A stretch of 64,000 nucleotides of DNA from Aldrovandia affinis (Eukaryota > Chordata > Actinopteri > Notacanthiformes > Halosauridae), in contig JAINUG010000070.1 of NCBI GenBank assembly GCA_029706075.1, forward strand, positions 2,775,500-2,839,499, written 5' to 3'. Every line of letters starts with the position of its first letter. Position 1 is the stretch's first letter. Shown one piece after another: positions 1 through 64,000 of this stretch. The notes beneath the pieces were generated by a model. It made no database searches and was not told the origin of the DNA. It saw nothing but the letters and a program-made list of their open reading frames with translations. The position numbers and the translations under genes are program-made.

Positions 1-339
1 CATTCCTCATGGTCTCGCTTCTTCTCTGCCCTGACCCTCCGGTGGAGGAATGGCCTTCCACACTCAGCTAGGACCGCAGAATTTCTGGCCATCTTCTGCA
101 AGAGACTGAGAACCCACCTCTTCAGACTACACTTCCACTGAATGTATTTAAAAGTACTAACTTTTCTCTCCCAGTTTTATAGGTGCAGTATGCATCTCTC
201 TACAATGGCATCTGTTGTATTGTTGCTGTACGGATCTCTTTCTCTAGTTGTGATTATCCTTGCCATTTCTTATGCCATCATTGTAAGTCACTCTGGATAA
301 GAGCATCTGCTAAATGCCTTAAATGTAAATGTAAATGTT
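1..339 (+). mobile_element. L2-clade LINE, 3' end (5' part outside window or truncated)
   Basis: The first 160 bases correspond to the end of the L2 reverse-transcriptase ORF (the stretch read as LLCPGPS..ER..QD in other copies) and run into the 3' UTR. The copy ends with the L2 tail hairpin at 289-305 (stem CACTCT, loop GGATA, stem AGAGCA) followed by AAATGT repeats. The same order is seen in the longer copies at 29.4-32.7 kb and 59.5-61.2 kb. The reading frame is not open, so this is a dead fragment. Confidence 0.85.
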
Positions 340-649
340 TGATTTTGTTACCACGGTGTAACATAATTCATTGTGAGTAGACACGGTAATTAATAGCAAT
401 GACTCATATGAACTGGAATGGCATGTGACCTCTGGGCCAAATGCACGCTACTATGAAAATATAATATTTTTTGTTGTTGCTGTTTTATTAAGAATAGGTC
501 ACAAAAAGGACTGAAGGCAATGTGATATTAAATGGTATGTAAGGATAACTCATAAAAGTCTGTGCATCTTGATTTATATGCATACCTAGCATGTTTTTGT
601 GCATTATTATGGAAGTATATATCATATACTAAGTGATATAGTAGTAGTA

Positions 650-699
<50 letters not shown>

Positions 700-1422
700 G
701 CCTTTTCAGCAGTACAGCACAAAGTTTCACAAAATGAAAAAACAGAAGGTAGGAGAGATTAAAATAATGACATGATATTGAAATGGACAGAGCATATAAA
801 GCAAAAATATCATCCTATAAGGATGCTGGCCCAGTGTGTGGATGGGGTCCATGGTAGAACATCGATAAATCCCAATTGAATTATTATACCCATTGTGTGT
901 GTACATATATATATATATATATATCCACATTCACATAAATCGTGGTTGATTCTAAGAGGAATGTGCGTGCCCGCCCTTGCAGTTGGGCAGGGACCCTGAA
1001 ATCTTGGAATCAGATCCTTAGTTCCTCATAGTTTTGTTTAGGCAGGTGCTGTTCCTCGACGTGTTGGATTTCAGTGCCATAATCTGTTTACACTTCTTGT
1101 GACAGGCTGGCTCTCTCTCTCTCTCGGGTGTAGTCACTGTTTTGGAGATCTCGCTGTTTAGGAGTGATCCCCCCTAATCCCGCCGGACAATGAGTCAGGC
1201 TTAAATGATATGTATGCTGCCTTGTTGCACATGCGAAGGCTTGTGCCTCCCGATCCTTTAATTCCTGCTCTGTCTGGCGTGTGAAAGGGCCGAGCACTGC
1301 AGGTGTTAAGACACCACATTGGTTTAGGGTTGTTGTTTTTTTTCTTTTTGGCCTTGCACCATACATGCTTCAGCAGTCTGTTGTTTTCTGCTCTACCTTT
1401 TTACAAATCCTAGCTGGTTATT
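340..1422. other. intergenic, no gene recognised
   Basis: No convincing exon or known repeat apart from an AAT array at 641-698 and a short TA run near 905-925. The short open frames here are low-complexity or start inside microsatellites. The stretch 1090-1350 is GC-richer but I do not recognise it. Confidence 0.5.
641..698. repeat. (AGT)/(AAT)n microsatellite
   Basis: Four GTA units grade into about 16 AAT units. The poly-leucine frame on the minus strand here is only a translation of the array. Confidence 0.95.
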
Positions 1423-1735
1423 CAGGTAACTGCCAAAATAAAGGAAACACTTGGGTAAATGGAGGGTTCAGGCAGCTCTGTTGTGGTGTGGGGTGCTTTT
1501 TCCTGGTATGGTTTAGGTCAAATCAACCCTTGAGAGGGCATGGTAAACACCAATAAATACGAAGCCATTCTTAGTGATCACCTTCATCCTGTAGTGAAGC
1601 ATTTATATCCTGATGGGAGTAGTCTCTTATAGGATGGCAATGCCCCCATCCACAGGGTACAAGTGGTCACTGAATGGTTTGATGAGCATGGAAACAGTGT
1701 AAGCTATGACCATCTCTTCTGGATATATGCTGCAA
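1423..1735 (+). mobile_element. Tc1-like transposon fragment (CAGGTAACTGCC family)
   Basis: Starts with the terminal sequence CAGGTAACTGCCAAAATAAA, which recurs at 3978, 39855, 40967 and, inverted, at 41510 and 62349. The interior (gtgtggggtgctttttcctgg, then the cccccatccacagggta segment) is the coding-strand side of a Tc1-like transposase gene, heavily decayed with stops in all frames. No matching right inverted repeat is visible, so the copy is truncated. Confidence 0.7.
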
Positions 1736-2965
1736 CACAGCAACAGATTCATCTTTGTTGATGGAAAGATAAGCAAGCCTATTAAAATTATATTACTTAC
1801 AGAGGAGGTATACACATGCAATTACATAGTTACAGATAATATACTGGAGAACAAATCATTCTATTTAATCGGTAATGTTGAGCGTCATATTCTATGTGAG
1901 GACTTTGATCATTAGTTATTATTCTTATATTATTTTGTACATGTGTATTTTTATGCCATTTTTGTCATAGAAAAGCACAAGAATCATTGAAGGACAACTG
2001 GATGAAATATTGAAACAGTCTGGATGGAAAGAGCTGTAAAAGCATGTTTCAGGAGTTGGCCTTCTTGCCCTCTTACCACACTGCACCCGCTTACATTATT
2101 CCCACCAAGGCAAATAAGACAACAGGGTCAAACCTGCACAGAGACATTACCCAAGCCTCTGGGCCTGCTGCGTCAGCAGAGGCCAGACAAACAGTTTGAA
2201 ACGCCCAACAGTTGCACAGAAACCAAACAACTCTTCTCTCTCATATGGCCCATTTCAGACCAACTGCCCATACTGCTGTCACTCAAGAGAAGGTGGGCTG
2301 TCCTTATCTTCACACAGAAAGCAACGTTCACAGATAACTTTCTGTTGAACCGCCATTTGCCATTCTGACCAGTTATGAGCACAGGGTTCAGCTAACTAAT
2401 CTCAGGACAAGCCAAAGATCAGTAATATATTTTTAAATAAACCTAAAAGTAGATATTATTACAAGAATATGCATTTAGTTTTCGTGTTAAGATATTTCTT
2501 GTTAAAATGCTTCTCAATTCGTCAATGACTGATTGGCTGGTCCACGTCATCATCAATGAAAGTTCAAACAATTTGAACTTTGGTGTGGTGCATGGCTCGT
2601 GTACTTAAATTTGTGTCCCTCCATTGAAAACAATGAAAGGCCAGTCATTACTATGCATTCAGTGTGAAAGACCCATGAAACTGGAACTCCACTCAATCTG
2701 ACCGAACGTGCTGTGATGTGTTGGCCCAGCTCCTCTGGATCTGATGGTACTGATGGCCTTGCTGTGAGGTTCACAACCAAATAGACATGGGTGAAATACA
2801 ATAAACATTGCAGTAAAAAACAGAATACTTTAACCAAGCAGGATAAGCATGGGACAGAACCTGAACAGTACCTGGCAACATGGTCACCTGAACCATTCAA
2901 TTAAATGAGAACAACAGTAACTGCATTTTAGAACGTTTGACTTTGACTTTACCCACAGTAATACA
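1736..2965. other. intergenic, no gene recognised
   Basis: AT-rich sequence without recognisable exons or repeats. Open frames at 2024-2368 and 2553-2900 show no family motif and overlap on opposite strands. Confidence 0.5.
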
Positions 2966-3626
2966 TTTTACATTACATTTTAAGCATTTAGCAGACGCTC
3001 TTATCCAGAGCGACTTACAAGATGTGCATTAATACAAGGTGAGAACAATCAAAGTTAGCGTACAAGATCAGTGCAGTAAAACGGCAAAAGACATCATTGC
3101 AGGCGTCTGCGTATCATACCTGTAACATTGGGAAAGAAAAGGTTAGTGGGGTTTTTTTTTAATTTTTTTTTTGAACAAGTAAACAGTGGTGACGACAGAT
3201 TGACTAGATGGACAGTGTTCAGTGGTAGTGGAGTCTGAAGAGGTGGGTTTTGAGTCTCTTGCGGAAGATTGGAAGTGATTCCGCAGTCCTGACCGATTGC
3301 GGGAGGTCGTTCCACCAATGAGGGACCAGGACAGAGAAGAGGCGAGACCGCGAGGAGCGGCTGCCAGGCGCCCGGAGGGATGGGGCAGTCAGTCTGCCAG
3401 CGGAGGCGGAGCGGAGGGGTCTGGACGGGGGGTGTAGGGCGTGATGAGACTGGAGGTGCGGGGAGCAGTACCTCTGGCCGCTGAAAAGCCAGCACCAGTA
3501 ACTTGAATCTGATGCGTGCTGCGATGGGGAGCCAATGCAGAGAGGAGAGTAGAGGGGTGACGTGGGTGAACTTTGGCTGGTTGAACACCAGGCGAGCAGC
3601 AGCGTTCTGGACTAGTTGCAGTAATA
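2966..3626 (-). mobile_element. L2-clade LINE, 3' fragment
   Basis: Read on the minus strand this gives the C-terminal end of the L2 reverse transcriptase (LVQNAAARLVFNQPKFTHVTPLLSS-type sequence near 3500-3620), then the 3' UTR and the tail hairpin near 3000-3016. The 5' break falls at about 3626, where homology to other copies stops at ACTAGTTGCAG. Roughly 0.66 kb of a 3.3-kb element is left; the frame is shifted at least once. Confidence 0.85.
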
Positions 3627-3977
3627 AGTTTGGATGGCCATTTCTGAACTTGTGAATTCCAAACATCAAGCCCAAATGGCGTACTGGTTCTCTTGGTAAC
3701 TCTAATCTAAAATGTACGGTCTGCAAAACCTACTTGTGTTCTGTCATGCTGGTCCTGATGAACCAGGCACTGCTACTCTGCTGTGATATCTACAGAATTA
3801 GAATTTCAAGACACAGTTTATGATGCTCTGTCCTTTTCTGTCAGTCATATCAAAACTGGGCCTTGTGAAGATATTGGTGGCCGTGACCTTTTGACACATG
3901 CTCTGTGTGTTTCCTCTGCCGTTCAGATCAAAGTCTTTACAATGATTATGTGAAAAACAGATTTGCATCAATAGGTA
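3627..3977. other. intergenic, no gene recognised
   Basis: Ordinary AT-rich sequence between an L2 fragment and a Tc1-like fragment; nothing supportable is seen. Confidence 0.5.
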
Positions 3978-4165
3978 CAGCTACCTGCCAAAATAAAGGA
4001 ACCACTAACATATAGTGTCTTAATAGGCGTTGGCCAGAACAACTTTGATGCACCTTAGCATAGATTCTGATGTCTCTTGGAAAGATGCAACACCATTCTT
4101 CCACTAGAAATTCAGTCATTTGGGGTTTTATTGATGGTGGTGGAAAAAGCTGCTTCAGAAACTGC
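3978..4165 (-). mobile_element. Tc1-like transposon fragment (CAGGTAACTGCC family)
   Basis: TA then CAGCTACCTGCCAAAATAAA, then the family's end region (tgtcttaataggcgttgg, caccattcttccacta). Same orientation as the copies at 39855 and 40967, in which the transposase lies on the minus strand. Only the terminal ~190 bp remain. Confidence 0.75.
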
Positions 4166-4625
4166 TTCAGAATCAGGATTTAAAAAAAGACTAATTTAAT
4201 GAACAATTTTCACCAAAATACAAAATAAAGTCTACTAAAGAACATTGTCAAAATTGACCAAAACCGCAGCATAAACGTAAGCATAGCAAACCGGTGCATG
4301 ATGCCTGCAGCATGGCTTGCTGCCCTCTCCTAAATGCAGCACAATCGGTCCCATTTTGTGTAATGCTAAGTGCTGCAGCCTATGGAGCTGGTGGCCAGGT
4401 GTGGGACTGCAGGCTGAAAAGAGCTGCAGTTTATATGGCTATTTTGGCTCACAAGATTTAAAGGGACAGGCAGCCATTTCCCTGAGTTGCCTCTTGTGAT
4501 GCCAGTATATATGGAATGAATATAAAAGTAAATGTAATAAATATTATGTTGTGTTTGTATGTTCAATTTTGTGAATATCTACACCAGAATTATGTGGGGT
4601 GGATCAGTTAATGTTACTCATGCAA

Positions 4626-4691
<66 letters not shown>

Positions 4692-5399
4692 AAGTGTTTG
4701 TGTGTATGTGTACAGTAGGTGTACGAAGGGCAAATGTTAACCAGCGTGGGGTACCCGTGGAAATGCGCTGCCAGATACTTTAATACTTCCTTTGATACTT
4801 CCAGATACTTCCTTGGCCAGTATTTTGGCTACTGTGAAAGAGATTTATGGGCCATGACAGGGCTAGGTATGAAACCATTGCCTTGTGAGACAACATTTTG
4901 ACAGCAGTGTCATCACCTCTGACCAGGTTAGATTTATGGAGGCATTATATGACATTGTGAACCACCCCACTGGTCCCCACCACCCTTTATAAGCTATATC
5001 CCAGAAGCTATATTTATGCTTTCATAAATAATTGTGATAAATGAAGTGACCAGTGAGTTGGGATATACATTGTGTAAGCCTAAAACCACATCTGATAGCT
5101 CATTTAAAATAATCATAAAGGTGACATATAGTTCATTTAAATTTAAATTAATTAATTAAATGTAATGTTCTGCTTCATACACAACTTCTCTCATCAGTAT
5201 GATCCGATGTTAGAGGAGTGAGCCAGTAACTGAGGGGAAATAATGTATTTAATTTAGTAGGTAGAGTATTAGTCAAATATAGGTTTATGGATCCTATATA
5301 TTTTTATAAAAGATGAATAAAATAATTTAAAACTAAATATAAATGTATTTTAAATTGTATTAAATATAGATTTACCACAAAATCCTTATTTAATCACAA
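4166..5399. other. intergenic, TG array inside, no gene recognised
   Basis: Contains the 64-bp TG array at 4627-4690 and very AT-rich DNA from about 5040. No exon or transposon terminus could be recognised. Confidence 0.5.
4627..4690. repeat. (TG)n microsatellite
   Basis: Uninterrupted alternating TG for about 64 bp. Frames reading poly-CV here are artefacts. Confidence 0.97.
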
Positions 5400-6511
5400 A
5401 CAGTCTTTTCTTAACTGAAATAAAATATGGAAAAAAGAATTAGTGAAGGTGCAAGTGAACCTCTTGCCTTGGTTAAATCAAGTAGGCAAGTAAAATCAGG
5501 TGGGTATATAATTGGGTACCAAGTTAATCAATCAAAGGTCAGATCTTTCAGGAAAGAGTTAGGTTTTCAATCTCATAAATGGGCATACAGGTAAGGATCC
5601 TGGTCAGTTCGGTGTTACCCATACAGGTAAATGCAAAGGATCTAAGGAGACCTCAGAGGACCTCAGGAAGAGAGTAGTGAGTGTGCATCCATCTGGAGAA
5701 GGATCAGTCTACTGTGAGACAAATAATATACAAATGGAGAACATTTAACATGACAGCAACTCTGCCTAGAAGTAAAATATTACCAAGAGCTACACGAAAA
5801 ATAATACATAAAAAGCCCTACGGTCAAGCATGGTGGCAGGAATGTCATGATCTGGGGCTGCTTTTTGTCCTCTGGGCCAGGAAGACTTGACATCATTAAG
5901 GGAACCATGAATTCTGAGGGATATCAGAGAATTCTTGAACAGAACGTCAGGCCATCAGTCCGAGAGATAAAACTTGGCTGAAGGTGGTTCCAGCAAGACA
6001 ATGATCCGAAGCATTCAAGCAAATCTACCAAAGAATGGCTCAGGAGAAAGTTTTGGATTGGCCAAGTCAAAGTCCTGACCTAAATCCAATCAAGATGCTG
6101 TGGCAGGTGGGAGGACCTGAAGTGAGCTGTTCATGCCAGACAGCTCTCAAACCTCACTGAGTTGGCTGGGTTCTGTAAGGAGGAGTGGGGGAGAATCCCT
6201 CAATGAAGATGCCAGAGTCTGATCAGTGGCTATAGGAGACATTTACTTCAAGTCATTGCTGCTAAAGGAGGTGCCACAAGTTATTGATTGAAGGAATTCA
6301 CATATTTTTGCACACAAGGATATCTGAGTTTTGTTAAATAAACCAGTTTTGTTACATTAACAATGAAAATATATCATATTTATTTGTGTGTGTACTTTAA
6401 TTTTGATATCTTCATTAAGAATTGAGGTTTAGATAAAGATTTTATAGGGTTATTTTTCCATAATACATGAAAATAATGACCACCCCCTACAGGGCTCACA
6501 AACTTTCAAGC
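5400..6511 (+). mobile_element. Tc1-like transposon, decayed
   Basis: The plus strand carries remnants of a Tc1-like transposase in order: a helix-turn-helix part near 5690-5790 (STVRQIIYKW then RSKILPRATRK), a catalytic-core remnant near 5820-5870 (HGGRNVMIWGCF-like, one frame away), the second acidic motif near 5995 (QQDNDPKHS-like) and a third part near 6060-6105 (WPSQSPDLNPIK-like). Several stops and frame changes separate them. The right end ends with CAAACTTTCAAGCATCACTG at about 6511; I could not find the matching left inverted repeat, so the left limit is approximate. Confidence 0.75.
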
Positions 6512-6540
6512 ATCACTGTTTACTGAAAAATGTATGCATT

Positions 6541-6605
6541 TATTACTGCAAGTCTCTTTGGATAAAAGCATCTGCTAAATGGCATATACTATTATTATTA
6601 TTACA
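6541..6605 (+). mobile_element. L2/SINE-type tail fragment
   Basis: Sequence ctgcaagtctctttggata followed by aaagcatctgctaaatgg is a variant of the L2 tail hairpin (GGATA loop), followed by a short ATT array. No body remains, so it could come from an L2 or from a SINE that borrows this tail. Confidence 0.65.
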
Positions 6606-7324
6606 ATTAAATGCAAGTGTTAGTATTGACAAAGACCATCTGCCAAGTTCAGCAATCACCAAAATGAACTTGTCAAACTGTTGGTGAAGAAGAAAGGAAC
6701 ACTTCTGTCAGTCAGTGTGCTGTTTTGAATATATCACGTTTACCCCCACTCTATGAAATATCGAGCAATTTAGCAATTACATTCACTGTCTGGGTTCTGA
6801 GTTCACGGTCTGGATTCTGATTCCTGGCAGTTCCAGGCAGGGAACTTCATAGCCACTCCACTGTGTTTGGCATTCCCTCACCTGAAAACAGGCAACAGGT
6901 AGTAGTGTGAACAGGCAAGGCTGGAATGAGTTCCCTCATTTTAGATAAACAGTTAATGTGGCTCCCGTCCAAGTCAACCCCCCCCCCATCACTCTTCACA
7001 GACGTCACTGAGTCCAACAGGCCTTGCTACTGGGCGGTTTGAGAGATTAGCAGCAGGTATTCGCAGAATGCTGATCTGATAAGGGTTTTTTCTGCCATCC
7101 GTCACCACGGTGATTCGCGGGAAGACATGGGGCTGACACAGGCCCGCCGGGTCTGTCACAGGTGAGGCCGCGGATTTCAACACATTTATCACTCTCTTTC
7201 TTTGCGCTTGGTGCAGAGAAGATGGTACATCGCATGCAATGACCAAAGGATATACTGCAGACATTTTTGGAATTACTGTTAGATCCAATGTGTCAGATTA
7301 TTTGCATCAAGATTTTCTGCAGTT
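6606..7324. other. intergenic, no gene recognised
   Basis: Looks like single-copy DNA within this window. Overlapping minus-strand frames at 6989-7288 have no recognisable motif. A poly-C run lies at 6979-6988. Confidence 0.45.
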
Positions 7325-7475
7325 GGGGCTGCTGCGTGGCTCATACTGTTAAGGCACTGTTCTAGTGTGTAGATGAACCCTACAGTCTGGTATCGAATAC
7401 AGATTGTGCCAGTGCCCACTGGCCAGCAGCCCCATGGGGTGATGCATAATTGGTGGTAGTATTGCCCAGGGAGGG
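7325..7475 (+). mobile_element. tRNA-like SINE, head part (same family as 18.07-18.6 kb)
   Basis: Starts at about ggggctgctgcgtggctcat, carries one copy of the 48-bp segment ctgttaaggcactgttctag..., then a B-box-like stretch ggtatcgaatacag, then tgcccagggagggaggg. The 3' half seen at 15.5 and 18.4 kb is missing. Box assignment is by eye. Confidence 0.65.
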
Positions 7476-9250
7476 AGGGATTCAGTTTTTTTAACGAATT
7501 ATTAATACAGAAATGATTATTAACGCATAAACAAAATGCATCCCAAAGCATTCACTGTTTGACTTTAAATTAATTAATCAATTTTACTTTTGCTGGTAGA
7601 TTTATTTACTGGTAAAACCATGTATATCTGTCTAATTAAATCTACAGTAGCCATCTAAGTAAAACTTTCATAGAGCTGTGATTGGCTCACAGTTTTCACA
7701 GTTTGCTGTGATTTACTCACAGTTTAAACTCAAATTCCAGGTAGAACAAGGCTTTTGTCTTTTTGAGCATAGTGCTTGACCTAAATTGCTTCTATAGGCC
7801 GTACCTGTCTCTATAAATATATATTAAGATAACAATGTAAACAAAACAATATTTGTTGCCCTCATTAAGGCTGACCAACTAAATCATCATAGTTGTAGCT
7901 TCACTGGCATAACATATGAGAGAGAAAAAAAAGGTTTTGTATTTGTCCACATGAATCAGGGACAGTCTTGCCTCAAAACAGCTGGAACTGTAAAATCCTA
8001 TTGTGGAAAGACCAAAAAAAGGTTTTGACTTTTGAAGTATTTGAGTAATGTAAACTGTTGCATTTAATTGCCTGCACCATTTAAAAATATCAATGTATTT
8101 AGTTCTGTTGACTGACACACCAGGCGGTATGTCTATATGTCTGTAGCTGGCGCAGCGTCTGTTGGTCCGGGTCACTCACTAGGGGGTGAGGGGTTCACCC
8201 CTCCCATTCTAAATAAATACAGAGATATGCTTGAGCTGTCCAGCGCTGAGGTGCTCCCGAGATGTTTTGAATTTTCAGTCGATGATTCCGCCTTTGAAAG
8301 CGTTCCGATAATGGACGCACATCGCTGACTTAGAAACGAGGGGGGAGTCGTCTCGCCCCGCACACACAGAAAGGTTAGGCATTCCATCCCCGCTAATGCC
8401 AGACATTTCTCTTGGTGCAGCTTACAATGAAAAGAGTGCACTTGCCCGCACGGTAGACTACGTTCCATTCTGCTTACTCCTCACACAGTAATTACTGTCA
8501 TTAGCCAGATCTGTCTCTTTAAACAGTTTTTACAGGCCTGAACACTCAGTCTTTCTCAGATTAATGTTTTGGAGAAAAATGTGTCATTTCTGAGTAAACA
8601 TAACACCTGCTTTATTTATGATGGGGGGGGGGGAAAGGAAAAACATGTATTGAACAAGTTGTTTTCATGTGCATGGTTGTGAGTCTTGTCGTAGCATGAG
8701 GAGAATGGTGAAAGTTTGAGGAGAACGAGTATGAGAAGTATGAGAAGGGTCATGGCAGGGCAAATAGTTATAGTATAAGAGCAGTTATATAACGAGAATG
8801 GTTGGAGGGTGTGCTTGTGTGTGTGTGTGGGGGGGTATTTGTGTGTGTGGTCGAGGTGCATTGGTTGTGCTCTTGTTTATCTTTGTGTAGGTTTCATCTG
8901 TGTGTGTGTGTGTGTGTGTTTACACACATTATATATGATATTGGTCCTTTCAAGCTTTGAGTATAAATCTCAAGTCCTGTACTTTCCATGTTCTTCTGGT
9001 TAATGTTTAATGTGCGACACAGAAAACAGCTTGAGTGAGAGCATGCTGTAACCTGTCTTTGGCTTTGAGATGTTTCTATTTTAGTTTCACTGAGTGTTTA
9101 CATTACACAATATGAGTGGAAAATGTATCAAGGCCATCAATTAAAGTAATGTGGTAAGAAGGTTATCTACAGGTGATGAGGAACGGCAAGCACACCTTTG
9201 CTATATGAAGGCGTGCAATAAATTGCTGGTGTGAGATGGGTGGCTTGATG
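7476..9250. other. intergenic, no gene recognised
   Basis: Contains a degenerate TG/GT cluster (8813-8926) and a poly-G run at about 8623-8634. The GC-richer segment 8130-8470 has overlapping open frames on both strands but no known motif; I leave it unassigned. Confidence 0.45.
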
Positions 9251-9383
9251 AAAACTATGTGCGTGTGTGACTGTGTTTGTGCATGTGTGTGTGGGTGTGT
9301 GTGCATGAGTGTGTACATGTGTGTGTGTGTATGTGTGTATGTGCGTGTGTGTGCATGCATGTGTGTATGTGTGTGTGTGTGGT
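9251..9383. repeat. degenerate (TG)n-rich array
   Basis: About 130 bp of TG with interspersed TGCA, TGTA and TGAG units. The HTHTHT-type minus-strand frames come from it. Confidence 0.9.
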
Positions 9384-9825
9384 GATGGTTTGTGAATTAA
9401 AAAAGCTATCACTTGCCTTTATTTGTAAGTGACATTTATGGAGAAAGTTTTATTTATAGTGACAGGGCTATTGTGGGGAGACTGGGGTAAAACACCATGG
9501 CTGTCCATCTACACTGCCACACTATGATGGTGTCATTTCTGCAAAGCCATTGGTTGGGTTTCACTATTTAATTAAATGAAAAAATGTCATTACAAAATAA
9601 CTGTGAGCGTTATGTATAACACCTTTGTGTTTATTAGGTGCAGTGTGGGATACTCTGGGAATACTCTGGGATCGCTCCATTCAGCTGCTTCAATTAGGTT
9701 AAACAAGGTTCTTTACTGCTAGTTTCTATAGTGCAATGTTATGTATCTGGGCATGAGTGACACATGACATGGCAAGCTAATACTGTAGCAGGAAGAAGAA
9801 GCCCACTACAAAGAGAGAGAGATAC
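9384..9825. other. intergenic, no gene recognised
   Basis: Nothing supportable seen between the TG array and the L2 copy. Confidence 0.5.
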
Positions 9826-10975
9826 CAGCTCTCTCAGCTGCAGTTGATACCATGGACTACCAGATCCTGCTCTCATCTCTCGTCGAGATGGGAATCTCTG
9901 GATCTGCACTGACATGGTTCAAGTCCTACCTGGCTGGCTGGTCCTACCAGGTGGCCTGGAGAGGATCCCTCTCCTCCTCCCACACCCTCTCTACCGGAGT
10001 CCCACAGGGCTCGGTGCTAGGCCCCATCCTATTCCCCCTGTACACCAAGTCACTTGGTTCTGTTATCTCTGCTCATGATTTTTCTTACCACTGTTATGCC
10101 GATGACACTCAACACTTTCTCTCCTTCTCTCCATCTAAGACCCAGGTCCCGGCACAGATCTCTGCATACTTGGCTGACATCTCTGCCTGGATGTCCACCC
10201 ACCACCGGAAGCTGAACCTGGGCTCCCCGATAATTGATGCTTCAATCACCGTGGAAGGCTCCATACTGTCTCCGTCCCAGTCTGCCAGGAGTCTTGGTGT
10301 GACCCTGGACCCTGGACAACCAGCTGTGCTTCTCAGGCCACATTGCAGCGTTCACCCGGACCTGCTGATTCTCTCTCCACAACATCCGGAGGATCAGACC
10401 GTTCCTCACCCAAGAGGCCACACAAATCCTGGTCCAGGCCCTGGTGATCTCACATCTGGACTACTTTCAAGCGGCTAGAGGTACTGCTCCCCATACCTCC
10501 AGACACTCATCACACCCTACACCCCAGCCAGACCCCTCCGCTCCACCTCCTCTGGCAAACTGACTGTCCCATCCCTCCGGGCGCCTGGCAGCCACTCGGT
10601 GGTCGAACGACCTTCCTCAATTGGTCAGGACCTTTTGCGGAATCACTTACGGAATCACTTGCGAGACTCAAAACCCACCTATTCAGACTCCACTACCACT
10701 GAATTCTGTACATCTAACCAATTGTCATCACCACTGCCTACTTGCTCAACACTTCTTGTATAGGTATCCCTGCTTACTTCTCATTAAAAAAAAAAGGAAA
10801 AAAAAGAAAAAAGACTAACCTTTTCCTTCCCAGTGTTAAAGGTATGGTACGCAGCTGCCTGCAATGATGTCTATTGCTGTATTACTGCACTGATCTCTTG
10901 CACAAACTATGATTGTTCCTACCATGTATTAATGCACATCTTGTAAGTCGCTCTGGATAAGAGCTAAATGTTTAA
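9826..10975 (+). mobile_element. L2-clade LINE, 5'-truncated with RT fragment
   Basis: The copy begins inside reverse-transcriptase motif A (AVDTMDYQ, usual AFDTVDHR). An open frame at 9852-10478 then shows the motif B region ([13 protein letters not shown]) and the YADD catalytic box (HCYADDTQ). The downstream thumb region is shortened: about 100 bp present in the 59.5-61.2 kb copy are missing near 10470. The copy ends in the tail hairpin near 10947-10963 and an A-rich stretch (10786-10814) sits in the 3' UTR. It lacks the endonuclease and cannot be active. Confidence 0.9.
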
Positions 10976-11919
10976 ATTAGCTAGTGTCTCACTCATGTGA
11001 ATTGGGATATGGGAACATTATTTTACCTACAGTAAGATCAAATCACACAGCTATTAATATGTATGTGGTCACAACATGCTGTCATGATAATAACTATTTT
11101 TTTCTCACATAACAATCAAAATGTTAGTTGCTGTTAAAAAGCTCAGAATCACAATGTAATTATTTTAAATGAATGCTATAACTGTCTGGTAAACCTCAGC
11201 GACATACATGTGTCCATATCACTGAGAAATGTAGCTCATGTAAGACGCATGCAGAAATTGTCAAGTCAAAAAGTCAAAGTTATTATATATATATATTAAA
11301 GTGAGCAAAACCACAGTCTAATTCTTCCCCTCACAGCCATACCTATAAACCTCTGTTTACTTGGCACCGCTTCTCCCTTTAATTGTTTTGGAAAGACGAG
11401 CCAAACACTACTCACGCATACTCCTTGCACGAGATACTTGGCTGCCAGGACACCGCAGGGCACTGCTTATTTTTAGCTTCCCCCTCATTACTCCCACAAG
11501 ATGGGGAATCATGGGGGCATGGCCTCCCCCAGCCTGCCCGTCTGCCCCCCTCCGGGTTTACAGAGACAGGTTTCTATCTCCTTGCTGAAAGACTAATGGG
11601 GCTTCATCACACTGAAGGTTCCAGAAATGTGTCTTGTGAAACAGCCAAGTGGAGGGCCTGTCACGTCAGCTCCAACATGTGCTAATTTATCTGACCTTTT
11701 GACCTGGGCTGAACAGTGTTCATGATGCTGGTCATCTGGTGTGAAGTGAATCAACCCATGGAGCCTAATCGGTGATGCTTTATGTTGTAGAGAAACCGAA
11801 GGTGCGTGCACAGGAATGGGCTGCAGCTGTGTACTTTGTTACATAACGGTGGCTGCTTTTCTCTGTGAGTGTCCATTGCTACAGTCTTACTGGTTGGCAT
11901 ATTTGACCTCACTCTCATT
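10976..11919. other. intergenic, no gene recognised
   Basis: A (TA)n stretch near 11283-11298. Frames at 11361-11685 overlap in two phases without motifs. Nothing else recognised. Confidence 0.45.
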
Positions 11920-12000
11920 AATGAATTTCGGCCATTGAATTTGTTAAATTATTACATAGTGGGGTAGGGATGTAAGGAAAGCATAATGGCATATATTATT
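11920..12000. repeat. short dispersed duplicate, copy 1
   Basis: Contains tgttaaattattacatag and ggggtagggatgtaag, repeated almost exactly at 12290-12327, about 350 bp downstream. Part of the local duplication cluster at 11.9-13.3 kb. Confidence 0.7.
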
Positions 12001-12002
12001 CC

Positions 12003-12250
12003 AAGGTATTCATTTTAATATCACTTAAACATTAGCTTTGGATATTTGCAGCATATGTTATTAAACAGTTTAGTTGTCACTCATTTATTAGAAACACTTT
12101 CACAAAACAGTCATTTCACTCTCAACAAGGCTAACTTGACCTCTACAAAGCAATTTTATTTAGTGTGTTTGATGTGGGCTCTCTCAGTCCCATAATAAAA
12201 CTAAGATAAATAAAATAATTGTCATATCCTGAATACATACAGGCCAAATT
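12003..12250. repeat. local direct duplication, copy A
   Basis: Shares order and sequence with 13056-13330: cattttaatatcacttaaa, tagctttggatatt, catttcactctcaa, gacctctacaaagcaatt, actaagataaat, atcctgaa. The copies differ by many substitutions and small indels, so the duplication is old. Confidence 0.75.
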
Positions 12251-12269
12251 AATATGGAACACAGCCCTG

Positions 12270-12340
12270 AAATTAATTTCAGCAATCAAATGTGTTAAAT
12301 TATTACATAGTTGGGTAGGGATGTAAGTGAAAGAGTAAAA
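12270..12340. repeat. short dispersed duplicate, copy 2
   Basis: Matches 11920-12000 (tgttaaattattacatag then tgggtagggatgtaag). It directly follows duplication copy A. Confidence 0.7.
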
Positions 12341-13055
12341 AGCCACCCAGTGGAGCAATACAAATGCTGCCAAAAAAAAGTAGGTGCGGCCATATATGCA
12401 AACTCATAAAGATTTATTAGCATTAGATATCTACACAAGCAAAGCATGTGTTTTTGACTTATGTCTTCTGTAGGCAGTGAAGACTTGTGTCTGCTTCAGG
12501 CAGTGAAGAAGCTATATGTCTTTTGCTTAACAAATGTAAAAAAAGTTACTTTCTGGGAAAGGTTGAGGCACCCAGACCCCAGCAGTTAGGTTGACAAACC
12601 ACCTCCCCAACTCTTAAGAGCAATGAATTTACACATGTTAAATCTTAAATCTAAGGCAGGTCAACACCCCCCACATATTTCACCCTTTTTGACAACCTTG
12701 CTACCTTCCATTCCCAGAGTTATTTAAACATGCGGTAGCAGGTCAGGAGTCTATAATGACCGCTGTGACAAATTACAGAGAGAGAGAGAGAGAGAGCTGT
12801 AAATCTCTCGCTATTCTTCTGACTGATTGGTTAATGATAGCGCTTAAAAAAGGAGGAGTACGAATCATTAATCTCTACTCTTAGGTCCCACTGTCTGGTG
12901 ATTAATGGACACGTCCAGTTCTTTCCTTCTGTCATTTTTGGGCTCCAGTGAGGTGAGTTAAGAGGATGGGTCAAATACAAGGCATATGGGCTACACTTTA
13001 TTTTCTACACATTCTTACATGTGGTGTTACTTTTACTTCAGATATTAGATATTAT
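12341..13055. other. intergenic, no gene recognised
   Basis: Holds a short GA array (about 12777-12796) and otherwise plain AT-rich sequence. Confidence 0.5.
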
Positions 13056-13330
13056 AATATTCATTTTAATATCACTTAAATGTTAGCTTTGGATATTGGA
13101 AGAATATGTTATTAGACATCTTAGTTGTTTTTACTCATTTATTTCTGAAAGAAACACTCGAAAATATTTCAGAAAACAGACATTTCACTCTCAATAGTCT
13201 GAGTTTCTAACCTGACCTCTACAAAGCAATTGTGTGCAGCACATTTGTTGTGGACTCTTGCAGTCAGTATGCATAATACCACTAAGATAAATGAAATAAT
13301 TATCACATCCTGAACATACAGCCCAATGAG
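13056..13330. repeat. local direct duplication, copy B
   Basis: Second copy of the segment at 12003-12250, about 1.05-1.08 kb downstream, with a longer spacer after catttcactctcaat. Confidence 0.75.
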
Positions 13331-13703
13331 GCACCAAGATATGAAGCAACTTGTTCCTAAAAAAGAAATCAGTCAAAACAAACTTTGTTTCCGTTTCACA
13401 CTCATCCACATATTGAGCATGTCTGTCAATTAAGCAATCAATCAATGAATGTACTTAAATTAGCTTTAATCTTACGTGAGAGTGAGGCATTAGTGGACAC
13501 TATGGGTGGAGTTTATATTCATTAAGCCTGTAATGTGATAATATGGATATTGTTCCATTTCTAACATTTTGGGTGTCATGGACTGGGCACAATGTAATTC
13601 AAGTGAATAAACCCAGTGCACGATGCACACATGCAAAGAGGGGAAAACTGATAAATCTCTTTCCAGGTCTTTTAAAACCACAGTAAAGGCCAATCAAGGC
13701 AAA

Positions 13704-13885
13704 ATCATCATGGGATTAACAGTCAAGTAAAAACCATCATAGATGCCAAAATTAAGTCAAAACCATCATAGACGCTGGATTTAAGTAAAAACCACCAGTG
13801 ACGCCAAATATAAGTCACCACCATAGACACCAAAATAATATCAAGATCACCACGGATGCTAAAAGTAAGTCAAAACAAGCTTCCC
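13704..13885. repeat. degenerate minisatellite, about 28-32 bp unit
   Basis: Five or more imperfect units of the type AAGTCAAAACCATCATAGA followed by YGCCAAAATT, ending in agtcaaaacaag at about 13880. Confidence 0.8.
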
Positions 13886-14885
13886 ATCAATCAGCTCCAT
13901 TTATTGTGAAACGGACGGGGTGGGCACTTAGATGCAGGGTTGGATAGACCCTTGAATAGAGCTAAAATTAGTTTTTATGGATTGTGAAAAAGAGAGAAGG
14001 GAGGATGAGGAAAGATCAGGTATCACAGCAATGAAAGACACTGTCTTGGACAAAAGAGTGACGTAACCCTCATCCCACTGTTATTCTGTACAAAGAGAAC
14101 ACGTATTTGGCCCAGAAAGTTTAAAAACAGTTAAGTAATTTTAGAAAGTATTGTGCTGGCCCATTTTGTAATAGCGTAAGCCTATGCAGGTGTAATAAAG
14201 AAAAGTTTGAAAGAAAAAAAAAAATCAAGCATAGCTCCAACTTTGGCACTCTTTCACACTTTACATGCAAACAGTTGTTTTGCCGTTAATGCTGAAACAA
14301 AACGGAAAAAGTTAATATTGCAAACAATGGAAAAATACATGCTTCATGTATAATTGTATATACTCCTAAATTAAACATCGGACAATTATTTTAATGAGCC
14401 CTGGATACTGTATCAAAGCCTGGTTGATACATTGGGTTGCAACTGATTCAAGTTTATATTCAGTCTCTTGATTCATAAACTAGTGCCTCTTGTGTTGTGA
14501 ATCCTATTTAAATATAATGAAGATGGATTGAGATAGATCATTTCCTTAAGGATAATAGTATATTTATAGTCTGTGGTCAGATGTAATTCCTTGTGCTTCT
14601 TTTGGAGATTAAACAAACTCAAAATATCAGGAAAAAAGGAGGTAGGCTAACCATAATCGACACCTTTTAGTCTTTCATGTGTGCCTTAACCACACTTACC
14701 TACTTAAATCAGACTTTCTCATGCACTGTAACATTCCCCTGTATGCAAGAAAACAAGCGGTAACTATTTGTATAGTTACACCTGACAAGTCCAAACAAAG
14801 GTCCTTAGCCCAAAGTTTGTGTGCACCATCAAACCTGAAAAAGGCGATTATTTATAGAATGCTTTTAAGAGAAAGATACACAGCA

Positions 14886-14887
<2 letters not shown>
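13886..14887. other. intergenic, no gene recognised
   Basis: AT-rich, no recognised element or exon. Confidence 0.5.

Positions 14888-14970
<83 letters not shown>
14888..14970. repeat. (GA)n microsatellite
   Basis: About 83 bp of uninterrupted GA. Poly-RE and poly-LS frames are its translations. It is a homopurine-homopyrimidine tract that could in principle form triplex DNA. Confidence 0.97.
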
Positions 14971-14973
<3 letters not shown>

Positions 14974-15529
14974 GTTAGCAGAGCCTAGCCTGCCTTGACG
15001 GGTATTCCACTTGTTTGCCTGTGAAAGCATTCGCCTGCTGGCGATGTTCGTACAGACGGAGCGAGAGCTCCTTGACTGTGATGCGCTCCCCCCTCAGGCG
15101 AAGTTCGCCAAGATAATATCACAGTTACTACATAACCTGTTTGGGTTACCGTCAAACACCTCGCAGCACTAGCAACAAAGGCTATGCGTGATAACAGCGC
15201 TAGCAACTCCCTTCGCGTGAACCCGTGGCAACAGCCTTTGCACGAAACAGCCACGCAGCCTATTGAGCAGTGCTCTCGCTCTTCCCCCCCTCTCCGTGCT
15301 TATACAAGTGTAAGGCTTTCCCTGAGAACTTTCTATTTTTATTTTCTATTTCTTCCTATTTCCCCTGGATAATTGGATATTATGTATAGCGATTAGAAAT
15401 GTGATCAGGAGTTAGATTGTTTTCATCATTATAATTTGTATAATTTATATGTATTTATTTATGTTATTAGTGGATTTTGAATATCCTGTGTCAGAGTCAG
15501 TTTAAAATTAACTGGTAAAATCCTGGTCA
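14971..15529. other. GC-richer unassigned segment
   Basis: 15000-15300 is more GC- and CpG-rich than its surroundings, with short open frames on both strands (14985-15254 minus, 15184-15372 plus) but no motif I know. It could be a noncoding exon, a regulatory region or an unrecognised repeat. Confidence 0.35.
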
Positions 15530-15665
15530 ATCGGGTGACCACAGTCTGCCAGTCTAAAGCTGCACTAAAAGTGTCTTCCTCCGACTTATGTCTTTGCAAC
15601 TTGTGACCCCCTTTGTGAAGCGCCGGTTGACATCACGTGTTTCGGACGAGATCTCATGCTTTTCT
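15530..15665 (+). mobile_element. SINE fragment, 3' half (family of 18.07-18.6 kb)
   Basis: Matches 18450-18590 over gtctgccagt, aaagctg, gtgtcttcctcc, cttatgtctttgcaa and gacatcacgtgttt. The tRNA-like head is missing. Confidence 0.65.
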
Positions 15666-17127
15666 GCACTCTTCTGAATTGGAAGTGGAGGTTTCAGCAA
15701 GTGCAGGTTGAAATACTATTGGGCATTCCAAATTGGGGGGGGGATTAAAGTATATATATATTTAGATTATGTTCTCAACTCATGCTCGCCGCTATTAAAA
15801 CAAATATATGGAATTGGTGAAAATGATAAAAATAAGATGGGATCTGTGCTACCCTGGTGGTAGAATCAAAGTAGAAAAAAGGAGTATGAGGTAACAATAC
15901 TTTGACTGTAAGTGCATATGGATGCCAGGGCAGGGTGTAATGAAACGGTTGCTCACGTCATAGAAAAATGAAGCTGACAGCGGTGTTTAATGATATTTAC
16001 TTCCCTGGTATGCTCTGCCAGACCATTTCTTTATCTCTCTGCTTGGCTCTGGTTCAACAGAATGCCCACAGTCCTTGAATGTGTGTGTGCTTGTGTGTGT
16101 TTACATGTGTGTGTGTGCGTGTGTGATTGTTTGTATGTGTGAGTGGTGGTTCCTCTGTGCATGTGTGTGTGTTTGTGTTGGTATGCATGCATGTATGTCC
16201 CTGTGTGTATGTGTGTGTGTGTGTGTGTGCGTGCTTATGTGTGCATGCATGTATGTGCCTGTGTGTGTTTGTGTGCATTGTGGCAATTAATATGGGCCAT
16301 CATCTAGATCCTAACATAGACACATCCTCCTCCCCCTGCAGCTGCCAGGCTCTCCTCCCACCACGCGTGGGCCTGCTCCACACCCCTCCGCACCGCACCG
16401 CACCATCCATCCATCTCTCTGGAGTGTGCCTCCGCAGGGCCTGTTTGTGTTAGCCCTCTGTGGAACATAAAGCCGTGCTCTGGTATGGCTCAAGAGCAGC
16501 TCCCACACAGAGTGGCCCCTCAGCTCATAGGTAATGGGCCAGCCTCTGTGTGTGGGGGGCAGCTGGACCACTGTGGCCCCCCTCTCTGCTTATCAGCCCT
16601 GGAGGAAATGGTACATTTCTGCATATCCCATGTGGGAGCAAATAAAAAGAGTGCACTTAGTAGTAGGAATCCCAGGAGCTTAAAATACCCCCCCACCTCT
16701 TTGTTTAGCAGGAAAAGCATTTACCTTGGCAGGTTTTGAATATCACTGACTTTTTAAAGATATATATATATATATATATTTTGTTTACAACAGGCTACGT
16801 CATTGTGTGATATAATATCCCACAAGGATAGCCGTCACGGAAACGCCTAGAATCTTCTCATGTCCTCTTGTAGTTCACTCCGAGATGACGCAGTTTGGGG
16901 AAAGGAGACCTTGTAACTTGATGATGGAGCAGGGGAACTGAGATTTCCAGCACCATCCTTTCTTTGTGCCGTGGCGGGTGTTGGCCACCCAAAACAACAT
17001 CCCGCATTTGCTTTTTATGCTGCATCATTTCACTTTTTTGGAAAGCACCCAGATGATGTTACCCAGCGGTATCGTGGTCTGTTTACAGGCTCACTCAAGG
17101 GTCCACAGAACTCTGAGAACATTCGCT
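15666..17127. other. intergenic with TG array, no gene recognised
   Basis: Contains the TG/CATG-rich array 16081-16276 and a (TA)n run at 16762-16779. Open frames around 16311-16739 lack motifs. Confidence 0.45.
16081..16276. repeat. compound (TG)n / TGCATG-rich array
   Basis: Nearly 200 bp of TG interspersed with TGCATGCATGTATG blocks. The alternating purine-pyrimidine run is the type that can adopt Z-DNA. Confidence 0.92.
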
Positions 17128-17333
17128 CAAGGTAGCGTAGCGTAATGGTCAAGGGAACTGGGCTTGTAATGCAAAGGTCACAGGTGTGATTCCCAGGGGG
17201 AGCACTGCCCTTGTACCCTTGAACAAAGGTACTTAACCTGAATTGCTTCAGTAAAGTATCCAGCTGTATAAATGGATTATATGTGAAGAAGTAGCTGTGT
17301 AAGTAGCTTTGCATAAGAGCGTCTACTAAATGC

Positions 17334-17392
<59 letters not shown>
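17128..17392 (+). mobile_element. tRNA-derived SINE with L2-like tail and AAT array
   Basis: Head with an A-box-like GTAGCGTAATGGTCA at about 17133 and a B-box-like aggtgtgattcccag at about 17182; body with gtacccttgaacaaaggta, cttaacctgaattgcttcag and tccagctgtataaatgg. The tail agctttgcataagagcg then tctactaaatgc mirrors the L2 hairpin, followed by an AAT array from 17334. This plan (tRNA head, conserved body, LINE-type tail) is typical of fish SINEs that L2 machinery is thought to copy. Confidence 0.85.
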
Positions 17393-17393
<1 letters not shown>

Positions 17394-18070
17394 CTACTCC
17401 AGGCGTAGCATTTGTGCTGCTGCAGTTTCCTCTGTGGTGACACATTTTTTGGAGATAAGGGACAAAGAGGGGGCTTCCTGGAGGATGTGACAGAGAGATG
17501 ACAGGGTCAATAACTAATCAGAGAAGAAGGGTTTCCCCCGTTTTCATTTTGCCATTTTTATTTTTTTCTCCTCATGTGTCATGGAGGTTAATTTCCTAAA
17601 GGCAAGTCTCTCACACTGAGAGATCATGTTTTTTTTGTTATGGAGCGTTTTGTGTCTCTGCACCTGGATCTCTATTGGGTTACGACTGTTGTCCTGGCCT
17701 GGCTTCCATTACCCTACTCCTTCTAAAAATAGCCCTTAATTGTATGGTTTTGAATACCCCTCCTGGCCCCTTAACAAACAGTAATACTTTACGACGGTGT
17801 ATTAGCCGGGTGATTGACACTGCAGAAGAATGCGGCTGTGCAAGGTAGTGACGGCAGCTACCCTTTGAGCGTGATCGTATCTCGATTTCTAGACAAAAGC
17901 CACTCAGACTGTTGTTCAAAATCTCCAGTCCTTTGAAACCTGGGTTTTGCCTTCCTGTTGTCCCTCAGTACCCTTAGATGAAGGTCTGGATGTTCTGTCT
18001 CAAGGTTTAGATGTTCTGTCAACTGTAACCATAGTGGCATGGAGAACATTCACTTAATGTTTAGATAAAA
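17393..18070. other. intergenic, no gene recognised
   Basis: No exon or repeat recognised; the minus-strand frames at 17680-18049 have no motif. Confidence 0.5.
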
Positions 18071-18595
18071 CGGCTGCTGGGTGGCTTATCCTGCTAAGGC
18101 ACTGCTCTCCTGTGTGGATGAGCCCCATGGTCTGCATCCTGTTAAGACACTGTTCTAGTGTGTAGATGGGCCCCACAGTCTGCATGCTGTTAAAACACTG
18201 TTCTAGTGTGTGAATGGGCCCCACAGTCGGCATCCTGTTAAGACAGTGTTCTAGTGTGTGGATGGGCCCCACAGTCTGCATGCTATTAAAGCACTGTTCT
18301 AGTGTGTGGATGGACCCCACGGTCTGGTATTGAATCCGGACCATGCCTGTGGCCAGCAGCCCCACAGGGCAATCCATAATTTATGGAAGCATCGCCCAGG
18401 GAGGGAGAGCCAGTTGGCCGGGCTGTCCGTGTCTCATCACACCCCAGCAACCCACACTGGTCGCCCACGGTCTACCAGTATGAAGCTGTGCACAAAATGT
18501 CTTCCTCCCACTCATGTCTGTGCAAGCTTGTAGACCGCGGAGTGAAAAGAAGTGGCAGCTGACATCACGTGTTTTTGGAGGACAGCTTGAATACA
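18071..18595 (+). mobile_element. tRNA-like SINE with internal 48-bp tandem expansion
   Basis: Head ggctgctgggtggcttatcc, then five copies of a 48-bp unit (18087-18326), then a B-box-like ggtattgaatccgg, the segment cagccccacagggcaatcca, tcgcccagggagggaga, and the 3' half gtcttcctcccactcatgtc with gacatcacgtgttt. The copy at 7325 has a single 48-bp unit, so the expansion is specific to this copy. Because 48 is divisible by three, the minus strand reads as a repetitive open frame (HTLEQC repeats), which I take to be an artefact. Confidence 0.75.
18087..18326 (+). repeat. five tandem 48-bp units inside the SINE
   Basis: Unit starts at 18087, 18135, 18183, 18231 and 18279, exactly 48 bp apart. 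Each unit runs catcctgttaagacactg, ttctagtgtgtagatgggcc, ccacagtctg, with a few substitutions. Confidence 0.95.
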
Positions 18596-19878
18596 CTACT
18601 CTGGAACACTTGCTTAAATCCATTTCAATCAAGTTCAGGATAAATAATGATATCAGCCAAATTAAACGCCTCTTAAAGATGTTTTAACAGCAAAACACTG
18701 TGTATTCCCCTGTGCAACAGACTATGATGATACTATAATTGCATTGCAGTGTATTTAATTCAATAATGCACAATGATATATTGATATCCTGTGCCTTAGT
18801 TTGTCAAAAGGCTTGCAGGCCAACATACTGCTGGTATCATATCAAATCATAATATGATACACGCCTTTAAATTATTTACAAATAATACCAGTTACTGATT
18901 TGGTTATTACATACCAGCTCAAATAAAATAACTTGACCATTTTGGTCAGCCCAAAAGGAAAAACTCAGAACAGAACTTCACTCAAAATTAATTTTTGACT
19001 CAGCATAAAGGCTTCAGGCACGTATAGTTGTGGTTCCTTACGGTCCATATGGTTGTAGTTACAATTCCATATGTCCTCAGAGTTATGGTGTTTTGTGCTA
19101 GTTCTAGCTCAGTCATTTATCCTGAGGAAACACAGAGTTAAATGTCTCTTCTACTGTGCAAACTATCAGCACCACAATGGATTTGACAGACATATCAGCA
19201 CTCTGGTTGTAATATTCTCCCTGAAAATAGATTTTGTTTTGCTGTGTTTTGGTGTTTAAGGTAAAAGAGGTGTGTGGCGCAGTGTTAGGTGGGCAAGTAG
19301 TCAGCCTCCTCAAAAAATTCATTTGAACGCTTTCACTTGCCAAGGTTCACAAACACCCGTTTAATCATACTGGAGCTTGTTTTTTATTTAATGTTTACTA
19401 AAGGAATCTCATCATGACGAGACAGCCACAGCTGAGGTGCTGGTAGCAGATATACTCTGCTGCCTCCATCTTTAGCGAGTCGTCATGGGAACACCCCCAA
19501 CTCCTTGGCTCTTGTTGGTCTCTCATGCGTGTGTGTGTGCCACTCATCATGCAATAAGTGTCAGGCAACAAAACATCTGTTTTAGTACAACTTCAGATTG
19601 GAGAATACCCATACTGAAGTGTACCTAGTAGATACAAAACATATCTGCCATGTTTATTAAATATTTGGAACTGTAATGTATGTGTGTGTGTGTGTGTACC
19701 AGGTACAGTCTATGATGCGTAGTCCTGCACAGTTGCCTCCATCTCTATTTACCTGGTTTGGATGCCGTAAAAGTCTCCCCTCCCTTCTGATTCTGCTTAT
19801 TTTGATATTATGATCATTTGATATTATATGTGTATATTTTTTTATAGTTTCTCCAATGACCGTCATAGTGCGGATTCG
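18596..19878. other. intergenic, no gene recognised
   Basis: AT-rich; a short TG run at about 19678-19697. No element recognised. Confidence 0.5.
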
Positions 19879-20185
19879 CCACCGCAACTCTGGGACCAGC
19901 AGTGATGAAGGTGAACTGAACAGCCTCCTCCAAGACAGAACTTGCCAAGCCATTGACCGTAACTCTGACATACACAGCCGCTTGCATGCAGTAAACTCTT
20001 GCCGGCTTCCCTTCCCCCTGCCCCTGGGGGTGGACAGCCAATAACCACCCCTGAACAGGACTCCAAGCCAGAGCTTGAACCCCAGGCTGCAATGGACAAC
20101 CTACCTATAGAACAAGTGCCTTTACTGGCTTCCCCCTCCCTTCTGGACCTGTGCCACAAAGCCACGAAAAGGTGCGTGAGAATTG
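19879..20185 (-). mobile_element. tRNA-derived SINE (family of 28.6 kb), decayed
   Basis: Reverse complement of the SINE at 28623-28985: shared blocks are gaccagcagtgatgaagg, cctcctccaagacag, caagccattgaccgtaac and ccggcttcccttccccctgc with gtggacagccaat. On the minus strand a B-box-like ggttcaagctc lies at about 20065-20075. Confidence 0.75.
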
Positions 20186-20781
20186 TTTCCACCTCATTTA
20201 ATGAATCACCTCCCACCATCAGATTAGATTGCTCAGCTTATCGCATACATTGTTTTATATAAACATTTGAGTTAACAAGAAAAAAAAGATATAAAAAAAC
20301 ATATTTTTGAACATGAAAAACATAAAGCGCAACCTCCGTGTGATAGCGGTCTTGGAGGTGAGCCAGGTGATGGAGCAGCGGAGGCCCCTGGTGTTGGAAT
20401 GCAGTGGATTGACAGGTGTGCCACTGTGTTTTTCTATGGCATCTAGGCTTTGATTCAGCTCTCAGACAGTTTATCTGCATGTCAAAGGGAGAATGTGCGC
20501 ACGGGTGTGTGTGTCTCATGCTTTTTATCGAACCACTTTTTTTTCTTTTTTTTTCGGATGGGGTGATGCAAGGTATTTTCACAAAATTGTTGTGGGAAAA
20601 GTCACAAATGTCAGAGGTAAATGATCACAGACAGCCAGGTTAGAATGGGAGATTAGTCATTCTTTAAGTGACTAATCTCTTACAGCATCACAAGGGAAAA
20701 TGTTTTGAAAAACAATATAGCCCTCACAGGGGTATTCCATTGTCAGTGACCCCTCCACAAGGATTTCAAACTCCAGCTCTG
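20186..20781. other. intergenic, no gene recognised
   Basis: A- and T-rich stretches (20280-20300, 20530-20555) and no recognised feature. Confidence 0.5.
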
Positions 20782-22150
20782 GGCCCGTATTCACAAAGCA
20801 TTTTAAGGGTAAAAGTTGGTCGTAACTCCGCAATTTAGGAGCAACTCCGAAAAATAATGGGCGTGTCACTCATAAATGTAGGACTCCTACATTTTTGGGA
20901 TAAGAGTATTTCACAAAGGGTTTGAGAGCTAAAAACAGCTCCTAAGTCCAGGAGAAGTTAGAAGCAGCCAAGAGGACTTCTAAGTCGCTAAAGACCTACT
21001 GACAGCGATCCGAAAATCTGCTGCTGCCGGAAATCGCTGTCGCAATCACGTCAACACTGGAGATATTGAATGATACAGAGCTCATAAAAGGTACCGCCTC
21101 AATCGCGAGGTATTATATATATAATATTATATATATATATATAGATACCCGCTGATTGTTTACGAGATGCAGACATGTAACCAATCGACTAGTCAGTATT
21201 CTTGGTTTCATGTTAAATCAGTGACACGTAGCCTACATTTGTATTTTAGAATCTTTATTAGAATATAATAGGGGTGCATCGGATCATTTTTCGGATCAGC
21301 AAAAATAATAATAACGGGGACCACAAAGGTGGGTTTCCACCAAAAATTACCAGGAACGATTCTCAAGGAATTGAATGAATGATCATTTCAGTTTTTCAAT
21401 TTAAGTTATTTCACTAAATCTTTATTCGAAAATTTCACAAAATACATTTTTAGATTCAGTACACCTTAGGCAATTTAACTAGGGTGGTCTTATGCCTGAA
21501 TTAATTTAATAAAAAATTAAAAGATCGCTAATGTTTAAATTTTATTTAATTCGGTCGCGTTTCTAAAAACCTGCCTCCCAGAAAGGCATTTAGCATGAAA
21601 AACTAAGCAAACCAAAATATACATGGTTGTCTATCTCTTCACTGTAACTCTGCATCGAGATTTAGGGAATTGTTACTTTAAAACATAACAGCGGCAGAAA
21701 AACGGTATTTCTCTATGATGGTTCAATTTAGCTATTAATCCGCGGATCATATGCGTGCCGAACCGTGGGGGTTGATCCGTACGGATCACATATCAACTGC
21801 GATCCGTTACACCACTAGAATACAGGAACAGGTAGGCCTACATACCCATTTACAGTAGCTAGCATATCATTTATTTGCTAGGTTGAAATTGCGGGCAGAG
21901 ACCCATCCCCTATATCAGCCAATTGCTGTGGGCATTCTGAGTAAGCTCGTTCATGAGAAACAACGTCATCCATAGCAACGACGTTAACCCCGCCCTCACT
22001 CTTAGCTTGAAAATTCTAGGAATTCCTTAGTATGAGTTTGTCTTTGCAGCTTTGTGAATAGGTTTTAAGGTGGGACTCCTAACTAAAAGGTTTTAGTGCG
22101 ATTTAGAAATACTCCTAGTGGTAAGATAAAATGCTTTGTGAATACGGGCC
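20782..22150. mobile_element. Harbinger-like nonautonomous DNA transposon
   Basis: Terminal inverted repeats GGCCCGTATTCACAAAGCAT at the left and its complement at the right (atgctttgtgaatacgggcc), flanked on both sides by CTG (20779-20781 and 22151-22153), a 3-bp target duplication as in PIF/Harbinger elements. Inverted sub-terminal segments such as ggactcctac/gtgggactcct add to the symmetry. No transposase-like frame is present, and the element carries a second transposon at 21269-21817. The superfamily is inferred from termini and duplication length only. Confidence 0.7.
21269..21817. mobile_element. hAT-type MITE nested in the Harbinger-like element
   Basis: Imperfect terminal repeats TAGGGGTGCATCGGATC (left) and TAGTGGTGTAACGGATC (right, complement), flanked by 8-bp sequences GAATATAA and GAATACAG (6 of 8 identical), which suits a hAT target duplication. 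549 bp, with no coding frame. Confidence 0.7.
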
Positions 22151-23189
22151 CTGGAGTGCAGCAGTGTCTGCAGTTTTTTTGTTTGATTTCCTTTCAATCA
22201 GAAACCAATTTAGGCCTTGGAACAAATGTGTGTGGACTCTTTGGCCAATCAATACTACAAAAAAGGTGTAAGGTTCAGGCTTTAACAGGAACCTAGGTTT
22301 ATTCGGTGAGAAAATAAGGACCCACAAGGAAAGAGGCTAGTTGGAAAACATGTCAAACAGTACTATACAAAATGTATTTTGTCAACTCAAAACTTTTGTG
22401 ATGGAAAGAACATTTAGCTCATACACTGGCTAAATGCAGAGTTATACATATATCAGTTATTCCCCCATTGCTTCTATAGAGCAGTTTATGTGAATTCAGG
22501 TATCTGAACTCGGTCATCCCCTCATGGCTGATGACCCAGAACCGTCTAATCGAACACAATTGAACCCTTTCGTCAGTGCTTGCAAAAAGACACGGCAGGC
22601 CAACATTCTGCCCATTCCATAATTTCTACAGGTGCTGTTCATGGACAGGTGGACCTTTTTGTAAAATCAAAAGGGTGGTCCTTTTCGCTGAGCGGTCCTT
22701 ACATACAGAAGACACCGAAAATGTTTGCAATACATTGCTTGCGCTGACACGTCCGCGCGTGCACAAGCTCCTGCTCTGCGACTCAGTGGCGCATGGCTTG
22801 GGCGCTGATGTCATCGTTGCAGTGTTAAGATACCATGAGGACTGGCATCTCCTCATTCCAGATTCCTAAAGGCTGCGCGTGCACATCACTCTCCGTTCCT
22901 CCCTGGCTGCAGTGCGGAACCGACGCCAGTCCATTTGACGGAAAAGCACAAGAATGTGGACATAGGTTGGACCCAGCAGAGATTGACCCCTGTTTTTTCT
23001 TCAGGCCAAAACACTGTGAGCATGAAAGTGAAAAAAAGCTACAGATATCTGCTATCAGTCATTCCTTAGCTCTCATATACAAACAATAAAGCTACTGTGT
23101 AATCAGGGGTCAATCCAGCTGCCTGCTGTGTGTGCATGTGAAATCTTACAAAAACATATCCAATTATACCCTCTATTTATCTCAATTCC
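22151..23189. other. intergenic, no gene recognised
   Basis: 22570-23000 is balanced in base composition, with moderately long frames on both strands but no motifs. It may be unique host DNA, possibly with conserved noncoding sequence; I cannot tell. Confidence 0.4.
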
Positions 23190-23425
23190 CCTCCCCCACG
23201 AGTCCGCCGCCCGTCCTCCGGGTCGAGACACTCTTTCCGGGCCGATTGATCCGCCTCTTCCGAGACAGAATTCTACCACGGACGCCTTTACCTGCTCCTC
23301 GACAGACTCGTGCCGGCTCACCCTCCCCCCTCCCCTGGAGGCGGACAGCCAAATGCCGCCTCCGATCAGGGCTGACGACCAGGGCCGGTCTGGTAGAGAC
23401 GCGGGGACCAAAACACTTTTTGTTC
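23190..23425 (-). mobile_element. tRNA-derived SINE (family of 28.6 kb), decayed
   Basis: Shares cctcttccgagacaga, tgccggctcaccctccccc and ggaggcggacagccaaat with the complement of the 28623-28985 SINE. The head is poorly preserved. Confidence 0.65.
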
Positions 23426-24332
23426 TTGCAACGGGTCATTATCTAACCCATTACAAGCCCTATATTTAGGCATTGAATCAAAAATGAATTGATTATGTTT
23501 TATACTTTGACTACTATGAGATTTAAATTGAGAAAGTGGGCCATTATCCATCTGCACGGTGTAAGCATGAGCTACCTTGTGAGAAGGGTTTCCGTAAAAC
23601 GTGCAGGGGTCACTCTAAATCGCGTGTCATTAGATGAAGAGCACTGAGGAGATAGCAGGAGGGTTGAGGAAGTACCTGAATGGGGCTTGTATCATTATGG
23701 GGCGAGATGAAGATAGCTTTGAAACGTCTGCCAAGTGCGTAGCTCTCTATCGTAGCTCAGGCTCAGGTGAAGAATAGGAGGGGCGTGTTATCTTCCATCA
23801 GAGGCTCGGTGACAGATTGTGAAAACATAAACAAGGACCAAAGAAAACAATGATCTCACGCACTGTGGAGAGCATTGCCCCGGCTATTTTTGTGGTTCTC
23901 GTGCTGGCTAGGCCAGGGGAAGGCCGGCCCAGATTCTTACCAGGAATGCTACAGATGCATCAATGATGGATCGCTTCAAAAGAACATGCTACAACAGATT
24001 GATAGGAAAATCATGATCATATAAAATAAGGTTAGGGCATTGGTTAAGGCTGTTAGTTTGGCAATATGTCTTTTTAAAAATGTCATGTCATTGTAAAGCT
24101 CTCAAGTAACGGTATCACTGTTGATTCAAAAGATGTCGTTCCAAGATTTGTGACTCCCGATTGACAACCTCAAACTTTGTTCGATGTTCAAAACTCATTC
24201 AGAGCGGTAGATGTGTGACAGCTAGCATAATGACAAACTATGTTAGCTAATTCTAGATAGACTATGGATAGCTAACGCTAGTATTGGTAGTGCGGAGGTG
24301 ATGCCATCAGCATCAGGTATTAGAGGAAATAT
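23426..24332. other. intergenic, no gene recognised
   Basis: No exon, repeat or regulatory site could be supported. Confidence 0.5.
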
Positions 24333-25265
24333 TGTGGCAGCCAAAGGGACTGCACAAGGAAATGGCTGCCTAGCCTCCAACCCATGGGAGCCAGGAAACA
24401 CTACATTTCCCAGCAGGCCACAGTCACACCTGAGCCGAGTCAAGGCATTGGGACTAACGACCATCTGAAGGCTATTTTGAGGCCTATTTAAAGGACTGAC
24501 TCACATTACCCGTTGAAAGGAGTAGGAATGTGTTTGGGAAGGAGTTGGGGAGTGTATTTGATGAGTAGAGAACCTGTGAAGTCTTTGACCAGCCAGGATT
24601 AGGAAAGAGTGTTTTTGTGTATGAAATTGGATTGTTTTGAGGACCCCCTTTGGATTGACTATGGACTGGATTACGAAATAGACCTGGATTACAGAACTGG
24701 ATTTTGGACATTGACATGAGTGGGATTTTGGACTTTGTGTGTTTGTATTCCCCTGAAGACCCCACCCTTTGTTTTGTGTTTGTCAAGATTAGTTTAATAA
24801 ATTATAATTTTGGGCAGCATGGTGGTGCAGTGGATAGCACTGTCGCCTCACAGCAAGAAGGTCTCGGGTTCGAATCCAGGCCGGGGGCCTTTCTGTGTGG
24901 AGTTTGCATGTTCTCCCCATGTCCGTGTGGGTTTCCTCCAGGTACTCCGGTTTCCTCCCACAGTCCAAAGACATGCACGTTAGCCTAATTGGAGAGTCTA
25001 AATTGCCCGTAGGTATGAGTGTGTGAGTGAATGGTGTGTGTGCCCTGTGATGGATTGGTGACCTGTCCAGGGTTTATTCCTGCCTCTCGCCCCTATGCAT
25101 GCTGGGATAGGCTCCAGCCCCCCCGTGACCCTGAATAAGCGGCTTAGACAATGAGATGAGATGAGATTATAATTTTGTTTATATTACTGCCTCCTCTGTG
25201 TTCTTGAACTTGCCTACGCCCTCTGCAAGGTCCGTGTGTGTCGCCCAACACCTGGGGACACCACA
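24333..25265. mobile_element. solo LTR of an LTR retrotransposon (fossil), split by a SINE
   Basis: Begins TGTGGCAGCC and ends GGGGACACCACA, giving the short TGTGG...CCACA inverted ends normal for LTRs, and is flanked by a 4-bp duplication ATAT (24329-24332 and 25266-25269). Without the inserted SINE (24813-25165 plus its 12-bp duplication) it is about 568 bp long. No internal coding region is attached, so it looks like a solo LTR left by recombination. The family is not determined. Confidence 0.65.
24813..25165 (+). mobile_element. tRNA-derived SINE with perfect 12-bp target duplication
   Basis: Flanked by ATTATAATTTTG at 24801-24812 and 25166-25177. Pol III promoter boxes are clear: A box TGGTGCAGTGG (24823-24833) and B box GGTTCGAATCC (24867-24877). 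The body includes ctgtgtggagtttgcatgtt, ctccccatgtccgtgtgggt and tttcctcccacagtccaaa, very common in fish genomes. It ends in a GATGA repeat tail. Intact boxes, clean tail and a perfect duplication point to a fairly young insertion made by target-primed reverse transcription. Confidence 0.93.
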
Positions 25266-26155
25266 ATATAAACAAAATTAGAAAAGCAGTAGGCTACAAC
25301 TATTTTTGATAAATGTTGCTTGCTTGGGATTTATCGCTTGGCTGTCCTATCTGTTCATAGACGGGCATTAATGACGCCACCAAATTAGCATGTAATACCA
25401 GCGCTTGAGGTAAGTGGTCGGGGTGGATGAAAACGCAAACTAATTATCAGACAAGAAATACAGCGCAGAATGTTTTTATTGGCACACTCCCCATTGTGCC
25501 GGCTAACACATGTTGGCTCAAACGCCTTTAGTGCAGACAACAAATCCGCCACACTGGGAGGAGGCAAGAATGATCCCATTTGGAGAAATGGACAAAATGA
25601 GCAATTCCACTACCAACCAGGTGTTGTTTTCACTACCATTCTCATCAAAATAGAGCCCATCTTTTTTTAACCAAAATAAAATAATTCCATGACTTTGGAC
25701 ATGGTGAAATGGTGTCTCCACAATGTACTAAAATCTCATCTGAAAACAAGCTTAGGACATTACTTGCCCATGTCTCCCGTTATGGAAAAGCCAGTTCTGC
25801 ACTGCCAGTACCCCATGTGCTGCTCCCCGTGTGACACGCTCTTCAGTCAGTTGATGCTCTTATCTCACACTCTCTGTGTCACAGTGCTTTCCTTTGAATT
25901 CTGTGTTGTATAATTACAGGAACTTGCTGGCTCTGTTATTGAAAGTGAAGCATATGTGGTGAGTAGGCCAGCTCTGTGGGCACCTTAGGACATGGAAACC
26001 CTGCAGTCTTCTCAAAGAGTGCTCAGGGAGTCTTCCTGCTCTTGTTGCCTTGTTGCCTCCTACAGCTATGCCCTCTCTCCTGAAATTCCATAAATGCTGG
26101 GAAAGGGCATGGAGTGGCAGATGCTGACCTCGCTTGATATCATAGTTCTACAATA
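25266..26155. other. intergenic, no gene recognised
   Basis: No supportable feature; small overlapping frames on both strands without motifs. Confidence 0.5.
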
Positions 26156-26376
26156 CAGGGTTGGGGGACAATTCCATTCCAATTCAGGAAATTAACTGAA
26201 ATTAAATTCATGAATTTTAAAAATGCCCATAAGGTTCTATAGAGACTTTCAAATTCATTAATTAAATTCATGAATGGGAAGTCCAATTCATGAACTGAAA
26301 GATCCCCATAAAACTCTATGGCCATTTTTTTAAATAAATGAATTGAATGAATTTGAATTAAATTGTCCCATCCCTG
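26156..26376. mobile_element. AT-rich MITE
   Basis: Ends CAGGGTTGGGGGACAATTCC and the complement of CAGGGATGGGACAATTTAAT form an imperfect inverted repeat about 30 bp long. The interior repeats ttaattaaattcatgaat-type words. 221 bp, no coding capacity. The target duplication is unclear, so the superfamily is left open. Confidence 0.6.
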
Positions 26377-26429
26377 ATACATGCATGCAATTTCATTCAT
26401 GAAAGTGTTCGTTTTTATGTTTCTTTTTA

Positions 26430-26600
26430 TGTAGCATCAGTGCGATGTGCTGATTAAGAGCCTGGTAACTCGTAACCAGATGGTTGTGGGTTTAAATCCT
26501 TGGTGGGGCTCTGCTGTTGTAGCCCTGAATAAGCTATTCTATATGAATTCCCACAGTGCAAATGCCTACCTGTATAAATGGGTAATTCATGAAGCACCAC
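26430..26600 (+). mobile_element. tRNA-derived SINE fragment
   Basis: Head with an A-box-like agtgcgatgtgctgattaa and a B-box-like gggtttaaatcc (about 26489-26500), then the body word ctacctgtataaatgggtaa related to the SINE at 17.1 kb. The SINE tail is missing; an L2 tail fragment follows from 26644. Confidence 0.65.
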
Positions 26601-26643
26601 CCCTTAATGAGAAATATCACCAATGTACTGTATTCCATTGTAT

Positions 26644-26918
26644 ATGTGTAATATCACCACTGCCTACTTGCTCAACACTTCTTGTATATGTATCCCTGCC
26701 TTCTCATAAAAAAATTAATAATGATAATACTAACCTTTTCCTTCCCAGTGTTACAGGTATGGTATGCAGCTGCCTACAATGATATCTACCACTGTATTAT
26801 TGCACTGGTCTTGTGCGCAAACTATGATTGTTCCTACCATGTATTAATGCACATCTTGTAAGTCACTCTGGATAAGAGCATATGCTAAATGCTTAAAATG
26901 TAAATGTAAATGTAACAT
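26644..26918 (+). mobile_element. L2-clade LINE, 3' UTR fragment
   Basis: Begins at tatatgtgtaatatcaccac and follows the 3' UTR of the 9.8-kb copy (ctgcctacttgctcaacact, ccttttccttcccagtgtta) to the tail hairpin near 26862-26880 and AAATGTAAATGT repeats. No coding part. Confidence 0.85.
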
Positions 26919-27400
26919 ACAGGTAGCAAAAAATAAACGCAAACAGTGTTGCAACTTTCTCTGGTGGTTTTGACAGAACTTGTTCCTGGCCTGGACATTA
27001 AAATAAATACATAATTTATTATATTCATAATATAATTAGAATTATAATAAAAAGAAAAGGTCAGCACCTGCCAGTTATAGTACCTCTATTGTCTAATAGT
27101 ACTGCAGTAGTCTGTCAGTAATTTGGCAGTCCTGCCTTCGTCAGCATGTAGAACTTCCTCGGTCAGTCAATTCATAGATAAACCCAAATGATCAATGGGA
27201 TAACTGCCCACGAGTTTGAGCACTCCTGTGACAACATTCCAATCCAATTTAAGCCATTCACTGAAATTGGTGCCACAAATCGGAAAACCTTGACCGCACT
27301 CATACTCTTAGAAGGCAAGGATGATGTCAATTGTTACCTAATGTAGTGAGTGATCATCTCCACCCCATGTTAAAGCAGTTGTTTCCTGCAGAGGGTTGTC
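26919..27400. other. intergenic, no gene recognised
   Basis: AT-rich; nothing recognised. Confidence 0.5.
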
Positions 27401-27520
27401 TTTCTAGAACAAATGCCCCATTGGGTTCAGATCTGGTGACTGACAAGGCCTTGGCATTTGGATATCATTAGTGTCATGCTCGTCAAACCATTGAGGGGCT
27501 ACTCGTACTCTGTTGTCTTT
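27401..27520 (-). mobile_element. Tc1-like transposon fragment (CAGGTAACTGCC family)
   Basis: Short internal piece: ttgggttcagatctggtgac, gccttggcatttggatatca and atgctcgtcaaaccatt match the minus-strand transposase interior of this family. No ends were found. Confidence 0.55.
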
Positions 27521-28299
27521 CTAAGACTTTTTTGTAGAAGTGGTGTAGTATTCCTCCTACATGGCTTCAGATAATGGTGACTCTATGCTATGGCTCATAC
27601 AGGCCACACATTGTTGCCACACATTGTTGCCCAATACCTGCAGAGGGCAATACAATTAAATGAACAAACACAAAACCTCAGGGAATACAAACACAAACAT
27701 ATACTATACATTGGTGTTTCCATTTTTGGTTCACTACCTGTATCTTTTCAAATCTATATGTTTATATGTGAAGGCATATTACATTTGTTGTAACTTGTCT
27801 CAAGGGGTGGGGACATTAGAATCATTGTCTGGCTTCTCCCAGAATAAACAGTGCTCCGATCGGCATACATGTTGATGCTGGGAGTGTTTCTCATTTCATG
27901 ACGTCATAATATACAAACAAGAGTGACATCATGTACAACAGGTCACATTACAAAGAAAAGAGATTAAAAAAGGAAAAAAAATAAAAAACAAAGCAGACCA
28001 AAACAAAGTCCCTGTATGAACGATAGTAAGCTTGAACAAAGGAATGAGTCAGAAGAGCTGAGGAAGAAAAATACGAGGAGACAATGGCACTACCCCAGGG
28101 GAGTGTTGTATCTTACAGAGGATCATAGATGGTTTACCCAACATCAGTTGTGTTTGGCTTGTTTGTTTTTTGAGTCAAAGCTAACAGTCATTGACTTTGA
28201 TGACAAAAAAGGGTCATGTGCACTCAAGATGACAGCAGAGATAGGTTTCAGGACGGAGTGGAGGTTACAGAAACAATGCCGTTTGTCTATTTTTCTCTT
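27521..28299. other. intergenic, no gene recognised
   Basis: Contains an A-rich stretch (27966-27990). A 125-residue frame starting at 28016 merges into the Tc1-like sequence downstream and has no recognisable start domain. Confidence 0.45.
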
Positions 28300-29245
28300 A
28301 TTTACAAGGCTCTGGGTGTTATGGTCAGATGAAACCAAAGTTAAACTTTTTGGCCATGCAGACCAGCAGTGTGAAGAAGGACGCTTATGTTGAAAAGAAC
28401 ATGATAACTATGGTGAGATATGGTGGTGGATCTTTTGTGTTATTGGGTTGGTTTGCATGTACTGGTCCTGGAGCTCTTATTAAGATCAATGGATTCATGA
28501 AATCCAGCAAGTCCCAAGACATTTTGGCAAAAAAACATGGTCCCCTCTTCCAGGAAGCTGAAACTTCCAAATGTATCTTTCAGCAAGACAATGATCCCAA
28601 GAATATCTCAAACCCCAAAAATTGGGGCCTCCTGCATGGTCCAGTGGCTACAACATTCGACACTGGCCACGGAGACCGGGGTTTGATTCCCCGTCTCACC
28701 AGAGTCGGCTCTGGCCGGGAGCGCCACCGGGGACGGAAATTGGCTGTCCACCCCAGGGAGGGGGGAGGGAAGCCGACAGGACGTTTGCTGCGCATAACAG
28801 TGGCCCTGTAGTACTGCGTTACGGTCGACGGCTTGACGAGTGCCGTCTCGGAGGAGACGTTACTTTGCCTTCGTCACTACCGGTCACAGGACTATGGCAA
28901 CTAACTCACATTACTGGGGGTCGACATAAAAATAGCAGGTGTAATTGGCTACTAAATTGGGAGAAAATGGGATAAAATCAGAAACAAAATCTTACAAGAA
29001 ATGGTTAACTGACCACAAAATTACTGTTTTCCAATGGCCACCTCAGTCTCTAGATTTGAACACAATCAAACATTTGTGGTTTAAATTGAAGAAGGCAGTC
29101 CACAAGCACAGACCAAAGGATCTAATGCACATTTATTTTTGTTGGATTTTATTTAAAATAATAATTTGGGATGTGAATAATTGTGACATGTATGGTTTTG
29201 GAATAAAATAAAATAAAAAATAATGTATGTAATTGTATTAGTTGT
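28300..29245 (+). mobile_element. Tc1-like transposon remnant, interrupted by a SINE
   Basis: The plus strand holds the C-terminal two thirds of a Tc1-like transposase: WSDETKVKLFGH (first catalytic Asp) near 28323, GGGSFVLLGWFA near 28425, FQQDNDPKN (second Asp) near 28577 and WPPQSLDLNTIKHLW (where the third acidic residue is replaced by Lys) near 29034. Frame changes and the SINE at 28623-28985 break it. No inverted repeats were located, so the ends are approximate. Confidence 0.75.
28623..28985 (+). mobile_element. tRNA-derived SINE inserted in a Tc1-like element
   Basis: A box TGGTCCAGTGG (28637-28647) and B box GGTTTGATTCC (28680-28690) at tRNA-like spacing, then body blocks ggccgggagcgccaccgggg, gtccaccccagggaggggg and cgtctcggaggagacgttac, and an A-rich end ttgggagaaaatgggataaa. 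The insertion splits the transposase text between caagaatatctcaaac and cagaaacaaaatc. This is the best-preserved of three copies in the window (others at 19.9 and 23.2 kb, opposite strand). The target duplication is not clear. Confidence 0.85.
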
Positions 29246-29625
29246 GGCAGGATCAGGGGTGTTGGGTTACAAAGCAGCCAATGATCAATAATCAAATTAG
29301 CATACAATGACAGATAGAAATCAAATAGGACTTTAATAAGGGAGGAATAGGGGGAAGCAAACAAGTTTAGTCCATAATCCATTCACTTGGTCTTTATCCA
29401 TGATCCAAAGTCGTAAATCCAATCCAGTTACATTTTTACATTTTACATTTTAAGCATTTAGCAGACGCTCTTATCCAGAGCGACTTACAAGATGTGCATC
29501 AATACATGGTAGGAACAATCACAGTTAGCGCACGAGATCAGTGCAGGAATACAGCAATAGACATCATTGCAGGCATCTGCGTACCATACCTGTAACACCG
29601 GGAAGGAAAAGGTATTTTACAATGT

Positions 29626-31172
29626 TTACAAAATGTACAATTTTTTTTTTTTTTTTTTTTTAAATAAAGAGTATAGTGTTGAACAAGTAGACAGTGGTGA
29701 AGACAATTTAGCTAGATGGACAGAGATCAGGGGTAGTGGAGTCTGAAGAGGTGGGTTTTGAGGTAGATTGGAAGTGATTCCGCAGTCCTGACCAATTGCG
29801 GGAGGTCGTTCCACCAACGAGGGACCAGGACAGAGAAGAGGCGAGACCGCGAGTGAGCGGCTGCCAGGCGCCCGGAGGGATGGGGCAGTCAGTCTGCCAG
29901 CGGAGGCGGAGCGGAGAGGTCTGGACGGGGTGTAGGGCGTGATGAGTGACTGGAGGTATGGGGAGCAGTACCTCTGGTCGCTTGAAAAGCAAGCACCAGT
30001 GACTTGAATCTGATGCGTGCTGCGATGGGGAGCCAGTGCAGAGAGGAGAGTAGAGGGGTGACGGGTGAACTTCGGCTGGTTGAACACCAGGCGAGCAGCA
30101 GCGTTCTGGACTAGTTGCAGTGGCTTGATGGCACAGGCCGGAAGGCCTGCCAGCAAGGAGTTGCAGTAGTCCAGACGTGAGATCACCAGGGCCTGGACCA
30201 GGAGTTGAGTGGCCTCTTGGGTGAGGAACGGTCGGATCCTCCGGATGTTGTGGAGGGAGAAACGGCAGGTCCGAGTGATCGCTGCAATATGGCTCGAGAA
30301 GCACAGCTGGTTGTCCAGGGTTACCCCAAGACTCCTGGCAGACTGGGACGGAGACACTATGGAGCCTTCCACGGTGATTGATGCATCAATCATCGGGAGC
30401 CCTTCGCTGGGAGGAAGAGCAGCTCTGTCTTCCCAGGTTCAGCTTCAGGTGGTGGGTGGACATCCATGCGGAGAAGTCAGCCAGGCATGCAGAGATCCGT
30501 GCCGGGACCTGGGTATCAGATGGAGGAAGGAGAGAAACAGTTGAGTGTCATCAGCATAACAGTGATAGGAAAAACCATGAGCAGAAATAACAGAACCAAG
30601 TGACTTGGTGTACAGAGAAAATAGGACAGGGCCTAGCACCGAGCCCTGCGGGACACCGGTAGAGAGGGTGCGGGGAGAGGAGAGGGATCCTCTCCAGGCC
30701 ACCTGGTAGGACCGGTCAGCCAGGTAGGACTCAAACCATGTCAACACAGATCCAGAGATTCCCATCTCGACGAGAGATGAGAGCAGGATCGGTGGTCCAC
30801 GGTGTCGAATGCTGCCGACAGGTCGAGGAGAAGGAGGACGGAGCTAAGGGATCGGGACTTAGCGATGTGAAGAGCCTCTGTGACCGCAAGGAGAGCAGTC
30901 TCTGTGGAGTGGCCTGCTCTGAACCCAGATTGGTTAGGATCAAGCAGGTCGTTCTGTGAGAGATGAGCAGACAGTTGATTATAGACAGCCCGCTCTAACG
31001 TTTTGGAGAGGAATGGGAGGAGAGAGACAGGTCGGTAGTTAGAGATGACAGCAGGATTCAGAGAGGGTTTTTTGAGGAGGGGGACAACCTGAGCGCATTT
31101 GAGGGAGGAGGGGACAGAGCCAGAGGAAAGAGAGGAGTTAATGACATTCGAGACAAAGGGGAGGATGTCCAT
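29626..31172 (-). pseudogene. L2 reverse-transcriptase domain (frameshifted)
   Basis: Minus-strand frames carry the RT motifs in order: [16 protein letters not shown] (motif 1/2), [32 protein letters not shown] (motif A), [20 protein letters not shown] (motif B), [14 protein letters not shown] (motif C, catalytic DD), ARSLGVTLDNQL and the C-terminal thumb with NAAARLVFNQPKFT. All core residues are visible, but the domain lies in at least three phases (31172-30741, 30765-30445, 30393-29626). Confidence 0.88.
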
Positions 31173-31737
31173 AGCAATGGACTGGAAGAGGGGGAAGGAA
31201 TGGGATCAAGAGGGCAGGTGGTGGGACGGGGGGAGAGAACAAGTTGAAGGATGTCAGAGTCAGGGAGGGGTGAGAAGGAGGACAGAGGAGTGGGAGGTTT
31301 AGGTAGCGGGATGGGAGAGGGAGAGGTTGGGGGGAAGGAGTTGCGAATGACCTCAACCTTCTCGTGAAAGAAGGATGAGAAGTCATCGGCGGTTATAGAG
31401 GAGGGGGGTGGGGGAGGAGGAGGGGTGAGGAGAGAGGAAAATGTAGCATAGAGTTTATGTGGGTTGGAAACAGAAGATTGAATTTTAGAAAGGAAAAATG
31501 CAGACTTAGCAGAGGAGAGGTTAGCGGAGAAGGAAGCCAGGAGTGTGTGGAAGTCAGACAGAGCTGCAGGGGATTTGGATTTTCTCCATTTCCTTTCTGC
31601 CGCACGCAGCTTCAGTCGGTTAGCCCGAATGGAATCGGTTAGCCAGGGGGCGGGGGGGTGGAGACGAGCGGGTTTAGCGGATAGAGGACAGAGTAAGTCA
31701 AAGGAGGAGGAGAGAGAGGAAAGTAGGGTGGATGATG

Positions 31738-32530
31738 CTACTTCAGCAGGTAGCTGAGAGAAGGCATCAGTAGGGGGAAGGGAAGATAGGACAGTAGCTG
31801 ACAGGGCAGCGGGTGAGAGAGTGCGGAGGTTGCGACGGACAAGGACAGTGGGAGCAGGTGAAGATGGTTTAGGGACAGAGGGGAGGGGAGGGAGAAGGAC
31901 AGAAAGGAATGGTCAGACACATGTAGAGGCGATACCGTAATGTTGGGTGAGGCACAGTTCCTGGTGAAGACCAGGTCCAGTTGGTTACCGGCCTTGTGGG
32001 TGGATGGGGATTCAGCCATGGTGAAGTCAAAGGACTGAAGCAGGGGGAGGAATGCAGAGGCCTGGGAGGACTCTAGCTGCAGGTTGAAGTCCCCGAGGAG
32101 TAAGACGGGGAGTGCCATCCTCAGGGAAGGCACTGAGTAGGGCATCCATCTCGTCTAGGAAACTCCCCAGTGGACCTGGAGGGCGGTAAAGAACAATGAT
32201 GTGCAGTTTACATGGAACAGTGACAGTGACAGCATGAAATTCAAAGGAGGAGGGGGAGAAGTGAGGAAGAGGAACAATACCAAATCTCCACAGGGGGGAG
32301 ATCAGTATACCTGTCCCTTCACCTCTACCTGAGGGTCGTGGAGTGTGGGAGAAGGTGTAGGCGGCAGAGAGAGCAGCAGGGGTGGCCGTGTTTTGCGGAG
32401 TGATCCAGGTCTCCGTAAGCGCCAGGAACTGCAGGGAGAGTAGCGAGGCCTGGGCCGAGATGAAATCGGCCTTCCGGACAGCGGACTGGCAGTTCCATAG
32501 TCCGCCAGCTACCACCAGTTCCTCAAACAA
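31738..32530 (-). pseudogene. L2 AP-endonuclease domain (frameshifted)
   Basis: Two overlapping minus-strand frames show the endonuclease/exonuclease/phosphatase fold motifs in order: start LWNCQSAVRKADFI, catalytic LALTETWI (Glu), VLYRPPGPLG, LLGDFNLQ (Asp/Asn) and VSDHSFLSFS (Asp-His pair). This domain nicks target DNA for target-primed reverse transcription. The frames overlap at 32027-32145, so one frameshift separates the N-terminal half from GDFN onward. Confidence 0.85.
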
Positions 32531-32857
32531 TCAAAAAGTCGGTACACAAAGTACTCACTCACCAATGCGTTTCCCTTTCCAGTACTTTGCAAATTGCCTG
32601 GGGAAAAGGTACGTCTTTTATTTCCCCTGCATTACTAGGAAAGGTGCGTCAGGTGCGCTCTGTCCGCCCCGGACTTCCCATTAAGGTGTGGGGATGGAGC
32701 CAGTGGGTCACTATGTACTGCCCCTCAGCATGCCTCCCGGCGGCTGCCACATAGTATAAAATAATTTAAAAAAATTGATAATAAAAAATAGCTCATTACT
32801 TGTATTGTTTATTTTATATAAACAATAAGAGGTAAAGTTTACTATATATATATATAA

Positions 32858-33448
32858 AGAGTTAATCAGCCTAATCGACAAATGTTTCCCACCAAACCAC
32901 AAATTGAAGAAAATATTCAACAGAAATACACTCAAATTAGGCTACAGCTGTATGTCAAATGTGAAACAGATAATAGACGGGCATAACAAAACCATCCTAA
33001 AGAAAGACTCACAAACGCAGGAAAACGAAAACGCAAAACGTGCAAATGCAGAGAGAAAAGCGAATGCCCTCTAGATGGAGAATGCCTATTAAAAGAAATC
33101 GTTTACCAAGCTAAGGTCACTACTAAGGACTCGACTGAAACATATGTAGGACTAACAGCAAACGAGTTGAAGAGCAATTGGAGAAACCACCAGACATCAT
33201 TCAATAAAGACCATCTAAAAAACGAAACTGAATTCAGCAAACATGTATGGCAGCTAAAAGATAAAAAGAAAGAATTCAAAATCACGTGGAAAATCCTCGC
33301 CAAAGCAAAGCCTTACACAAACTTAACCAAACGATGTAATCTGTGCAGCACAGATAAACTATTCATCATAACCAAACCACACTTGGTAACCCTAAACAAA
33401 CGCAACGAACTCATATCGATTTGTAGACAGACGAAGGTACATCCTTAG
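32858..33448 (+). CDS. Penelope-like element, C-terminal end with GIY-YIG endonuclease (partial)
   Basis: A plus-strand frame stays open from about 32866 to a TAG at 33446-33448. It starts LIDKCFPPNHKLKKIFN, then YSCMSNVKQII, a Cys cluster KTCKCREKSE-CPLDGEC, the GIY-YIG-type pair IVYQAKV and TYVGLT, then FSKHVWQLK, KRCNLC and LNKRNELISICR. This order (linker, CxC...CPLDGxC, GIY-YIG, C-terminal LNKR.EL) is diagnostic of Penelope-like retroelements, in which the endonuclease follows the RT. The RT part is absent, so the copy is 5'-truncated, as is common for these elements. The endonuclease frame is intact, which hints at a recent insertion or at use of the domain; the former is more likely. 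Confidence 0.85.
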
Positions 33449-33924
33449 GTATAGTAAAATATAATCAAATATTTTACGCAGGCAAACCTTCAAAAAAATG
33501 AAAACCGAACCTAAAATATTTTGCGCAAGAAATTCTTTCCAATAGTTCACCCCGCTTTGAAATGTATTATCACAAACAATTATATTGAAGCAGACAGCTA
33601 CAAGAGCTCAATGTATATGGAGATTAACTGAAGAGTAAACCAAACTTTTTGGTCTATAAAACAAATTTATATTATATCAGTGTATATGGAGATTAACTGC
33701 ATTTTCTGAAAAGAATAACAGTTGGAGTTTGGCAGTGCACTGCTACTACAATGTAACGTTTTGGAAGCCATAGCAACGGAACGGGCTGCAGCTGCAGCAT
33801 AGAGATTCAATTCAAAATCCTCAGTGTTTATGGAGACTAACTGAAGAGTGGACCAACTTGTTTTTGGTCTACGAAACAAATTTGTATTATAACCCATATG
33901 TACGCAAGAATTGAGTAAACCACC
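33449..33924. repeat. AT-rich segment with a 66-bp direct repeat downstream of the Penelope-like element
   Basis: Two copies of a 60-70-bp sequence (33611-33676 and 33828-33893) share tggagattaactgaagagt and ttggtctataaaacaaattt with about ten differences. A third partial copy of the first 20 bp lies at 33680-33700. The region could be the 3' UTR of the Penelope-like element or a separate repeat. Confidence 0.6.
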
Positions 33925-34098
33925 TGTTGTGACTTCTGTCCTAAAATAATAAAACCAGGTACACGCAATCCCTGGGAGCTCAGATCAGCACTTTATTCCT
34001 CAGGCTTTGCCTGGTACAGACTTCCGTCTAGGTTATTGGTTTCCGGTCAAGTGCATTTCAAAATAAAGGTCTTGCTTACAACAGTACTAAACATGACA
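33925..34098 (-). repeat. LTR (3' LTR relative to the element)
   Basis: Begins TGTT and ends TGACA on the plus strand; paired with 38378-38551. The adjoining internal sequence is the purine tract (read on the minus strand). Confidence 0.93.
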
Positions 34099-37000
34099 TC
34101 TCCCTCCAACAAAAATGTGTGGACCAATATATAAAAGGCACATAGCTAAACAATCTTATGTCGTAGTGCACAAATCTTAATAACAGGTAGGCCTAAGCGT
34201 AACAAAAACAGTTTTGTTTTTTTCATAGGGCAGCGATCCGCCTACACCAAGGCCGAAATTACCATATATATTGGGGGGGACACATCAATCCACATCCCCC
34301 CCAATGTTGACTCCATGGTTACGGCCTTGGCCTACACCCTTTACAATCAATTACAAGTCAAGGACTTGCCTTGGCTTGATGGTGCGACCATACCTTGTGC
34401 GGGGACAAGGTTCAGAGTGATTTGGTTCGCACACAGAACCATGGTGAGCTTCCTGTTCCCCTGATTCCTCTTGCCCAGTGACCTGATCATCTTCGATGGT
34501 CTCAGGTTGCTGTGTGCTGGATGTGTGCTTGTCGTCCCGGGTGTCGAGAAGGTGCCATCGGTTGCGTCTGAACGTTTGTCCATCGCTGGTTTCGATGTGG
34601 TAGCTTCATGGAGTCTCTGCAGGTTGAATGACTGTTGCAGGTTTCCACCTACCATCTCCCTGCTGGAAACGGATGGGTGTTCCAGCGTGCAGCATTGGCA
34701 GGGGCCTCGCAGACCTGTTGTAGTGCTGTTGCTGGCGCCGCTGGCATTTATCTCTCCTTGCTCGCACTGCATCCTGAGGGATTACCTGAGGTCGTAGTTG
34801 TAGTGCTGTTGTGGGTAGGACGGAGCGCAGTCTGCGGCTCATGAGGAGTTGGGCTGGAGATTTGAGGCCATCGACCGGTGTGTTCCTGTACTCCAGCAGG
34901 CTGAGGTATGGGTCTCTCTTGTCCTCTCTGGCCTTTGTGAGGATCCGCTTTGCAGTTTGGACGGTCTTTTCGGCCAGACCGTTGCTCTGGGGATAATGCG
35001 GGCTCGAAGTGACGTGCCTGAAACCCCAGGACTCTGCGAACTGTCCATACTCACGTGAGCTGTAACACGGCCCGTTGTCGCTCACAACTTCTTTCGGTAT
35101 GCCATGTCTAGCGAACACTGCTTTTGTTTTGTGAGTAACAGCAGCTGTGGTGATGTTGGGCAGGCATTCAATCTCAAAATACCTGCTGAGGTAGTCGCAT
35201 ATGACATGGTAGTTCTCAGAGTTCCAGGAGAATAGATCTGTTGCTACTGTCTGCCATGGGTTCTCTGGGATTGCCTGTGAGAGCATGGGCTCCTTTGTGT
35301 TGGCATTGCGGTGTGTTTGGCATATGTCACACTTCCCTACTGTTTCCTCTATCTGTTGACCCATGCCTGGCCAAAACATTATGTCTCTTGCCCTGTGTTT
35401 CCTTTTCTCCACCCCAAAGTGTCCTGTGTGTATGCACTGTAGCATGTGTGCTCTGAGTTTGTGTGGAATGATTATTTTCTCACCCTTTAGGAGGAGTCCA
35501 TCAGCCTCTGTGATCTCATCATGGTGGTTCCAGTATTCACTGATTCGTGGGTCACACTGTTTCCTTGTCTCCGGCTAGCCTGACCGAACGACTTGCTTGA
35601 GGGTGGACAGATGCTCATCCTGAGCTGTGGCTGCCTTGATATCATCTAGCCTGTCTGTACTCACTGGAGCTGCGCTGATGATGGTGTGTACCTGGGTCCC
35701 CATAGCCTCAGATAGCGAACTGTCTTCATCATCCATGGATTTTCTTGACAGTGTGTCGGCCACGGGAATCTCCTTTCCTGGTCTGTGGATGAGGGTTATG
35801 CTGTACTTCTGCAGTGCGAGTATCATGCGCTGTAGACGCGGTGGTGCGAGAGCTAGTGGCTTGCGGAGTATTGTCTCCAATGGTTTGTGGTCCGATTCTA
35901 CGGTGAAACGTCGCCCATAGAGGTATTCATGGAATCTCTTACATCCGTAAAGGACTGCATAGAGCTCCTTTTCGATTTGGGCGTAGTTTTGCTCCGTGCT
36001 GTTGAGCAGCTTGGATGCGTATGCAACTGGTCTGCCTTCTTGCATGATAGTTGCATCCAGGCCATTTTTCGACGTGTCCACCTGGAGCGTCACTTCCTTT
36101 TCTGGGTCGAAATAGGCTAGCACTGGCCCCGGTTCAGCTGTGATAGTTTCCTTCATCTGCTGAAACGCTCTCTCCTGTGCTGTGTCCCATTTGAACTCTG
36201 TTTCTTGTCTTAGCAGGTGTCTGAGTGGTGCACTCACCTCGGCCAGTTTGGGAGCGAATCTGGCGAGGTAGTTCATCATGCCAAGGATCGTCTCCAGCTC
36301 TGCCTCGTTTTCCGGCGGTTGCATGTCTCTGATGGCTTTCACCTTGAGGGGGTCTGGTTTCAGTCAGTTGGCTGTGAGGCTATGTCCAAAATAACTCACC
36401 TCGGACACACAGATGCGACATTTATCCGGGTTCAGTCTCACCCCTCTCTCTCTGGTCCGGCTGAGCATGGCTCTGAGGTTTCTGTCGTGCTCCTCTTTTG
36501 TCCTCCCGAACACAACGATGTCATCCATGATGGCGACCACTCCCTGGAGGTCCTCATATGTCTCGTCTACTCTCCTCTGGAATTCGTCCTGGGCAGACAC
36601 GATACCAAAAGGGAGCCTGCGAAACCGGTATCTGCCGTAAGTGGTGTTAAATGTAGTGAGCAGCGACGACTCCTCACTCAGCTTGATAGCCCAGTAGCCG
36701 GATCTCGCGTCTAGGACGCTGAAGAACCTAGCCCCAGACAGTTTAGATGTTACATCCTCGAGTGTGGGTAGAGGATAGTACAGCCTCAGTATTGCCTTGT
36801 TTAAGGGCCATGGGTCCAAACATACTCTGAGCTTGTGTGTTTTGGGCTTCTCACACACTACTAGCGCGTTAACCCACTGGGTAGGCTCAGTCACTTTGCA
36901 GATTATGCCATCCCTTTCCATGTTGTCTAGCTCTGTCTTTAAGCGTTCTCTTAGGGCAAATGGTACCCTCCGTGGCGGGCAAACCACTGGTGCTATGCTA

Positions 37001-38377
37001 GGGTCTATCCTGAAACTGCATTCCCCTTGGAACTCACCGATGCCTTTGAAAACATCTGAGTACTCACTCAGTATGTTGGACGACTGGGTGTCCCGCTCTT
37101 CCTCACTGGCGTCGGTGACGGCGTATACCACCTTAATGAGCCCCAGGTCTTGACATGCTCTGTAGCCTAGGATGGGTGGGCCGTTGCAGTCCACAATATA
37201 GAACTTCTGGGTTATTGACTTGTTCTTGTACCTGCCTACCAGACTGCAGTAACTGTTCACTCTCAGCGTATGCCCCCCATAGCCAGTTAGCTTACGATTA
37301 TCAGACATTACTGGTGTGCTGGGCAGGAGTGTGGCAAAGTCTTTGGCAGGTATCACATTTGCTTGTGCACCTGTATCTAATTTGAATGTCAATTTTCGGT
37401 TCTGTGGTCCCAGTCCTATATCTGCATACGTGCTTTGCTCATCTTTTCTCTCTGTTGTGACAATGTCCACAAACAGCTCTGAGCCATGATCCTCATCATC
37501 TTCCTCAACAGTGTGTACATCTCTGTGCCCTGTTCTACTTGGGGTGTGGGTCTTTGTTTTACATGCTCTCGCAAAGTGGTTAAATTTCCGGCACTTCAAA
37601 CACTGTTTTCCTTTTGCTGGGCATTCAGTTAGCTTGTTGTGGTGCCCTCCACATGCGCTACAGGCTTTGTTAGCCATCTTCGGGCCTTCACTTGGCCTGC
37701 TAACATGATCTCTGCTAGCATTTCTCACAGTGCCTGACTTTCCCGTCTTGCGGTGTACTGCATGCACTTCATGGCTTTCATTAGCCATAGCTTTTAGCTG
37801 TATCTGCGCTAGCTCGTAGGAGCGGGCTATATCAATTGCCTTATCTAGCGTTAGCTCCTGTCCCTGATTAAGCAACTTTTCACGCACTCTAGGTGAGTTG
37901 GTAGCGAATACTATGTGGTCCCTGACCATTTCTTCACTATTTGCATAGTCACAGTCTTTAACGAGCAGCTTGAGCTCTGTTACAAAGTGTTCAAATGACT
38001 CACCGCTCCCTTGCGTCTTCTCGTTGAATTTGTACCGGGCGAATATGGGATTAGCTTTCGGCGTGAGGTATGCTGAAAATCCGTCGTAGTAGGTTTTTAA
38101 CAGTTTCGCATTGTCCTCTGTTATTGTCCAAGTGTTGCTTATATCCCATCCTTTGTCCCCGATCCACAGTAAGAGGAAACTGCATTTTTCCGCTTCTGTT
38201 CTGCTTTGCAGCGGGCCCGTGAACATGAGTTCGGCATGTTGTTTGAATTGCCGCCACGCATCAGGTAGGTTGGACGAGTCCCAGTCCATCCGTGGGGTAG
38301 GGACACCGAAAGCCTCCATCATCTTCTGTTTTTTTTTTTCAAGTGGGTTCGTAGTCTAACTACTTATTCTGACACCA

Positions 38378-38551
38378 TGTTCTGACTTCTGTCCTAAGAT
38401 AATAAAACCAGGTACACGCAATCTCTGGGAGCTCAGATCAGCACTTTATTCCTCAGGCTATGCCTGGTACAGACTTCCGTCTAGGTTCTTTGTTTCCGGT
38501 CAAGTGCATTTCAAAATAAAGGTCTTGCTTACAACAGTACTAAACATTACA
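38378..38551 (-). repeat. LTR (5' LTR relative to the element)
   Basis: Same 174-bp length as the partner LTR and about 96-97% identical by eye. The primer-binding site adjoins its inner edge. Confidence 0.93.
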
Positions 38552-38559
38552 CCACCCGC

Positions 38560-38563
<4 letters not shown>

Positions 38564-38592
<29 letters not shown>
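38564..38592. repeat. (TA)n run
   Basis: Short TA array between the LTR fossil and the Tc1-like element. A second TA run lies just beyond the other end of that element, so the transposon inserted into a TA array. Confidence 0.9.
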
Positions 38593-38595
<3 letters not shown>

Positions 38596-39802
38596 CGATC
38601 AGCCACAACATTAAAACCACTGACAGGTGAAGTGAATAACATTGATAATCTCATTACAATGGCACCTGTCAAGGGGTGGGATATATTAGGCAGCAAGTGA
38701 ACAGTCAGTTGTTGAAGTTGTGTTGGAAGCAGGAAAAATGGGCAAGCATAAGGATCTGAGCGACTTTGACAAGGGGCAAATTGTGATGGCTAGACGACTG
38801 GGTCAGAGCATCTCCAAAACGGCAGGTCTTGTGGGGTGTTCCCGGTATGCAGTGGTTAGTACCTACCAAAAGTGGTCCAAGGAAGGACAACCGGTGAACT
38901 GGCGACAGGGTCATGGGCGCCCAAGGCTCATTGATGCGCGTGGGGAGCGAAGGCTAGCCCGTCTGGTCCGATCCCACAGAAGAGCTACTATAGCACAACT
39001 TGCTGAAAAAGTTAATGCTGGCTATGATAGAAAGGTGTCAGAACACACAGCACATCGCAGCTTGCTGCGTATGGGGCTGCGTAGCCGCAGACCGGTCAGA
39101 GTGCCCATGCTGACTCCTGTCCACCGCCGAAAGTGCCTAAAATGGGCACTTGAGTGTCAGAACTGGACAATGGAGCAATGGAAGAAGGTGGGCTGGTCTG
39201 ATGAATCACATTTTCTTTTACATCATGTGGATGGCCGGGTGCGTGTGTGTCATTTACCTGGGGAAGAGATGGCACCAGGATGCACTATGGGAATAAGGCA
39301 AGCCGGTGAAGGCAGTGTGATGCTCTGGGCAATGTTCTGCTGGGAAACCTTGGGTCCAGGCATCCATGTGGATGTTACCATGACATATACCACCTACCTA
39401 AACATTGTTGCAGACTAATTACACCCCTTCATGGCAACGACATTCCCTGATGGCAGTGGCCTCTTTCAGCAGGATAATGCGCCCTGCCACACTGCAAAAA
39501 TTGTTCAGGAATGGTTTGAGGAACATGACAAAGGTGTTGACTTAGCCTCCAAATTCCCTAGATCTCAATCCAATCGAGCATCTGTGGGATGTGCTGGACC
39601 AACAAGTCCGATCCATGGAGATATCACCTCGCAACTTACAGGACTTACAGGTTCTACTGCTAACGTCTTGGTACCAGATACCACAGGACACCTTCAGAGG
39701 TCTTGTGGAGTCCATGCCTCAACGGGCCAGAGCTGTTTTGGTGGCACGAGGGGGACCTACACAATATTAGGCAGGTGGTTTTAATGTTGTGGCTGATTGG
39801 TG
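38593..39802 (+). mobile_element. Tc1-like transposon, nearly complete
   Basis: 1210 bp with inverted ends CACCGATCAGCCACAACATT and its near-complement (aatgttgtggctgattggtg), each flanked by TA. The transposase gene occupies 38738 to about 39775. The compact plan (short inverted repeats, one gene, TA duplication) is that of Tc1/mariner elements. Decay is light compared with the other Tc1-like copies here. Confidence 0.93.
38738..39784 (+). pseudogene. Tc1-like transposase (DDE), one stop and one frame change
   Basis: Cuts and pastes the element through binding of its terminal repeats. The start is MGKHKDLSDFDKGQIVMAR (the Met at 38738 is preferred over that at 38720, since the family text begins there). 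The helix-turn-helix part covers residues 1-60 (SISKTAGLVGCSRYAVVSTY), with GRPRLID near 66-72, the second HTH to about residue 110, then VGWSDESHFLL (first Asp), GSVMLWAMF, and after an in-frame TAA at 39416-39418 the text resumes in the same frame with FQQDNAPCH (second Asp). The third catalytic region (LDLNPIEHLWDVLD) is present at about 39560-39605 but one base out of frame. So all three acidic residues are encoded, but not in one frame. Confidence 0.9.

Positions 39803-39820
<18 letters not shown>

Positions 39821-39856
<36 letters not shown>
39821..39856. repeat. (CA)n microsatellite
   Basis: 18 CA units following a TA run, directly between two Tc1-like elements. Confidence 0.95.
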
Positions 39857-39859
<3 letters not shown>

Positions 39860-40250
39860 AACTGCCAAATTAAAGGACAAACCAACATTAAGTCTCTTAA
39901 TAGGGTGTTGGACCACCTCAAGCTCCCAGAACAACTTCAGTGTGTCTTGGCATAGATTCTACAAGTGTCTGGAATTCTATTGCATGGATGCAGCACCATT
40001 CTTCCATGGGAAATTCCATCATTTGGTGTTTTGTTGATAGTGGTTGAAAATGTCTCAAGTGTTGCTCCAGAATCTTCCATAAGTGCTCATAACAGATGAC
40101 CACTCATGGCCAGGATGAAGGTGATCACTCAAAATGGTTTTCTATTGTATTTATTGGCATTTACCTATTGCGCTGGTTGATTGGACCTAAACCATGTCAG
40201 GAAAATGCACCCCACACCATAACACAGCTGCCAGAACTCTTCATTTAGTC
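39855..40250 (-). mobile_element. Tc1-like transposon fragment (CAGGTAACTGCC family)
   Basis: Starts CAGTTAACTGCCAAATTAAA, then gtctcttaatagggtgttgg, ttggcatagattctacaagt, caccattcttccatggg, and later accatgtcaggaaaatgcac with accataacacagctgcc. This is the 3' side of a minus-strand transposase with an internal deletion. The right terminal repeat is not visible. Confidence 0.75.
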
Positions 40251-40966
40251 CATTGACCGTAACAAGAGCCCCATAGTCATTCAAGATGTTAGCGTGTGAC
40301 ATTAGACATAAGATTTGGAAGGACACAGTCATGTCATTTCCCCAATTCAAGTGTGAGGGGCTCTAGGTTTTGAACACTTCTCATCACATCTTATCAATGG
40401 GGGCTTTGTATGGATTGGGACAATTGGCCTTTAAATAAACTAATCTCCAGCAAACACCACAAGCTATGCGAAGCCCTGAAATACTGCAACTGTCTGTTTG
40501 AAAAGAAAGAAAGGAAACAAATTGTAGAGAATGGAAAGAGGCATTTGAAGTTGCGATCAAAGCGGATTACAAAATAACAGATTGGATCCTCCAGGAGCAG
40601 TGATGGTGGCATTGTTTAATTTTCAAAGCTCTTTTTTAAACCCTTTTGCTGTGGATCAACATGTACCTTTATCCTGTGGATTCCCCCAACAAATGGTTTT
40701 CAAAGTTCCCTCGACCCCATTCCCCTCTCCTCCTCTTTCTTTTTTGAATGAAAAGAGCAGCTCAGACTTCAAACACAGTCTGATCAGAGCTTTGCTCTAT
40801 TGTGTTGCTGAAGGTCACAACCTAGGCACTTAACACAATGTGCACTTACACACATCCTAGTGCCATCAAATGCACAGTCCCAGTGCAATGACCTTATGGG
40901 GCCTCTGTACACAGACCATGTTATAAACCAGTGCATTTGTACTTACCTGTAAAGAACCTGTACATA
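40251..40966. other. intergenic, no gene recognised
   Basis: No exon or clear repeat; the first ~100 bp might still belong to the Tc1-like fragment. Confidence 0.45.
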
Positions 40967-41510
40967 CAGGTAACTGCCAAAATAAAGGAAACACCAATAT
41001 AAAGTGTCTTAATAGGGTTGCAACTCGACCATAGTATCCCTTTCTGTGAAGCTCTCGATTGATATTTGCAGTCAACTCGTGCAGTTGCTCGTCTGTTTTG
41101 TCTTGGATCTCAAACCAATGCATGGACATCACGGTCGAGGAGTATGCGTTTTTGACCGTAGTTGCCACAAGTTGATAATGTCTTTCCCATTCCCACTTTC
41201 ATGCCAATATCACTTTAACCACTGTTCTTTGTGAAACATTAGCAAGTTGAGCAGTCTTCATCATTGAAGCTTCTGCCAAATGGGCCCCAACAATCACCTC
41301 TCTTTCAAAGTCATTTCTAGTCATGGTAGCAAAAATAATGAGCAATTCCTTTTTTAGGCAACTCCAGAATTTGTATACATGACCCTTTTCAAAATGGGAT
41401 GTTAATTGCTTAATTAACTCAGAAACCACATCTGTGTGGAAGCACCTGCTCTCCACATACATTGTATCTCTCATTTACTCAAGGGTTTCATTTATTTTTG
41501 CAGTTACCTG
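40967..41510 (-). mobile_element. Tc1-like internal-deletion derivative with both ends
   Basis: 544 bp. Left end CAGGTAACTGCCAAAATAAA, right end its complement (tttatttttgcagttacctg), with TA on both sides. Inside, gttgcaactcgaccatagta, cacggtcgag, accactgttctttgtgaaac and cacctctctttcaaagtcat are pieces of a minus-strand transposase (regulatory HTH end). The catalytic part is missing, so it depends on transposase from elsewhere. Confidence 0.85.
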
Positions 41511-43370
41511 TATTTGGATATCAGGTTTTCCATGTATACGTCATAAACTAGGATCTTCAGCACACGGTTTTAACCTGCCAGCCCATCATCATGTAAAGTA
41601 TGTGTTATTGAAATGTGTGTGCGGCTCTGTGTGGGTGTGCGGTTACTGCTAGTGTGATTATTATAAAATATTAATAATGTCTTGATACAGTAACTGTACT
41701 GGGTCTTTGTTATCTACATATGAAAAACTAAATTGAATTTCACTGACCACTGTGACGCATTAATGAGACCGGATGAGTTTACATTGGGACAGGTCCACCA
41801 TCAAGGAGTTCCTAAGAATTATCAAACAGGATGTGTGGGAAGATGAAAGGCTTACACACGGTGCACCTGTGCTGAGCAGCCAGCCTTACTGCCATTTCAG
41901 TCTGGGGCTGCACACATTCCCAGCACATCAAAAAAAGCCCTGGGCCTGCGTGGGTGGATGTGTGTCAAGTTGCCGTGCCATTCATAAAAAAAGTTATTGC
42001 TTTTGCCATAGCTATGAGCAGACTCACTGGCCTGTTGCTGCCATTATTGTTATTGGTAATGTTGGAGAGGTGCATTTATCCTACACAGGCAAAAAGAATA
42101 TGGCCCAGCCTAAACTAAATGCTCATAAACAAGCATGGTCCCATCATTGACAGGTTTATTACTGTGTGAATGAAACCAGGGCAATAAAGTATCTAGCTTT
42201 GGCAGCCTATGCAGTCCATATTAGATCGGCACACCAAACTTACAAGCCTATATCACTCACACCACAATTTTGGGGTTCTACCTATGTGCTGGAAATTATG
42301 GGTCAAGGAGAAAAGAATTATGAGCCAGAAATAAGTGGAGGTCAACATGGTAGCAATATTCTTTCTCTGAGCATATTATGTCTCTTCAGATATCAGCTCA
42401 ACCAATATCTCTGTATAAACCGAAGTGGTGAGCTTAAAACCCTTCGTTTGGAGATCATTATTCTCCCTAACAGGCTACCACAGAGTGGTGACACTAAACC
42501 TTTATTTTGAGATGAATAAGTTAGTTCCTTCTCTTTTTAACTAAGAGAAAACCACAGGGTGGTCAAACGAAACCTTAGACCAGAATACCGGCTAGAGCAT
42601 AATAACTAGTTTACACAGAAGCATTTGCATGAGGGAAAAAGAGACCTTAAGTAGGAGACAGGATTAATACGGATTGCTCTCAGCGATCAGAGCACCCACC
42701 AACACAAGACCATATAAGGGTGGCAGAATGACAACGATTCCTCTCAGCAGAAAGAGAAAAAGACCACCACATGACCACGCGCCCTCCAGAGGCCGAACGA
42801 GGTAAAACCGTGACATTAATAAACCAGCTGTTAATTTTAATTGAATGGTGAGTTGTATATTTTGATGAAGGTTGATCCACCAGTTGCTCTGCCTATCAAT
42901 TAACTTTATTTAATTGATAATTGGTATCCTGTCTAGTAATGATTATATTAAATAAAATAAAATCATATTAAATCAAATAAATATACTTTACATGTAGGAT
43001 AAGTGAGGGGTTTTAATACGTAATACCACTTGTGTTCAGTATTCAGAGTGCTGAACTTCAAAAAAGGGCATTTGACTATAAAGGCTACTGGATTCAGGAA
43101 ATAGGCAATTTTATTCAAATTTCACTGTTCCAACACTAATGCCACAGCAATTCTGCTTCAGCAGCTAGGGTTGGAGGAAGAGGTGGAGGAGGAGGATAAG
43201 GAGGAAAAGGAAGAAGAATTATCTTAGGAAAACTTTGTTGATGCCTCACAATTAGCTTGGGGTGGTGATGCACTTGTCACCTGAAGAATCCTTCAGTCAC
43301 AGTCAGACGTCAGCTAATGACACACCCATGAAACAGGTACCATGTTGTAGCTATTGAAGTACAAATGCTT
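41511..43370. other. intergenic, no gene recognised
   Basis: Frames at 41773-42150 and 42166-42510 show no motif. 42160-42800 has a base composition unlike the flanks but no termini I can pair. 43170-43215 is a purine-rich run. Nothing else is supportable. Confidence 0.4.
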
Positions 43371-43605
43371 GTCACTGTGGCAGTATCCCTGTATGGTAGT
43401 GAATTGTACCTGTAGTCAGAGGAACACAATTGTACCCTTTGCAAGAAAAATTATGTTGCTTGCAGTACAAGCCTCATTTTCATTCCAATATGGCTGCCAG
43501 TGTGAATAAGGATTAATTACCCAAGCTGGGTACATATATGTACCTTTCCTACTTTGTACTGGGAAAAGGTACAAGATCGTATCATGAAGGATCTTATGTG
43601 TACCT

Positions 43606-43773
43606 TTTGTACCCTGAGGAGCAAAGGTGTACCATAGTTGTATCTTTATTTTTGAGAGTATTGCCCAGGCTGAAACACTAGCTGAATGAAATCCATCTAC
43701 TCCTTGTTTCTCTGAGCACATCCTACGATGAGGATGGCCATTTTAGTTTTTCGAGTGCCGCAGGTTTTATAGG
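43606..43773. repeat. inverted-repeat block pair (X then Y), left arm
   Basis: X (43606-43661: gtaccatagttgtatctt, tatttttgagagta) and Y (43675-43773: ctgagcacatcctacgatga, ggatggccatttt, gtgccgcaggtttt) both occur inverted at 44502-44655, but in permuted order there. Confidence 0.75.
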
Positions 43774-44501
43774 ATTCAATCTCAGGTTCGGGATAAGACA
43801 TTAGTGAATCATTGAATGAAGTTATAAAGTGGTTTTGTGGAAACCCAAAACCTGGATTATTGAGATATGTGCTTCTTTGTTTTATCCTACTTTATAATCT
43901 TAAATGATGGGAATTATTATAATTGATTTTGTTTTTGTGAAAACCCCCTCCTGTGTTGTGGTGCTTCTGGGCCAGGTTTGGGGACCCTGCCTTGAGGTGA
44001 CAGAGGCAGTTTAATGACGGTTCCTTCTGGAATGAGTCCAGGGCTGTGTGCTGTTAGTGTGCCAGTGTCTGTCAGTGTACCCATGTTTACCCACATTCCA
44101 GACTTCCTGCTCATATCTAGTGATACCGCAGTCCAAGTCACATGCTTGTGAATGTGCCGTAACTGCTCACCAAACAGTGAGAGATTCTGGCAGGCATGGG
44201 CACCCTTTATGCTCATAAAAACACTTCCTCAAAACCAGAGTGAACCCTTTAACCTCCACCCCCCTCCTCTTCCACCCTTGCTATGCTTAGTATTTGGCAT
44301 CTGGTGTTCACCATACCATGGTTAGCATTTGCATGTTTATCTGAGGCCTGTGTGAAGCCTTCCCCTATGCCTGTTATGAGACGCATATCTCTGATGGCCG
44401 ATAAGATACCCGCAGAGCGAACAGCCTGTGGGCCCAGTGTCCCAAGGGAGCCGAAATAACAGAGTATCAGGGGAACACGCAGAAGTCCCTCTGGATACAC
44501 T
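43774..44501. other. spacer between inverted blocks, no gene recognised
   Basis: Minus-strand frames at 43917-44216 and 44249-44551 have no motif. Confidence 0.45.
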
Positions 44502-44655
44502 CTCAAAAATAAAGGTACAATTAGGGTACACTTTTGTTCCTCAGGATACAATACAGACCTGCTGGAAAACCTGCAGCACTCGGGAAAGGGAAATGGCCAC
44601 CCTTGCTGTAGGATGTGCTCAGAGAAGCAGGGGGTAGGGTGGATGTCATTCAGCC
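44502..44655. repeat. inverted-repeat block pair, right arm (permuted)
   Basis: 44503-44550 (actctcaaaaataaaggtac) is the complement of X; 44558-44655 (ggatgtgctcagagaagcag, gacatcc...) is the complement of Y. ACTCTCAAAAATAAAGGTAC looks like the end of a fish MITE, but I could not define a full element. Confidence 0.7.
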
Positions 44656-45293
44656 AAGGTTCCTCGGCTCACTGCTGTATCAGTCTGAGCTACCCTGGCT
44701 GTAATGCAGTGGCTAATTACATGGAAGCATGTCTAAAATGTATCTGTTGTATATCTACCTGTATTTAGTGCAATCTAAATATGGAATGAATTTCGTAATA
44801 CATCATAACATTCATATAAAAGGCTGTGTAAATCAGAGAAAGTTTATGATATCTGAAAGTATAAAATATGTAATTTATGACATATGGAACTATAAGTTAA
44901 ATATTGTTGAAAAGGAAAATATTTTTCTAAGAACCTCCCTGTAGCCCAAGGGGTCCCCAGATTTTGAACCCATGCTATAGTCAACTGCAGAGTTTAAAAT
45001 TGTTTTGAAAAAAGTGGAATTAAAAACAGTGCGCTAAGCTCTATAGAAACTATTACATTGTGCTAGACTTCTTATAGCACTTCTTAAATTCTCCTCACTT
45101 GGAGGAGTTACAGGGTACACATGCTTAATGTGCAGTCAGTAAATCTGAAACAGCCATGGTTTCAATCAGGGCGAGTGATGGAGGGAGTAATGCGATGGCT
45201 GGAATAGGAGAAAAACATTTTCATTTATGTATTATAAACCAATCAGACACTCCAGTGCTTTTTGACAGCTGATGTGAGACTGACAGGTTGGTA
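44656..45293. other. intergenic, no gene recognised
   Basis: AT-rich, nothing supportable. Confidence 0.5.
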
Positions 45294-46704
45294 CAGTACA
45301 GGTTGTTAAATTAGAATTTTTCACATTTTAGTTTCTTACTTCATGGAATGAAAATGGATTTAATTTGGTTTTTCCTCCTACTGATCAACACAAAATACTT
45401 CATAATGTCAAATAAAAACAACAGCGCTAAAGCTTTTTCTTAATTAATTACAAATAAAAAAAGACATTCATTGATTACATAAGTATTTACTCCCCTTGAC
45501 TTAATACGACCATGGATTAATACTTGGTAGAAGCACCTTTAGCTGCAATGAAAGTTGTGAGTCTATTACCAGCTTTACCAGTTTCTACCAGCTTTGCACA
45601 TCTGGATCAGGTTGGATGGGGACCAGTGGCGAACAGCAATTTTCAAATCTTCCCACATATTCTCAATGGGATTGAGGCCTGTGCTTCGACTGAGCCACTC
45701 CAGGAAATGCATTTTTAATATTTATTATTATTTATATATTTTTAAACCACTCAAATGCGGCTTTGTCCTGCTGGAATACAAATCTTCTCCCAAGTCCCAG
45801 ATATCTTGCCGACTGCAAGAGGTTTTCCTCAAACACTTGTATATATTTGCACCATCTATTTTGAATACTTTTCCAGCCCCTGAAGCAGAGAAGCATCCCC
45901 ACCAACGGGTTGCACCATCATAGCACCTAATGTTTATGCCAAAAGGTTCAACCTTGGTCTCATCAGACCATAGAATCTTCCTCTGGCTAATCTATACAAT
46001 AGCTATATTTTTGTCACCCTCCCATAAAGTGCAGATTTGTGAAGTGCCCAAGCTATTGTCGTCCCATAGACAGTTTCTCCCATCTCTGCCATGAAAGACT
46101 GTAACTCCGTCAGAGTTGTCCTAGGCCTCTTGGCAGCCTCACTAAAAAGTTGCCTTCTCACATGGATGCTCAGTTTTGGAGGGCAGCATGTTCTAGGCAA
46201 ATTCACAGCTGTGCCATATTCTCTCCATTTCTTTATAATGGACTTAACTGTGCTCTGGAGGATATTCAAATTCATAGAAATCTTTTTAGATCTTTCCCCT
46301 GCTTTTAAAAAACATTTTCTTGGATTTTCCTTTAATGTTCTTTGATCTTCATGATGAAGTTCTTGTTTGGAAATGCACTAATCAACTGTGGGACCTCTGA
46401 CAGACAGGTGTATTTAATTTGAAATCATTTGAAACATCTTAATTGTACACTGGTGGACTCCAATCAAATAAATACCTGACCTCTGAAGATAATTGATTGC
46501 TACAAAGTTTATTCATGTGTGTCTCAGAAAAAGGGGTGAATATTTATGCAATCAGTTATTGTCTGTTTTTTATTTGCAATTAATTAACAAAAAGCTTTAG
46601 AGTTGTTTTTTTCCTACTTGACATTATAGAGCATTTTGTGCTGATCACTGGCAAGAAATCCCAATAAAACAAAAAAAGGGGTGAATACTTTTTTATGCCC
46701 ACTG
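45294..46704 (-). mobile_element. Tc1-like transposon, both ends present, decayed
   Basis: About 1.41 kb between TA dinucleotides (45292-45293 and 46705-46706); right end aaaaggggtgaatactttt... to CCCACTG, left end CAGTACAGGTTG. The minus strand carries the transposase: a helix-turn-helix part at 46003-46275 (QSTVKSIIKKWREYGTAVN, PKLSIHVRRQLF, YGTTIAWALHKS) and decayed catalytic parts towards 45520. Words such as ggtagaagcacctttagctg and ccagctttgcacatctgga are the familiar minus-strand text of a widespread fish Tc1 family. The frame is broken in several places. Confidence 0.85.
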
Positions 46705-46812
46705 TACATAGTTCCACACCCTGCATGTGGTGTGTTTATGGAGGACAACTAAGTTGATGATAAAATTAATTAAAAAAATGCACTCACACACAATCACATG
46801 GAAGCAAACACA

Positions 46813-46903
<91 letters not shown>

Positions 46904-47751
46904 ATGTATACGTCCTGGCACTGTTCTGTTAAAATTAATAATTGTGTCATGAATGTTGTGTTTTTGGGTTGCCTTCTACACGTCTTTTGTATGGTGTGAT
47001 TTGTAGACTTTTATTTTGAATTTTCATTGCCCATCATCCACCATTTCATGTGTTTTTTTCATTGGTAAATTGGGTTTTATTCAACATTTGCTGTGTTTGT
47101 GCAGGAGTGCAATGTCGAATTACTCCCTGCAGTGTCATGTTAACCTTGTGTGTGTGTGTGTGTGTGTGTGGTGTCTTCCAAATTGTCAATCTTTCCTTTT
47201 GCTTCTACAGTATATTGATTTCAAACACCCATGTTAAATGTGTTGACACCTGTGAGGAAGGGTGGAACTGCTGTTTGGTTGAAGAGTAAGGCATAAAACC
47301 CCAGTGCTTGGTGCAGTCAGATCTCCTGACCCTGGGTGAGGGTAAGGCTGTATTTTCCACAATATGTGCAGACTTTGTGACTGGAACTGTGGACTTGTGG
47401 TGTGCTACTTTGGTGAGTTTCTCTGAAGGTAAGGAAGGAGATGGTGACCCACCAAGAGTGCCAAAAGAAGCGTGGAGGATCCAGCAGCAGCTCCGGGTGC
47501 AGTGGATTTGGGCAACGGTTCCCAGTCCGATGGTGTTCCTGGGGCCTTGTTCCCTTTGGTGGGTCCCCGCAAGGGAGAAAGACCGAGTGAGAGCAGGGGA
47601 AGGCTGCCCAGATATCCGGCAGGGGGCAAGTCGTTTTTGTGATTTACCATCTTAACCTATGAAAGGTGCCACCCTTGGATCTGTGTCCTCTGCTCTCTTC
47701 CAGAAACGTCATCCTCCAAGGATGGCAGAGGTAGCAGTGATGACCTGCAGA
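46705..47751. other. intergenic with CA and TG arrays, no gene recognised
   Basis: CA array at 46813-46900 and short TG array at 47148-47171. 47300-47740 is GC-richer with an open frame (47308-47655) but no known motif; it could be an exon-like or old repeat sequence. Confidence 0.45.
46813..46900. repeat. (CA)n microsatellite
   Basis: Uninterrupted CA for about 88 bp, the longest dinucleotide array in the window. Confidence 0.97.
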
Positions 47752-48404
47752 CAGTGGTGGCATTACTCAACAACTGTATTTGCCAATACTTTTTATTGGG
47801 GAAGGCGGGTTCTTTGTTTTGGCTTTTCAACTTTTCTTTTGAACAACTGCACTGCAAAAAAGGAATTTCAAGAAAGTAAAAAAGCCTTGTTTCTGGGGAA
47901 ATTAGTCTTATTTTTTGTCTAAAAAGAAAATTAATCTTGTCAAGCATGTTTTGCCTTAGAAAAGTGATCTTATTTTAAGAAAATATATCCAACTTTTTCT
48001 TAATTAGACATTCCAGCTAATATTGAGCTAGATTTAACCAATAACAAGCTACCACAATGGTTTGGATGATATCCCAGCAGAGGAACAATATTTTTTTCCT
48101 TGTTTTAAGAGTAAGACCATTTGCACAACTTCTTAATTTAAGAATTTCATGAAATGACACCAAATTAAGTTTGTTCATCTATTTTTATTAAAGATGTGTG
48201 GCTATCACAGTAGTGGAATCATTATGTTGACAGAAAACAGAACCTGCCGCTTCACATTTCATCAATCAATCAACATTCCATATTATTACTATTAAGAGAA
48301 TTGTAGTCTTGTAACAGCAAAATACAAATGACTGTGCTGAACAACAACTGCACACAATGGAAAAATACAGTTTAACATGACCCTTAACACAGCAAATGAC
48401 AGAC

Positions 48405-48464
48405 AGACGGACGGACGGACGGACGGACGGACGGACGGACGGACGGACGGACGGACGGACGGAC
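48405..48464. repeat. (GGAC)n microsatellite
   Basis: About 15 GGAC units within the CACTA-like element. The SVRPSVRP-type minus-strand frame is its translation. Confidence 0.97.
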
Positions 48465-48741
48465 ACACACGCGGATAGCAGAAAGTCAGTTCAGGTCCTC
48501 TAAGGAGGCCTATTAAGCAACTGATGAACTGTTTTAACATTTTTTTTTTTAGATTTAGGTTATTTTCTCTGCATGATGATAGAAAATCATGCATGAGCCA
48601 TTAACACTCATGTATCAGCTCTTGTCGGCCAATGATTAACAAGAAATTGCAACGCAAAAGTGTCAAAAACACAGCTATATCTATAAACAATATTTAAATC
48701 ACAGTTTGTCCACCAAAAGGCACCATGTGAAAGTGAACCTT

Positions 48742-49667
48742 TTACAATACATCAGATGACGCTTTGTGTAGTCCAATCACATCACCCAGGTAATATTTCA
48801 TAGGGACATATTCCATATCCTTGTGAGTAAAACTGTAATATGGAGTGAAATCTACAAGGTTATCGGCAGATATCAGTTCAGTTGCTTGTGCCATGTTTGG
48901 GATTTCTATTTTATATGCCATGTAATCTCTATCATAACAAATAGTATTGTGCTGCTGGAACTCAAAGCAATATAATGATGAATTTATTACATAGATATTT
49001 CTTACCAGTCCAAATTCAGGCAAATTATTAGAATTAACAGCACTCACAAGTAATGACTTCTCCCGAATATATTTGTTTCCATTTAGATTAATCCATTTAA
49101 CAGATACTGCATTATTTACTTCATCATTTCCAAGGAAGGCCCTCATTTTTTTCTTTTAAGTATGACATGTTGCTTATTTCTGATGTTGGTCCCAAATTAC
49201 ACTCATTTGCAAAAATAGGGTGTTCAGAACTACTTGCATTCTGACAACATTCATACATTTGATTATGCCTTATCAAAAAGACTTGCAAACATTTTTAAAA
49301 TTAATTTTTAAGGCCCATTGTTTAAAAAGCAATGTTTTGATTCGAATCTCATGCACATGTGACGGACCATTGGTCCCAGTAGTTTAATCTGGGATGGAGC
49401 ATGAATCAAATAGTGTTGTTTGGGAGTGATGTTGTTATCTGGGAAAAGGTTCTTCATATGGTTTAAATGCTGTTCAATGAGTGTTTTCAATTTGTCAATA
49501 GTCTGTAGACCAATAACAGGAGCAAACAAAATTTGAACAATCTCTACAAGTTCAAGAATGATTGTGTAGATGACAGAGGGGTGGTCATTCTGTTTCGCAA
49601 CAGCAGGAATAACCAGCCATGTATTATCACATACACGCGACTTATTATAAACTATTGTGTAATTCAA
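48742..49667 (-). pseudogene. CACTA-type transposase, C-terminal remnant
   Basis: Two minus-strand frames. The upstream one (49667-49308) reads YNKSRVCDNTWLV, VIYTIILELVEIVQILFAPVI, then ITPKQHYLIHAPSQIKLLGP and RHMCMRFESKH. The pattern PKxHYLxHxPSxIxxxGP...MRFExKH is the conserved block near the C-terminus of CACTA/EnSpm-type transposases (DUF4218-like in plants). The downstream frame (49146-48742) has the C-terminal tail with FGLVRNIYVINSSLYCFEFQ and YMAYKIE. A frame break separates them, and the N-terminal zinc-binding and DDE catalytic parts are absent. The assignment rests on recalled family pattern, not on a search. Confidence 0.65.
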
Positions 49668-50202
49668 TAATGTTATTTATAGAAATTAATTTGGGCAAAT
49701 GCGAAATAAACGTATTACGATCAGCCACTCCCCCCCTCCTCCCTGGAAGAGATGGTACGATCCAAATGTGTCTACGCATTTTTTTTTTACCCTACCGCCA
49801 AAACGACCAGCCGTTGCATTTGAAATGCACACACCTGCCGCTGTGACTATTCTGTAGTAGTTTGTGGACGTCAGTGAAGACAAATTATGGATGGACTGGA
49901 CGACATTGCAATTGGCACACTCAGAGGTAAGCTATTATGTGTTGTATTAACGTTATGTCAAAGTTATGTTGTGTTTTACGTAGCTAACCTAGCTTGGCAA
50001 GTTAGGGGGGGAGGGGTCGTCTTTTGAGCTGACGTTAACTTACTCCTACAATATTTATTTATTTTATATTTGGTATGTTTGTTGGCGCAAGGAGCTATGA
50101 TAATAATTAGAATAAACCCATCCCTCATTTTTTTCGGCGTTTTTATGAAGTTTAAAGCAGCATTTTAATGGAAGTTGTTACCTCACGTAAGTGCCTTAAA
50201 AC

Positions 50203-50830
50203 AGGGTTCCGCGCTGGTCTTAAAAAGCCTTAAAGTCTAAAATCCAACAATCCGATTTTTAAGGCCTAAAAAGTCTTAAATTTTAGTTATTAGGTCTAAA
50301 AATGAGATGCTAGGTCTTAAAAGTGAGATTAGCTCTCTATTGTGTTAAAAATGTTTTGAGTGTCCTGCAAAGAAATCAGTCCTATCTATTTACACGGAAA
50401 TTAATCAAGCTGGAACCAAAAAAATGTAAATTCGCTGCCCCGGGAGAAATTATTGGCGAACGAAGCTACGTATCGTTCGAGTTGGTTGAACGTGAGACAA
50501 GAGCTAGCTAGCTAACTACTCGTGTTTTGTTTTGAGTTTCCTCGCTATGTAATTTGATAAGCCATGGGCAAGTGTAGGTTTAACTTTAACTTCACTTTCA
50601 CTGTCTTTATCCATTTTCTTCACTGCTCGGCTCAACCGTGCTCAACGTGCTTGCTAAGTGCAACTGCAAAAACAGTCCCCTCTCAAACAATATCCCGCGG
50701 TGCTACGTTCCGCCGCCAGCGTTCGACCTTGCTACATATTCACCGGTATTGCGGTATTATGAAAAATTCATATCATAAAAAATAACACCGGTATGGTGCA
50801 CCGCTCAGCACTACTGCAGACCCTATATTT
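50203..50830. repeat. repeat-like sequence in intron 1 of the SAMD3-like gene
   Basis: 50203-50330 starts cagggttccgcgctgg followed by recurring gtcttaaa/aaggcctaaaaagtctt words, similar to a hAT-type fish repeat. 50735-50800 has ccggtattgcggtatt opposite aataacaccggta. I could not define the ends. Confidence 0.4.
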
Positions 50831-51356
50831 GAGTAGAAGTATCAATACCACATCGTTAAATACTTCATTACAGATAAAAAATCTTGCATTTAAAATCCTC
50901 CATAAAGCATTAAAGTTAAAGCACAATTTTATTCTGCAAAATGTGTCAGTTTTCTTCAAGTAAATTTAGCTGGTAATGCTTAAGTGGGTTCTAAATGCAG
51001 GATTTTTACTTGGGATATTTGTATTTTGTGGCAGGGCTCTAGACTAACTTTTGATACCAGTGAAAGAGTTATAAAGTTATAACCGAAACACAGGAAATGT
51101 CACAATGTAAAAATGAATCGGTAAAATATTCTCACTTGTAATGTACACAAGGTTGAGTGAATTCAGTGATAAGTTCAGTGTCTTGGCACTAAATGTAACT
51201 TCTCTATGTTCCAGCTGCTAATATTGGAGAGGAGTTACTGCCTTCACTCTCCCGGGATGACATCAAAGATCTGTTTCCGGTCCTGAAAATTTCCTGAGGC
51301 GCCGGGCTATATGGCTTGTTGTGAATAAAGAAGAAGAGGTCAGTTGTATATCTATT

Positions 51357-51668
51357 ACAGTATAACAAACCTCAGTACACCCCTGTACAATATCACTAAA
51401 ATGTAAAATAAGTATACATCCGGTCCATTTAATAACATTTTATTTATCTTTAGCCAAAGCCCAAGAGGAATGAAGCTAATTCATTTGAAAAAGAGAAATG
51501 TTTGATCAATTAAAAATTATGAAAGGTCCACATTAAGAACCAACTGCAACAGCTTTGTTCTTCTTGGGCTTTGGCTAGAAACAAATACAATTGTATTAAA
51601 TTGGCAGGATTTGTAATTATTTAACATTTTAGTTATATTGCACAGGGGTGTACTCACTTCTGTTGCTT
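51357..51668. mobile_element. MITE with long inverted repeats in intron 2
   Basis: Outer arms ctcagtacacccctgtacaa and the complement of cacaggggtgtactcac pair over about 40 bp (through actaaaatgt/acattttagt). A second pair, agccaaagcccaagag and ttcttgggctttggct, lies inside. About 310 bp, able to fold into a hairpin. It would be transcribed as part of the gene's intron. Confidence 0.75.
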
Positions 51669-54069
51669 TGAGATCTATTCAACAATAAATGTAAAATTAA
51701 GTGCTTATGCAACTTTTTAAAGTGTAAATGTATTTTAGGCAGAGACTGCTGCTGAACTACAACAACCATTAACCACTGGAGGCACTGACATTTCGAAAGA
51801 GGAGCCCAACACTTCAAAGTTTGTGACTATGTCCAACCCAGAATACATAGTCTTCACGGACAGTGAGCTTGAACATGTGCGACGCTCCTACTTCGAGCAG
51901 AAGCGGCTGGGGACTGAGCACAGCGTGGCCTTATCCAAGGAGCTCCTTTGCCGACTCATAAGAAACACAATGACTAATATGATTTCAATCGCAAGGGCCA
52001 CAGAGGACTCCAGATACCCCAGCAAACATGAGGTCAATGCCATGGCGAAGCGATTGGTGGAGTACTACCCAATGATAAAAGACAGGTCATCATCATCAAA
52101 CACTGAGTGGGTAAGTAGTAGCTTTTTCTCACTATTGCTCATATTTGATGTTTACGGTAAAAACTTGAATCTTTTAATGCTTACTATTTGTACCCTTCAG
52201 GAACATGTTTCTAAAAAGCTCATGAAGAGACTCTCAAATGTCAGAAGTCCAAGGAAGGCCAAGGTTCCTCCTTCAAAGAAACCGCGACAGGATGGGGATA
52301 TCTATGCAGATGTTTCAACAAGTGACTATGATGGAGATTCCAGTGCATCAACCATTATTCTGGAAAAGTCACCTGTTAGAGCCAGCACCCCAGTGCAACA
52401 CCAGGATAGCAGTGATGAAGCATGTATGTATTTAATACGATCTGTATGCATCTGTGTCTTTGGTAGAGAAAACCTTTTTAAGAAAACATACGCCACCAGC
52501 AAGTGGAGATGCAACAGCTTTAGTGTCTGTCCAGCGATTCGAGTATTTCATTGTTCAATATTGCAATATAATAAGTGCATAAATGAATAAATCCTGTTAC
52601 TTCCTGAGTTGCTCCCTAACAGTCTAACACCCCCTCTCTTTTTATGCCTTCAGCTGGTTCAGTTAACCTCTTGGACAGCCAGAGAACCCAGGCAAGACAC
52701 TACAAGACTCTTCAAATATTATACAAGTCCAAGAAGCCAAACAAAGCTGCGGTAACTCATTTGCTGAACCTGGAGTTTGAGTCTAGAAGACGCTTCATCA
52801 CCTACGATGTTTTAAAGGAGCAAGACAGACCGACAAAGATTCTAGAGGCTTACCCATGTTTCAGAGAAATGGATCATGTAAGTAATTTGAGTAGAATATA
52901 AATCCTTTATTGTTATTGTATTAGATATAAAGGAAATTAAGTAAATGCTCACCCCCTGTAAACAGTTCATTATCAAACTGTTTAACCAGGACTCGCAATA
53001 GAGATTATTTTGTATTTATCTGTATTTGAATGTATTTTTCAGGTCCTGGATGAGCTGCGGAGAATTATTCAACCTACCAATTCCCAGTACATCTCTGAGA
53101 TGAAGGACAGATGGGAAATCTTCTACTCAAAGGTCCAGTTTTATGGTATCATGAAGAAAGCCATGAAGCCTCCAAAAACTTTGAATGGAGGTGAGTTCAC
53201 AATGCCTTGATTTGTCCAAGTTTATATTTTGTGATCTCATGAGTGGTTATTTATGGTACTGCTTGTATTGTGCCTTTTCTGTCAAACCAGTGGAGCATGC
53301 TGCAGCTGTGTTCAGAGCCCTGCCACTGCTCTTCCCATCCAGCACCATGCCACCTAGAAAGCTGGGCGCAAACAGCGAGGCTCTTTTTTCCATGTCCTTA
53401 CGGTGAGACTTGCTGTATTGTATTTTATACTGTATGTTGCAGTTATTCATACATACATTATATGTTCTGTTTGGTTATTCTTTGTGATAGGTGTTTGTCA
53501 TTTTCACAATGACAAAAGTTGAAGTGTTGTCCATGCTGTAATTTTGGAGGAGTAGCTTTATTGAAACTAGCGGTGGTGTTTTCAGTATTTGCAATGTTCA
53601 GCAAAGAATATATATACAAAATATTTTCCCTCAGATATCAGGGGTTAATGCGGCTAGGTTTTTTTTTTTTTTTTAGAATTATCATTTGACCATTCAGTGT
53701 CCTAGTCCAGGTCAAGGTGTGTGTTACTTGTGTTTTTCTAATCTTCTACATTGACTTTTGTCATCTAGACTTCAGAAGACCCTGATGGTTTCCTGCACCA
53801 ACGACCCCTGTCTTGTCCAGTTGTGGTCGTTTCTGAAGACAACTGCATGATCGCCATTGGGAGCACGCCAGTGGCCACCTTCGACAGTGAGAGGTTTCAC
53901 GAGGGACTGCTCTACCTCATGGCATATTATTATGCCCTTCACCTCACTTACCCGAAGTGTATTTCCACACTGCTCTCAGTATTGCAAACTGAAATTCTCC
54001 AAGATTCCATCCATGAAGGAGATTCAACCCCCTCCTACAAAAAAGCCATTGGCGAGTGGAAGTCCTTCA

Positions 54070-54097
54070 TTGAGTGAGTGAGTGAGTGAGTGAGTGA
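54070..54097. repeat. (GAGT)n short array spanning the stop codon
   Basis: Six GAGT-type units begin with the terminal GAG TGA of the SAMD3-like reading frame, so the stop codon is the first of several in the array. Confidence 0.85.
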
Positions 54098-54630
54098 ATC
54101 TCTTTTCTTTCTGTTCTCCTTTGTGACAAAAATCTGTTTCAGTTAGTCTTGCCACATGTTTATTGGTGTTATTTCTAAAAAATATATATTGTTCCTCTGG
54201 GATATTTTGCAATTTTGTGTTTTTATTTTCTAATAGGGCCGCAACTAACGATTATTTTCATTATCCATCAATCTGTTGATTATTTTCTCGATTAATCGGT
54301 TAGTTCTTTAAAAGGTCAGAAACATTTTCAGTTATTGTTTCCCAAAGCACAAGATGCAATTTAAAATGTCTTGTCTTTTCTCGACCAACAATCCACATCC
54401 CAAAGATACTGTATGCAGTTTACTTTCATAGAAGACTGAAGGAACTAGGACCAGGAACCATGTTCATGTAGAGTTATAATGCAGTCTGCCGATGGAGAAA
54501 GTGGTTGAATGTTGTCAAATGCTTTTCAATGCAGCAGTTGGGATTTTGTCTTAATAAAAAAAAGAAGCTAAAAATAAGAATGCCTCTGGTGCCTTAATTT
54601 AAGACAATGTCACTTATTTTTACTATGCTG

Positions 54631-54935
54631 TTTGAAGAAATTGTGTCTTATTGTAAGATTTTTTTGCTAATTATTAATCTTGATTTAAGGTATACATTCT
54701 TAAAGTCAGCTCAATTAAGAGACCAATGTATCTAGTTTGAAGAAATTGTGACTTATTGTAAGCTTTTCTGGCTAATTATTAATCTTGATTTAAGGTATAA
54801 ATTCTTAAAGTCAGCTCAATTAAGACCAATGTATCTTGTTTGAAGAAATTGTGTCTTATTGTAAGCTTTTTTGGTAATTATTTATCTTATATTAAGGTAT
54901 AAATGCTTAAAGGCAGCTCAAACAAGAGAAAAAAA
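54631..54935. repeat. three tandem 103-105-bp subterminal repeats
   Basis: Units start at 54631, 54736 and 54839 with TTTGAAGAAATTGTG and contain cttattgtaag, taatcttgatttaaggta, attcttaaagtcagctcaat and taagaccaatgtatct. They lie 0.2-0.5 kb inside the right end of the CACTA-like element, where CACTA elements usually keep transposase-binding repeats. Confidence 0.9.
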
Positions 54936-55163
54936 TACTAATTTTAAGTTAATCTATCTTAAATGACTAACTTTGTATTGCTTGTTATAAGCACAACTTA
55001 CTTAAATTTGGTCTCTCAGTGGCTAGATTTATGTCCTAGTTTTAAGAATTCTAGTCAAGCAAAATTGGCTTACCCCATTGGCAGATTTTTTTGCTTGATA
55101 TAAGACAATTTGATTAGATTTAAGAATATTTGGCTTATTTCTAGTGGGGGTGTTTTTGCAGTG

Positions 55164-56378
55164 TGTCTTTTAATAAACATTTGTAAAACATCTCTGGTTG
55201 TGCTGTGGAGTGTGGGAGGAACGATCTTGCACTGTGGTCCTGGCTCACTTGGTGCCCTAGACGAGATCAGCCATACCCCCCCAAGCCCCAGGAAGGCCAC
55301 GCAAAACAAGTACCTATGTTGTAACAAGGTACAATAGGCAACCCTTTTATTTGAAGAAAATGCACTAATGGACAAAGAAATACTGAGAAATATTGCACAA
55401 ATATTAAATTGTATAAATCCAAGATGTATACAAATTTAAATTGAACAATATATAAATACGGCATTCCTTTAAAAGGAACAAAAATAAGGAGGTGCTATCC
55501 AAGACAAATAAGAACACTGAAACACATTGCACACAAAAAATTGAAGGTGCACACAAAACTCAATTGAACACCGTGGAGTTGCACCTTTTCAATACTGGCT
55601 GAGTCTTGCTCAATGTGGCTGAAAGTTTATTATGCACAAACCAGACTTTAGATAGCTTCTGCTGTTTTGCTGCTAGTTTAGCTGGACTGTACGCATGTTA
55701 ACTAGCTAGTAGTAAGCTCATAGTGATGTAGTATAGTGCTATTACCCCAAAAAAGTAACAGAAAATGTTCATGATAGTCAAGAAAGGTGTTTTTTAGAGG
55801 ATTGTTCAGCGGTATTATAGTCAAAGTAATGTTGGCTAAATGCTTGAACTACTAGCTAGCATTATCTTTAGTATAGCAATTGATGCAATACCTAGCCAAC
55901 ACGATTATTTACTAGACTACTTAAAAACATAACATAATGTTCATGATGAGATGACATAACACATACCTTTATCTTTAGCCTGTTTCTCTTCTCATTCTCT
56001 TCACTCTTTTCTAGACTGAAATCCCGAAGGCTTTGATCTTTTCATTTTGGCATCATACATCAATGTGTGTGTGACACAATTGTTTGTGTGACTAAACAAT
56101 TGCCCATCAATGCAGGGTCAAGAGACTAAACCATTTCACCTTGGTGGTGTACAGACTCGTTTTAATTTTTTAATTTATCATTATAAGATATAAGAGCAAG
56201 ACTGAGTGTGAGTTTGAGGCGCTATTGACCTCCATATGGAGAGTAGGAGACTTCAGAGGCTGACAGACAGCAGAAGCAGTGGGATGTCACATCGCCCCTG
56301 GCGCAGGTGAGCAAGACTGAAGTGGCCCTAGGTGATGCGCCTCCTGGCCTATGTCGCCTATGCCAGTATCCGCCACTG
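55164..56378 (-). mobile_element. hAT element remnant, 5' end and first exon
   Basis: Minus strand: end CAGTGGCGGATACTGGC at 56378, leader with ggaggcgcatcacctagggc, then a first coding exon at 56045-55967 and AT-rich sequence up to the CACTA-like end. The stretch at 55240-55262 (ttggtgccctagacgagatc) resembles internal or terminal text of the same group. Confidence 0.6.
55967..56045 (-). pseudogene. first exon of a ZMYM1/TTF-type hAT transposase
   Basis: Reads MKRSKPSGFQSRKE, then a stop, then REx and EEKQAKDK, ending at a GTATGT donor (55966-55961). MKRSKPSG followed by a Lys/Glu-rich run is the typical start of hAT-derived proteins annotated as zinc finger MYM-type 1-like. Two in-frame stops show it is dead. 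The remaining exons are not present. Confidence 0.6.
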
Positions 56379-58612
56379 ATCTTGCAGGTGGTGTCACGGC
56401 CGGTGGTGGACGCTAGTGTGACAACTGCATAATCCTATTCATGCCATGGAATATTTCATGTTATGCTTTCATGTATTTTTTTATTTATTGGATATTATTT
56501 TAGTCTTTTCCAACACATGTCAGAATAGATAACATCAGCATAATGTTTGTGCCATACCATTTTGTCAAAAACAAGCAAACCTCTCTGGGGTTATAAACAG
56601 GTTAACCTGAGGCAATTGTATGTTGTCAGCTGAAAATAACTTGCATATCTAAGCAGCGTAATTAAAAGTCGTCAGGCCCGCACGCATACAAACCGACCCT
56701 CTTTTGGACAAGAATACTCCATGGCTTTCCAGAATGCCTGTGAGCCCATTGTGAGTCACGCTGAAATAACAAAACTCTGTTGGTGTTTCACACAGGAAAC
56801 ATGACTAATTTCTCTTTCTCAAGAGGAGTCTCCTGGATTTGAATCAACAATTATTGCATGTCACAGCATCTGGTGGTTAACGAAACATAATTTGAGTGCT
56901 ATTTTTGTCTTACAGACATTAACAAAACTCTGAAGGTAATTGTGCAATGACAAAATCCAATTGTGTTTGTGTGTCTTTTAGTGCGTAGTTCTGGCCGTCT
57001 GTGTTTTTGTATAATGTAGAATCACTTGCGATTCAAAGGGCAAACTGGTGCATTGCTGTAAAGAATTCCCCCTCATCAACTACCACCCCACCCTAACCCT
57101 AATCCTAGCTGGTTTATTCTGACCATTGGGCCTCTTGTACTCTGCTCAATAATGTTTGCTTTTAGCATTATTGTTGGGCATTGCATTGTTGCTAAGCCAC
57201 ATCTACAGGCTAATACTTGGATGGTTGCAGCCATTGAACAGAGCTTGGCCTTTATTTGAAAGGTCACTTTCTCTCTGATCTCATTCCTCATTAGAAACAG
57301 GCTCATTGATGTTTACATTAGCATCCACGTTTCAGATTTTGTAGAATAGCCAATCTGTTTACCTGCTTACTTAAAGGTTCTGAACAGTCAAGATCAAATT
57401 TTTCATCAAACAGGATGTTTGGGTGAAACCAGATGAACGTGGGATGTTGACAGCTTGAAAATTGACCATTAGCATGTACCCTGATAAAGCTGGGCCAGGC
57501 TCCTCCTTTGTTTAAAACAATAATTCTGGTGTTCTAATCCTATTGGCTGACATGGGAGCATTTGTGTTATTAATAATAGAATAAATATTAGTTTTTAATT
57601 TTTAAAAAAAAACTAAAATAAAGCATTACCACATGCAGAGGAGGCACATTCACATTGTTTACTAGCCAGCAAATGTACCTAGCTACAAAAATGTAAATGT
57701 GATGAACAGCAGTAAATGTTAGCTACATCGAAAAACTTTGTGCATGGATACCAAAAACCAAAAAACACATTTTACCAGAAAAAGAGGAGCAAGAGAAATG
57801 GCTGCAATTTATTAAGGTTCAGTGCACTCTTGGATCTTCGATTTAAAAAACACAGGACACATTGCTGGACACAAGCATGTGAATATTAGCCTGCCTTACA
57901 GCCTTGCTCATATTGAGATGAGAAAGGCCTATATCTCCAATTTTGTGCGTTTTAATCTGTTAAAAAGTTAGAAAGATTTTTTTTGCACACTCTAATGTCA
58001 TTTACCTGTGAAATACGATAACAGAGTGTGCAGAATCTTAAAAAAAAAAAATCATTTGAGGTGACCATTGACATTGTCTTCTTTTCTTTTTTTTTCTCCC
58101 CCTAAAAGTTTGTCTTGTTTTCAGCTGTCGTGCTAACGTCAGTAGGGTGTGGTTTCACCTGATTGCTACAGCTCTCTGTTTACTGATGTTCCGATCTACC
58201 TGCTCCTGTCACCTTTGATTGCTCAAAATAGCGTATATGTAAGGGAGTTTAAATGGTCACTGTGGTTGCAAGTGTGGAAATGGTTGTTATTATACTAATA
58301 GCAGCAACAGGAGCATTAGCCGTTTCTGTTGCACTTCCAGGCCTGTTTTGACGATTTTCATCTGGCACGCGATGTGGGCCGCTAAAGAGAGATAAACACG
58401 CTTGTCTGTCTGTGGCACGATCATGCTGGCTATTATAATAAGTGAGAGAGATAGAGGGGGGGAGGAGAGTAGAAGAGAGAGAAGGAGAAAGGAAGAGAGA
58501 GAGCACAGGAGCAAAAAGGGGGAGCATGAACAAGTTTGTCTCATCAAGCTTGTGATCATTGCCTATCGGCCCATTTTCTAATCATTTTGAAATGTGTATT
58601 GCAGTATATATA
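56379..58612. other. intergenic, no gene recognised
   Basis: 2.2 kb without recognisable transposon, the longest such stretch in the right half. 56640-57300 has balanced composition and might include conserved noncoding DNA. A/T runs occur at 57600-57612 and 58035-58110, and a GA-rich stretch at 58440-58505. Open frames at 57076-57306 and 58249-58559 have no motif. Confidence 0.4.
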
Positions 58613-59457
58613 CACTATCTGTGAAAAATTTTAGAACATCCTCAATTTTTACTGGAATGTAAGCAGTTCAAGTCCAGTAAATAACCTGAAATGGTACAAA
58701 GGTAAATAGTAAACTGCCAGAGGTAAAAAAATAAGGTTTAGGTTACCAAAAACAGAAAAATAATGTACATTTTTTGGCAGTGAGTAGTTTCCTACACCAT
58801 CAAAAGGCACTTGGAAACTGGAGGAAACTCTGACAAGAAGAGGCCTGGCAGACCCAAAGCCACAACAAAATCAGAAGACAAGTTTCTCAGAGTCAACGGC
58901 TTGCGTGATAGGCGGCTCACAGGACAACAGCTTCAAGCACAGCTTAACATTGGTCGAAGGAAGTCTCAGTTTCAACTGTGAAGAGAAGACTTCAAGCTGC
59001 AGGTTTGACAGGTTGAGTGGCAGTAAGAAAGCCATTGCTAAGATGGCGAAATAAGAAAAAGAGGCCTGCCTGGGCCATGAAGCACCGCCAGTGGACTACT
59101 GAAGACTGGAAGAAGGTCTTATGGACCAATAAATTAAAAACTGAAATCTTGAAATTTTGAAAGGTTTTCGTAGCCCGTCGAGTAGGCAAAATGATGGTTC
59201 CTCAGTATGTGACACCAACTGTCAAACATGGAGGAGGACGTGTGATGGTCTGGGGCTCATTTGCTGGATCCAGAGAAGGCCTGAAAAGGCCCTTTTTATT
59301 TTCTTCCGTTTTTGGTAACCTAAATCTTTTTTTTTTTTACCTCTGGCAGTTTACTGCTTACCTTTGTACCATTTCAGGTTATTCACTGGACTTTAACTGC
59401 TTAAATTTCAGTAAAAACTGGAAAATAAGGGTGTTCTAAAACTTTTGACCGGTAGTG
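58613..59457 (+). mobile_element. Tc1-like deletion derivative with long (about 150 bp) inverted repeats
   Basis: 845 bp between TA dinucleotides. The left arm (58613-58765) and right arm (59305-59457) are complementary over most of their length: aaattttagaac/gttctaaaactttt at the tips, then agtaaactgccagaggta/tacctctggcagtttact and gtttaggttaccaaaaac/gtttttggtaacctaaat. Between them are plus-strand transposase pieces: GRPKATTKSEDKFLR, RRLTGQQLQAQLN, a WTTEDWKKV-like stretch and KHGGGRVMVWGSFAG. Start and catalytic C-terminus are missing. Confidence 0.85.
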
Positions 59458-59521
59458 TATACCGTATTAGTGGCGGTTGAAACCCCCACAAAAACAGGAG
59501 CCACTGGTATTTGATAACATT

Positions 59522-61249
59522 CGATAACATTCGTAATGTCATTAACTCCTCTCTTTCCTCTGGCTCTGTCCCCTCCTCCCTCAAATGCGCTCAGGTTGTC
59601 CCCCTCCTCAAAAAACTCTCTCTGAATCCTGCTGTCATCTCTAACTACCGACCTGTCTCTCTCCTCCCTTTCCTCTCCAAAACGTTAGAGCGGGCTGTCT
59701 ATAATCAACTGTCTGCTCATCTCTCACAGAACGACCTGCTTGATCCTAACCAATCTGGGTTCAGAGCAGGCCACTCCACAGAGACTGCTCTCCTTGCGGT
59801 CACAGAGGCTCTTCACGTCATTAAGTCCCGATCCCTTAGCTCCGTCCTCCTCCTCCTCGACCTGTGGGCGGCATTCGACACCGTGGACCACCGGATCCTG
59901 CTCTCATCTCTCGTCGAGATGGGAATCTCTGGATCTGTGTTGACATGGTTTGAGTCCTACCTGGCTGACCGATCCTACCAGGTGGCCTGGAGAGGATCCT
60001 CTCCTCTCCCCGCACCCTCTCTACCGGTGTCCCGCAGGGCTCGGTGCTAGGCCCTGTCCTATTTTCTCTGTACACCAAGTCACTTGGCTCTGTTATTTCT
60101 GCTCATGGTTTTTCCTATCACTGTTATGCTGATGACACTCAACTGTTTCTCTCCTTCCCTCCATCCGATACCCAGGTCCCGGCACGGATCTCTGCATGGC
60201 TGGCTGACATCTCCGCATGGATGTCCACCCACCACCTGAAGCTGAACCTGGGAAGACAGAGCTGCTCTTCCTCCCAGCGAAGGGCTCCCGATGATTGATG
60301 CGTCAATCACCGTGGAAGGCTCCATAGTGTCTCCGTCCCAGTCTGCCAGGAGTCTTGGGGTAACCCTGGACAACCAGCTGTGCTTCTCGAGCCATATTGC
60401 AGCGATCTCCAGACCTGCTGTTTCTCCCTCCACAACATCCGGAGGATCCGACCGCTCCTCACCCAAGAGGTCACTCAACTCCTGGTCCAGGCCCTGGTGA
60501 TCTCACGTCTGGACTACTGCAATTCCTTGCTGGCAGGCCTTCCGGCCTGTGCCATCAAGCCACTGCAACTAGTCCAGAACGCTGCTGCTCGCCTGGTGTT
60601 CAACCAGCCGAAGTTCACCCACGTCACCCCTCTACTCTCCTCTCTGCACTGGCTCCCCATCGCAGCACGCATCAGATTCAAGTCACTGGTGCTTGCTTTT
60701 CAAGCGGCCAGAGGTACTGCTCCCCCATACCTCCAGTCACTCATCACGCCCTACACCCCGTCCAGACCCCTCCGCTCCGCCTCCGCTGGCAGACTGACTG
60801 CCCCATCCCTCCGGGCGCCTGGCAGCCGCTCTCGTGGTCTCGCCTCTTCTCTGTCCTGGTCCCTCGTTGGTGGAACGACCTCCCGCAATCGGTCAGGACT
60901 GCGGAATCACTTCCAATCTTCCGCAAGAGACTCAAAACCCACCTCTTCAGACTCCACTACCCCTGATCTCTGTCCATCTAGCTAAATTGTCTTCACCACT
61001 GTTTACTTGTTCAACACTATACTCTTTATTAAATAAAAAAAAAAATAAAAATTAAAAAATTTAAATGTAAAATACCTTTTCCTTCCCGGTGTTACAGGTA
61101 TGGTAGGCAGATGCCTGCAATTATGTCTATTGCTGTATTCCTGCACTGATCTCGTGCGCTAACTGTGATTGTTCCTACCATGTATTGATGCACATCTTGT
61201 AAGTCGCTCTGGATAAGAGCGTCTGCTAAATGCTTAAAATGTTAAATGT
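59522..61249 (+). mobile_element. L2-clade LINE, 5'-truncated, with reverse transcriptase
   Basis: Starts inside the RT ([20 protein letters not shown]) and keeps an open frame to about 60050 with [16 protein letters not shown] and [14 protein letters not shown] (motif A). Motif B (VSRRARC in this frame; [15 protein letters not shown] in the next) marks a frameshift near 60000. Motif [14 protein letters not shown] is in the 60044-60298 frame, and the C-terminal part is split once more near 60290-60400. The 3' UTR ends in the hairpin at 61205-61221 (CGCTCT, GGATA, AGAGCG, a perfect stem). At least three frame changes; no endonuclease. Confidence 0.9.
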
Positions 61250-62111
61250 ATTGTAGGTGACAAGTCCCTTGGAGGAAAGTTTTAGATTGACCTCTGCAAT
61301 TTCACTTTAATTCGATAGAGGTCACTGTTTCTGTCATGATATATAACCAAAAACATGATGCAAGATGGTGAACCCCTCTGCTGTCACATGTTTATATTTG
61401 TCATAATTTAATATAATGATTATGATATAACATGAACTATGACTATTAATTTCCATAATGAGCATCTTAAAAAAAATCTTGAGAAATTTTTAGAGGCAGT
61501 GCCTGATTTGCCTACCTAGAGCAACCTATATGTGCATATATTTCTGCATGAGGACATGATTACAGGATAGACAAGGTGATATTTATCCTCCCAAGCAGAA
61601 ACACACTTACATGACAAAGTAGAGCTCAGATAATGAGAAAGGTTATGTAAAAAGACACTCGAACACCTGCACAGACTCGTCCATCTCCGTCCTCTTTGGT
61701 AGGATGATTGTATTTCAGGTCTGTCTACTACATGACCTATAATCTTGTGTGGATCCCCCACGTTCCAAACCAACACTTGGAGAAGGCATGCATTTGTTTT
61801 CTCAGAAACCCTCTCAGAAATAATTACTCCTGCGGTAAGCGCTCATTTTAAAATAGTTTCCAAAAATAACATTTTAAAAAGTTGACCTGACTGAGCATTA
61901 TTTTTTTGTAGTTTTTTGTATTATGTAATGGTTCATTTGACAATTGAGGGTATCTCACTGTCACAGAATATTCTAGAAGTTATTATGGGATGGATGAAAC
62001 ATCAGCTCTGCGTAGGACCCCAAACAATACTGTGTACATTGAAAATGGTTATGTACAGGTAGTTATACTTAATGGTAAAATGTGTGTTGTGGTTTGTTCA
62101 ACAATATTATA
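61250..62111. other. intergenic, no gene recognised
   Basis: AT-rich; the minus-strand frame at 61516-61776 has no motif. Confidence 0.5.
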
Positions 62112-62349
62112 CAGGTAACATAAAGGCAACACTTTGGTAACCCGGGGGAGGGGGGGAACTCAAACAGCTCTAGCCAAGGCTAGGACAGTCCCAGCTGGGC
62201 AAGGCGATTCTCCTAGTGTTGGAAAGGGGAGCGCTGGGCCTATCCGCCGGTACCAGCTTTGGCACCCATGAACAGACACTCGTGGTAATGCATCCGTTTA
62301 AAGGATCCCTAATTTACGCAAGTGTTGCCTTTATTTTGGCAGTTACCTG
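62112..62349. mobile_element. MITE with ends of the CAGGTAACTGCC Tc1-like family
   Basis: Left CAGGTAACATAAAGGCAACA, right the complement of CAGGTAACTGCCAAAATAAA continuing into aggcaacacttgcg; TA on both sides. The 190-bp interior (with a poly-G run, ctagccaaggctaggacag and gctgggcctatccgccgg) is unrelated to transposase, so the ends were recycled around foreign DNA. Confidence 0.8.
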
Positions 62350-62708
62350 TACATAATATGTAACATTTGTTACAATGAAAAGTAAAGTAAGTCATTAAAA
62401 CATAATTAGCTGCTGTGGTTGAGCTTAGTGAGGCTAAATGGTAATATGTTATTCTACAGCTATTAATGATGACATGCATTAATGCTTTGGGACCCCCTGT
62501 ACTAAATTAATGTAACTTACTGTATGGTTAGTTATGGCTTATCTGGGTGGATTAGTGGAGGATAAACAGAGGCTGTGTCCCAAATTGCATACTTGTGTCC
62601 TGCGTTCTCGTATACTTGTAAGAATGCACTTCAAAGTACACTCAAAAGAATGCACTACCAAGAGTGCAAGAACGCAGAACGCTTAAAATCCATACATTTG
62701 AAACGCAC
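62350..62708. other. intergenic, no gene recognised
   Basis: Contains a small inverted arrangement near 62590-62680 (cttgtgtcctgcgttct and agaacgcagaacgctt) that may be a MITE end; not resolved. Confidence 0.4.
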
Positions 62709-64000
62709 TTATATTTACATATACATTTTAAGCATTTAGCAGATGCTCTTATCCAGAGCGACTTACAAGATGTGCATTAATACATGGTAGGAACAATCAT
62801 AGTTTGTGCACGAGATCAGTGCAGTAATACAGCGATAGACAACGTTGTAGGCAACTGAATACCATACCTGTAACACTGGGAAGGAAAAGGTTAGTCTTTT
62901 TTTATTATATGAGTAGGCAGGGATACATATACAAGAAGTGTTGAGCAAGTAACACTGGTGATGACAATTGGGTAGATGTACAGAATTCAGTGGTAGTGGA
63001 GTCTGAAAAGGTGGGTTTTGAGTCTCTTGCAGAAGATCGCAAGTGATTCCGCGGTCCTGACCAATTGCCCACCGAGGGGTCAGGACAGAGAAGAGGTGAG
63101 ACCGTGAGGAGCGGCTGCCAGGCGCCCGGAGGGATGGGACAGTCAGTTTGCCAGAGGAGGCTGAACGGAGAGGTCTGGCTGGGGTGTAGGGTGTGATGAG
63201 TGTCTGGAGATAAGGGGGAGCAGTTCCTCTAGCTGTCCTAAAAGCAAGTACCAGTGATTTGAGTATGATGCGTGCTGCAATGGGGAGCCAGTGCAGAGAG
63301 GAGAGTAGAGGGGTGACGTAGGTGAACTTAGGTTGATTGAACACCAAATGTGTGGCAGCATTCTAGACTAGTTGCAATAGCTTGATGGCACAGGCCGGTA
63401 GGCCTGCCAGCCTGCCAAGACCTGTGGGACCTGTGTCTCAGATGGAGAGAAGGAGAGAAAGAGTTGAGTGTCATCAGCATAACAGTGGTAAGAAAAACCA
63501 TGAGCAGAGACTTGGTGTACAGGGAAAATAGGACTGGGCCTAGCACCGAAGGGTGTGGGGAGAAGAGAGGGATCCTCTCCAGGCCACCTGGTAGGACCGG
63601 TCAACTAGGTAGGATTTGAACCATGTCAGTGCAGATCCAGAGATTCCCATCTCGATAAGAGATGAGAGCAGGATCTGGTGGTCCACGGTATCAAATGCAG
63701 CTGACAGGTCGAGGAGGAGGAGGACGGAGCTAAGGGATTGGGACTTAGCCGTTTGAAGAGCCTCAGTGATCGCAAGGAGAGCAGTCTCTGTGGAGTGGCC
63801 TGCCTTGAACCCAAATTGGTTAGGATCAAGCAGGCCATTCTGTAGGAGATGAGCAGACAGTTGATTATAGACAGCCCGCTGTAGTGTTTTGGAGAGGAAT
63901 GGGAGGAGAGAGACAGGTCGGTAGTTGGAAATGACAGCAGGATTCAGAGAGGTTTTTTTGGGGGACGACATGGGCATTTTTGAGGGAAGAGGGGACAGAG
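62709..64000 (-). mobile_element. L2-clade LINE running off the window's right edge
   Basis: Minus strand from the right edge: RT motifs [30 protein letters not shown] (motif A), [13 protein letters not shown] (motif C) and LVFNQPKFTYVTPLLSS, then 3' UTR and the tail hairpin near 62741-62760. The motif B region and the stretch between 63400 and 63430 are shortened relative to the 59.5-kb copy, and frames change at least three times. The rest of the element, if any, lies beyond 64000. Confidence 0.9.

Follow-up and report, generated by a model that had tools for sequence, protein, structure and literature searches.

A SAMD3-like gene as the probable second gene of a CACTA/EnSpm transposon lineage in Aldrovandia affinis

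The window, a 64,000-nucleotide stretch of the Aldrovandia affinis genome analysed here as a whole, contains between a pair of inverted ends a spliced gene, presumably SAMD3-like, that points away from the remains of a transposase. Does this gene belong to a dispersed host family beside which transposons have landed, was it picked up as a passenger, or is it part of the transposon itself? Searches of the 1.22-Gb assembly to which the window belongs lead us to conclude that in this genome one CACTA/EnSpm lineage very probably carries it regularly as its second gene, and that many of the SAMD3-like 'genes' found here are transposon parts.

Ends, repeats and class of the element

The element, an internally deleted CACTA/EnSpm-like copy, occupies positions 47850–55163. 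Perfect inverted ends 7.3 kb apart, as described in the first-pass annotation, are indeed present: the 11-bp CACTGCAAAAA stands at 47850–47860 on the plus strand and at 55153–55163 on the minus strand, flanked by a TG target-site duplication (47848–47849 and 55164–55165). With three occurrences of CACTGCAAAAA in the window against a chance expectation of 0.08, and with the same ends around other copies, we rejected a chance origin of the ends. The third occurrence, at 39490, lies just after a frame that we take to be Tc1-like (38690–39418) and is unrelated to the element.

Motifs of the type TTAAG/CTTAA/TCTTAT/ATAAGA cluster just inside both ends, where the end-adjacent 200-bp bins, holding 8, 5, 4, 4, 3 and 3 matches against a window mean of 0.5, make up 6 of the 12 richest bins of the window. 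The right subterminal region (54400–55163) is dense in TTAAG/CTTAA-type motifs and contains three 91-nt direct repeats at 54630–54927, spaced 105 and 102 nt apart, and the left one (47850–48250) has the same motifs. One further motif-rich bin (5 matches, at 50200) lies mid-element, away from the ends.

As had been claimed from the sequence, the minus strand carries the C-terminal part of a transposase (48742–49569), which we find frame-broken: the minus-strand protein at 49308–49676 matches DUF4218, a domain of CACTA transposases, with 31.3 bits against a Pfam cut-off of 27. The same domain is above its cut-off in the 734-aa frame of a longer relative, so that a CACTA-related transposase is found in both. 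Of the remaining traits of CACTA/EnSpm elements, terminal inverted repeats that start with CACT(A/G) are present in the window element, in 15 other complete copies and in C2230 and C1002, and clustered subterminal repeats in the window element. The short target-site duplication takes the 2-bp form in 16 of 18 complete elements and the 3-bp form in none, which does not agree with the 3-bp duplication expected beforehand; the passages available from two articles give 3 bp for EnSpm (PMC12730594) and 2 bp for the animal TRC elements (PMC1636069).

Copies, deletion derivatives and the second gene

Exon 8, the last of the SAMD3-like gene, has at least 76 matches in the genome, which merge into 60 places among the matches listed, and exon 3 likewise has 76. 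At seven places, the window included, exon 8 is 100% identical in amino acids over all 102 residues, in an unbroken match. We fetched 20 other SAMD3-like places, each of them taken from the high-identity part of the matches (94–100%). Looking for CACTGCAAAAA around such copies had been proposed as a check, and in the window's genome the ends are there: within 8.2 kb, 16 of the 20 show the left end, at 5.4–7.4 kb before exon 8, and 18 have the right end 1.18–1.58 kb past the exon-8 start. Three of the four copies lacking the left end (C1825, C2230 and C1002) revealed one in a longer stretch, and L022, the remaining one, is cut off by the end of its stretch. As for the two without a right end, the stretch of L018 has a run of 100 N and the last bases of L019 are replaced.

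Eighteen elements are complete, 16 of them short (window included) and two longer, and segments of the window element are collinear and about 97–100% identical in the 15 other complete short copies. Duplications of TG, TA, CA or TT, scored by script for 16 elements and read from the flanks for two, surround all complete elements except L020 and L026. L026 directly abuts the right end of another copy, and the duplication of L017, in a TG-repeat flank, is compatible with 4 bp too.

Sites that lack the insertion, also suggested for examination, were found for two copies. When the window flanks were joined with one TG and compared with the genome, 6 of the 40 matches ran through the junction, and all six were re-aligned. 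Two are clean: the paralogues L040 and L043 read AACTG followed directly by TCTTTTAATAA, ungapped and with a single TG. Of the others, L042 is gapped right at the junction and L038, L039 and L041 align uncleanly there. Copy L014 is inserted in the 3' end of a LINE, whose empty counterpart lies in the window itself (116–327) with no gap at the junction; this counterpart differs at one of the two duplicated bases. Relative to L012, the 15 other complete short copies carry substitutions at only 0.1–0.4%, depending on the region, and we therefore infer that the element spread recently.

The window copy equals the longer C1825 element minus 4.3 kb. The junction of this deletion (49568–49569), which removed the transposase core and N-terminus, is common to 13 of the 16 complete short copies, with a variant in L016 and L028 and another deletion in L025. 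The common form has thus arisen by a deletion that took the transposase core and spared the second gene; its fused C-terminal transposase frame is 310 aa long and open in 4 of the 16 complete short copies. The first-pass annotation had put about 220 bp between the start sides of the two genes. A distance of about 210 bp from the transposase frame to the SAMD3-like ATG stands, but it does not separate the starts of two genes, because the transposase start is deleted in the window copy; in C1825, arithmetic from the alignment places the zinc-finger-like exon about 0.4 kb from that ATG.

The transposase fragment, compared with the genome, has 150 matches. The longest frames of the element's own family measure 734 aa (C1825 and C928), 666 aa (C2230), 532 aa (C1) and 517 aa (C1002), and all five places carry the SAMD3-like gene too. 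The C1825 element begins at 423267 and has on its minus strand a zinc-finger-like exon besides the 734-aa frame, with the SAMD3-like gene on the plus strand; the zinc-finger matches of this exon are below cut-off. Pfam Transposase_21, a model that may be too plant-biased, does not match the 734-aa frame at E≤1, and D..D..CxxC..(M)H..LEG-like motifs, which we presume to be typical of such transposases, are visible by eye in the C1825 translation. The longer elements comprise two complete ones of 9.9 and 11.8 kb and a third, about 14 kb long, whose right end is replaced.

The spliced SAMD3-like gene that had been read on the plus strand is confirmed, in a window copy that is broken. It has eight exons, at 49887–49926 (with the ATG at 49887), 51215–51338, 51739–52110, 52201–52423, 52654–52877, 53043–53190, 53291–53402 and 53769–54078 (with the stop), and all seven introns have a GT donor and an AG acceptor. 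Intron 2 holds an imperfect, MITE-like palindrome (51364–51664) whose two 124-nt arms are 79% complementary. The frame breaks of the window copy, in exons 2 and 7, are its own: exon 2 is free of its break in all 14 other copies that have it, and exon 7 in all 15. Among the 12 copies with all eight exons mapped, three (L012, L020 and L021), spliced at the same sites, stay open over about 516 aa, and nine, the window included, are broken. One or more exons are unmapped in L016, L017, L025 and L028, the last of which is stop-free in its mapped part.

The protein of about 516 aa, close to the roughly 520 aa of human SAMD3, has a basic stretch with KKPR near residues 171–210, nuclear-signal-like and encoded by exon 4. 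No Pfam family is above its cut-off, and the SAM domain gave no match up to E 10 in the exon 1–2 pieces or the complete 516-aa protein, in searches whose HMMER filters drop most weak matches. Med31, the sole recurring family match, was set aside as below cut-off (0.0035 for exon 8 and 0.027 for the whole protein). Neither the spliced protein nor an exon-8 profile found relatives in the PDB, and a weak match of the exon-3 profile to ribosomal L24 (0.0036) was dismissed as chance. Structure models of exons 3 and 8, built with no alignment and weak (pLDDT 66 and 60), matched no fold at E≤0.001. No relatives turned up in phages, plasmids or viral contigs; a weak 33-residue match in a clostridial contig (L001) falls inside a large bacterial gene stretch and was likewise put down to chance.

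Pairing with the transposase and rival explanations

That SAMD3-like copies are spread by a CACTA-type transposon had been put forward from the window alone, and within the window's genome the shared ends, the empty sites and the genome-wide pairing of the two genes support it. Among the matches listed, a CACTA transposase lies upstream of 51 of the 60 exon-8 places, within 20 kb and on the other strand, where chance would give about 0.001 per place, and in 34 of the 51 the distance is 4.1–4.4 kb. Pairing holds for 38 of 39 places with at least 90% exon-8 identity, 9 of 10 at 70–90% and 4 of 11 below 70%. Counted from the transposase side over 107 merged places, with second pieces and the lowest-scoring of the 150 matches left out, 47 of 48 own-family transposases (at least 80% identity) are paired with the SAMD3-like gene, as are 4 of 11 at 50–80% and none of 48 below 50%, in a count that a very diverged second gene could escape. 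Other EnSpm lineages of this genome seem to be without the gene. The single unpaired own-family transposase, C757:2279068, ends at a contig end.

Four divergent places were fetched as well. At L031 (67% exon-8 identity) a divergent transposase stands together with a left CACTGCAAAAAA end, with no right end in the stretch, so that a more distant lineage also keeps the pairing. A right end, TTTTTTGCAGTG, follows the exon-8 match of L032 (58%) after 1.1 kb, and within 10 kb this place has neither a left end nor a transposase; with L031 it makes two more distant lineages that retain CACTA features. L033 (62%, searched over 10 kb) and L034 (52%) have neither end. In the second protein, the divergent places differ from L012 by pS 0.72–0.85 and pN 0.25–0.31 (178–252 codons), and the L031 transposase differs from that of C1825 by pS 0.81 and pN 0.27 (326 codons); these codons are those of local matches, a choice that favours conserved parts, and the decay of the divergent copies biases the values the opposite way. 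Protein change has been restrained to similar extents in the transposase and the second protein, with silent change saturated. Within the young family, variation is 0.0014 in exons, 0.0029 in introns and 0.0012 in the truncated transposase fragment, and the exon changes are 22 nonsynonymous and 9 synonymous. We rejected the lower variation of exons than introns as proof of selection: since the transposase fragment is just as low, and given the 22:9 changes, recent selection on the second gene cannot be read in the young family.

A dispersed host SAMD3-like family beside which CACTA elements merely landed is extremely improbable. Nine of the 60 places do lack a divergent transposase and L033 has no ends in 10 kb, as such a family would have it, yet the other 51 have their transposase on the side and strand that an element would predict, where chance would give about 0.001 per place, the ends stand at similar distances with 2-bp duplications and empty sites, and the exon 8 of L033 is similar to that of L031, which is CACTA-borne. 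For the main family, the pairing, ends, duplications and empty sites refute this reading. No clean host SAMD3-like gene appeared among the three of the nine unpaired places that were fetched for it: L033 was discarded as a candidate for its resemblance to L031, and L034 is a broken copy that resembles L032. A fourth unpaired place is a 20-residue piece at the edge of L026.

It is harder to dismiss, if still improbable, that a host SAMD3-like gene was captured recently as a passenger, in the style of Pack-CACTA elements, and amplified without serving the element. The deletion derivative carries the gene without a full transposase, most mapped copies are broken and no selection is visible within the young family, all of which would suit a passenger. 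Against this, the entire multi-exon gene is present rather than a mere fragment, a divergent transposase accompanies 4 of the 11 places below 70% exon-8 identity, and a recent capture is strained by the joint divergence of the two genes, with silent change saturated and protein change low and near that of the transposase. This joint history favours a use of the SAMD3-like gene by the element beyond its carriage.

The longer elements, with CACTGCAAAAA ends and subterminal repeats, carry two divergent genes, a transposase on one strand and the gene of the roughly 516-aa protein pointing away from it, and the deletion derivative that keeps the second gene has multiplied; the transposase would act in trans on full and deleted elements. 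What the second protein may do is more tentative. Of the roles considered, we lean towards a nuclear helper of the TNPA type, plausible if short of probable, that would bind the subterminal repeats or promoter and aid excision or counter silencing. Such a role would explain why the second gene is retained alongside the transposase, and the seeming lack of the gene in other EnSpm lineages argues for a lineage-specific helper; it rests on analogy, since neither a known domain nor a fold nor a convincing PDB relative was found for the protein. Against the broader reading of the gene as a regular part of the lineage stand the nine second-gene places without a detected divergent transposase, the pairing of only 4 of 11 places below 70% identity, the ends missing at L031 to L034, the seeming absence of the gene from other EnSpm lineages, the broken state of 9 of the 12 mapped genes and the lack of a 2-bp duplication at L020 and L026. 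Somewhat less likely, though suggested by two genes that diverge from a short intergenic stretch, is a factor for regulation or against silencing that would work outside the excision complex, in analogy to promoter reactivation by TNPA. A part for the SAMD3-like protein, or for the retained truncated transposase, in repressing or regulating the copy number of the element seems doubtful at best: the common short form keeps both the second gene and the 310-aa fused frame, open in 4 of 16 copies, but its abundance may stem from size or chance, and the second gene is broken in most mapped copies.

Relation to known systems

If the transposon origin is general, most genes annotated as SAMD3-like in fish belong to transposons and call for masking. 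In the literature matches listed, chiefly open-access and including PMC8945855, PMC11258905 and PMC7037442, the text available contains no link between SAMD3 and a transposon. A zebrafish RNA-seq study, as far as its available passages go, places a samd3-like gene among PPAR-pathway genes (PMC7037442), which is the kind of reading that a general transposon origin would change.

The helper role proposed for the second protein is modelled on maize En/Spm, whose proteins are the TNPD/TNP2 transposase and TNPA, which binds the subterminal repeats. The fish element and En/Spm have in common CACT ends, clustered subterminal repeats, two element proteins and abundant deletion derivatives. Plant CACTA elements duplicate 3 bp of their target, in contrast to the 2 bp found here. 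Furthermore, TNPA and TNPD, whose roles we take as described in PMC1636069, come according to that article from one alternatively spliced transcription unit, whereas the fish element has two divergent genes.

Parallels exist in animals and fungi. The same passages of PMC1636069 describe SmTRC1 and the TRC elements as animal relatives of CACTA with 2-bp duplications in 7 of 14 copies and with additional spliced proteins, two likenesses to the fish element; TRC ends start with CCC, unlike the CACT of the fish element, and the proteins SmTRC-PrA and SmTRC-PrB are reported there to have no detectable relatives. Fungal EnSpm elements with a TET/JBP gene, as presented in the available part of PMC12730594, likewise join a CACTA-type element to an additional gene, with a supposed role against silencing. 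That gene encodes an enzyme transferred among several superfamilies, in contrast to the fish second protein, which is tied to one lineage (it accompanies none of the 48 distant transposases).

With the SAMD3-like gene, one animal CACTA lineage gains a defined second gene, and with it an entry point to the possible taming of a vertebrate gene. Vertebrate SAMD3 and the fish genes annotated SAMD3-like presumably share the name and a similar length with the element's protein, in which no SAM domain was detected. We consider it a speculative possibility, on the unlikely side, that vertebrate SAMD3 is a domesticated second gene of the CACTA lineage and that fish keep the living transposon beside the tamed gene. 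RAG1 is a domesticated transposase; the domestication of SAMD3, if true, would be its parallel from the second gene of a transposon.

Fused transposase frame

In the window copy of the CACTA-type element, as in four of its other genomic copies (L011, L012, L020 and L023), about 36 upstream codons are joined in frame to the transposase C-terminus by an internal deletion (window 48742-49676). Transposase-fragment matches place the two parts of this fused frame still apart on C1825, the contig that carries a longer copy of the element. The fused frame, 310 amino acids in length, is open in 4 of the 16 complete copies.

Internal repeats and abutting elements

A GACG tandem array occupies window 48398-48465 in the left arm of the element, and alignments with other copies are interrupted near it. 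Intron 2 of the SAMD3-like gene contains a MITE-like palindrome (window 51364-51664), which is also matched in other copies.

At a further genomic locus, L026 (C1803:958489-968488), one element is followed immediately by another: the right end of the first directly abuts the left end of the second, with no duplication at their junction.

Neighbouring repeats in the window

Six UnaL2 LINE 3' elements are found at window positions 270, 2978, 6535, 29448, 61186 and 62726, the first of which lies within the stretch that provides an empty site for another copy of the element (L014). On the minus strand, window 34347-38355 holds large frames that we take, from their motifs, to be LTR retrotransposon-like, and these are adjoined by a presumably Tc1-like frame (window 38690-39418).
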